Notes under the pieces: generated by a model
Database searches by the model: none
The model's input: only the letters and a program-made list of their open reading frames with translations
What the model was told of the DNA's origin: nothing
Program-made: the position numbers and the translations under genes
Source: a virus
Direction: 5' to 3' (one strand)
DNA: 35,064 bases
Virus record (IMG/VR): IMGVR_UViG_3300032334_000266
Span: 1 to 35,064 of that record
Shown here: positions 1 to 35,064 of the stretch, piece after piece
How the letters are laid out: each line of letters opens with the position of its first letter
Numbering within the stretch: the stretch's first letter is position 1

Positions 1-498
1 GGCTCAACTAACGGAGAATTCCAGTTCCGTAGTAGCAGTGCGTTTACCAATGTGTTGACGATGAATACCGGTGCGTTTAATGTTAACCCTGACGCCGTAG
101 TAACAGCAAGAACTCCAAGTATTGCTAGACTTCCTTGGAACTCGGCAATGGGTACTGAACTTTCTGTGGATGACTTCCGCTTCCGCGTAACAAATTCTGG
201 GCTTGCTGGCATATTCCCGCAGATTATCAGCAACGCTAGTTACTCAAAGAATTGTGCCTGGACAGTGGTGGCCGCAAGATCCGGTAGTGCAGTAACACAA
301 ACAGGTAGTACTGGGGTGATAGTAGCAAACAATGCCTGGACCAGTTTATATACTAGTGGCGGTATGGATAGTGCTGGTGACACTTTTACAGCTACCTTAC
401 AGGATAAAGCAATGGGCCGTATCTATCGTGTGACATTTATGCGTAGTGATAACGGTACTGATATTGGCTACAACATCATAGCTGAGAGACTATTGTAA
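1..498 (+). CDS. Tail fibre / structural protein, C-terminal fragment
   Basis: The reading frame is open from the first base of the window, so the gene starts upstream and only the last 165 codons are seen. The fragment is rich in Ser, Thr, Asn and Gly, has no Cys-rich or catalytic motif, and opens with a fibre-like stretch (FRSSSAFTNVLTMNTG) of the kind found in phage tail fibres just before a globular tip. The end (GRIYRVTFMRSDNG, then NIIAERL) looks like a beta-sandwich tip domain. A receptor-binding or fibre-tip role is inferred from composition and from the late-gene neighbourhood; no specific family is recognised. Confidence 0.6.
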   Translation, partial: GSTNGEFQFRSSSAFTNVLTMNTGAFNVNPDAVVTARTPSIARLPWNSAMGTELSVDDFRFRVTNSGLAGIFPQIISNASYSKNCAWTVVAARSGSAVTQTGSTGVIVANNAWTSLYTSGGMDSAGDTFTATLQDKAMGRIYRVTFMRSDNGTDIGYNIIAERLL

Positions 499-499
499 A

Positions 500-1135
500 A
501 TGATCACACTGAGCGACAATCAGTTTGACTCAAATGGTTATTGGGACCAGCCCATAGCAAAGATATTGTATCAACCCACTATAGACGACCTAGATCTATT
601 TGATCAGAACGGTTACGATCTTACTCCCCTAGAACAACACTTTGCCTACGGCAACAAAGTTAAACCTAAAAATCACAGAGATCATCTACGAGCTCTCAAG
701 GAAGATTGGTTTACACAGATGCCCAAGATAGAAGGTGCTCACCTAAATCACAGTCTGCTGTTTGAACGTAAAGGTTATACAGGCGCTGCTCTAGAAGAAC
801 TTGAATTCTGGGCTCGTACATTGCCTTTGATTAACAAGGTCATAGCACTTCGTCCTAAATGGGGATTGGACTTTAGCATGGACTATGCTGACCGTGAGGG
901 CCGAGCATTTGAAGTCTTACACTGGGAATGGGACAGCTTTGACTACGAAGAAATATGCGTAGTTAAAGAATCTGTAGAGCCGGTATTGGCTGCTATAGAC
1001 TGGACTGATGCTGCCCAACAGATACTACAGCGTAAAGATCAGTGGCATCACTTAGATTTCTTTGCTCAGAGTGCATGGAAATGCGACTATTTTGGCATTA
1101 CTCGAGAAAGATTTAAAATGGTTTCTTGGCAATAA
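500..1135 (+). CDS. Conserved hypothetical protein, 211 aa
   Basis: Starts one base after the stop of the tail fibre gene, so it is probably co-transcribed and translationally coupled with it. The protein is soluble, rich in Trp, Asp and Glu (LHWEWDSFDYEEI near residue 140), and has no signal peptide or membrane segment. I do not recognise the family. The position directly behind a fibre gene would fit a fibre chaperone, a 2OG-oxygenase-like accessory protein or another late protein, but no motif supports any of these. The last codons overlap a TAAATA late promoter candidate for the next gene. Confidence 0.6.
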   Translation: MITLSDNQFDSNGYWDQPIAKILYQPTIDDLDLFDQNGYDLTPLEQHFAYGNKVKPKNHRDHLRALKEDWFTQMPKIEGAHLNHSLLFERKGYTGAALEELEFWARTLPLINKVIALRPKWGLDFSMDYADREGRAFEVLHWEWDSFDYEEICVVKESVEPVLAAIDWTDAAQQILQRKDQWHHLDFFAQSAWKCDYFGITRERFKMVSWQ

Positions 1136-1140
1136 ATAAT
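1132..1140 (+). promoter_or_regulatory. T4-type late promoter candidate (ATAAATAAT)
   Basis: Matches the T4 late -10 consensus TATAAATA at 7 of 8 positions and lies 24 bases before the nuclease start, which leaves room for transcript initiation. There is no -35 element, as expected for late promoters. It overlaps the stop codon of the upstream gene. Confidence 0.45.
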
Positions 1141-1164
1141 GTATTAACTTTATTGAGCATTTAA

Positions 1165-1974
1165 ATGAAAAAACTATTAGTATTACTAGCACTATTATCA
1201 ACACAGGCATTTGCCTGGGAACAACGTGCTCCAAACCCAGTACAAGCCTGCCAGGTCCACAGCCCATATGGCTTTGCTCAAACACAACGTCAAGCAGTTC
1301 CAATCTGCCGCGAAGCTTATCTAGTAGCATATGATGCACCTGTTAAGATTCCTGTATATGTTGCTTATACACTGTTACCACAAAATGCACTAGGATGCTT
1401 TCCACGCACCAATGCGTTCGTTGCTGACCAATCAGTTCCAGGAGGTGCTCGTCCAGACGACTATGCTGGCACAGGCTATGACAAAGGACATGCAGCACCA
1501 GATGGTGATTTATCTTGGAGTCAACAGGTAGAGTACGAAAGTTTTTTAATGACAAACATGTACCCTCAACACGGCTCTTTAAACAGGGGAATCTGGAAAT
1601 TGTTGGAGACATCAGTCCGCGGTTGGTCAGTCCAACTCAACCAACCATTCACTATATACGTGGGGGCATTGTATGGCGCTGGTGATCCTACTATTGGTAA
1701 TGGTGTTATTGTTCCACACGGTTACTACAAGATCGTTATCAACAACCAAACTAAACAGATTGCAGGTTGGGTATTCCCACATACTAAACCTTATGTTAAC
1801 TTAGGCAATGACCTAACTGTATTCCGCAAGCCTATTGCAGAAATAGAAAAAGTCGCAGGAGTAGACTATAAGTTTCCAAAAGGAGCAATAGAACTAGCAC
1901 CAGGACAAGAATGGCCAGTAGACTACGGTGCATTAACCAACGCCAAACGTGCAAAGTGCGGCAAGGCTGATTAA
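1165..1974 (+). CDS. Secreted DNA/RNA non-specific endonuclease (NUC1/EndoG family)
   Basis: A cleavable signal peptide is visible (MKKLLVLLALLSTQAFA, cleavage after A17), so the enzyme should act in the periplasm or outside the cell. The beta-beta-alpha-metal nuclease signature is present: D106-K107-G108-H109 (family consensus DRGH) with H109 as general base, and N131 in TNMYPQ as the Mg2+-binding Asn, followed by LNRGIWKLLE. At 269 aa it is of normal length for the family. Such enzymes cut DNA and RNA without sequence preference. In a phage it could degrade competing extracellular or periplasmic DNA, thin out released host nucleic acid, or scavenge nucleotides. It sits behind a late promoter candidate and directly before a putative head-cargo gene. 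Family assignment is secure; the role is inferred. Confidence 0.88.
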   Translation: MKKLLVLLALLSTQAFAWEQRAPNPVQACQVHSPYGFAQTQRQAVPICREAYLVAYDAPVKIPVYVAYTLLPQNALGCFPRTNAFVADQSVPGGARPDDYAGTGYDKGHAAPDGDLSWSQQVEYESFLMTNMYPQHGSLNRGIWKLLETSVRGWSVQLNQPFTIYVGALYGAGDPTIGNGVIVPHGYYKIVINNQTKQIAGWVFPHTKPYVNLGNDLTVFRKPIAEIEKVAGVDYKFPKGAIELAPGQEWPVDYGALTNAKRAKCGKAD

Positions 1975-1975
1975 T

Positions 1976-2818
1976 ATGAAATCCTTTAAAGATTATCTCG
2001 CTGAAGCAGAACGCAAAAAGAAACCCGAAGAGGGTGAAGGCGCTGCTAAGCCAACCAAAGACAAAGATGATTGGTCGGCATTTGACAACATGTTCAGTCC
2101 ACAACAGGACCAACCGTTGGCAAACAGAGAACCTGATCGTGAGCCCGAAGGCGATCGTGAAAGACCAGCAGGTGATAATCCAGAACGTAGACGTGCTAGT
2201 CAACGTGACACACAACGAGCAGCAGGCAATATACATAACCCACGTATGCAAGATCTATTAGGTCGTATGCGTGACATTGAAGCAGATCCAGACGACACAG
2301 GCTACCCTGATCCAGACGAACCAGAAAACCTTCCCGCTCATAGAGTAGACAATCAAAACTTACCAGCAGTTGCAGGACAAGCATTAAGAGCTGCTGGTGT
2401 TCAAGATCCAGACTTCCACAAGGTAGCTAACTTACCTGGCAACATGAGCCGTGCTATCCGTACATTGGGCAAACAGCTATTCCGTTCGATGACACGTACA
2501 CCGACAGATGATATATGGATGGTGGCCAATCTAGGCGGACAAGGACCTAACAGCCCAGCAGAAGTAAATGCTGTGGCTAACTGGGTACGCAATCACGGCG
2601 ATGATCTAGGTGATGGTAACATTGATTTTGACACAACTATCCCAGGTTATAACGCAGATATTAAACAGTATTCAGCAGCAGGTATTCGTTGGCTGTTAGT
2701 GCGTGATGAGTTTGGTAACTATGTCTACAGCTGGCCCGAGCATGACAGCGTAGATGCGCATAATACCCGTGAATTAGACCATAGACCAAATCGTCCTAGA
2801 CTTGGTAACGACAGATAA
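1976..2818 (+). CDS. Putative internal head protein with capsid-targeting N-terminus, 280 aa
   Basis: I take ATG 1976, one base after the nuclease stop, rather than the in-frame ATG at 1949 inside the nuclease gene. The N-terminus MKSFKDYLAEA is strikingly like the T4 internal protein capsid-targeting sequence MKTYQEFIAEA, whose cleavage by prohead protease gp21 follows L/I-x-E; here the site would be LAE|A. Residues 12-110 are highly charged and disordered (many Glu, Arg, Asp, Pro). The C-terminal part (about 120-270) looks folded, with a conserved-looking DIKQYSAAGIRWLLVRDEFGNYVYSW segment in two parts (DIKQYSAAGIRW, then LLVRDEFGNYVYSW). Function unknown; head cargo is inferred only from the N-terminus. 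Confidence 0.7.
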   Translation: MKSFKDYLAEAERKKKPEEGEGAAKPTKDKDDWSAFDNMFSPQQDQPLANREPDREPEGDRERPAGDNPERRRASQRDTQRAAGNIHNPRMQDLLGRMRDIEADPDDTGYPDPDEPENLPAHRVDNQNLPAVAGQALRAAGVQDPDFHKVANLPGNMSRAIRTLGKQLFRSMTRTPTDDIWMVANLGGQGPNSPAEVNAVANWVRNHGDDLGDGNIDFDTTIPGYNADIKQYSAAGIRWLLVRDEFGNYVYSWPEHDSVDAHNTRELDHRPNRPRLGNDR

Positions 2819-2822
2819 ATAT
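2815..2822 (+). promoter_or_regulatory. TAAATA late promoter candidate
   Basis: ATAAATAT overlaps the upstream stop codon and ends 4 bases before the next ATG. The spacing is too short for an ordinary leader if this works like a T4 late promoter, so either the message is leaderless or the motif serves a more distal gene. Confidence 0.3.
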
Positions 2823-2826
2823 TCTT

Positions 2827-3702
2827 ATGAAGCCCGAAACATATCAACTATTTGCTCAACTGTGTGAATCAATAGCTCTAGAAGCCAGTTCCAGTATGGG
2901 TTTAATCAAAAGCCTACCAGGTGGTCCACAGGTTGTGCAGTTCCTGCACAAAAGCAAAGGACTATCACACGATCAAGAATACAGTCAAACTCCAAAGATT
3001 GCTTGGAGTGAACTTAAAAACATGAGTAGAGGTGGGTGGGTGCTGTTGAAGTATCCTAAAGGTGTTGGCGCTATCAAACAAAATAATGGCAGCTATGAAG
3101 CCGTTGCCAGTACTGGCGGCGAACCTGTGACATTTAGAAATGATCGCGGCGGCAACATCTTAGACTTCCTTAAAGGCGAACTAGGCGGTAATCCTAAGTC
3201 TATGTTTATTGGCCGTGATACTGGTGCTGTTGGTCAAACTAGACGCAGTCGTCAAGAACGAGACTCCGAGCTTACCCGTGCTACAGAACTTAGCCCAGAA
3301 TCTATTATGAAAAAGTTTAAGCCATTATGGGCTAAAGCTATCAACGCAGCCATAGCCGATATCAAAGGCATGATTGCTACTCAGATTAAAAACGATGCTT
3401 TTGACAAAGCAGAAAAGAAACTCAAACAGGTCACAGCGTTACGTAATGGTCTAGAAGATCTAGATTCAGGCAGCACTGATACTCCTAGTTTTGTTAAAAA
3501 TGCACTGAATCAAGCATTGGCACTAACTGCTGGTCATTACTATCCAGATCAAGCAGGCGAGTTGACTAGAAGCAGTTATGGTAGTTATGGTTCTAGAGCA
3601 GACGAAGCTATTAAATTAGTTTTAAAAGATATCTCCGGCGGAGATCAAAACAAACTAGGCACAGTATTGGCATTCTTTAAGAGGAGTTTGATTTCAGGAT
3701 GA
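2827..3702 (+). CDS. Putative virion/head-cargo protein, 291 aa
   Basis: The N-terminus (MKPETYQLFAQLCE|S) contains an L-x-E|S site that fits the T4-type prohead protease consensus, as in the neighbouring genes. Residues 15-110 include a Gly-rich folded region (SRGGWVLLKYPKGVGAI). Residues 140-220 are helical and charged with a likely coiled-coil (KAEKKLKQVTALRNGLEDL). No enzymatic motif is recognised. The stop overlaps the next start (ATGA), so the two genes are translationally coupled and probably act in the same structure. Function unknown. Confidence 0.65.
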   Translation: MKPETYQLFAQLCESIALEASSSMGLIKSLPGGPQVVQFLHKSKGLSHDQEYSQTPKIAWSELKNMSRGGWVLLKYPKGVGAIKQNNGSYEAVASTGGEPVTFRNDRGGNILDFLKGELGGNPKSMFIGRDTGAVGQTRRSRQERDSELTRATELSPESIMKKFKPLWAKAINAAIADIKGMIATQIKNDAFDKAEKKLKQVTALRNGLEDLDSGSTDTPSFVKNALNQALALTAGHYYPDQAGELTRSSYGSYGSRADEAIKLVLKDISGGDQNKLGTVLAFFKRSLISG

Positions 3703-4838
3703 AGCTACTACAACTACTCCCAGAAGCAAACTATTTTAATAAGATTGCTAAAGATCCGCAAAAGCTCAAACAGTTGGCTATTGCTATCAAACACGACGGC
3801 ACGTTCTCTAAGAATGCTGTTGCCAAACTAGGGCCTAAACCCACAGACGAAGACTTGTCTAAAGCATGGAGTGATGTCCTAGACGACACACTACGCAGAA
3901 CAAGATACGGTGACATATCAGCAGACGGCAAGTTTGACGATTGGTTATTCCGTTTATACATTACAGGCGCTGCTGACTACGAAGATATCAACGGCGAAGG
4001 CGGAGATGCACTAGGTGCTTGGAAAGCACTAAGCATTCGTAACAAACTAAGACCAGAACACCAAGACTTCAATAAGTTTAAATCTATTAGACAGATACAG
4101 CGTATCATTCAAGATAGATCATATCGTGATGAGCTGGCTCGTATTGCTAATGCTGCTGAGATTGAAGGACACAAGAGAGATAAGAAAGAAGCAACACTTA
4201 TCGACGATGATCGTTTCCTAGTAGTTATACCTTTCAACTACGGTTCTTGCTATACATTCAACAATGCACACGGATACAATGCCAGTTTCTGTACAGGTTC
4301 AAGTTCAGGACATCGTTGGTTCAATCGTTATGCAGACGAAGGTCCAATCGTATCTATCCTTGATAAAGCCAACTCAGATGACGTTAATGGCAAATGGCAG
4401 ATGCATGCCCCAACTAATCAAATGAACAACGGCAATCAAACTACTTCTTATTCTAGAGGTGACGAAAAGTTTGCTGAACTGTTCCCAGGACTAATGAAAC
4501 GCATTGTAGCAGCTATCTCAGCTAAAGGTGAAGAAATTAATCAAGGCAGTCAAGACATCATGAAAGGTGGATACGACATTGCTAAAGCTGTCGCTGACAT
4601 CAAGAAACACTTTCCATTATCTTATGCTTCTGAAGAGCCAAAGAAAGACGATGAAGCAGCAGCAGATGGCCCAGGAACTTATCTAGTAACTCATACAGCC
4701 ACAGGAAGAACAGCTCGTATTGAAGGTGAAAGCAAGCAAGACGTACAAGACAAACTGTTAGCTCGCCACCCTAATGTAAGTTTAGATGATTTTACATTTG
4801 AACTTCAGCAAGAACAACAGGAAAACGTACTGTACTAA
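3699..4838 (+). CDS. Putative head-cargo protein with CYT-FCTG-type domain, 379 aa
   Basis: Begins MKLLQLLPE|A, another match to the capsid-targeting/prohead-protease pattern. The N-terminal half is helical (residues 15-170). The middle (about 175-245) carries a distinctive motif, SCYTFNNAHGYNASFCTGSS followed by GHRWFNRYADEGPIVSIL, which resembles the WCT...YF..Y...GPLY pattern I associate with a family of phage proteins of unknown function. The C-terminal 60 residues form a small appended domain (GTYLVTHTATGRTARIEG). No catalytic assignment is made. The conserved Cys pair and aromatic residues could be an active or metal site. Overlaps the upstream gene by 4 bases. Confidence 0.68.
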   Translation: MKLLQLLPEANYFNKIAKDPQKLKQLAIAIKHDGTFSKNAVAKLGPKPTDEDLSKAWSDVLDDTLRRTRYGDISADGKFDDWLFRLYITGAADYEDINGEGGDALGAWKALSIRNKLRPEHQDFNKFKSIRQIQRIIQDRSYRDELARIANAAEIEGHKRDKKEATLIDDDRFLVVIPFNYGSCYTFNNAHGYNASFCTGSSSGHRWFNRYADEGPIVSILDKANSDDVNGKWQMHAPTNQMNNGNQTTSYSRGDEKFAELFPGLMKRIVAAISAKGEEINQGSQDIMKGGYDIAKAVADIKKHFPLSYASEEPKKDDEAAADGPGTYLVTHTATGRTARIEGESKQDVQDKLLARHPNVSLDDFTFELQQEQQENVLY

Positions 4839-4937
4839 ACACCTACCTTAGGACGTTATACGTTACTTCAGGTGTGCCCGGCTGCTGGGCTAACATATAT
4901 AGGAGTCGTGCCCTGGAATGTATGTTTGAAGTGAGCA

Positions 4938-4946
4938 CTAAATAAT
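4938..4946 (+). promoter_or_regulatory. TAAATA late promoter candidate before desaturase
   Basis: CTAAATAAT lies in the 111-base gap between 4838 and 4950. The gap otherwise holds a small GC hairpin (GCCC...GGGC near 4877-4891) and AGGAG near 4901, and no further gene. The box ends 3 bases before the ATG. Confidence 0.35.
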
Positions 4947-4949
4947 GCT

Positions 4950-5654
4950 ATGAATACAATAATAGCAACGTTAGTGATGACGCATATCACAATAGTATGC
5001 GTTACACTATACCTGCACAGAGGACAAGCCCATCGCGGCATAGTCTTTAATCCCCTACTAGAACATTTTATGCGCTTTTGGCTGTGGCTAACCACAGGTA
5101 TGGTAACCCGTCAATGGGTAGCTATACATCGTAAACATCACAGATTCAGCGATGTTGAAGGTGATCCACACAGCCCTCACGTATATGGAATATGGCGTGT
5201 ATTTTTTAAAGGTGCTGGATTGTATCATCAAGCAAGTAAAGACCCAGTTATGATTGCCACTTACGGCCAAGGTACACCGCAAGATTGGGTTGAACGCAAT
5301 GTATACTCCGCACACAGTCGCTCAGGTATTCTTTTAATGTTGGTCATAGACCTATTGCTCTTTGGACCGTGGGGACTGCTAGTGTGGGGTATTCAAATGA
5401 TCTGGATCCCATTATGGGCAGCAGGATTCATTAACGGAATAGGACATTGGTATGGTTACAAGAACGGAACTACTCGTGATAGCAGTCGCAATATTATTCC
5501 TTGGGGCATTTTGGTGGGCGGCGAAGAACTTCATAACAACCATCATCTTGATCCAGCAAGCGTTAAACTAAGCCGTCGTTGGTTTGAATTTGATATAGGA
5601 TGGATGTGGCTAAGTCTATTTAGGTTAGTAAGACTAGCCAAACTGCGTTCATAA
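4950..5654 (+). CDS. Membrane fatty acid (acyl-lipid/acyl-CoA) desaturase
   Basis: All three histidine boxes of the membrane desaturase family are intact: H23-RGQA-H28 (HX4H), H60-RK-H63-H64 (HX2HH) and H195-NN-H198-H199 (HX2HH), plus the extra ligand H166 in NGIGHW. These hold the di-iron centre that inserts a double bond into fatty acyl chains using O2. Hydrophobic helices flank the boxes (about 1-20, 42-58, 126-160). At 234 aa it is shorter than host enzymes (about 300 aa) but keeps the full catalytic core, so it is a compact version rather than a broken gene. It stands alone between a late promoter candidate and a strong terminator. A likely role is changing host membrane fluidity during infection; this is inference. 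Confidence 0.88.
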   Translation: MNTIIATLVMTHITIVCVTLYLHRGQAHRGIVFNPLLEHFMRFWLWLTTGMVTRQWVAIHRKHHRFSDVEGDPHSPHVYGIWRVFFKGAGLYHQASKDPVMIATYGQGTPQDWVERNVYSAHSRSGILLMLVIDLLLFGPWGLLVWGIQMIWIPLWAAGFINGIGHWYGYKNGTTRDSSRNIIPWGILVGGEELHNNHHLDPASVKLSRRWFEFDIGWMWLSLFRLVRLAKLRS

Positions 5655-5656
5655 GA

Positions 5657-5685
5657 AAAGCCCCTTTCGGGGCTTTCCTGTTTTT
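5657..5685 (+). terminator. Rho-independent terminator, probably bidirectional
   Basis: AAAGCCCC-TTTC-GGGGCTTT hairpin (8 bp) followed by a T-rich run, 2 bases after the desaturase stop. On the minus strand it is followed by TTTTCTT, so it can also end transcripts of the convergent 5724-5990 gene. Confidence 0.85.
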
Positions 5686-5723
5686 ATAGTATCAACCTAC
5701 TTAAGCCGCTATGCGGAATAATA

Positions 5724-5990
5724 TTACTTCTTTACTCCGGCATTAACGAAAGCATACATCTTCTCAGCAGCTTCTAGAACCTTATCGATCCCTGGATATT
5801 CAGGCATACCAACTGTGGTAACTAACTTACCAGTCTTCTCGTCACGAGCAGTGCTCATTTCCCAACCTTGGAACTTGTAGCTGTACTCTGCTTGGACAGA
5901 ATCTTTAGCAAGTGCTAGGATGTCTGCACGGATTTCGTAGCCGTTTTTATTAAATTTAACTTCTGGTAGCTTTGGTGTAAAATCTGACAT
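5724..5990 (-). CDS. Conserved phage small protein, 88 aa
   Basis: Small soluble protein with the pattern KLPEVKFNKNGYEIRADIL then AEYSYKFQGWE, and a C-terminal helix (KVLEAAEKMYAFVNAG). I recall closely similar small proteins in marine T4-like phages, but none has a known function. A good SD (AGGAG) precedes the ATG inside the motif ACACACAGGAG. It has its own sigma70-type promoter (6052-6080) and ends toward the bidirectional terminator, so it is a monocistronic, probably early or highly expressed gene. The 5' leader can form a GAACAG/CTGTTC hairpin. Confidence 0.8.
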   Translation of the reverse strand: MSDFTPKLPEVKFNKNGYEIRADILALAKDSVQAEYSYKFQGWEMSTARDEKTGKLVTTVGMPEYPGIDKVLEAAEKMYAFVNAGVKK

Positions 5991-6051
5991 ATTATATCTC
6001 CTGTGTGTAATGTCTGTATATGAACAGCAACAACCTTGTCACTGTTCTACT

Positions 6052-6080
6052 ATTATATATCTCTTGTGACGAGAAAGCAA
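6052..6080 (-). promoter_or_regulatory. Sigma70-type promoter for the 88-aa gene
   Basis: Minus-strand TTGCTT (6075-6080), 17-bp spacer, TATAAT (6052-6057). It points to the 5990 start and lies just beyond the stop of the minus-strand hydrolase gene. Confidence 0.7.
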
Positions 6081-6081
6081 G

Positions 6082-6660
6082 TTATTTCTTGAACTTTTTT
6101 AGTCGTTCTTGAATCAGTGTTACCACTTTGTCACTGAGAACTACTTCATAGTGGTTGTAATCTACTTCTACTAACTCCATATCCTTGTGATGTTTTTGAC
6201 TAGAGATAGTAACAACACCATCGTTATGTTCTGCCATAAAAGGACTTTGTCCTTTTACAGTAACAATATTAGTCCAAGGATGCTGTATCTTGATCTTATC
6301 TGCTTGTTTCATAACCCAACTGCTTGGACCAATATCACGCATGAGTCTACTGAACGGTAAAAAGAACTTGGCAAACTCTGCTACTTCAGCACCGCCGTAG
6401 GGTGTGCTTAATGTAACAGCACCTACTACCTGTTCAGGCATAGCATTGGCAATATGCAAACTGTAGATACCGCCCAAACTGTGTGCTACAAATGCTATGT
6501 CTTTAACATCTTTTAACTGATCGAGCATGTCATTTAGATTGTTTTCAAACCCATTACGGCTGTCATAGTTAATGTCAATGCCCTTGCCTAACTTGCTTCT
6601 AATGTAGTTAAAACTCTCACTGGTCGCCGAAGCGCCGTGAATGTAAACAAGTGTCATCAT
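6082..6660 (-). CDS. Alpha/beta hydrolase (lipase/esterase-like)
   Basis: A small (192 aa) alpha/beta-hydrolase with the oxyanion HG motif (H8-G9), the nucleophile elbow A59-H60-S61-L62-G63-G64, and plausible acid and base residues D147 (EHNDGVV) and H170 (DYNHYE). The layout fits minimal triacylglycerol-lipase/PGAP1-like esterases. There is no signal peptide, so it acts in the cytoplasm. Its start directly abuts the stop of the cupin gene, making it the last gene of a five-gene minus-strand operon. The substrate is not predictable from sequence. Two start ATGs are adjacent; the first is given. Confidence 0.82.
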   Translation of the reverse strand: MMTLVYIHGASATSESFNYIRSKLGKGIDINYDSRNGFENNLNDMLDQLKDVKDIAFVAHSLGGIYSLHIANAMPEQVVGAVTLSTPYGGAEVAEFAKFFLPFSRLMRDIGPSSWVMKQADKIKIQHPWTNIVTVKGQSPFMAEHNDGVVTISSQKHHKDMELVEVDYNHYEVVLSDKVVTLIQERLKKFKK

Positions 6661-7077
6661 TTACTCCCAAGGAGTAGGATTGGGTATATCGCAAGGACCT
6701 TCTGCAGGCTCGGTTCCATAGTCAGCTGGTGTAATGATTTCCAAATACTCCATGTCTGGACTATAGTCGTACAAGTAGTGTACGATACCCGGACGTTGCT
6801 GTACACAGTCTCCTGCTTCAACTAAATGGATCTTGTCTTCATACATGAACTTGGCCCAACCTTTTAGCATGTAAACGATTTGGAACTCAGCTACGTGAAT
6901 GTGCCAGCCTGTGCCACCAGAGTTTTCTGGGGGTAAGTTAGCTTTGGTAATGTGTGCTAGAACACGCCCGTGTGTTGCATCTGCTACGCCAAGATCTTTG
7001 TATAGGAAAAAGTCACGTAATCCGCCACCTTTAAACTCTACCTCAGATCCTTTGACGTGTGAAAATTTCGTAGTCAT
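6661..7077 (-). CDS. Cupin-domain protein
   Basis: A single conserved cupin barrel of 138 aa. Motif 1 is GTGWHIHVAEFQIVYMLKG (two His and the Glu as metal ligands) and motif 2 is GDCVQQRPGIVH (third His ligand). Single-domain cupins include small dioxygenases, isomerases and binding proteins, and the sequence does not tell which. The SD is strong (AGGAGG in ACACACAGGAGGT). It lies between tiny ORFs upstream and the hydrolase, with no gap to the latter, so the two may act on the same small molecule. Confidence 0.82.
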   Translation of the reverse strand: MTTKFSHVKGSEVEFKGGGLRDFFLYKDLGVADATHGRVLAHITKANLPPENSGGTGWHIHVAEFQIVYMLKGWAKFMYEDKIHLVEAGDCVQQRPGIVHYLYDYSPDMEYLEIITPADYGTEPAEGPCDIPNPTPWE

Positions 7078-7123
7078 CTAGAAGACCTCCTGTGTGTATG
7101 TATTTACACCTTGCGGTGCAAGA

Positions 7124-7192
7124 TTACTGTGCTATAACTAGATAGGTTATGATCGCTAATATAAGCAGACCTGCGACTTTTTCACTGTCCAT
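7124..7192 (-). CDS. Possible 22-aa membrane peptide
   Basis: A very short frame (MDSEKVAGLLILAII then TYLVIAQ) that is almost entirely one hydrophobic segment after a charged start. It overlaps the end of the 39-aa gene by 11 bases, as coupled phage genes do. A GAGG lies about 13 bases upstream. A 4-bp hairpin with a GCAA loop follows in the gap to the cupin gene. Because it is so short it could be chance, but the single clean transmembrane helix and the position in the operon argue for a real small membrane protein. Confidence 0.4.
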   Translation of the reverse strand: MDSEKVAGLLILAIITYLVIAQ

Positions 7193-7301
7193 ATAGAGCT
7201 TTAGCCTCGGCTACTTTACCTTGACGAGCAAGAAATGCTGCGTGACGTGCTTCGCCAACTGATACTAGAATTTGCCAAATAGTTTGTAATACGGTTTTCA
7301 T
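7182..7301 (-). CDS. Small conserved protein, 39 aa
   Basis: A short frame (MKTVLQTIWQILVSVGEARH, then AAFLARQGKVAEAKALYGQ) with an amphipathic helix and a tetratricopeptide-like ending (LARQGKVAEAKALYG). An SD-like AAAGGA precedes the ATG by 10 bases. Its start overlaps the stop of the 58-aa gene (ATGA), so it is coupled to it. Similar tiny proteins with the GEAR...LARQG..EEA pattern occur in T4-like aquatic phages as far as I recall. Function unknown. Confidence 0.68.
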   Translation of the reverse strand: MKTVLQTIWQILVSVGEARHAAFLARQGKVAEAKALYGQ

Positions 7302-7474
7302 AGATACTGTTCCTTTCGATAGTTAAACTGACGGATATAGTTTTCTAACTGGGCGGCATCAGTAATGCCCTTGTCTGCTAGATAAGCATCTAGGCTTGAT
7401 TGATAACTAGATCCTGGGAACATTTCGGATAAACGTTCCAAGATGGCCAGCATCTTGTTTGATAAGATTTTCAT
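7298..7474 (-). CDS. Small conserved protein, 58 aa
   Basis: I use the ATG at 7474, which has AGAGGT 8-9 bases upstream, instead of the longer frame from 7510 that runs into the promoter. The protein is helical and acidic (KMLAILERLSEMFPGSSYQ, then SSLDAYLADKGITDAAQLENY). It is the first gene of the minus-strand operon ending with the alpha/beta hydrolase. Function unknown. Confidence 0.7.
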   Translation of the reverse strand: MKILSNKMLAILERLSEMFPGSSYQSSLDAYLADKGITDAAQLENYIRQFNYRKEQYL

Positions 7475-7520
7475 TTGTAATGACCTCTGTAAGTGTGTGC
7501 AGTAACTCATGGTTTCTACT

Positions 7521-7548
7521 TATATATTTAGTCCATGCGTGATTACAA
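7521..7548 (-). promoter_or_regulatory. Minus-strand promoter candidate for the 7474-6082 operon
   Basis: Minus-strand TTGTAA (7543-7548), 16-bp spacer, TATATA (7521-7526). A CTAAATA late-type box overlaps the -10 region. The -35 lies almost back to back with the -35 of the plus-strand promoter at 7550. Confidence 0.5.
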
Positions 7549-7549
7549 G

Positions 7550-7578
7550 TTGATTAAATAGAACAAACAGTGTATAAT
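7550..7578 (+). promoter_or_regulatory. Sigma70-type promoter before the 94-aa gene
   Basis: TTGATT, 17-bp spacer, TATAAT (7573-7578). Divergent from the minus-strand operon promoter. A second, late-type box GTAAATAC lies at 7598-7605, so the genes from 7623 may be read both early and late. Confidence 0.65.
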
Positions 7579-7622
7579 ATCAAATAGTGTAAAGAGGGTA
7601 AATACTACATCAGGAAAGGCCT

Positions 7623-7907
7623 ATGAAGATAAAAACAAGATCGATACTGCAGGAACTGAACGAAATAGCAGAAGTCCGTAACAAGGACGCTCTGTATGAA
7701 AGCAGAGCCACCAATATCATTAACTCAGCTATCAATCTATTGGAAAGCATTCACAAGCACTATGAGCCAGAAATGGCTGATGAGCTTGAGCGTAGATTTA
7801 TCAATGCCATCAAAGGCGCAGACACTGCCAAGTTTACCCGTGGCATCCGTAAGATCACAGAAGCTAGAAAACTACAGAAAAAGTTGGATGAAAGCAAAGA
7901 TGAATAA
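7623..7907 (+). CDS. Conserved phage protein, 94 aa, helical
   Basis: A short, wholly helical, charged protein (MKIKTRSILQELNEIAEVRN, later LESIHKHYEPEMADELERRF and KFTRGIRKITEARKLQKKL). Homologues occur in marine T4-like phages as far as I can recall, without known function. The N-terminal half contains I-A-E|V and L-Q-E|L, which only weakly match the prohead protease rule seen in its neighbours. The SD AGGAAAGG lies about 8 bases upstream. Overlaps the next gene by 8 bases (ATGAATAA). Confidence 0.72.
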   Translation: MKIKTRSILQELNEIAEVRNKDALYESRATNIINSAINLLESIHKHYEPEMADELERRFINAIKGADTAKFTRGIRKITEARKLQKKLDESKDE

Positions 7908-8712
7908 TGTATTATTAGAGGGCGGTAATGTTTTTAAAGGCCCAGACAAACAACCATTAACACAGCGTATCGCTACCAGTGACGTTGAAGAAACAGTTGC
8001 CTATATTGAAAAGATCACAGGACTAGACTTTACCAAAGAAAAACACGCCGATGATAAAAAGCCTGTTAAATGGTTAGGTACCACTGGTCGCAAAACACAC
8101 GAAGACGGCACATTTGAACGCAACAGTTCCGGAGATCTGGATCTTAGCGTAGATGCCAACGAAGTAGACAAAGAAGAATTCTATTCTAAACTGGTAAATC
8201 AGTTTGGCAAAGAGAATGTAAAGAAAAGCGGTGACAATGTTCATTGGAAAACTCCTATTAACGGCGATCCAGCAAATGGGTTCGTTCAAGCAGACTTTAT
8301 GTTCTCAGCCAATCCCAAGTTCCAACAGGGATCAATGATCGGCGGCCAGGGCAACTGGAGAGGCGAACATCGTCATATCTTGTTAAGTAGTATTGCCCGT
8401 GCTAGAGGGTTGAAGTATAGTCCTAAACACGGACTATTAAACGCACAAACAGATGAACTAATGCCTAACGGCAGCGATTGGAATCAGATTGCCAAAGACC
8501 TACTAGGACAAACTGCCACGATCAAAGACATACGTTCTGTAGATACTATTATTAACTATATTAAGAAACTGCCTAACTACGAAGAACTAGTTGCAGGCGC
8601 AAGAGAAACATTAGGCAAGCAGGGATTAGAGCTTCCTAAGAATGAAGCATTTGAAAGCTATGTTCCTGGCAGCATTGGCTGGATGCGTAAAATCATAGAC
8701 ATTGTAAAATGA
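7900..8712 (+). CDS. Nucleotidyltransferase-fold protein with head-targeting N-terminus
   Basis: I choose ATG 7900, which overlaps the upstream stop, over the long in-frame extension from 7696 that lies inside the previous gene. A polymerase-beta-like nucleotidyltransferase core is suggested by S-S-G-D-L-D-L-S-V (two Asp of the DxD pair) and a third carboxylate in FVQADFMF about 70 residues later. The N-terminus MNNVLLE|GGN fits the L-x-E|G prohead protease rule. The C-terminal half is helical. It is coupled by ATGA to the ligase-like gene that follows, so the two may form a repair or end-modification pair delivered with DNA. Substrate unknown. Confidence 0.62.
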   Translation: MNNVLLEGGNVFKGPDKQPLTQRIATSDVEETVAYIEKITGLDFTKEKHADDKKPVKWLGTTGRKTHEDGTFERNSSGDLDLSVDANEVDKEEFYSKLVNQFGKENVKKSGDNVHWKTPINGDPANGFVQADFMFSANPKFQQGSMIGGQGNWRGEHRHILLSSIARARGLKYSPKHGLLNAQTDELMPNGSDWNQIAKDLLGQTATIKDIRSVDTIINYIKKLPNYEELVAGARETLGKQGLELPKNEAFESYVPGSIGWMRKIIDIVK

Positions 8713-9809
8713 GAGCATTTGAATTCCTAACTGAAGCAGCTCCTCCCGTTCCTAAGAAAGTAGGACGAGAGTTTAACCACCTAGAGGATCTGGTATTCAC
8801 AGAACCCAACGGTGGTAAGAAAGCTGTTGAGTTATTGAAAGGTATCGCACAGGATTCCAAAGACGTCAGCATCAAATGGGACGGTAATCCCACAGTATAC
8901 TGGGGACGTGAAGACAACGGCCAGTTCCGCATGGTTGGTAAGAACAACTGGGGTCGTGAAGAGGGCAAATCATCTAGCCCAGAAGAACTCAAACAGTTTA
9001 TTCTAAGTCGTGGCAAAGGTGAAGATTGGCGTGAGAAGTTTGCCAGTGATATGGCCAGCTTGTGGCCTATCTTTGAAAAGGCAACTCCTGCAGATTTCCG
9101 TGGGTATGTCTACGGAGACATATTGTTCCATCCAGGCAAACCCTACGAAGGCGGTGATGGACGTATCAGCTTTACTCCTAATCAAACCACTTACAGTGTA
9201 AGAGGTACCAGCGATGTTGGACGTAAACTAGCCAAAGCTAAGATAGCTGTAGCAGTACACAAGCATCTAGATTACTTTGGGGATAAAGGTGGCGAACCTA
9301 TCAGCGATGTTAGCCAGTTTAATGGCACACCTGATCTAGTGGTATTTGGCCAAACGTATGTCAGTCATCAGCCTGCTGTAAACGCAGACAACTTAGCTGC
9401 TATTGAAAAGATTGTCAACACCAAGACAGGAGTTATTGATCAGTTCCTAGCACCTGTAGCAGGTATGGGCTATTTACAAGACACTATCTATACATTTGTT
9501 AATAATCAAAGCAAAGCCAAACAGCTACAAAACATCAACTCAAAAGCATTCTTTGATTGGTTGGCAGCAAATCCTGCTAAACTTAAAAAGATCAGCGAAC
9601 ACAGCCAGCGTCATCCGGGCGTACTAGATCTAGTATTCCAGTTAGTTACAGAGCTAATGAAAGCCAAAGATGAAGTTATCCGTGAACTTGATGCAGCCAA
9701 AGGTGATATAGAACAGCACACAGGTGGAAAACCTGGTGGTGAGGGCTATGTTTACAAGGACGCTAAACTAGTGCCACGTGATCGTTGGACCCCATTTAGA
9801 GCCGATTAA
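8709..9809 (+). CDS. ATP-dependent ligase-like (KWDG) phage protein, possible head cargo
   Basis: This 366-aa protein belongs to a family common in aquatic T4-like phages (I believe DUF6267). Residues K56-W57-D58-G59 match motif I (KxDG) of covalent nucleotidyltransferases such as DNA and RNA ligases. FRGYVYGDILF resembles motif III, and E345-G-Y-V-Y-K-D followed by K353-L-V near the C-terminus resembles motifs IV and V. The long insert between motifs III and IV is unusual. The start MRAFEFLTE|AAP is an excellent match to the capsid-targeting/prohead protease pattern. The start overlaps the upstream nucleotidyltransferase-like gene by ATGA. Ligase chemistry is inferred from motifs only. Confidence 0.7.
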   Translation: MRAFEFLTEAAPPVPKKVGREFNHLEDLVFTEPNGGKKAVELLKGIAQDSKDVSIKWDGNPTVYWGREDNGQFRMVGKNNWGREEGKSSSPEELKQFILSRGKGEDWREKFASDMASLWPIFEKATPADFRGYVYGDILFHPGKPYEGGDGRISFTPNQTTYSVRGTSDVGRKLAKAKIAVAVHKHLDYFGDKGGEPISDVSQFNGTPDLVVFGQTYVSHQPAVNADNLAAIEKIVNTKTGVIDQFLAPVAGMGYLQDTIYTFVNNQSKAKQLQNINSKAFFDWLAANPAKLKKISEHSQRHPGVLDLVFQLVTELMKAKDEVIRELDAAKGDIEQHTGGKPGGEGYVYKDAKLVPRDRWTPFRAD

Positions 9810-9836
9810 CGCACCTAAGACCACGATTTTTTCCAA

Positions 9837-9858
9837 ACCGGCTAAATAATATGCCGGT
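9837..9858 (+). promoter_or_regulatory. Late promoter candidate inside a perfect inverted repeat
   Basis: ACCGGC and GCCGGT (6-bp arms) flank a 10-base AT spacer; CTAAATAAT (9842-9850) overlaps the left arm and the spacer. A second hairpin (TCCCG-GAG-CGGGA, 9858-9870) follows directly, then an AAGGAG SD. This is the leader of the small structural protein gene at 9894. Confidence 0.5.
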
Positions 9859-9893
9859 CCCGGAGCGGGATCATTGATTAAGGAGAAAATATC

Positions 9894-10253
9894 ATGGCAT
9901 CATTTACAAGAGTTAACCCAACTGACGTAGCATTGGGTACATTACAAAAGACATTCCAATACACTGTATTCAAGTATGTATTGAGCGGTTCAGGCGGCGC
10001 AGTTGCTCTAACAGCAGCAACAGCAACTCCAGTTACTGACGAAATCGGTACAACTTCTGCAGTATTCCAAGTTAAGAGCGATGGTCTTGCAATCATCACT
10101 GTTGGCGACAACCACAGCTTGGACACTAACACATTGGCTACTCGTGTTGGTCGTGTTATCGGCGCAGGTTCTTTAACAAGCACTGGCGTTTGGACATTCA
10201 CAGCAGGTGGTACACTAACAGTTACAGCGCCTACAACAATGTACTCGCTATAA
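9894..10253 (+). CDS. Small abundant virion protein (putative decoration/structural)
   Basis: A 119-aa Thr-, Ala-, Val- and Gly-rich beta protein with no Cys. It has a strong SD (AAGGAG), a late promoter candidate and its own terminator, and its codon use looks biased toward frequent codons. This combination points to a highly expressed structural protein, for example a capsid decoration or tail protein. The sequence (MASFTRVNPTDVALGTLQKT, then TFQYTVFKYVLSGSGG) has no signal peptide and no recognised domain. Structural role is inference from expression signals and composition. Confidence 0.6.
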   Translation: MASFTRVNPTDVALGTLQKTFQYTVFKYVLSGSGGAVALTAATATPVTDEIGTTSAVFQVKSDGLAIITVGDNHSLDTNTLATRVGRVIGAGSLTSTGVWTFTAGGTLTVTAPTTMYSL

Positions 10254-10281
10254 TAGTTTTTTCTCAGGGATGGGAAGCATT

Positions 10282-10304
10282 AAAGGACCGAAAGGTCCTT
10301 TTTT
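10282..10304 (+). terminator. Rho-independent terminator
   Basis: AAAGGACC-GAAA-GGTCCTTT hairpin (8 bp, GNRA loop) running into a T tract, about 30 bases after the small structural gene. Confidence 0.9.
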
Positions 10305-10325
10305 GTTGGATGGAATAATCTAGAG

Positions 10326-10333
10326 TTAAATAG
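10326..10333 (+). promoter_or_regulatory. TAAATA late promoter candidate
   Basis: TTAAATAG ends 9 bases before the ATG at 10343, directly after a terminator, so a new transcript is needed here. Confidence 0.4.
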
Positions 10334-10342
10334 TAGCAGATT

Positions 10343-10741
10343 ATGACCAGATATCAAATTTTAACATTCGTGGACATCACTAAATCAAATGCGCATCGCA
10401 ATGAGTCTAGTGCCCTTAAAGTTGGACAACAGGCCAACTTCAACTCTCTATTACAAGCACTGGGCCTACGCAGTAACGTAGAATGGGATGAAGATCCCAT
10501 GATGCACACAGGCAAGCTACCTGATCCTTTAACTGGCAAAGCCAATCATTGGATCTGGGAGTTCTTTACTGAACGAGATGCTGTATATCAAAAAGACACA
10601 GACCCTGTAGGCTTGTTAGTTGATGACCTGCACGGTGTTCCTGTGGTTGATCGACTAAATAACTCTGTCGACATAGATCCGGCAGTTTTCATAACCAAAG
10701 GTGACAAAGTCAATACCTGGATATCTAAAATCTCCAAATAA
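10343..10741 (+). CDS. Conserved phage protein, 132 aa
   Basis: Soluble protein with the pattern MTRYQILTFVDITKSNAHR, then NFNSLLQALGLRSNVEW and HWIWEFFTERDAVYQ. I recall similar proteins with DIT..N..R and LLQALGLR in marine T4-like phages, annotated as hypothetical. No catalytic motif is clear. Its own promoter candidate after a terminator and the lack of a strong SD suggest modest late expression. Confidence 0.68.
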   Translation: MTRYQILTFVDITKSNAHRNESSALKVGQQANFNSLLQALGLRSNVEWDEDPMMHTGKLPDPLTGKANHWIWEFFTERDAVYQKDTDPVGLLVDDLHGVPVVDRLNNSVDIDPAVFITKGDKVNTWISKISK

Positions 10742-10743
10742 GA

Positions 10744-10752
10744 ATAAATAAA
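10744..10752 (+). promoter_or_regulatory. TAAATA late promoter candidate
   Basis: ATAAATAAA starts 3 bases after the upstream stop, giving a long leader before ATG 10841. The leader carries a hairpin GCTCG-GAG-CGAGC (10797-10809) and AAGGAAA as SD. Confidence 0.4.
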
Positions 10753-10840
10753 AGCATAAGGCAAATACATTAGGCAGTTACTAACTTAGGCACATGGCTC
10801 GGAGCGAGCACTTGACTTAACATACAAGGAAACAGCCATA

Positions 10841-11188
10841 ATGGCCACGAAAGAAGCAGTAGCGCAACTGACAGCACTACCTGAGCGGGTAGCTGTAGTT
10901 GAAATCAAAGTAGAAGCGATCAATGAAAAACTCACTGACATCAAAAGCGATGTCAAAGACATGCACGACTGTCTAGATAATACTCGAGATTTATTAGCTG
11001 ATAAGTTAAAAGAAATGGCAGAAGCCTCAAACAGCCAACATGCAGAACTTGCTGGAAAGATTGGCGATTTAGAAAAAATCAAAAGCAAATGGACAATGTA
11101 CACAATGGTTGGGTTGGCATTTGCTGCTGGTAGCGGATGGGTAAACGCTGTTAATTTACCACACCTACTCAAGTTCTTAGGGCTGTAA
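10841..11188 (+). CDS. Coiled-coil protein with C-terminal membrane segment, 115 aa
   Basis: Residues 12-85 form a heptad-like charged helix (ERVAVVEIKVEAINEKLTDI, then KSDVKDMHDCLDNTRDLL), followed by one hydrophobic segment (about 87-107, MYTMVGLAFAAGSGWVNAVN). The arrangement resembles XhlA-type haemolysin/holin accessory proteins and some spanin-like or tail accessory proteins, but no family is certain. The gene is monocistronic: a late promoter candidate and long leader lie upstream and a terminator downstream. Confidence 0.62.
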   Translation: MATKEAVAQLTALPERVAVVEIKVEAINEKLTDIKSDVKDMHDCLDNTRDLLADKLKEMAEASNSQHAELAGKIGDLEKIKSKWTMYTMVGLAFAAGSGWVNAVNLPHLLKFLGL

Positions 11189-11205
11189 ACTAAGAGCACT
11201 TAAAT

Positions 11206-11227
11206 AAGGGCCATAGGTCCTTTTTTT
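11206..11227 (+). terminator. Rho-independent terminator touching the next start codon
   Basis: AAGGGCC-ATA-GGTCCTT hairpin followed by seven T; the T run is directly followed by ATG 11228. A TTAAATAAG box (11200-11208) overlaps the left arm. Confidence 0.75.
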
Positions 11228-11656
11228 ATGACTGACATTTCAAGACGTCTAGAGCAGACAATACGCTCTGCCATTTCTAACTCCCCTATTCTGCCAGTTA
11301 AAGTAGATGATGGAATCCTTGTAGGTGATGCAAAGATCGTCAGCGAAGGAGCGGTTAAACATGTCTACTATAAAGGACAGTTAGTCTACAAAGACATCAG
11401 CTTAAATGCTGTGGCAATCAAACTGGCCAACATATTGGCTAAACGCCAATCAACTGTACAAGCTGACAAAGTATATCGTGCAGATCAAGAGTATGGTCGT
11501 TGGTATGTAGACAGTCAGATGTTACGTTCTCAGTTCCAGAGAGCAGAAGCCAATCTTGATTTTATCCGTGCTGAAATACTGTGGACTAAGTACTGTGCCA
11601 GCAGAGATCGCGCGGTTGTCGCTAAAAATCACGCACAAGGTTTGGCTGCAATCTGA
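11228..11656 (+). CDS. Conserved hypothetical protein, 142 aa
   Basis: Soluble, helical C-terminal half (QFQRAEANLDFIRAEILWTK). No motif is recognised. The ATG lies immediately after the T run of a terminator and has no SD, so reading depends on a transcript that starts inside or after the hairpin; the overlapping TTAAATAAG box would start one about 10 bases before the ATG. No better internal start exists near the N-terminus. Function unknown. Confidence 0.62.
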   Translation: MTDISRRLEQTIRSAISNSPILPVKVDDGILVGDAKIVSEGAVKHVYYKGQLVYKDISLNAVAIKLANILAKRQSTVQADKVYRADQEYGRWYVDSQMLRSQFQRAEANLDFIRAEILWTKYCASRDRAVVAKNHAQGLAAI

Positions 11657-11664
11657 ATAAATAT
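11657..11664 (+). promoter_or_regulatory. TAAATA late promoter candidate
   Basis: ATAAATAT overlaps the upstream stop region and lies 27 bases before ATG 11691, the best-spaced of the late-type boxes. CCCGGAAAAC upstream of the ATG offers only a weak SD. Confidence 0.5.
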
Positions 11665-11690
11665 ACGATACAATCTGGACCCGGAAAACT

Positions 11691-12629
11691 ATGAAAACAA
11701 CAGATATTTTTACTATTAATCGATCATCACGTAGAATCAACGAAACCATCGAAAAAACCTTTGGCCGTAAGCTAAACTTAGAAAACTTTGATTTAGCTCA
11801 ACTAGAAGATGCTCGTAACAAGTTACGCACACAAATCCACACAGTTCGTTCTGAATCTGGATTTAACGAGAATCTAGAAAACGATGCTTACACACAAGCA
11901 CAATGGATGCTCGATGCTATTGTATCTGAAATCGCTCAACGTGAAACTATTGCTACTAGTGAGCCTGTTGTTGAAAAAGCTCCTCCAGGTGCCAAAGCAG
12001 AACGCATGGTCAAGCATATCAAGAAAGGCTATGCTAAAGACGGTGAACTAACAGATAAAGAAAAATCAATTGCTTACGCCACTGCGTGGAAGCAACACAA
12101 CAAAGAAAAAAATGAATCAGTCGAAACAGGAGATGATATGACTAGACTACAAGAAGGTGAAATCCAGCAAGCGTCTGCGATTGTCACAGCTAAAACAATG
12201 GTTGACAGAGTAGGTCGTTGGATTGAAGAACTTTCTGGTATGGAGAATGATACACTCCTAACACTAGGTGACTCTATCCGTGATGAGATGGGTGCAGAAG
12301 CTGCTAAGACATTTATCAGTTCTTGTGCTCCAGCTATTCAACAAGCACTGCAAAATCTAAAAGATACCCGTGAAGCACTAAGCACCAGCGTTCGTGCCCT
12401 AACAGGCGAAGAACAAGCCACTGATATGCTTGGCGGTGACGACAGCGCACCAGACGAATTTGGCGGCGAAGCCGAACCAGACATGATGAACACAGGCGGT
12501 GAAGAAGAGCCACCAATGGACGACTTCGCAGCCAGCGAGCCAGGTGTTGGTGGTATGGAAACTGCCGGACGTGAACAACGTGAAAGCATTAACTATCAAA
12601 ACCGTTTGTTAAAAGTGTTAGCAGGTTAA
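11691..12629 (+). CDS. Putative virion/prohead-associated protein, 312 aa
   Basis: The N-terminal part is helical (LEDARNKLRTQIHTVRSESG). The segment AERMVKHIKKGYAKDGELTD followed by KEKSIAYATAWKQHN is one I recognise as a recurrent short module in aquatic phage proteins. Residues 155-240 form a helical bundle (MVDRVGRWIEELSGMENDTL). The C-terminal 70 residues are very acidic and Gly-rich (DDSAPDEFGGEAEPDMM). Such architecture fits prohead core or other head-associated proteins. The next gene starts on its stop codon (TAATG), and the three genes 11691-13332 form a coupled set. Function is inferred. Confidence 0.6.
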   Translation: MKTTDIFTINRSSRRINETIEKTFGRKLNLENFDLAQLEDARNKLRTQIHTVRSESGFNENLENDAYTQAQWMLDAIVSEIAQRETIATSEPVVEKAPPGAKAERMVKHIKKGYAKDGELTDKEKSIAYATAWKQHNKEKNESVETGDDMTRLQEGEIQQASAIVTAKTMVDRVGRWIEELSGMENDTLLTLGDSIRDEMGAEAAKTFISSCAPAIQQALQNLKDTREALSTSVRALTGEEQATDMLGGDDSAPDEFGGEAEPDMMNTGGEEEPPMDDFAASEPGVGGMETAGREQRESINYQNRLLKVLAG

Positions 12630-12961
12630 TGCGTTTACAGAATATTGTAACAGAAGCTGAGGCAACTAAGCTAATGGAGCTCGATGCTCCAATGCTTGGT
12701 GCCGCACCTACTGGCGCACAAGTTCAACCAGCATCAGGCCCACAGCAAACAACTCCACCGCCTGCAGGTACTCCACAGCCAAGCGCAGTGAAGCCTCAAC
12801 AAGATCCTCAAGCGGCAGCTAAGATGCAGGCACAACAGGCATTAGATCGTTTAAATCAAAAGAAACAGTTAGAAGACGATATCAAGCAAACACATGAGCA
12901 AATCACACAGTTGCAAAAATCGTTGCAAGATAAACAAAAACAATTGGCCACACTAAAATGA
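12629..12961 (+). CDS. Pro/Gln-rich coiled-coil protein with head-targeting-like N-terminus, 110 aa
   Basis: Starts MRLQNIVTE|AEA, a near match (V instead of L/I at P3) to the capsid-targeting pattern. Residues 30-65 are a low-complexity Pro/Gln/Ala linker (SGPQQTTPPPAGTPQPSAV). Residues 70-110 are a strong coiled coil (KKQLEDDIKQTHEQITQLQK). Translationally coupled at both ends (TAATG upstream, ATGA downstream). Scaffold-like or head-core role is suggested by composition only. Confidence 0.62.
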   Translation: MRLQNIVTEAEATKLMELDAPMLGAAPTGAQVQPASGPQQTTPPPAGTPQPSAVKPQQDPQAAAKMQAQQALDRLNQKKQLEDDIKQTHEQITQLQKSLQDKQKQLATLK

Positions 12962-13332
12962 GATTTTTTGAATTTGCTGGTGAAGATGATGGGATTGATA
13001 AGTTTATCATGATCCTTAGAAACTATGTTGGCAGAGCTGCCAGCAAGAAAGCACCAGCACAACTGAACTGGAATGGCCTAGGTAAGATAGCAAGATCAAA
13101 CGGATTCGAATTTGCTGCTGACTATGAAACATTTAAATCTATTTTCGATTCAACTCCAGCACTTCAAGCATTGGTTAAAGACTACAATGCCGACGGTATC
13201 ACACTTAAGGTTCCAGGCGCACCAGACGATCAGGAACAGAGTCCGCAGAAGACTGGCAAGACTAGCCAAGATCAAGTAGATCAAATGGCAGCTTCTGCCG
13301 CTCCACAACAACTAGCTCAAGCCCAAGGTTGA
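12958..13332 (+). CDS. Conserved phage protein, 124 aa
   Basis: Begins MRFFEFAGEDD, similar in shape to the M(K/R)xFEF...E starts nearby but without a consensus cleavage site. Residues 15-85 look like a small helical domain with a wHTH-like pattern (LNWNGLGKIARSNGFEFAAD, later FKSIFDSTPALQALVKDYN). The C-terminus is disordered and Gln-rich. Similar proteins follow scaffold-like genes in marine T4-like phages as I recall. Overlaps the upstream gene by 4 bases; its end overlaps the -35 of the next gene's promoter. Confidence 0.62.
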   Translation: MRFFEFAGEDDGIDKFIMILRNYVGRAASKKAPAQLNWNGLGKIARSNGFEFAADYETFKSIFDSTPALQALVKDYNADGITLKVPGAPDDQEQSPQKTGKTSQDQVDQMAASAAPQQLAQAQG

Positions 13333-13357
13333 CAGCCTAAACTTTTTAGTGTAATAT
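13329..13357 (+). promoter_or_regulatory. Strong sigma70 promoter, apparently giving a leaderless mRNA
   Basis: Perfect TTGACA, 17-bp spacer, TAATAT. Only 7 bases separate the -10 from ATG 13365, so the expected transcript start is at or next to the start codon. Confidence 0.75.
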
Positions 13358-13364
13358 ATACACT

Positions 13365-14093
13365 ATGACCAATATTATTCAACCACCGCCGTTCGTTGAA
13401 CGTTACCAATATAAAAACTGTGTACAAGTAAACGACCCTGTGACACGTAAACGTGTATATCAAACGCCTGATGGCGAAACACTGCCCAGTGTAACTACAA
13501 TCCTTTCAGCAACCAAAGATATGACCCATTTAAACGAATGGAAGAATCGTATCGGACATGCCAAGGCACAACAGATCACTACAGAAGCTGCTGGTGTAGG
13601 TACTGCTATGCATGCCAACTTAGAACGATTCGTTGTAGGTGAACAACGTCAACCTGGCAATGCACCTGTACATGTACAGGCTAACAAAATGGCTGATGTT
13701 ATTATTGAAAACGGTCTAAGCAAAGTAAATGAAATCTGGGCAATGGAACAGAGTCTTTACTTTCCAGGCCTGTTCTCGGGCACCACTGACCTAGTAGGTG
13801 TACACGAAGGCGAGCCTGCGGTAATGGATTACAAGCAGACCAACAAGCCTAAAAAAGCAGAGTGGGTAGAAGATTACTACCTACAGCTAATGGCTTATAT
13901 ATTAGCACATAATGAAGTCTATGGTACAAACATCCGTAAAGGTGTGATCTTTATGTGCAGTCGTGATTTTCAATATCAGCAGTTTATCCTAGAACCTGCA
14001 GACTTTAACAAGTGGCAAGATGCTTGGCTAAACAAGGTCGAAGAGTACTATACAACGGGCTTACAGGGCTACAAGCAACTACTGACACAGTAA
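13365..14093 (+). CDS. PD-(D/E)XK exonuclease (RecB/Cas4/MGME1-like)
   Basis: 242 aa with the motif order of RecB-family nucleases: H83 in GTAMHANLE, D142 in GTTDLVGV, D155-Y-K157 in VMDYKQ as the D-x-K pair, and the QLMAY helix (motif QxxxY) after it. These residues bind Mg2+ and cut DNA ends. Proteins of this type in T4-like aquatic phages are annotated as exonucleases. It stands between the head genes and the tailspike but has its own consensus promoter, so it is probably expressed early for recombination or host DNA breakdown. The absence of any leader or SD is noteworthy. Confidence 0.85.
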   Translation: MTNIIQPPPFVERYQYKNCVQVNDPVTRKRVYQTPDGETLPSVTTILSATKDMTHLNEWKNRIGHAKAQQITTEAAGVGTAMHANLERFVVGEQRQPGNAPVHVQANKMADVIIENGLSKVNEIWAMEQSLYFPGLFSGTTDLVGVHEGEPAVMDYKQTNKPKKAEWVEDYYLQLMAYILAHNEVYGTNIRKGVIFMCSRDFQYQQFILEPADFNKWQDAWLNKVEEYYTTGLQGYKQLLTQ

Positions 14094-14094
14094 G

Positions 14095-14102
14095 ATAAAT
14101 AC
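14095..14102 (+). promoter_or_regulatory. TAAATA late promoter candidate before tailspike
   Basis: ATAAATAC overlaps the region after the exonuclease stop and lies 21 bases before ATG 14123, a spacing compatible with initiation. Confidence 0.5.
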
Positions 14103-14122
14103 TCTAACAAGGGTATACATCT

Positions 14123-15691
14123 ATGGCTGTCGTACAGATATCGAAAATTCAGATCCGTAGGGGTCTAAAAAGCTCCAATAGCGGAGTTCCACAACTAAGC
14201 TCAGCTGAGTTTGCTTGGGCTGTAGATTCACAAGAACTATTCATTGGTAACGGCAGTGTTGCTGAAGGTGCACCTTACGTTGGCAATACAAAGATTCTCA
14301 CAGAACACGATAACATTTTAGATCTTGCAGCAGCGTATCAGTTTGCTTCAACAGACACATCTATCAGTTTAAGTGTGCCTAGAACTCTACAAGGCAAGAT
14401 TGACGAATATGTGTCAGTGGCTGATTTTGGAGCACTAGGCAATGGCGCAACTGATTGTACTGCTGCTTTTCAAACAGCATTTTCACAGTTATTTAAAAAT
14501 GTAGATTCGAGATATAAAAAAGTATTGATGATACCCAACGGCGTATATCTCATTTCTAGTGCGTTAACAGTTCCCGATGGTGTTATTATTCGAGGTGAAA
14601 CTGCACGTGGTGCTGTGCTAAACATAGGTTCGAATAACATTAGATTCGTCACTAGTTCTGGTTTAGAACTAGCAGAGTTTACCAGCTCTAATAGACCAAA
14701 GCATGTTTCCTTTTCTAATTTAACTATACAAAGAACGACCGGTCAAGTGATCCTATCTGGACTCGGCGACAGTGAGTTTGAAGGTGTTCGATTTACAGGA
14801 GCATATGTTCTTGGCGATACTGTAGCAGCCGAAACATCAGACAACTCGGCTGTAGTATGGATCAATACCTTAGACGGTATTAAAGTAACCAATATTAGAT
14901 TTAAGTCGTGTGATTTTGAATCTAACAGTATCAGTATAAAATGTATTCAATCTGCAGTATTTGATACAGCAGTGACCTTTGACAACTGCAAGTTCTTTGT
15001 CAACTCAACAGCAGTTTATGTAGAAGGTGTAGTAGGGCAAGGAAATAAATGGCAGTTCAACGACTGCGAGTTTGAAGAAATTTCTAAACAGGCATTCAAG
15101 TCTACACAAGGTCGTGGTACTAGAATGCAACGCTGCCAGTTTAAAAACTGCGGCAACTTAACATACACCGCAGGTAATCCTAAATCGTCAATCGTATCTT
15201 TCGGAGAGAAGATCGGAAACGTATTAGTTGATTGCAGCAGTGACAGACATCAGGCAGCGGCTATTGTTTCTTCCGGGACCATAGCTTCAGTCACTGAAGT
15301 ATACAATGGCGACAAGGCTACCTTTGTTGATAGAAACTATTCTGTTATCTATCTCAACGACAGCTACAGACCATTGACAGTGTTTTCAGCATTTAACAAA
15401 TACACAGTAGTCAACTATGTGTTAGAGTTAGGTACACATACAAGAGTCGGACAACTAACAATGTCTGTTAACTCTGGATTATCATCAGTTGCATTAACTG
15501 ACAACTATCAGTATTCACCATCTTTAATAGCGTCCACAGGAGGATCTCTAATGACCAATTTTGAATTTTTCGCAGAACTCAGAGACAACGATGCCACGAC
15601 TGGCGTCGATACCGTGGCGTTATATTATAAGAATCCTGTTGCTACAGGCGCCACTGGTTCCATCTCCTTTGATGTAACCTACGGTGTTTGA
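14123..15691 (+). CDS. Tail fibre/tailspike with Mtd-like N-terminus and pectate-lyase-type beta-helix
   Basis: Residues 1-60 (QISKIQIRRGLKSSNSG, then LSSAEFAWAVDSQELFIGNG) match the N-terminal module found on many phage tail proteins (major tropism determinant N-like), used for attachment to the virion. Residues 90-160 (VSVADFGALGNGATDCTAAF) start a pectate_lyase_3 right-handed beta-helix that runs to about residue 400 with repeating FxxCxF rungs (RFKSCDFES, FDNCKFFV, FNDCEFEE, MQRCQFKNC). A C-terminal beta domain follows. The protein likely binds and may degrade surface polysaccharide. No catalytic residues can be assigned. Overlaps the next gene by 8 bases. Confidence 0.82.
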   Translation: MAVVQISKIQIRRGLKSSNSGVPQLSSAEFAWAVDSQELFIGNGSVAEGAPYVGNTKILTEHDNILDLAAAYQFASTDTSISLSVPRTLQGKIDEYVSVADFGALGNGATDCTAAFQTAFSQLFKNVDSRYKKVLMIPNGVYLISSALTVPDGVIIRGETARGAVLNIGSNNIRFVTSSGLELAEFTSSNRPKHVSFSNLTIQRTTGQVILSGLGDSEFEGVRFTGAYVLGDTVAAETSDNSAVVWINTLDGIKVTNIRFKSCDFESNSISIKCIQSAVFDTAVTFDNCKFFVNSTAVYVEGVVGQGNKWQFNDCEFEEISKQAFKSTQGRGTRMQRCQFKNCGNLTYTAGNPKSSIVSFGEKIGNVLVDCSSDRHQAAAIVSSGTIASVTEVYNGDKATFVDRNYSVIYLNDSYRPLTVFSAFNKYTVVNYVLELGTHTRVGQLTMSVNSGLSSVALTDNYQYSPSLIASTGGSLMTNFEFFAELRDNDATTGVDTVALYYKNPVATGATGSISFDVTYGV

Positions 15692-16091
15692 TCAATACGG
15701 CACAGAACGACTAACAGAATGGAAAAGATTTAGAGACAGTTTAGAAACCAGCAACAGTCCTTTGGAAGATGTTGCTAGATTCTGGGGTAAAGCCCCATTT
15801 GTTAGTTGTTATCTCAACCCAAACAATCCTGCCGAATGGCCCGATCCATGGCATTTGGTATTAGATTCTCGCCTTGATGATCTTGCAATCGCTCTCGGAA
15901 TGCTGTATACTCTTAAGTTAACAACTAGGTTTATGAACACCGTTTGCGAGATACATATGTCTATGCCTCCAAAAGAAAAAGATCCCAAGTATGTTCTTAT
16001 TGTAAACAAAGAACATGTTTTGAATCTTGATTGGGGTGCTGTAGCTGATACAAGTGAGCTACCCCAAACCACCCTTCTATGGCTACAATAG
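15684..16091 (+). CDS. Conserved phage protein, 135 aa (DPWHLVLD family)
   Basis: Soluble protein with the run ERLTEWKRFRDSLETSNSP, then VARFWGKAPFV and WPDPWHLVLDSRLDDLAIAL. I recall this pattern (PDPWHL.LD...DD.AIALGM.YTL) from many aquatic T4-like phages, always without function and often next to tail fibre genes. The 8-base overlap with the tailspike suggests co-expression with it; a fibre-assembly or chaperone role would be a guess. Confidence 0.7.
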   Translation: MFDQYGTERLTEWKRFRDSLETSNSPLEDVARFWGKAPFVSCYLNPNNPAEWPDPWHLVLDSRLDDLAIALGMLYTLKLTTRFMNTVCEIHMSMPPKEKDPKYVLIVNKEHVLNLDWGAVADTSELPQTTLLWLQ

Positions 16092-16138
16092 AAAAGTTGG
16101 TAAATATCAGTCCGTATAACGTAATGAATGAGAAACAA

Positions 16139-18484
16139 ATGACGACAATAACAGTAATAAAAAGAAACGGCGAAAGAGAAAAGTTAACGATTGAGAAGTG
16201 GCAGGCACAGGTTGCGAAAGTTTGTAAAGGTATCGCTGATGTTAGTCAGTCAATGATTGAAATTAAAGCACAACCTCATTTTTACGACGGCATCACTACT
16301 ACCGAAATCGACGGCATCACTCTCAGAGCTATAGTAGATCTAATCGATGTAGAATCAAATCCAGATATTGGTCATACCAACTATCAATATGTAGCAGGCA
16401 AGCAACGATTGAGTATGTTGCGTAAAGATGTCTACGGCGAATACGAAGTTCCCCACCTCTACACGATTGTTAAAAAGAATGTTGAAGTAGGATTATATAC
16501 TCCAGAACTATTACAGTGGTACAGTGAAGACGACTGGAACAAGATGGAAGATATGATTGATCATGAAAAAGATGAATCGTATTCATATGCAGCCATTGAG
16601 CAGTTAATCGAGAAGTATTTGGTACGCAATCGTGCGACAAAGGAAATCTATGAAACTCCACAGGTTAGATACATGGTCGCAGCAGCCACTGTGTTTCATA
16701 AAGAGGAGCCTAACTCGGCTCGTATGCGTCTTATCAAAGACTATTATAACTGTGCTTCAGATGGTCTGTTTACTTTGGCTACTCCCGTTCTGGCTGGTCT
16801 TGGAACTCCTACTAAGCAATTTTCTAGTTGCGTCCTTATTCGTAGTGATGATGATTTGGATTCCATTTTTGCTAGTGGTGAAATGATGGCCAAGTATGCC
16901 AGCAAACGTGCTGGCATTGGGTTGGAGATAGGACGTCTTCGGCCTTTAGGATCTCCCATTCGCGGTGGAGAGATCATGCATACTGGTATGATTCCGTTTC
17001 TTAAGAAGTGGTTCGGTGATCTACGCTCATGCTCACAAGGAGGTATCCGAAATGCTTCAGCGACTGTATTTTATCCTATATGGCATCATCAATTTGATGA
17101 CCTTATCGTGCTCAAGAACAATCAGGGCACTGAAGAGACCCGAGTTCGTCATATGGACTACGGGGTTGTGCTCAGTGCTTTTTTCTGGAGACGTTTCAAG
17201 AACAAAGAAGATATTACTTTCTTCGATCCTAATGAAGTTCCAGACTTATATGAAGCCTTCTACAAAGATATAAAACTTTTTGAAGAGCTGTATGTGAAAT
17301 ATGAAAAGCGTAAAGACCTACGTAAAAAGGTCATTAACGCTGAAGATGTTTTCAAGGGTGGTATACTAAAAGAACGCACAGACACGGGTCGAATATATCT
17401 CGTATTCATTGATAATGTAATGAATCAAGGACCTTTTGATCCAGAGTATCATGCGATTTATCAAAGTAACTTGTGCTGTGAGATCCTATTACCAACACGT
17501 CCATTTAAGAGATTAACCGACGATGCTGGGCGCATAGCGTTATGTACACTGGGATCTATCAACTGGGGATCGTTCCGTAACCCAGAAGATATGCGTAGAG
17601 CCTGTAGGATTCTACAAAGATCTTTGTGTAACATCCTTGACTACCAAGACTTCTTGTCGATTCAAAGTAAACTTTCAAACGATGAGATACAGCCATTAGG
17701 TGTCGGTGTTACTAACTTGGCCTATTGGCATGCCAAGCGTGGATACAAGTATGGCGAGAAAGATGCACTACAAGATGTTAAGACATGGATGGAGCATCAA
17801 GCCTATTACCTAACTGAAGCTTCAGTTGAACTAGCCAAAGAGCGTGGTGCTTGTTTAGATAGTCACAAGACACGATATGGCCAAGGCATCTTCCCCTGGG
17901 AACTACGTGCCAACGGTGTTAACGAACTAGCTGACTTTGCTCCTGAACTCGATTGGGAATCACTGAGGGGAGAAATGAAAACACATGGTGTTAGAAACGC
18001 GACACTTATGGCTATTGCTCCTGTGGAAAGCAGTAGCGTGGTTATTAATAGTACCAATGGTATTGAAATGCCAATGAGTTTGATTAGTGTAAAAGAATCT
18101 AAAGCAGGTTCATTTATTCAAGTTGTACCTGAGTATCACAAACTCAAGAACAAGTATCAAATGATGTGGGAACAAAAAGACTGTGATGCATACCTAAAGA
18201 CTGCGGCAATATTGGCAGCATATGTAGATCAAAGCATTTCAACAAACACATTTTACAATCCAGCACACTTTGCAGATCGCAGAGTACCAACTACGCTGAT
18301 TGCCAAGAACTTGATGCAGGCACATTATTGGGGTATTAAGACATTCTACTACAGCTTGATTAACAAAGCAGGTAGCAAAGCCACTGAAGAAAGAACGCCT
18401 GAAGTGCATTACAACGGGTTTCACAATGAGCGAGAACTCATTGAAGATGATTTAGAAGATGATTGCGAGGCATGTAAACTATGA
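16139..18484 (+). CDS. nrdA: Ribonucleoside-diphosphate reductase, alpha subunit (class Ia)
   Basis: Reduces NDPs to dNDPs together with NrdB. With the start at 16139 (781 aa) the N-terminus TITVIKRNGEREKLTIEKW aligns with the ATP-cone start of NrdA. The frame is open from ATG 16079, but that lies inside the previous gene and has no SD. Active-site residues are all visible (numbering from 16139): C231 in QFSSC, N444-L-C446-C-E448 (radical Cys446), C469 in ALCTL, the radical-transfer pair Y737-Y738, and the C-terminal shuttle CEACKL. T4 NrdA is 754 aa and E. coli NrdA 761 aa. A GTAAATAT box lies at 16100-16107. It overlaps nrdB by ATGA. No intein or intron is seen. Confidence 0.95.
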   Translation: MTTITVIKRNGEREKLTIEKWQAQVAKVCKGIADVSQSMIEIKAQPHFYDGITTTEIDGITLRAIVDLIDVESNPDIGHTNYQYVAGKQRLSMLRKDVYGEYEVPHLYTIVKKNVEVGLYTPELLQWYSEDDWNKMEDMIDHEKDESYSYAAIEQLIEKYLVRNRATKEIYETPQVRYMVAAATVFHKEEPNSARMRLIKDYYNCASDGLFTLATPVLAGLGTPTKQFSSCVLIRSDDDLDSIFASGEMMAKYASKRAGIGLEIGRLRPLGSPIRGGEIMHTGMIPFLKKWFGDLRSCSQGGIRNASATVFYPIWHHQFDDLIVLKNNQGTEETRVRHMDYGVVLSAFFWRRFKNKEDITFFDPNEVPDLYEAFYKDIKLFEELYVKYEKRKDLRKKVINAEDVFKGGILKERTDTGRIYLVFIDNVMNQGPFDPEYHAIYQSNLCCEILLPTRPFKRLTDDAGRIALCTLGSINWGSFRNPEDMRRACRILQRSLCNILDYQDFLSIQSKLSNDEIQPLGVGVTNLAYWHAKRGYKYGEKDALQDVKTWMEHQAYYLTEASVELAKERGACLDSHKTRYGQGIFPWELRANGVNELADFAPELDWESLRGEMKTHGVRNATLMAIAPVESSSVVINSTNGIEMPMSLISVKESKAGSFIQVVPEYHKLKNKYQMMWEQKDCDAYLKTAAILAAYVDQSISTNTFYNPAHFADRRVPTTLIAKNLMQAHYWGIKTFYYSLINKAGSKATEERTPEVHYNGFHNERELIEDDLEDDCEACKL

Positions 18485-19581
18485 GCAAAGCTCAATATAA
18501 TTTAAACACAAAGACAGACTATCTAAGTCGTAAAATGTTCTTGGACCCTGCCGGTCCCGTAACCATCCAACGATTTGAAGAAGTGAAGTATAAAAAAGTT
18601 GTCGACTTCGAACAGACAGCACGTGGTTTCTTTTGGGTACCCGAAGAGATCAGTCTAAGCAAAGATGCCAACGACTTTAAAGATGCCAGCGATGCAGTCA
18701 AGCACATCTTTACCAGTAATCTACTACGCCAAACTGCTCTTGACAGTATTCAGGGTCGTGGCCCTAGTCAAGTGTTCGCTCCAGTAGTGTCATTACCAGA
18801 ACTAGAAGCACTTATCTATAACTGGACATTCTTTGAAACAAACATTCACAGTCGCAGTTACAGCCACATCATTCGTAATATCTACAATGTGCCTAAGGAA
18901 GTGTTTAACACTATTCACGACACTAACGAGATTGTCAGCATGGCGTCTAGCGTTGGTAACTACTATGACAAGTTACATGTTATCAACTGCCGTAAAGAGC
19001 TAGGCGAAACTATTCCAGAGAAAGAATACATCAAAGCTATTTGGTTAGCCTTACACGCAAGTTATGCCTTAGAAGCTTTCCGATTTATGGTTAGCTTTGC
19101 TACAAGTTTAGCAATGGTCGAGAACAAGATCTTTATCGGCAATGGCAACATTATCAGTTTGATTTTACAAGACGAGCTACTGCATAAAGGTTGGACAGCT
19201 TTCTTGATCAATCAAGTAGTCAAGGAAGATCCTCGCTTTGCTGATATTAGATCAGAATGTGAACAAGAAGTATACAACCTGTATATGGATGTCATCCGTG
19301 AAGAAAAAGAATGGGCAGACTATCTATTCCAAAAAGGACCAGTGATTGGTCTTAATGCAAATATCTTGCGTGACTTTGTAGATTACACAGCCGCAGGAGC
19401 ATTGAAAGACATTGGTATCAAATACCATAATCCGGCACCGAAGAGCAGCCCGATTCCTTGGTTTAATAAGCACAGCGATACATCCAAAAAACAAACTGCT
19501 CTACAAGAAAATGAAAGCACAAACTATGTTATCGGAGTTATGAGCGATGCTCTTGATTACGATGCATTACCTATGCTATAA
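18481..19581 (+). CDS. nrdB: Ribonucleoside-diphosphate reductase, beta subunit (class Ia)
   Basis: Carries the di-iron/tyrosyl radical cofactor for NrdA. Ligand regions are present: D in LDSIQGR, E...H in FFETNIHSRSYSHIIRN with the radical Tyr of HSRSY, E in YALEAFRF, and E and H in LQDELLH. The Glu-to-His spacing in the ETNIH segment is one residue longer than in the E. coli enzyme (ETIH). The C-terminus (DALDYDALPML) is the acidic tail that docks on NrdA. At 366 aa it has normal length. Translated from an ATGA overlap with nrdA. The 3' end of the gene contains the promoter of the next small gene. Confidence 0.94.
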   Translation: MSKAQYNLNTKTDYLSRKMFLDPAGPVTIQRFEEVKYKKVVDFEQTARGFFWVPEEISLSKDANDFKDASDAVKHIFTSNLLRQTALDSIQGRGPSQVFAPVVSLPELEALIYNWTFFETNIHSRSYSHIIRNIYNVPKEVFNTIHDTNEIVSMASSVGNYYDKLHVINCRKELGETIPEKEYIKAIWLALHASYALEAFRFMVSFATSLAMVENKIFIGNGNIISLILQDELLHKGWTAFLINQVVKEDPRFADIRSECEQEVYNLYMDVIREEKEWADYLFQKGPVIGLNANILRDFVDYTAAGALKDIGIKYHNPAPKSSPIPWFNKHSDTSKKQTALQENESTNYVIGVMSDALDYDALPML

Positions 19582-19582
19582 T
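19553..19582 (+). promoter_or_regulatory. Sigma70-type promoter at the end of nrdB
   Basis: TTGATT (19553-19558), 18-bp spacer, TATAAT (19577-19582); a second TATAAT lies at 19586-19591. Transcript start would be about 5 bases before ATG 19595, so the mRNA is nearly leaderless. Confidence 0.55.
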
Positions 19583-19594
19583 ATATATAATATC

Positions 19595-19762
19595 ATGTAC
19601 AAAGCACAATTTAAAAAAACATCACCATACGAGTCATGGACTACTATTGGACACTATGGCAGCGAACAAGCTGCTATTAGTTCAGCATTGGCATATAAAA
19701 ACAAAGGTATGCTATTAGTTAGAGTCACTGACAAGAACGGTGCCGTTATATATTCAAGCTAA
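19595..19762 (+). CDS. Small hypothetical protein, 55 aa
   Basis: I use ATG 19595 rather than the longer frame that begins inside nrdB. The protein (MYKAQFKKTSPYESWTTIGH, then AAISSALAYKNKGMLLVRV) looks like a single small alpha/beta domain, with a Y...W..IG pattern and a final beta strand. There is no SD; AT-rich promoter sequence directly precedes the ATG. The next gene follows after 12 bases with a good SD. Function unknown. Confidence 0.65.
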   Translation: MYKAQFKKTSPYESWTTIGHYGSEQAAISSALAYKNKGMLLVRVTDKNGAVIYSS

Positions 19763-19774
19763 AGGATAGATAAA

Positions 19775-19960
19775 ATGGTAGCACGTAATGATATTACAGG
19801 CGACGCAATACAATCACGAGTAGCATCTAAAGCATACAGTGATAACTACGAAAATATTTTTAGAAAGAAGGATAAGAAAAATGAGAGCGATAGTATGGAG
19901 CAAGAATCAGTGTCCATTCTGCGATCAGGCCAAGAACCTGCTCAAGATGAAGGGCATTGA
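19775..19960 (+). CDS. Conserved phage small protein, 61 aa, overlapping grx
   Basis: Starts MVARNDITGDAIQSRVASKA with an AAAGGA SD. The RNDITGD... and Y...IF.KK pattern is one I recognise from short ORFs in aquatic T4-like phages, where the protein usually ends soon after the KK-rich stretch. Here it runs on for about 25 residues in a different frame over the start of the glutaredoxin gene (80-base overlap), and that tail looks like noncoding translation. A lost stop codon is the simplest explanation. Function unknown. Confidence 0.6.
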   Translation: MVARNDITGDAIQSRVASKAYSDNYENIFRKKDKKNESDSMEQESVSILRSGQEPAQDEGH

Positions 19961-20111
19961 GTTTGAAGAAAGAAACGTAAGTACAGACTGGACTAAAGAA
20001 CAGTTGCTAGAAGCAGTACCTACAGCAAGAACAGTACCACAGATTTTCCTAGATGGAGAACTAGTTGGCGGATTTACAGAACTTAAAAAAAGGTTAACAG
20101 ATGCTCATTGA
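19881..20111 (+). CDS. Glutaredoxin
   Basis: 76-aa thioredoxin-fold protein with the redox motif C-P-F-C at residues 10-13 (KNQCPFCDQAKNLL), the cis-Pro segment TVPQIFLDGELVGG and the GSH-binding GGFTEL. I use ATG 19881, preceded by GAAGGA; the longer frame from 19839 adds a poorly conserved extension. It sits just behind nrdA-nrdB, so its most likely job is to reduce the phage ribonucleotide reductase; it could also serve the Prx5-type peroxidase at 25 kb. Overlaps the next gene by 11 bases. Confidence 0.9.
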   Translation: MRAIVWSKNQCPFCDQAKNLLKMKGIEFEERNVSTDWTKEQLLEAVPTARTVPQIFLDGELVGGFTELKKRLTDAH

Positions 20112-20391
20112 TAAAGGCGTAAGCGTAGGAGAAGTAATCACACTTAAATTAACAAGTGGTGAAGAAATTGTGGCCAAGTTGGCTGAAGAAACAGACAAAT
20201 ACTACAAGTTGAATCGACCCATGGTTATTGGTATGGGACAAAAAGGCCCAGGGCTAATGCCTTACTTGTTTACAGTTAGCCCAGAAAAAGACGTTAAGCT
20301 GCTAAAAACAACTGTAACAGTAGCAGAAGCCACTGACAAAATGTTTGCAGATCAGTTCATCCAAACTACTACCGGGATTCAGTTGGCTTAA
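20101..20391 (+). CDS. Sm-like small beta-barrel phage protein, 96 aa
   Basis: The sequence (VGEVITLKLTSGEEIVAKLA, then YYKLNRPMVIGM) has the strand pattern of Sm/LSm or SH3-like barrels, and the ending DQFIQTTTGIQLA is one I recall from homologues in marine T4-like phages. RNA binding is possible by analogy with Sm-like folds but there is no direct evidence. The start lies inside the end of the grx gene, so it is co-translated. Confidence 0.7.
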   Translation: MLIDKGVSVGEVITLKLTSGEEIVAKLAEETDKYYKLNRPMVIGMGQKGPGLMPYLFTVSPEKDVKLLKTTVTVAEATDKMFADQFIQTTTGIQLA

Positions 20392-20396
20392 ATAAC
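20388..20396 (+). promoter_or_regulatory. TAAATA late promoter candidate
   Basis: TTAAATAAC overlaps the stop of the Sm-like gene and ends 3 bases before ATG 20400. Confidence 0.3.
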
Positions 20397-20399
20397 AGT

Positions 20400-21407
20400 A
20401 TGGCAACTACCCCAACGATCAGCCCGTCACCGGCACCAGCAAATGACCCTAGTGGGTCGGCAGTACCCAAAGTACATACGCATCCGTATACCGCTATTAC
20501 GGGTCTTCGCTTTGGTACGAACGGTAGGGTTGAACCAGTTTATGATTCTGCAGACGTATATGCCAACAATCAAATCATTGCTCTTTACACGGCAGCTACA
20601 GAGAAGGCCAAATTTGCTCAAACAGCAGTAGGGCCTGTGACTGTACAAACGGCTGTACAAAACAATGATGCCGGCGCACCGAGCAGTGAAGGCGAAGGAA
20701 AGAAACAGGCTGACGAGTTCTTGAAAGAAGGTAAGATTACACAAAAAGAATACGATGCTATTACCAAAGACATTACTCCAACAGGTCCGGGAGTTGCACC
20801 GTCAGCACAGACAGTTAAAGGCACAGACTCGCAGGCATTCGGTGAGACTGCACAGTTTACCTATGACACAGTATTAACTCCAGGGGGAACTACACTTGGA
20901 GCAATGATCAACAAAGTTACATTTCCAAGGACCATCGCACAGTTAGCAGAATGCTATCCTGGAATGAAGCCGGCGCAGGTCGTTAGTAATCTTGCAGGCC
21001 TTGCTCAGAACATTGTCGAACCTGTAAAGAAACAGTTTCCTAAAGCATTCTTGACAAATAGTTATAGACATGGTGCTACTATCGGTGGCGGACAACATGG
21101 CACTGGGCAAGCCTGTGACATACAGTTTCACGGGCTACACTCGAGTGGATACTTTGATATAGCGGTATGGATGAGCAAGAATCTTCCTTACGATCAACTG
21201 CTATTAGAATATCTTCCTGGCAAGACTGTTTGGATACATGTAAGTTATGCCATACCTGGACTGCCACATGGCGGGATCAGCGTTACCAAATCAAAACCAC
21301 AAAATAGACTAGCCACATTAAATGGCGCATCTGGCGGAAAGTTTACACCAAATCTACACGCTGACATTATTGAAAATGCCGGCATCAACAGAATCGTAGC
21401 AGGATAA
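20400..21407 (+). CDS. M15-like peptidase (peptidoglycan endopeptidase), probably virion-associated
   Basis: 335 aa. The N-terminal 150 residues are Pro/Ala/Thr-rich and low in complexity (GSAVPKVHTHPYTAITGL), like linker regions of tail proteins. The C-terminal domain carries the zinc peptidase signature: H233-G-T-G-Q-A-C-D240 (consensus HxxGxAxD) and W-I-H280. This is the D,D-carboxypeptidase/endopeptidase fold (M15 family) used by phage endolysins and by tail-associated wall hydrolases. The lack of a signal peptide and the long linker favour a baseplate or tail role; the true endolysin is probably the SleB gene at 27.6 kb. Confidence 0.75.
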   Translation: MATTPTISPSPAPANDPSGSAVPKVHTHPYTAITGLRFGTNGRVEPVYDSADVYANNQIIALYTAATEKAKFAQTAVGPVTVQTAVQNNDAGAPSSEGEGKKQADEFLKEGKITQKEYDAITKDITPTGPGVAPSAQTVKGTDSQAFGETAQFTYDTVLTPGGTTLGAMINKVTFPRTIAQLAECYPGMKPAQVVSNLAGLAQNIVEPVKKQFPKAFLTNSYRHGATIGGGQHGTGQACDIQFHGLHSSGYFDIAVWMSKNLPYDQLLLEYLPGKTVWIHVSYAIPGLPHGGISVTKSKPQNRLATLNGASGGKFTPNLHADIIENAGINRIVAG

Positions 21408-21408
21408 T

Positions 21409-21822
21409 ATGATTAGAAAAATATTTTGGAACATACTAGGGTTCCTCTCTCTTGGAATGGCATACATTGGATTTGTAACTCCGGGTATTCCGTTCAGCAT
21501 CTTCTTGGTATTCAGTGCCTACTGTTTTGCCAAAGTCAATCCCAAGATGCATGCCTGGTTATACAATCACAAATGGTTTGGCCCTTTCCTAACCAACTGG
21601 GGAGAGAAACGTGTATTTCCATTCAATGGAAAGATACTGATGCTAGTTGTAATGGACAGTAGTCTAGTCATTATGTGGTTTACCACACACAACGTTAAAG
21701 CAGTTGTGGCCACAGGCATAACCATGATGTTGGTTGCTATTTGGGCTTGGCGTTACCCAAGCACCGTCGAAGAATACAATCGCCGAAAAGAAGCTGGCGA
21801 AAAGATCGGTTGGTTTAAATAA
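21409..21822 (+). CDS. DUF454 family inner membrane protein (YbaN-like)
   Basis: 137 aa with hydrophobic segments at about 8-40 and 72-112 and the family core VTPGIPFSIFLVFSAYCFA, then WLYNHKWFGPFLTNW. DUF454 proteins are small inner membrane proteins of bacteria with unknown function; a phage copy is unusual. It begins 1 base after the peptidase stop with no clear SD, so it relies on coupling. The sequence lies closer to host homologues than to any virion protein I know, which suggests acquisition from a proteobacterium. Confidence 0.82.
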   Translation: MIRKIFWNILGFLSLGMAYIGFVTPGIPFSIFLVFSAYCFAKVNPKMHAWLYNHKWFGPFLTNWGEKRVFPFNGKILMLVVMDSSLVIMWFTTHNVKAVVATGITMMLVAIWAWRYPSTVEEYNRRKEAGEKIGWFK

Positions 21823-21828
21823 CCTACT

Positions 21829-22452
21829 ATGATGCATTTTTTATTTCCAACGGCAGTTTACACTGACGTAAACACAGATCTCCTCAAAGTTGCCAATGAA
21901 ATGTATCGGCAATCTGAGCACATGAACAATCCTAAGATAAGAGGTGACTTTAGGTCTACTCTTAAAGCGTTTGCTCCTGGTCATGCTGTGGTCTATGAAG
22001 ATGTCTTAGACTGGGAAGTTACCAAACCATTAGTTCAATATATCGAGCAGTCAGCAATAGAATATCTCAAAGGTATCAAAGGCGATATCAACAAGTATAA
22101 GGTACACGTTGTGAACATGTGGTTAAATGAAATGGAACCAGGCAGTGTTCATGCTAGACATAGTCATTACGGATATTCTTTGAGTGGAACCTATTATGTC
22201 TCTTGCCCTGCAGGGTCTAATGGCATTACACTATACAGTCCGCTCGATGCTGGAGTATATCATGGGATTTCACAGGTCACTGAATGGACTCCGATAAATT
22301 CTTTGGATGTAACTGTACCAGTAAGTCCTGGGACGATCCTTATGTTTTCGTCACATTTGAATCATAGTGTAGGAGCAGGCAAACACGAAGGAGTTCGAAG
22401 ATCAATAGCATTTGATATTATCCTAGAACCCACAGTATCGATAACTTATTAA
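21829..22452 (+). CDS. 2OG-Fe(II) oxygenase-like protein (TIGR02466 type)
   Basis: 207 aa. The pattern VVNMWLNEMEPGSVHARHSH followed by SLSGTYYVSCP, then the late segment FSSHLNHSVGAGKHEGVRRS, matches the putative 2-oxoglutarate/Fe(II) oxygenase family common in aquatic T4-like phages. The His residues of HSH and LNHSV are the likely iron ligands and R in VRRS binds 2OG. Targets are unknown (protein or nucleotide hydroxylation has been proposed for such families). Two start ATGs are adjacent; the first is given. Confidence 0.8.
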   Translation: MMHFLFPTAVYTDVNTDLLKVANEMYRQSEHMNNPKIRGDFRSTLKAFAPGHAVVYEDVLDWEVTKPLVQYIEQSAIEYLKGIKGDINKYKVHVVNMWLNEMEPGSVHARHSHYGYSLSGTYYVSCPAGSNGITLYSPLDAGVYHGISQVTEWTPINSLDVTVPVSPGTILMFSSHLNHSVGAGKHEGVRRSIAFDIILEPTVSITY

Positions 22453-22453
22453 A

Positions 22454-22461
22454 ATAAATAT
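22454..22461 (+). promoter_or_regulatory. TAAATA late promoter candidate
   Basis: ATAAATAT ends one base before ATG 22463. If functional as a late promoter, its transcript would start after that ATG and would more naturally serve the tmRNA gene downstream. Confidence 0.3.
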
Positions 22462-22462
22462 C

Positions 22463-22597
22463 ATGGAAGATGGAATCAAATCAAAGGGTGAAAAGAAGTC
22501 AGCATTAGATCATTTTGAACGATGGTTTGATATTGCATTGAGATTTGGATGGGTGTTATTCATTTACGTAGTGGTAACTGGTAACTACATCCGATAA
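22463..22597 (+). CDS. Small single-pass membrane protein, 44 aa
   Basis: A short frame (MEDGIKSKGEKKSALDHFER, then WFDIALRFGWVLFIYVVVTG) with a basic amphipathic start and one transmembrane segment at about residues 22-40. It lies directly upstream of the tmRNA acceptor piece and may share its transcript. No SD is visible before the ATG. Real coding status is likely from the clear membrane topology, but function is unknown. Confidence 0.55.
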   Translation: MEDGIKSKGEKKSALDHFERWFDIALRFGWVLFIYVVVTGNYIR

Positions 22598-22610
22598 AGA
22601 ATTGTTGTAA

Positions 22611-22665
22611 TCCCTTCAAAGCGAAGGCATGTTGGACGGCGGTTCGATTCCGCCCACCTCCACCA
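22611..22665 (+). other. tmRNA acceptor piece
   Basis: Holds hairpin CCTTC-AAAGC-GAAGG (22613-22627), the P2 strand (22628-22634), the T arm GGCGG-TTCGATT-CCGCC (22638-22654), the acceptor strand CACCTCC and an encoded ACCA (22662-22665). It is unusually short, as in other two-piece tmRNAs; the true 5' end is a guess. Confidence 0.85.
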
Positions 22666-22760
22666 AAAGCATACTTGAATCCGTAAAAAGATCAGGTTTG
22701 GTATCCCAGGAGCTCTTTGGCATAGCCATAACTCTTAATAAACCAAAGTATGTTTCTGAT

Positions 22761-22976
22761 GGGGGTGACCAGGTTTCGACAGCGTGAGATAGTAGAGACG
22801 GCAACACGAGAGGCGATGGACGTAATCCAAGCAAAAAACGTAAATGCAAACGCAGATACATTCGACTTCAGCGCAATGAGCTTCACTGGTAACTCTGTTA
22901 CTGGCAAAAGCAAAGTTGCTCTAGCTGCCTAAGAAACAGCAGGTCCGGGGTTGGTAACCTTGTAACCCAATAACCA
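22761..22976 (+). other. tmRNA coding piece with tag reading frame
   Basis: Starts with GGGGGTG, then the D-loop-like GGTTTCGACA. The tag frame probably resumes at GCA 22846 (other in-frame GCA at 22831 and 22852) and ends at TAA 22930-22932, giving a tag of about 28 residues (ANADTFDFSAMS... GKSKVALAA). After the stop, GGGTT and AACCC can pair. The 95 bases between the CCA and this piece (22666-22760) would be removed by tRNA-type processing (RNase P at 22761). Confidence 0.82.
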
Positions 22977-22980
22977 AAAA

Positions 22981-23001
22981 GCGGCAGAAATGCCGCTTTT
23001 T
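22981..23001 (+). terminator. Terminator of the tmRNA transcript
   Basis: GCGGCA-GAAA-TGCCGC hairpin (6 bp, GAAA loop) followed by five T and preceded by five A, so it could work in both directions. Confidence 0.9.
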
Positions 23002-23002
23002 C

Positions 23003-23032
23003 TTGACTTTTTCTCAGTGTTTGCTATATACT
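23003..23032 (+). promoter_or_regulatory. Sigma70-type promoter of the porin gene
   Basis: TTGACT, 18-bp spacer, TATACT (an alternative TATATA gives a 16-bp spacer). The leader contains the shared motif TCACACACAAAGGAG (23057-23071) that acts as the SD. Confidence 0.65.
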
Positions 23033-23078
23033 AGCTGTTGACTTACGTATTATCAGTCACACACAAAGGAGATTTTTT

Positions 23079-23804
23079 ATGAAAAAGCTATTTTTAGCAC
23101 TTATGATGGCAGCAGGTATTTCAGTTGCCCAGGCAGAAGTTACAGGTAACTTAGGCCTAACAAGCGACTACCGTTTCCGTGGTATTAGCCAAAGCCAAAA
23201 TGCACCAGCTGTGCAAGGTGGCATTGACTACAATCACTCAAGCGGTTTCTACATCGGTAACTGGAACAGTTCAGTAAGCTCACAAGTTTACACAAACGGT
23301 TCAGGCGTAGAGTCAGACTTGTATGCAGGTTGGAAGAAGGATATCTACAAGGGTTTGACACTTGATGTTGGTTCTTATAACTATTTTTATCCACGTGCTA
23401 CTACCTCAGCTAAAACAGGTTCAAACTATGACACATACGAAGGTTATGTTGGTCTAGGTTATGGTCCAGTTTCAGTTAAGTACAATCGTACATTAGGCAA
23501 TGGTTACTTCGGTACAGCCAATGCTCAAGGTACTGCATACTATCAAGCTGATGTAAACTATTTGATCCCAGGATCAAAGATCAGTTTGCTTGCTCATGCA
23601 GGTAAAACTAATGTTGCTAACAGTTCATCATTGGACTACAGTGACTACAACTTTGGTGTAGGTTACGACTTACAAGGTTGGAACTTGGCTGCTAAGTATT
23701 ACACAAACGGCGACAAGACTTCAACATTCAACTCAGCTAACACTGTTAACGGTCAAAAGTTGTATCGTAATGCCGCAGTACTTTCTGTAGCAAAATCATT
23801 CTAA
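23079..23804 (+). CDS. TorF-family putative outer membrane porin
   Basis: 241 aa with a signal peptide (cleavage after A-Q-A, residue 19) and a 12-strand-like beta barrel pattern. The start of the mature protein, VTGNLGLTSDYRFRGISQSQ, is diagnostic for the TIGR02001/TorF porin family of beta- and gammaproteobacteria. The protein ends in Phe (AKSF), the signal for insertion by the Bam complex. Length equals the host family. A phage copy with strong promoter, SD and terminator suggests high early expression to alter host outer membrane uptake or block superinfection; this is inference. A perfect hairpin overlaps its stop codon. Confidence 0.87.
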   Translation: MKKLFLALMMAAGISVAQAEVTGNLGLTSDYRFRGISQSQNAPAVQGGIDYNHSSGFYIGNWNSSVSSQVYTNGSGVESDLYAGWKKDIYKGLTLDVGSYNYFYPRATTSAKTGSNYDTYEGYVGLGYGPVSVKYNRTLGNGYFGTANAQGTAYYQADVNYLIPGSKISLLAHAGKTNVANSSSLDYSDYNFGVGYDLQGWNLAAKYYTNGDKTSTFNSANTVNGQKLYRNAAVLSVAKSF

Positions 23805-23817
23805 TCTCCGATTAGAA
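23799..23817 (+). other. Perfect hairpin across the porin stop codon
   Basis: TTCTAATC-TCC-GATTAGAA, 8 bp, spans the last Phe codon and the stop. A near-identical structure spans the stop of the other barrel gene at 34617-34633. Confidence 0.7.
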
Positions 23818-23823
23818 GAATAG

Positions 23824-23847
23824 AAAAGGGCCTTCGGGTCCTTTTTT
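23824..23847 (+). terminator. Terminator of the porin gene
   Basis: AAGGGCC-TTCG-GGTCCTT hairpin (one G-U pair) followed by six T. Confidence 0.9.
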
Positions 23848-23907
23848 GTTATTGGTTTTTTCTATAAGCGTCATTAAAATTATTATTGGAAAAACCTATA
23901 AAAATGC

Positions 23908-23936
23908 TTGATCTTATTATTAAATACTATTACAAT
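23908..23936 (+). promoter_or_regulatory. Sigma70-type promoter of the ahpC operon
   Basis: TTGATC, 17-bp spacer, TACAAT. The leader ends in TCACACACAAAGGAG (23972-23986), identical over 15 bases to the porin leader. No OxyR site can be recognised with confidence. Confidence 0.55.
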
Positions 23937-23992
23937 AAAACATCAGTAGAAACACTGAAGTTTCGTTTTTATCACACACAAAGGAGAATGAT

Positions 23993-24532
23993 ATGAAAAC
24001 AGTTGGACATAAATTAGAAAAATTCGCAGTCACTGGAGTTAAGCCAGGACAACCAGAAGATGCTTTCTTTGAAATTACAGATGAAAGTTTTGCTGGCAAG
24101 TGGAAAGTAATCGTTTACTATCCAAAGGACTTTACATTCGTTTGTCCTACAGAAATCGTAGCCTACGATAAACTAGCAGGCGACTTTGCTGACCGTGATG
24201 CAGTATTGCTAACAGGTAGCACAGACAATGAGTTCTGTAAAGTAGCATGGCAGAAGGCACACAGTGATTTGCAAAAGATCACTCACACTCAGTTTGCTGA
24301 TACACAGCGTGGTGAGTTGAGCTTGATTGAACAGTTGGGCGTGTTCTATGCGCCAGCAGGTGCCGCACTTCGTGCCACATTCATCGTTGATCCAGACAAT
24401 GTTATCCAACACGTGACTGTAAACAACTTGAACGTTGGTCGTAGCCCAGAAGAAACACTTCGTGTATTGGATGCGCTACAAACTGGCGAACTATGTGCAT
24501 GTAACCGTACAGTAGGCGGAGAGACACTATAA
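23993..24532 (+). CDS. ahpC: Alkyl hydroperoxide reductase AhpC (2-Cys peroxiredoxin)
   Basis: Reduces H2O2, organic peroxides and peroxynitrite. The peroxidatic Cys is C51 in DFTFVCPTE; the resolving region has C168 and C170 in GELCACNR. This C-terminal CAC arrangement and the sequence RATFIVDPDNVIQHVTVNN match the AhpD-dependent AhpC of mycobacteria and some proteobacteria rather than the AhpF-dependent type. At 179 aa it has normal length (Mycobacterium AhpC 195 aa). The stop overlaps the ahpD start (TAATG), so the enzyme is made with its own reductant. A phage copy probably protects the infected cell from oxidative stress. Confidence 0.94.
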   Translation: MKTVGHKLEKFAVTGVKPGQPEDAFFEITDESFAGKWKVIVYYPKDFTFVCPTEIVAYDKLAGDFADRDAVLLTGSTDNEFCKVAWQKAHSDLQKITHTQFADTQRGELSLIEQLGVFYAPAGAALRATFIVDPDNVIQHVTVNNLNVGRSPEETLRVLDALQTGELCACNRTVGGETL

Positions 24533-25038
24533 TGGCATTCAACGACGCTATCAAAGAAGCGTTGCCAGAATACGCAAAGGACACCAAGTTAAACTTGGAC
24601 GCTGTCCTTTTGCGTAGTACATTGGATGCTGATGTAGCTATGGGTTGTGCTGTAGCCGCATTAGCCGCAACTGGTAACGGTAAAGTATTGGCTGTATTGT
24701 TAGCAGACGCTCCTGTTCACGCAGATGCCGCAATGACAGCCGCAAGTATTATGGCACAGAACAATGTATGGTATCCGTATGTTGAAATGGCTGATGATCC
24801 TGCCCTTAAAGGATTGCCAGCACAGTTACGCATGAACGCAATCGCAAGTCATGGTGGAACTACCAAGTCAAACTTTGAAGCATTCAGTTTGGCCGCGAGC
24901 ATTGTGGGCAAGTGTCACTTCTGCGTTAAGGCGCACTACGAAACACTCAAGACAGAAGGCTATACTGTAGAACAACTTCGTGACATTGGACGTATTGCCT
25001 CAGTCATGAATTCTGTTGCTAAGGTTTTAAACAGTTAA
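24532..25038 (+). CDS. ahpD: Alkylhydroperoxidase AhpD (AhpC-reducing, CxxC)
   Basis: 168 aa, all helical, with the AhpD catalytic motif C128-H-F-C131-V-K-A-H135 and the family N-terminus LPEYAKDTKLNLDAVL. AhpD passes electrons from lipoamide/dihydrolipoamide dehydrogenase-type donors to AhpC. Coupling to ahpC by a TAATG overlap makes the pair a two-gene antioxidant unit, as in actinobacteria and some proteobacteria. A Prx5-type gene follows after 20 bases. Confidence 0.93.
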   Translation: MAFNDAIKEALPEYAKDTKLNLDAVLLRSTLDADVAMGCAVAALAATGNGKVLAVLLADAPVHADAAMTAASIMAQNNVWYPYVEMADDPALKGLPAQLRMNAIASHGGTTKSNFEAFSLAASIVGKCHFCVKAHYETLKTEGYTVEQLRDIGRIASVMNSVAKVLNS

Positions 25039-25058
25039 ATATTGCCTAAGGAGAAGCT

Positions 25059-25592
25059 ATGGCTATTAAAAGTGTACCGTATATGAGATTTGCCTTTAGA
25101 CAAGGCGATGAAAAACCAGAAGGTGGTGGATGCCCGATCGGAGGAGATTGGACTTATCTTGGAACCAAAGAACTATTTGGCGATAAGAAGGTTTTGGTTA
25201 TCGGTCTGCCGGGCGCATTTACTCCCACTTGTTCATCTGAACAGATTCCGGAATACGAAGCTCGATATGATGAATTTAAAGCATTGGGATTTGATGCCAT
25301 TTATTGTGTATCAGTTAACGATCCGTTTGTTATGAATCTGTGGGCAGACACTATGCAGGTTAAAAACATCAAGATGTTGCCAGATGGTAATGCAGAGTTT
25401 ACTAGACTAATCGGAATGTTAGTTGAAAAGCGTAATCAAGGCATGGGGTATCGTAGCCACAGATATGTCGCTGTAATCAACGATATGATCATTGAACAGA
25501 TCTTTGAAGAAGACGGTCGTGAAGACAACTTCGGCGGAGACCCTTATGATCTCACCACAGTTGATACTGTATTAGAAGAACTATCTAAGTAG
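25059..25592 (+). CDS. Prx5-type peroxiredoxin (glutathione/glutaredoxin-dependent)
   Basis: 177 aa with peroxidatic C58 in GLPGAFTPTCSSEQIPEYE and the FDAIYCVSVNDPFVM segment typical of the Prx5/AhpE-AhpC-TSA redoxin family. There is no fused glutaredoxin domain; the phage glutaredoxin at 19.9 kb could supply electrons. The SD AAGGAG precedes the ATG by 8 bases. It is the last gene of the ahpC-ahpD-prx operon, after which only a weak hairpin (CACTA/TAGTG near 25619-25636) is seen. Confidence 0.92.
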   Translation: MAIKSVPYMRFAFRQGDEKPEGGGCPIGGDWTYLGTKELFGDKKVLVIGLPGAFTPTCSSEQIPEYEARYDEFKALGFDAIYCVSVNDPFVMNLWADTMQVKNIKMLPDGNAEFTRLIGMLVEKRNQGMGYRSHRYVAVINDMIIEQIFEEDGREDNFGGDPYDLTTVDTVLEELSK

Positions 25593-25646
25593 TAACGCTA
25601 ACTCCATTTAATGATTTTCACTATGTGTTTAGTGGTGATTTCATAA

Positions 25647-25680
25647 TATAATAACGATACATACTAATGCAGTATGCATT
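25647..25680 (+). promoter_or_regulatory. Promoter and leader hairpin of pqqA
   Basis: TATAAT (25647-25652) as the -10, with no convincing -35. The leader then holds the inverted repeat AATGCA-GTA-TGCATT (25666-25680), followed by AAAGGAG as the SD. Confidence 0.45.
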
Positions 25681-25698
25681 TTATAAAGGAGTACTAAT

Positions 25699-25770
25699 AT
25701 GTGGACTACACCATCAGCGACAGAAATGCGTTATGGATTTGAAATCACAATGTACGTGATGAATCGATAA
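25699..25770 (+). CDS. pqqA: PqqA, pyrroloquinoline quinone precursor peptide
   Basis: A 23-residue peptide, exactly the usual PqqA length. It starts MWTTP and keeps W2, P5, R11, G13, E15, T17, Y19, N22 and R23. E15 and Y19 are the Glu and Tyr that PqqE cross-links to form PQQ, with the required three residues between them (E-I-T-M-Y). The gene has a strong SD (AAAGGAG, 7 bases before ATG), its own -10 and a strong terminator right after the stop. No pqqB-E gene is in the window, so maturation would depend on the host or on genes elsewhere in the phage. PQQ serves methanol and other quinoprotein dehydrogenases. It is too short for ordinary ORF calling. Confidence 0.85.
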   Translation: MWTTPSATEMRYGFEITMYVMNR

Positions 25771-25777
25771 TAAAGAC

Positions 25778-25800
25778 AGCCCACTTCGGTGGGCTTTCTC
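25778..25800 (+). terminator. Terminator of pqqA
   Basis: AGCCCAC-TTCG-GTGGGCT hairpin (7 bp, UUCG loop) followed by TTTCTC, directly upstream of the next promoter. Confidence 0.9.
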
Positions 25801-25829
25801 TTGACAAAATTTTCAAACGATGTTATAGT
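25801..25829 (+). promoter_or_regulatory. Sigma70 promoter of the SGNH hydrolase gene
   Basis: Perfect TTGACA, 17-bp spacer, TATAGT, starting at the end of the pqqA terminator. Confidence 0.8.
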
Positions 25830-25857
25830 ACTAACTGTTAACTTATTTGGAGATCTT

Positions 25858-26268
25858 ATGTTAGACTGTATGATTATCGGAGACAGCATCGCTGTTGGAG
25901 TATCTCAGGTTCGAACAGAGTGTGTTAGCCACAGCATTGGCGGATACAACACGTGGCAATGGAATAAGAAGTTTGCCAAAACAGATCTCACAGCTTCAAC
26001 AATGATTATCAGTTTGGGCACTAACGATCATCAAGGTGTCCATACCTTCAAAGAGTTAAGCATCATGCGAAGTCGTGTTACCGCTGATCGTGTATTTTGG
26101 ATACTGCCTCCTTGTAATGACAAGTTTTGTAAGCCGGACGTAAATGACATTGTTGAGATCATTGCCCGATCAAGAGGCGATACTATCATCAAAACGGACA
26201 GACTTCAAAAAGATGCCATCCATCCTAGCTGGGCCGGATATAAAGAGCTTGCAAATCAAAGCAAATGA
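25858..26268 (+). CDS. SGNH/GDSL-type hydrolase
   Basis: 136 aa with the SGNH blocks: G8-D9-S10 (nucleophile), G54-T-N56-D57 (oxyanion Asn) and D119-A-I-H122 (acid and base) in DAIHPSWAGY. I use ATG 25858, preceded by TGGAG; the longer frame from 25789 runs through the promoter. The enzyme is a minimal esterase or acetyl-hydrolase; in phages such domains deacetylate polysaccharide or act as small esterases. It has no signal peptide. Substrate unknown. Confidence 0.84.
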   Translation: MLDCMIIGDSIAVGVSQVRTECVSHSIGGYNTWQWNKKFAKTDLTASTMIISLGTNDHQGVHTFKELSIMRSRVTADRVFWILPPCNDKFCKPDVNDIVEIIARSRGDTIIKTDRLQKDAIHPSWAGYKELANQSK

Positions 26269-26277
26269 TTGTATAAT
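26249..26277 (+). promoter_or_regulatory. Sigma70 promoter at the end of the SGNH gene
   Basis: TTGCAA, 17-bp spacer, TATAAT, giving a leader of about 25 bases before ATG 26308. Confidence 0.65.
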
Positions 26278-26307
26278 AAGCTGTTGTTTAACAAGAAAGA
26301 AACTTCA

Positions 26308-26844
26308 ATGTGTACAACTGATCAATGGCGTATAGCACAAAGACCTTTAGCAGAGTATGCTTACAGTCTAAAAGAAAAGTATAATCAAACTTTTGGCATC
26401 AGTTATGACGCCTTTATGAATCTATACGAGCTAGGAGAAGTGCAACTAAGCAGTGTGTTTGAAAATCTATTAGTAGCCACAAGGAATCATCATGGTCGTC
26501 TTACACGCAAGGTAGCAGGTGATCGATATGATTTTGTCCGTGTAGATAGCCTAGGGCGTGAAACTCCATTGGGTGATATGAAAACTGGGGTGCTTCAAAA
26601 AGATGATTCAAAACGCAGATATGTCATAGCCGGTGTAGAGAACAAGATCGGCAAGATCTATATCATAGGATGGAACTGGATTACTAAAAAACCCAATTTC
26701 TTCTGCATACCCCCTAACAGCAACGGAGGACATCCTAAATCAGGTTATAAGATCATGGTGCATCCCATAACAGGCGAACGTACTGGCGGCTGGTATAACG
26801 ATAACTGTGCCCATGATACTTGGGAAAGTATGTGTGTCGCTTGA
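26308..26844 (+). CDS. Hypothetical protein, 178 aa, possible restriction-nuclease-like fold
   Basis: I use ATG 26308; the frame from 26269 overlaps the -10 box. The region DRYDFVRVDSLGRETPLGDM followed by KTGVL, then KIYIIGWNW, has a D...G-D-x-K layout that loosely resembles PD-(D/E)XK restriction nucleases, but the match is weak and unproven. Late Cys and His residues (NDNCAHDTWESMC) could bind metal. No family is recognised. It is a single-gene unit between two promoters. Confidence 0.65.
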   Translation: MCTTDQWRIAQRPLAEYAYSLKEKYNQTFGISYDAFMNLYELGEVQLSSVFENLLVATRNHHGRLTRKVAGDRYDFVRVDSLGRETPLGDMKTGVLQKDDSKRRYVIAGVENKIGKIYIIGWNWITKKPNFFCIPPNSNGGHPKSGYKIMVHPITGERTGGWYNDNCAHDTWESMCVA

Positions 26845-26869
26845 CAAAATTCAAAATAGATAGTATAAT
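26841..26869 (+). promoter_or_regulatory. Consensus sigma70 promoter
   Basis: Perfect TTGACA, 17-bp spacer, perfect TATAAT. Overlaps the stop codon of the preceding gene. Confidence 0.85.
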
Positions 26870-26900
26870 AGTTCTATAGTAAACAAGTTAGGAGTTCATT

Positions 26901-27293
26901 TTGAGTATGCACTTAGAAGGTCCGTGGCTTAGTACCACAGGCAAGAAAAAAGGCAAAAAAAAGTTTGCATCTGCAGAACATGCTAAAAAGGCTCGTGAGC
27001 AAGATGAGTCCTGGAAAGCTCTTATGAAGAAATGGGGAGTTGAAGCAGAAGAACGCAAACGTCAGCGTGGACTAGCTGCGCCTACTATGAATCCTGTTGT
27101 TTCAAAACCGTTTGTTCGCGAAACTGGACCTAGGATCGAGAGCTTGCCGTTTACTGGCGGCCCTTGTTTAAAATCCCCAGATAAAGTATATACAGGTACT
27201 ATGATCAAAGGTATTGGAACTATGCACAAAAGCAATGCAGTTCCAATCTTCAGCAATGAAGAAGCTGAAGATATTGCCAAAATGCGTCGATAA
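26901..27293 (+). CDS. Conserved phage basic protein, 130 aa
   Basis: Starts at TTG 26901, 6 bases after GGAG; ATG 26907 is the alternative (MHLEGPW). Residues 12-65 are very basic and helical (KKKGKKKFASAEHAKKAREQ). The C-terminus has YTGTMIKGIGTMHKSNAVPI followed by NEEAEDIAKMRR, a signature I recall from many aquatic T4-like phage genomes. Function unknown; nucleic acid binding is possible from charge. It is driven by the best promoter in the window, so it is likely an abundant early protein. Confidence 0.78.
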   Translation: MSMHLEGPWLSTTGKKKGKKKFASAEHAKKAREQDESWKALMKKWGVEAEERKRQRGLAAPTMNPVVSKPFVRETGPRIESLPFTGGPCLKSPDKVYTGTMIKGIGTMHKSNAVPIFSNEEAEDIAKMRR

Positions 27294-27309
27294 TCTTCTA
27301 TTTTTAACT

Positions 27310-27432
27310 ATGAATACAGTAACTGAGCTATATATTACTACGTTTCGCAAAGAAACTAAGATAGTAGGTTTGTCAAAGAATAGAAATATTCCAAATCAAA
27401 CCCGCGAGTCTTGGCCAATGAGAAACCCGTGA
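27310..27432 (+). CDS. Small protein, 40 aa, possibly continued by a +1 frameshift
   Basis: Frame MNTVTELYITTFRKETKIVG, then LSKNRNIPNQTRESWPMRNP, ending at TGA 27430-27432. A protein-like frame continues in +1 directly behind it: skipping the T of CCG-TGA-G gives P-E-I-R-E-A-K-F and 31 residues up to TGA 27524-27526. The combined product would be 71 aa. There is no SD before the ATG. It could be a programmed +1 shift, a natural or sequencing indel in a real gene, or part of a noncoding RNA, because the same stretch folds well and ends in a terminator. Confidence 0.45.
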   Translation: MNTVTELYITTFRKETKIVGLSKNRNIPNQTRESWPMRNP

Positions 27433-27526
27433 GATTCGGGAAGCCAAGTTCGCCAAAGGTACGAAGTGTTATGAGAGCTTCGTGGCTGATGGAGACAACT
27501 ACACGAACCCAGGGTTCTTTTTTTGA
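27433..27526 (+). other. Structured segment / +1-frame continuation with embedded terminator
   Basis: Encodes EIREAKFAKGTKCYESFVAD and GDNYTNPGFFF in the +1 frame. The RNA can fold: CCCG-TGAGATT-CGGG (27426-27440) places the stop codon in a hairpin loop, and ACGAAG (27461-27466) pairs with CTTCGT (27478-27483), extended by AGCC (27442-27445) with GGCT (27484-27487). Confidence 0.45.
27505..27524 (+). terminator. Rho-independent terminator
   Basis: GAACC-CAG-GGTTC hairpin followed by seven T. It overlaps the last codons of the +1-frame continuation. The remaining gap to 27611 holds only leader sequence and the AAAGGAG SD of the endolysin gene. Confidence 0.75.
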
Positions 27527-27610
27527 GCCTCGTGAAGTATACTCCCTTTATGTAATGTCTGCGAGTGGTAGGCAACTGCTATGAACAGACACCAAGTCAA
27601 AGGAGACAAT

Positions 27611-28168
27611 ATGGAAAAAACATTACGACTAGTTGTATTAACTCTAGGTCTGATGCTTACTGCCTTGGCAGTACAGACTATTACAGTTAATAAGTTCAAA
27701 GTCTTGCGAGAACAAAATCTCGTATCGTCACCCGATGTGGTAACAATCAAAACAAGAGAAAGACAACTCGAGTGTCTAGCTATGAACATTTATCGCGAAG
27801 CAGGTCACGAACCGTTCGAAGGTAAAGTTGCAGTAGCACAAGTTACAATGAATCGTGTGCAGTCGGGAGCATTTGCCTCCGATGTATGCGGAGTGATCTA
27901 TCAGAAAAGCGTTATAATGGAAAAAGTTGTGTGCCAGTTCTCATGGTACTGTGACGGAAACATTAAAGCTCGTCCAATCAATAAAACAGTCTACGATGAG
28001 TCAATGGCTGTTGCTAAAAAGGTTCTTTTGGAAGGTTTCAAACTGGACATTCTCAAAGATGCGTTATACTATCACGCAGATTATGTGAATCCAAGATGGC
28101 CGTTTGAAAAGATAGGTAAGATTGGTCAACACGTTTTTTATAGAGGAAAGAAAAATGCAAATTCCTAA
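27611..28168 (+). CDS. SleB-type cell wall hydrolase, probable SAR endolysin
   Basis: I use ATG 27611 with SD AAAGGAG; the upstream ATG 27581 has none. Residues 5-27 form a moderately hydrophobic N-terminal segment (LRLVVLTLGLMLTALAVQTI) suited to signal-anchor-release export. Residues 60-185 match the Hydrolase_2/SleB domain: ECLAMNIYREAGHEPFEGKV with the catalytic Glu in YREA, then VAQVTMNRVQSGAFASDVCG and CQFSWYCDG. SleB-like enzymes are lytic transglycosylases on peptidoglycan and serve as endolysins in several aquatic phages. The next gene, a holin-like membrane protein, overlaps by 14 bases. Confidence 0.85.
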   Translation: MEKTLRLVVLTLGLMLTALAVQTITVNKFKVLREQNLVSSPDVVTIKTRERQLECLAMNIYREAGHEPFEGKVAVAQVTMNRVQSGAFASDVCGVIYQKSVIMEKVVCQFSWYCDGNIKARPINKTVYDESMAVAKKVLLEGFKLDILKDALYYHADYVNPRWPFEKIGKIGQHVFYRGKKNANS

Positions 28169-28490
28169 GTTCTCAGTATCACTTCCGCATTTTGAAAATA
28201 TGGATGAGTTTAAGACTTATATAATCAATAAAGTTTCAGCCATTTCGTCAGAAACATTTGGTTGGATTGCCGTACTGCTGTTACATGCCGCTACTATTCC
28301 TAGTATGTTGGCAGTGATGGGCGGTCTTACAGATCGTATGCCGCCTGTGGATCTAGTCCTGCTGGTTTGGGGCGGCCTAACATTGCTGTTCATTAAAGCG
28401 GCTGTCCAAAAAGACATGCTGAACGTTGTAACTATTGGTGTTGGATTCATTGCTCAAGCAGTAATGATGGCACTGATCTTCTTCAAATAA
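28155..28490 (+). CDS. Putative holin, three membrane segments
   Basis: 111 aa starting at ATG 28155 (AGGAAAG upstream). After a soluble start (MQIPKFSVSLPHFENMDEF) come three hydrophobic segments at about 33-52, 64-82 and 88-110, the last ending FFK. Size, topology and direct coupling to the SleB endolysin fit a holin. No motif proves it, but I recall similar proteins beside lysis genes in aquatic T4-like phages. Confidence 0.68.
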   Translation: MQIPKFSVSLPHFENMDEFKTYIINKVSAISSETFGWIAVLLLHAATIPSMLAVMGGLTDRMPPVDLVLLVWGGLTLLFIKAAVQKDMLNVVTIGVGFIAQAVMMALIFFK

Positions 28491-28507
28491 TTTGGTAAAG
28501 CACCTAG

Positions 28508-28536
28508 TTGACTTTGGTCGGCTATGGTGCTATACT
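28508..28536 (+). promoter_or_regulatory. Sigma70 promoter of the lipoprotein operon
   Basis: TTGACT, 17-bp spacer, TATACT. The leader contains CACACACAGAAAGG as SD region. Confidence 0.75.
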
Positions 28537-28570
28537 ATTATTATCGTTAACACACACAGAAAGGCAAACG

Positions 28571-29050
28571 ATGAAAAAGGCAATTTTGGTAGGCTTACTG
28601 GCAGCGGCCATTACTGGCTGTTCGTCAATGAAAGGCATCGAAGAACGCAAGACCTATGCTCAACCTAGTTGGTATCAGGACTGCGCTCAAAGTGGGACCG
28701 AAGGTTGGTTCTGGTGGGAAAAAGAATACGCATACGCCTGCGGTGCTGGTGAATCGATCCACGCACAAGCCGCAGAAGAACAAATGTATGCTATTGCTAT
28801 GAATAACTTTGCTAAACGCATCAACAGCGAAGTAAACAGTTCAACAGAGATTAACTTCGATAACGATAAGAAAACGACTAAAACTCGTATTTCCTATCAG
28901 GTTAAGAATACAACTATTCGTGAACATCTTAATCGAGAAGTTGGACAGTTTACAATGAGTGGTCGACACTACACATTCGTTCGTTTGAAGATGCCTAAGG
29001 CAGTATTCGATCAGTTGATCGCAGAGGCCAAGCAACAAAAGGCTCAATAA
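28571..29050 (+). CDS. LPP20-like outer membrane lipoprotein
   Basis: 159 aa starting at ATG 28571. A lipoprotein signal peptide is clear: MKKAILVGLLAAAITG|C with lipid on C17, then SSMKG. The mature part (WYQDCAQSGTEGWFWWEKEY, later AEEQMYAIAMNNFAKRINSE and ISYQVKNTTIREHL) resembles the LPP20/FlgO-like lipoprotein fold, which is found on Gram-negative envelopes. The residue after Cys is Ser, not Asp, so it should go to the outer membrane. Followed without a gap by a second lipoprotein. A role in envelope remodelling, lysis (spanin-like) or superinfection exclusion is open. Confidence 0.75.
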   Translation: MKKAILVGLLAAAITGCSSMKGIEERKTYAQPSWYQDCAQSGTEGWFWWEKEYAYACGAGESIHAQAAEEQMYAIAMNNFAKRINSEVNSSTEINFDNDKKTTKTRISYQVKNTTIREHLNREVGQFTMSGRHYTFVRLKMPKAVFDQLIAEAKQQKAQ

Positions 29051-29391
29051 TGAAAGCCGTTGCTATCGCGGTAATCCCTACACTCACTTTAGCAGCCATT
29101 ATGGCACTGAGTGGGTGTAGCTCGTCCCCTAAGGTCATGGCACAGAAGCCACAGTACTGTCATACCAGTCAAACTATTCAAACAGAAAACAACGAAACTG
29201 TTAATAGCAAGACTACCTTAGAATGTACTGACGATCAAATCAAACGTCTTTCTTCCGTTCGCCTAGGCATGTCCGGCAACTGCGGAGAGTTTTCATATTG
29301 GATGAATATCGGAGGAAATAATGTTCAACGCAAAGGTATCAGCTGCCAAAAGTTGGATGGTAGTTGGGAAGTTGTTAATACTGTTAACTAG
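29050..29391 (+). CDS. Small lipoprotein, 113 aa
   Basis: Signal peptide with lipobox A-L-S-G|C at residue 23 (MALSGCSSSPKVMAQKPQYC). The mature part has four more Cys (CHTSQT, LECTDDQ, GNCGEF, SCQKLDG), suggesting disulfides in the periplasm. The start overlaps the previous stop (TAATGA). Its 3' end overlaps the next gene by 71 bases. Family not recognised; proteobacterial lipoproteins of similar build exist. Confidence 0.7.
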   Translation: MKAVAIAVIPTLTLAAIMALSGCSSSPKVMAQKPQYCHTSQTIQTENNETVNSKTTLECTDDQIKRLSSVRLGMSGNCGEFSYWMNIGGNNVQRKGISCQKLDGSWEVVNTVN

Positions 29392-29755
29392 TACCGCTGC
29401 CTTTGCAGATGATATTAGCAATCCAAGATTTTTCGAATATCGATCAGGCGGATTTGTTAATCGGTTAGCTGATTTGTCCTTTGGATGGTTCAAGACTCTT
29501 GACAACGAGCAAAAGGCCGCATATAATCAAAGCATAACCCATGCAGTCATGATGGCTGAAAATGGTCAAAAAGTAACATGGTATCTTAATGATGCCAGCG
29601 GTGTAGCAGTTCCAGTAATGACTTGGCCTAATGGCCGTGGTTATTGTAGGAGAATTCACATACAGGCCATTGCATACAACGTCGAAAAGACTATGACTGC
29701 GACGGCATGTTTTGAAAATGCTAGTAATACTTGGCAGTGGTACAACGATAAATAA
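29321..29755 (+). CDS. 17-kDa surface antigen-like envelope protein
   Basis: 144 aa with a very strong SD (GGAGGAAATA) inside the previous gene. A hydrophobic N-terminal segment ends in TAAFADD (signal peptide, cleavage near residue 29). The mature part shows the RT0821/17-kDa antigen-like pattern: LDNEQKAAYNQSITHAVMMA, GQKVTWYLNDASGVAVPV, NGRGYCRRIHI, MTATACFENASNTWQW, with two Cys for a disulfide. Such proteins are surface or periplasmic in proteobacteria. Third gene of an envelope-protein cassette. Confidence 0.72.
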   Translation: MFNAKVSAAKSWMVVGKLLILLTSTAAFADDISNPRFFEYRSGGFVNRLADLSFGWFKTLDNEQKAAYNQSITHAVMMAENGQKVTWYLNDASGVAVPVMTWPNGRGYCRRIHIQAIAYNVEKTMTATACFENASNTWQWYNDK

Positions 29756-29761
29756 TTGCTC

Positions 29762-31177
29762 ATGAAAATACATACTAGCGATAAACTCATAGCCTGGATG
29801 GCACTACTCAGTGGATTATCAATATCCACTGTTGCTGTTTACTATTCTGTAGCAGGTCTGGTTGCAATCTTTGCTGCCAGCGCCATACCTATTATGGTAA
29901 TGGGTGTTACATTAGAAATCAGTAAACTGGTTGCTACTGTTTGGTTGAAACTAAACTGGCAACGTGCTCCTGCGCTGATTAAAACATATCTAATGACAGC
30001 TATCGCAATATTGATGTTGATTACATCAATGGGTATTTTCGGTTATCTATCTAAAGCACATTTGGACCAAGCAGTACCCACAGGTGACATTGCTGCTCAG
30101 GTCTCATTGATTGACACCAAGATCCAAACACAAAAAGATAACATTGAAGCGGCCAAGGCAGCTTTAAAACAAATGGATGGACAGGTTAACGAAATGTTGG
30201 CCAGATCCACCGACAACAAAGGCACAGAACGTGCTGTTCAGATTCGCAGACAGCAGGCCGGCGAACGTACCAAACTACAAAAAGAAATCGAAACAGCCAA
30301 TGTCACTATAGGCAAGCTCAATGAAGAACGTGCTCCTATTGCTAAAGATCTTCGCAAGGTCGAAGCTGAAGTCGGTCCAATCAAATATATCGCAGCATTG
30401 CTCTACGGTGACAATCCGGATTCTAATCTTTTAGAAAAAGCAGTTCGATGGGTTATCATCGTGATCGTGATGGTGTTTGACCCTTTAGCTGTTATCTTAT
30501 TGCTGGCCAGTCAATATTCTTTCCAGTGGTTCCGTCAAGAAGACGATGATGAAGAAAAGAAAGTCACAGAGATCCCGGAAAAAGTTGATGAACCGGAAGA
30601 TCACGAGATTCCAGTCACTCCCACTGCCGCAGTCACACAAGAAGAACTTGATGCCTTGCTCAAAGAGGAAGAGCCTACTAAGTTTGAACATGCCAGTGTT
30701 CATTGGCCATTCCCGGCTGCAGAAAAACCGATAACCCCTCCAGAAGAAGAGTTTAAGTTTTTAGCAGACGAAAAAGACGTCTATCCTGAAAAGACAGAAT
30801 CAGCTCTTGAAGAATGGAACAAGATGATTGCTGAAGCTGAGAAGGCCGCCGAAGCTGAGAAGACTGCACCTGTTGAAGAGCATGAAGAAGATGAAAATCT
30901 AGATGATTTAGAAGAATCAGAAAAACTTGCTATCAAACAATGGAAGGCAGAGCACCCAGAACTAACTGTTAAGCATCAAAGAAAGATGCTTGAAGAAAAT
31001 CTAATCACAGAACTTCCTTGGGAACAATATCTCAAAGCCAAAGCTGATTTCTCAGAAGAAGATGAAGCTGCTGAGGAAGCTGCCAAGTGGGCACAAGAAC
31101 AACTCGATCTCAAAAAAAAAGAAGTGACTTGGATGGAACGAGTGGGCAACCAACAGATAAAGAAAACCAAAGAATGA
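29762..31177 (+). CDS. Conserved phage membrane protein with coiled coil and acidic tail, 471 aa
   Basis: Three N-terminal membrane segments (about 9-29, 33-52, 75-95; core AVYYSVAGLVAIFAASAIPI and LEISKLVATVWL), a periplasmic or cytoplasmic coiled coil (about 100-215), a fourth segment at about 226-250 (VMVFDPLAVILLLASQY), and a 200-residue Glu/Lys-rich tail. I recall this architecture with the YYSVAGLVAIFA and SMGIFGYLSKAH signatures from many aquatic T4-like phages, always of unknown function. The protein could act on the membrane during lysis control or superinfection exclusion. It follows the envelope cassette after 6 bases and overlaps the next tiny gene by ATGA. Confidence 0.75.
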   Translation: MKIHTSDKLIAWMALLSGLSISTVAVYYSVAGLVAIFAASAIPIMVMGVTLEISKLVATVWLKLNWQRAPALIKTYLMTAIAILMLITSMGIFGYLSKAHLDQAVPTGDIAAQVSLIDTKIQTQKDNIEAAKAALKQMDGQVNEMLARSTDNKGTERAVQIRRQQAGERTKLQKEIETANVTIGKLNEERAPIAKDLRKVEAEVGPIKYIAALLYGDNPDSNLLEKAVRWVIIVIVMVFDPLAVILLLASQYSFQWFRQEDDDEEKKVTEIPEKVDEPEDHEIPVTPTAAVTQEELDALLKEEEPTKFEHASVHWPFPAAEKPITPPEEEFKFLADEKDVYPEKTESALEEWNKMIAEAEKAAEAEKTAPVEEHEEDENLDDLEESEKLAIKQWKAEHPELTVKHQRKMLEENLITELPWEQYLKAKADFSEEDEAAEEAAKWAQEQLDLKKKEVTWMERVGNQQIKKTKE

Positions 31178-31257
31178 TTCCTGGGTATGTGCAAAATGCA
31201 GAACAGAATGAATCGACTATTTGGCAACGTGTTAAACAAGCAAAAGGTGATGTGTGA
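31174..31257 (+). CDS. Conserved phage mini-protein, 27 aa
   Basis: MIPGYVQNAEQNESTIWQRV followed by KQAKGDV. The MIPGYVQNAEQ...IW opening is one I recognise from tiny ORFs in aquatic T4-like phage genomes. Overlaps the upstream stop (ATGA) and its own stop overlaps the GTG start of the next gene, so all three are coupled. Function unknown. Confidence 0.65.
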   Translation: MIPGYVQNAEQNESTIWQRVKQAKGDV

Positions 31258-31646
31258 CTGACAAAATCGTATTAGTTACGCCGCCTGATGATATCTTTCA
31301 AGATGGCATTCGTTTATTGTTAGTTGATTTAAACACTGATCAAACTGCCATACTTTCCGAAGCACTTAAATCACTAACAGAATCTACAGCATCTATCGCA
31401 TATATTTGGCACTCCCTAACTGATGATGTTGAATGGCTTTTAGATAAAAAGCATAAAAGCGATATCATCTTATTCAATGCTGCCAGCGACAACGACTTAA
31501 TCGTTGGCTATTTGGCCGCACAACCAAATGCATATTATTTCGGAACTCTAAAATCTTTACATATTATTAACGATTCTGCTATATATAATACTGATCAAAT
31601 TATCAACATACTGGAGAAGATCATAAAACAAAATGAGAAACGATAA
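31254..31646 (+). CDS. Hypothetical protein, 130 aa
   Basis: Starts at GTG 31254, which overlaps the previous stop (GTGA). The sequence has a Rossmann-like alternation (MTDKIVLVTPPDDI, IRLLLVDLNTDQTAIL, KSDIILFNAASDNDLIVGY) suggesting a small alpha/beta fold, without a nucleotide-binding Gly loop. Its end overlaps the bS21 start by 14 bases. Function unknown. Confidence 0.62.
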   Translation: MTDKIVLVTPPDDIFQDGIRLLLVDLNTDQTAILSEALKSLTESTASIAYIWHSLTDDVEWLLDKKHKSDIILFNAASDNDLIVGYLAAQPNAYYFGTLKSLHIINDSAIYNTDQIINILEKIIKQNEKR

Positions 31647-31884
31647 AGAACGAAAAGACCGTACTATAAAGGGATCCCTAGTGGTCCCCAAAGAACACGA
31701 AAACATTAACCAAACACTAAGACGCTTTAAAAAGAAAGTTGAAGAAAGTGGATTAATGGAAGTTCTCCGTGCCAAAGAGTTTTATGAAAAACCTACCACA
31801 GCTCGTAAAAAAGCCAAAGGTGCTGCCAAAGCACGTTGGCGTAAAAAACTCCGCGATCAACAACTCCCACCAAAACTATACTAA
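31633..31884 (+). CDS. rpsU: Ribosomal protein bS21, phage-encoded
   Basis: 83 aa matching bacterial S21 over its whole core: VPKEHENINQTLRRFKKKV, then RAKEFYEKPTTARKKAKGAA and the C-terminus LPPKLY. S21 sits next to the anti-SD of 16S rRNA and helps initiation; phage copies are known from several aquatic phages and are thought to steer host ribosomes to phage messages. The first 15 residues are an extra basic N-terminus. The ...LPxKLY ending resembles betaproteobacterial S21, which hints at the host. Coupled to the upstream gene. Confidence 0.9.
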   Translation: MRNDKERKDRTIKGSLVVPKEHENINQTLRRFKKKVEESGLMEVLRAKEFYEKPTTARKKAKGAAKARWRKKLRDQQLPPKLY

Positions 31885-31893
31885 AGGTCAAAA

Positions 31894-32916
31894 ATGAGAA
31901 TCGAAGATGAAGTGAAACTAGACTTCAGAGATGTATTGATTCGTCCTAAACGTAGTACACTAAGCAGTCGACGAGAAGTCGATCTTACCAGAAACTACGA
32001 GTTCAAACACAGTAAACAAAAATGGTATGGCATTCCTATCATGGCCTCTAACATGGATGGTGTAGGTACATTCGATATGGCTGCTGCCTTACAACAGGAT
32101 CAGTTGTTTACATGTCTTGTGAAAACATATAACAGTAACATCAATCAGTGGATAGACGCCGTCGCATTAGATCCAGAAAACTTTGCTGTCAGCAGTGGTA
32201 CCAGTGATGCTGACTTTGATCGTCTTAATGTTGTATTAACTGGTGTAGGAAGAATCAAGTTTATTTGTATTGACGTAGCCAATGGCTACAGTGAGAAGTT
32301 CGGTGACTTTGTTGCTAGGGTGCGACAGGCATGGCCGACTCACACTATTATTGCAGGTAATGTTGTTACCGCAGACATGACACAGGAGTTAATCTTACGT
32401 GGCGCAGATATTGTTAAAGTGGGCATTGGCCCTGGTAGTGTTTGTACTACTCGTATCCAAACTGGTGTGGGCTACCCACAGCTTAGTGCTATCATTGAAT
32501 GCGCCGATGCCGCTCACGGTCTTGGTGGACACATTGTGGCTGACGGCGGATGCACTTGTCCTGGGGACGTTGCTAAGGCTTTCGGGGCAGGCGCTGATTT
32601 CGTGATGCTTGGCGGCATGTTCGCTGGTCACGATGAAGGTGGTGGTGATGTAGCAGATGGATTTATTACATTCTACGGTATGAGCAGTGACACAGCTATG
32701 AACAAGCACAGTGGCGGTGTTGCTGAGTATCGCAGTTCAGAAGGAAGAACAGTCAGTGTTCCCTATAAGGGAGCAGTTAGAAATACTGTTTTAGATTTGC
32801 TAGGTGGTCTACGCTCTACCTGCACGTATGTGGGTGCTCCAACCCTAAAGCAACTTAGTAAGTGTACAACGTTTGTTAAAGTCAATAGACAGATCAACGA
32901 CGTATTCCTTAGATAA
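31894..32916 (+). CDS. guaC: GMP reductase
   Basis: Converts GMP to IMP with NADPH. The 340-aa sequence follows E. coli GuaC closely: [20 protein letters not shown] at the start, the Cys loop [11 protein letters not shown] with active-site C184, [20 protein letters not shown], and [17 protein letters not shown]. There is no CBS domain, so it is GMP reductase rather than IMP dehydrogenase. It follows bS21 after 9 bases with AAAGGTC as a weak SD. In a phage it would rebalance purine pools together with the ribonucleotide reductase; such a copy is an unusual auxiliary metabolic gene. Confidence 0.94.
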
Positions 32917-32924
32917 GTACTTGG

Positions 32925-32941
32925 CCACGTAGTTAACGTGG
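32925..32941 (+). other. Hairpin between guaC and the transporter gene
   Basis: CCACGT-AGTTA-ACGTGG, 6 bp, followed by TATTTT and then the SD AAAGGAG. Could be a weak terminator or an mRNA-processing element. Confidence 0.5.
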
Positions 32942-32959
32942 TATTTTAAAGGAGAAAAG

Positions 32960-34000
32960 ATGGACTTCATCACAAACGTCCTGTTAAAGGACATATCATA
33001 CCTATGGATGATATTCTTCATTATGATCACTGCTGGACTAGCTAAAGAGTACGCTCTTTTTGCCCCAGCATTTGCCTATGTAAGAAACACATTCAGAAGT
33101 AATAAGTTTGTAGTTGTTCTCCTAAGTGCGATTGGCGGAATATTGCCAATCGAAGGTCGAGTCACTGTGTCAGCAGGTTTGCTGGATACAGTAGCACCTA
33201 AGGAAGGTCACGGCCGTGAGAAGTTAGGCATTGTTGATTACTTGAGTACACACCACTATTATTTGTGGTCGCCACTTGAGAAAACAGTAATCTTACCTAT
33301 CGCGGCATTTGGTTTAACTTATGGTGCGTGGCTTGGCTTGATTGCACCTTTGTTGGTTGTTAGTTTCGTATTCATTGCTTGGTACATTTGGAGTCAAGTA
33401 CATGATGAAGAAATTTCAATCACACCGGGAAACTTTAAACTGTCATCAGTTTTACGCAATGTTGTACCAATGTTCGTAGCCATTGGCTTGTACATTTATA
33501 ACAGTGCGTGGATGATTGTCTGTTTTGGATTCCTAACCTTGTACTATATCATCATTAGTCAACAATGGAACATTAAGAAATTATTGGGCTATGTTCGCTG
33601 GGATGTGTTAATATGGGTTGGTGCAGTTATCGCTTTAGGTAACTATATGAAAACTTATGATGCCGAATGGCAAACTATGTTAAAGACCAGTGTGCTTGAT
33701 CCGCATACTTTCGTTGGCATGGTAGCTATTTCAGCTATTGGTTTTGCTGCTAGCTTCCTAATGGGTAGTTCAGGTAAGTTTATTGCCATTGCCGTAATCA
33801 TGTCTCAAGTCTTTGGACAAGAGTACTTTTTATGGTTCTTTGCATTAGACTTCGCTGGCTATCTCATTAGCCCTACACATAAGTGTGTTATGATTGGTAA
33901 CCGATACTTCGGCACACCAATCGGCACTTATTATAAGGCACTAGGAGGTTGGGGAGCGTTATTACTCGCAACCGCAGGTACTATAACGTTCTTGATTTAA
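32960..34000 (+). CDS. Ion-transporter superfamily membrane protein (DUF401-like)
   Basis: 346 aa with about nine to ten hydrophobic segments. Two signatures support the IT superfamily/DUF401: the re-entrant-loop-like GGILPIEGRVTVSAGLLDTV (about residues 67-86) and the late LISPTHKCVMIGNRYFGTPI. Such proteins are secondary transporters for organic anions or of unknown substrate. It has a strong SD (AAAGGAG). A ten-helix transporter is very rare in a phage; it could import nutrients or alter membrane energetics. Family assignment is by motif recall and should be taken as probable. Confidence 0.7.
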   Translation: MDFITNVLLKDISYLWMIFFIMITAGLAKEYALFAPAFAYVRNTFRSNKFVVVLLSAIGGILPIEGRVTVSAGLLDTVAPKEGHGREKLGIVDYLSTHHYYLWSPLEKTVILPIAAFGLTYGAWLGLIAPLLVVSFVFIAWYIWSQVHDEEISITPGNFKLSSVLRNVVPMFVAIGLYIYNSAWMIVCFGFLTLYYIIISQQWNIKKLLGYVRWDVLIWVGAVIALGNYMKTYDAEWQTMLKTSVLDPHTFVGMVAISAIGFAASFLMGSSGKFIAIAVIMSQVFGQEYFLWFFALDFAGYLISPTHKCVMIGNRYFGTPIGTYYKALGGWGALLLATAGTITFLI

Positions 34001-34009
34001 GTAAAAATA

Positions 34010-34032
34010 GTGGGCCGGGTAGACCGGCTCAC
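34010..34032 (+). other. Strong hairpin before the second barrel gene
   Basis: GTGGGCCGG-GTAGA-CCGGCTCAC, 9 bp with one G-U, not followed by a T run. It lies between the transporter and the barrel gene and may insulate or protect the downstream message. Confidence 0.55.
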
Positions 34033-34054
34033 TTATCAAACAAAAGGAAAAACT

Positions 34055-34621
34055 ATGAAAAACGTATTTGCCATTCTGGCATTAACTGTAACTATGACCA
34101 GCACAGCATTTGCCGGAGGCGGTGGTGTAGGTTTTGAATTTGAGAGAGAGCGTGGTAACGATTCTCCAAACACATTCGAAAATACATTTAGTGTAGCACC
34201 GTACTACAAGTTTGATAACGGGGTTAAAGCCGATATTAAATTTTATGCAAGTCGCGAAGACGGCGACAAAACTCTTGAAAACAAAGTAGAAGCTCGTGTT
34301 CAAAAAATGTGGGAAGTGTTTCCAAACGCAAAGTTGGGAGCTCGAGTAAGCATTGGTGAGAAGTTTACTTCCACTAAAGATTACACATACTATACTTTTG
34401 AGCCAAAAGCCAGTTACGCATTAAACGATGCGCTATCTCTGCAAGCATCTTATCGTTATCGCAACTCGTTTGATTCTTCGAACAACTATGAAACTCGTAC
34501 TACAAAGTTAGGTTTCGATTACGAACTAACTAAGAAAGATGAGGTTGGTGTGCGTTATCTTATGAAGCGTGGCGACAGCAATACCGATGGTGTTGAGTTT
34601 GCTTACACTCGCAGTTTCTAA
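34055..34621 (+). CDS. Outer membrane beta-barrel protein (KdgM-like porin)
   Basis: 188 aa starting at ATG 34055 (SD AAAGGAAA); the GTG at 34010 is not needed. Signal peptide cleaved after S-T-A-F-A (residue 20), then a Gly-rich start. Alternating hydrophobic strands (NTFENTFSVAPYYKFDNGVK, then YYTFEPKASYALNDALSLQA) and the C-terminal Phe (AYTRSF) mark an outer membrane barrel. The small size and pattern resemble oligogalacturonate-type KdgM porins. It is unlike the TorF-like porin in sequence yet shares its 3' hairpin and terminator layout. Function in infection unknown. Confidence 0.78.
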   Translation: MKNVFAILALTVTMTSTAFAGGGGVGFEFERERGNDSPNTFENTFSVAPYYKFDNGVKADIKFYASREDGDKTLENKVEARVQKMWEVFPNAKLGARVSIGEKFTSTKDYTYYTFEPKASYALNDALSLQASYRYRNSFDSSNNYETRTTKLGFDYELTKKDEVGVRYLMKRGDSNTDGVEFAYTRSF

Positions 34622-34633
34622 TCAAAGATTAGA
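34617..34633 (+). other. Hairpin across the stop codon of the second barrel gene
   Basis: TCTAATC-AAA-GATTAGA, 7 bp, spans the last Phe codon and the stop, with the same arm sequence as the hairpin at 23799-23817. Confidence 0.7.
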
Positions 34634-34640
34634 TAAGAAA

Positions 34641-34663
34641 AAGGCAACTTCGGTTGCCTTTTT
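34641..34663 (+). terminator. Terminator of the second barrel gene
   Basis: AAGGCAAC-TTCG-GTTGCCTT hairpin (8 bp, UUCG loop) followed by a T run. Confidence 0.92.
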
Positions 34664-34664
34664 G

Positions 34665-34693
34665 TTGACCTTTCCTTATAAAGAAAGTATAAT
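34665..34693 (+). promoter_or_regulatory. Sigma70 promoter giving an apparently leaderless exonuclease mRNA
   Basis: TTGACC, 17-bp spacer, TATAAT. The -10 ends 6 bases before ATG 34700, so transcription should start at the start codon itself. Confidence 0.75.
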
Positions 34694-34699
34694 AAAAGC

Positions 34700-35064
34700 A
34701 TGAATACAGACATCATGATCGATCTAGAAACACTAGATACAAGCCCAAGCGCCAGCATCTTAACCATAGGTGCTGTTCGTTTTGATCCCTTTGGAAAAGA
34801 CGTCCAAGAGCCTGCATGTGACAAGTTCTATGTAAAAGTAGATCTTGACAGTTGTGATAGGATTGGACTAACAACAAGTCAGGCTACCATTGATTGGTGG
34901 GCAGGACAAAGCAGAGAAGCACAAGATGAAGCATTCAGCCCTGAGGGCCGGATTGACATCGTTGATGCTATGAATCAACTATATAAGTTTTGCTGGGGCG
35001 CCAAACGTGTTTGGAGTCACGGAGCGGGTTTTGATATTATTATCTGCGAACATATTTTCCGTAA
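34700..35064 (+). CDS. DEDDh 3'-5' exonuclease (Rv2179c/RNase T-like), cut by window end
   Basis: The frame runs open to the last base; 121 codons are seen. Motif I is D-L-E-T-L-D-T at residues 8-14 (D and E metal ligands), with SASILTIGAVRFDPFG behind it, and W-S-H-G-A-G-F-D near the end gives motif II (Asp). This is the exoribonuclease/exoDNase VIII-like group of the DEDD superfamily, widespread in phages. It degrades single-stranded RNA or DNA from the 3' end. There is no SD and the promoter -10 lies directly upstream, so the message looks leaderless. Confidence 0.83.
   Translation, partial: MNTDIMIDLETLDTSPSASILTIGAVRFDPFGKDVQEPACDKFYVKVDLDSCDRIGLTTSQATIDWWAGQSREAQDEAFSPEGRIDIVDAMNQLYKFCWGAKRVWSHGAGFDIIICEHIFR

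Follow-up and report, generated by a model that had tools for sequence, protein, structure and literature searches.

Viral pqqA, the gene for the peptide precursor of PQQ, is much commoner than has been described and usually goes unannotated. We consider it likely that methylophages carry this gene as a transcription unit of host type, operator and often terminator included, whose product would feed the PqqBCDE enzymes of the host during infection, a reading in which processing, regulation and benefit are steps that we infer. The window in which the gene was noticed is the whole of IMG/VR record IMGVR_UViG_3300032334_000266, a stretch of 35,064 nucleotides. By its predicted gene content (an exonuclease, a tail spike and ribonucleotide reductase subunits with an NrdB of T4 type) it is phage DNA, with an NrdB nearest to those of large Xanthomonas and Stenotrophomonas phages. 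The initial annotation knew of no described viral pqqA, in which it was wrong: a viral PqqA had already been published for the Lake Baikal population VP_266, a T4-like virus assigned to Methylophilaceae that carries it alongside methanol dehydrogenase (PMC7678222), and pqqA, pqqE and pqqD are listed among the viral genes of reservoir sediments (PMC13188868). The role proposed for VP_266, in methanol oxidation, is the one proposed here; VP_266 is, however, a single virus that encodes methanol dehydrogenase, whereas the viruses described below mostly do without that enzyme, include isolates and carry an apparently host-type operator. Within the literature searched, what is new is the presence of pqqA in isolated methylophages of several types, together with a shared putative PQQ operator.

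The pqqA unit of the window and its surroundings

The window frame is identified as PqqA on the strength of two curated models and its conservation: the peptide scores 35 bits against PF08042 (curated cut-off 21.1) and 34.3 bits against TIGR02107 (curated cut-off 20), and is the single PF08042 match in the whole 35,064-base record. The initial annotation had read a 23-codon frame of PqqA length and layout and had proposed such a profile search; the frame stands, as do E15 and Y19 where it had placed them, the Glu and Tyr that end up in PQQ, separated by three residues. In length, layout, this residue pair and its scores over both cut-offs the peptide is an ordinary member of its family, from which it differs in being phage-borne and in coming without PqqE in the viral records searched. 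A Shine-Dalgarno sequence, a −10 box, a leader hairpin and a terminator had also been claimed for the unit (Table 1). The Shine-Dalgarno sequence and the terminator were confirmed, the latter with a fold z of −4.3 and an independent listing by the terminator scan. The −10 box exists too, but it lies upstream of the stretch 25666-25800 to which the unit had been assigned, and it is absent from the output of the sigma-70 scan, which requires a −35. The hairpin held in part: folded as a single sequence it is no better than dinucleotide shuffles (z 0.08) and was dropped as an RNA element on that ground, and it is retained from comparison: of 45 viral leaders, the majority have a hairpin right after the −10 box, at the same place but with stems of differing sequence (mean z against mononucleotide shuffles −3.1).

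Table 1. Elements of the pqqA transcription unit in the window
Feature	Position	Strand	Basis
Dyad TAATGATTTTCACTAT, putative PQQ-regulon operator/activator site, common to host pqqA promoters	25609-25624	+	Motif search, host genome sites
−10 box TATAAT, 22 nt past the dyad, without a good −35 hexamer	25647-25652	+	Sequence
Leader hairpin CATACT-aatgc-AGTATG, presumed mRNA 5' end	25660-25676	+	Folding, comparison with relatives
Shine-Dalgarno AAAGGAG	25685-25691	+	Sequence; AGGAG kept in relatives
pqqA, 23 codons plus stop (72 nt, ATG start, tandem TAA stops), product MWTTPSATEMRYGFEITMYVMNR	25699-25770	+	PF08042 and TIGR02107 over cut-off, conservation, pN/pS
Intrinsic terminator AGCCCACTTCGGTGGGCT, then T-rich tail	25778-25803 (hairpin 25778-25795)	+	Folding, terminator scan

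Such a recurrent hairpin could plausibly stabilise the mRNA. At the other end of the unit, a terminator-like element within 90 nt past the stop follows 80 of 161 viral and 115 of 129 host pqqA genes, against 2-3 in shuffles. Four viral loci (L089, L097, L114, L143) have a longer structured leader before pqqA, CTCAAGGYAGAC...ACTCTCTRCTGA, with a stem adjoining the Shine-Dalgarno sequence; a search of these leaders against Rfam reported no known RNA family, and they could be regulatory RNAs.

Directly upstream of the unit (23993-25592) lie genes for AhpC, a CMD/AhpD-type protein and a redoxin, the first two of which reach about 89-97% identity in most relatives having them, above many other genes. 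The window also holds a permuted (two-piece) tmRNA of betaproteobacterial type (22558-23023), a fatty-acid desaturase (4950-5654), an IMPDH/GMP reductase (31894-32916) and a DUF401 membrane protein (32960-34000), and its protein at 3699-4835 found no match among known phages. The neighbouring protein at 26311-26841 was rejected as an anchor for relatives, having led to one locus (L282) whose aligned stretch is without pqqA.

Distribution and constraint of viral pqqA

A tblastn search of 50,697 phage records placed pqqA in nine isolated methylophage genomes (P19250A, Venkman, MEP301, MEP401, MEP402 and four Melnitz isolates; further methylophages listed in the taxonomy stand outside this count, as do MEP431-434, HIM624-A and EXVC038S) and in the assembled podovirus ctXG6705. 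Its place is unannotated in the Methylophilaceae phage P19250A and in Venkman, MEP301, MEP401 and MEP402, while in Melnitz and ctXG6705 an antisense 'hypothetical protein' is annotated over it; in Venkman and MEP301 the gene is oriented opposite to its neighbours. The default minimum gene length of Prodigal is 90 nt. An ORF of 72 nt is short enough for common gene finders to miss, and surveys of phage metabolic genes would therefore undercount pqqA. PQQ goes unmentioned in the publications that describe MEP301, MEP401/402 and Venkman, and is named in the Melnitz paper solely as a medium supplement. An Acinetobacter PqqA used as the query added no phages; its one other match, 'Acinetobacter phage MD-2021a' (L008, CAKLQF020000010.1), was discarded as a non-methylophage case, the contig being host chromosome with modABC, ent, ppk and pqqABCDE.

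Environmental viruses extend this range considerably. In IMG/VR scans whose totals are minimum counts from non-random samples, a pattern fixing W2, P5, G13, E15, T17 and Y19 returned at least 120 loci, each with an intact short PqqA frame, and a pattern leaving E15 and Y19 free likewise returned at least 120, both residues being present in 120 of the 120 matches listed; the union of the two scans holds at least 153 viral loci, all encoding a PqqA of 23-25 aa. The diversity of phage lineages was judged by annotated phage types, single-linkage gene clusters having merged nearly all of them at low thresholds. Eight viral contigs (L012, L021, L023, L029, L037, L045, L048, L107) carry other PqqA types and probably belong to phages of other PQQ-making bacteria.

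Across more than 150 viral contigs pqqA is constrained as a protein and is no chance frame, its codon variation being mostly synonymous. In 145 distinct viral genes pN/pS is 0.23 overall and 0.29 on the columns left free by the first scan, and R11 (for which six codons are used) and F14, neither of them fixed by that scan, are constant in all 145. The initial annotation had pointed to the E15 and Y19 codons of homologous phages as a check, and there both residues are kept through synonymous changes (GAA/GAG and TAT/TAC, respectively). Viral peptides are nevertheless more variable than those of hosts, whose pN/pS is 0.10. In two relatives (L301 and L306) the promoter region is intact and the pqqA behind it is deleted or truncated, and the gene is therefore dispensable.

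The genes for the enzymes, pqqB-E, do not travel with it. Their absence from the window means little alone, since the record is a 35 kb fragment of a phage whose remainder could encode pqqB-E; the wider search suggested at the outset, however, found none by tblastn in the 153 viral loci, and a profile search of 50 viral records, some of 72-356 kb, found PqqE over cut-off in none and PqqA in 49, one copy each, which fits the supply of precursor only. Among the pqqA-bearing records, 23 of 50 have a terminase large subunit and one of 50 a PQQ methanol dehydrogenase. The 72 kb record IMGVR_UViG_3300025120_009955 (L062) holds, besides pqqA, a PQQ-dependent methanol dehydrogenase at 34049-35731.

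Host pqqA genes and the upstream dyad

In bacterial genomes, a search with a motif resembling the viral PqqA returned 120 loci, almost all of them from entries labelled Methylophilaceae, Methylophilales or betaproteobacteria. Host genomes have 2-12 pqqA copies, and 21 of 130 copies lie within 3 kb of pqqB-E, an underestimate as the loci were at most 8 kb long; pqqB was seen in the host loci L313 and L324. For the window's own host we infer Methylophilales, from the pqqA type and the operator. The phage AhpC proved uninformative for host assignment, with identities of no more than 40% to Methylophilaceae homologues and 61% to a homologue from one further genome of the class, and the tmRNA gave short matches of 29-34 nt only. 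Methylophilaceae genomes are reported to combine a single pqqBCDE set with 3-12 copies of pqqA (PMC4109929), the strain of PMC9851590 having five, and PMC11317620, citing Ge 2015, gives PqqA availability as rate-determining in Methylovorus MP688. A viral gene for the precursor alone makes sense in light of the 2-12 host copies and of the rate-determining PqqA supply reported for one relative.

The dyad upstream of the window gene, a degenerate form of TCATGA-N3-TCATKAG, is present in one copy in the window with up to 3 mismatches allowed, and the upstream block is common to those relatives of the window that share neighbour genes. A 19-mer around the dyad, TTTAATGATTTTCACTATG, is unique in the window and has 11 exact IMG/VR matches, nine of them before an intact pqqA and two before the broken genes of L301 and L306. 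De novo motif searches, run separately on the upstream regions of 141 dereplicated viral and 113 host pqqA genes, converge on one element: TaATGATTTTC.tTAt in 89% of the viral regions (log-likelihood 725) and TCATGAaatTCaTTAG in 98% of the host regions (log-likelihood 871), shuffles giving about 53-55, with the viral regions related by descent, a kinship whose effect dereplication lessens and does not remove. Across 12 host genomes, exact matches to TCATGANNNTCATKAG number 20 distinct sites, against zero for a reversed-pattern control, and 17 of the 20 are at PQQ genes: 14 at pqqA (assigned by matching site coordinates to PqqA matches), two at pqqB and one before the gene for a TonB receptor that is truncated by the end of the locus and matches the model for the PQQ importer PqqU best, though under cut-off (4.5e-107). 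Of the other three, two precede genes for pentapeptide-repeat proteins, one of which weakly matches YHS, and the third falls within a coding region. A search of the available literature for a pqqA promoter motif in Methylophilaceae found none, and from its placement in these genomes we propose the dyad as a site that may control the PQQ genes of the family.

This operator-like motif keeps a fixed spacing to the promoter. In hosts the distance from the dyad to the start of the −10 box is 44 nt, in viruses 21-22 nt or, less often, 43-44 nt; a difference of some 22 bp amounts to two helical turns and so fits an activator on the same side of the helix, and a dyad-bound activator may thus occupy the same DNA face at both spacings. 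The orphan pqqA genes of Methylophilaceae (PMC4109929; PMC9851590) resemble the phage gene in standing alone, with the dyad upstream and a terminator downstream, and differ from that of window-type phages in this spacing. The viral dyad is also more degenerate, scoring at least 10 of 13 in 58 of 141 viral regions versus 92 of 113 host regions. On balance, we favour the view that several methylophage lineages keep the PQQ-regulon operator of the host before a stand-alone pqqA, which would place precursor supply from the phage genome under a host regulator, and that these 23-codon genes have been overlooked below the length limit of gene finders.

Proposed role and its alternatives

In the mechanism we propose, a T4-like Methylophilales phage would bring into the cell a self-contained unit composed of a host-type operator, −10 box, 5' hairpin, Shine-Dalgarno sequence, 23-codon PqqA and terminator. 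Host RNA polymerase would transcribe it, probably early in infection, with the host PQQ regulator on the dyad; host PqqD would bind the viral peptide, host PqqE would cross-link E15 to Y19, and host PqqB and PqqC would complete PQQ. The extra pqqA may thereby maintain the supply of cofactor to the PQQ-dependent methanol dehydrogenase as expression of host genes breaks down, since one PqqA is consumed per PQQ and hosts maintain several pqqA copies for one pqqBCDE set.

Other explanations would assign the unit a different function, or none. There is next to no chance that the ORF is a non-coding remnant amid conserved RNA or DNA: the leader hairpin and terminator do recur, but both models are matched over cut-off, and the reading is refuted by conservation at the codon level, where variation is mostly synonymous and E15 and Y19 are kept even when the scan does not impose them. 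Very improbable, too, is that the unit is kept for its DNA, with the operator titrating the host PQQ regulator and the peptide a passenger, as the conserved operator and the retention of promoter sequence beside a broken pqqA in L301 and L306 might suggest; purifying selection on the peptide and the small number of broken cases speak against it. Small phage proteins are often inhibitors of host enzymes, and the looser constraint on viral than on host peptides would suit a decoy that resembles native PqqA closely enough to tie up PqqD/PqqE or the peptidase and so block PQQ synthesis by the host. We regard this as improbable, however, since with an inhibitor one would expect E15 or Y19 to have disappeared from some lineages, whereas both are present throughout the matches in which they were left free, R11 and F14 are invariant, and one pqqA-bearing virus also encodes methanol dehydrogenase.

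A further alternative accepts that PqqA is real and feeds PQQ synthesis and takes the upstream motif to be an ordinary promoter element rather than a PQQ-specific operator. In the window type the dyad does occupy a position from which a −35 or UP-type element might work; the concentration of exact host sites at pqqA, pqqB or the PqqU-like receptor, with a reversed control of zero, nonetheless makes this unlikely, as does the rarity of the dyad at viral pqqA genes of other host types (present at the strictest score in 2 of 17, versus 73 of 161 viral pqqA genes).

The preferred reading, a host-type unit supplying precursor to host enzymes, places pqqA beside the auxiliary metabolic genes and morons of phages, such as cyanophage psbA, which are host-derived metabolic genes with their own promoter and terminator. 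The likeness extends to host origin, to the promoter and terminator and sometimes to an orientation opposite to the neighbours, as in Venkman and MEP301; the difference is that pqqA gives a peptide substrate that is consumed, not an enzyme. The question is directly testable, since isolated phage-host pairs exist, for example Venkman on OM43 strain H5P1. Methylophages would, on this reading, aid the central energy metabolism of their hosts by way of a consumed peptide and not of an enzyme.
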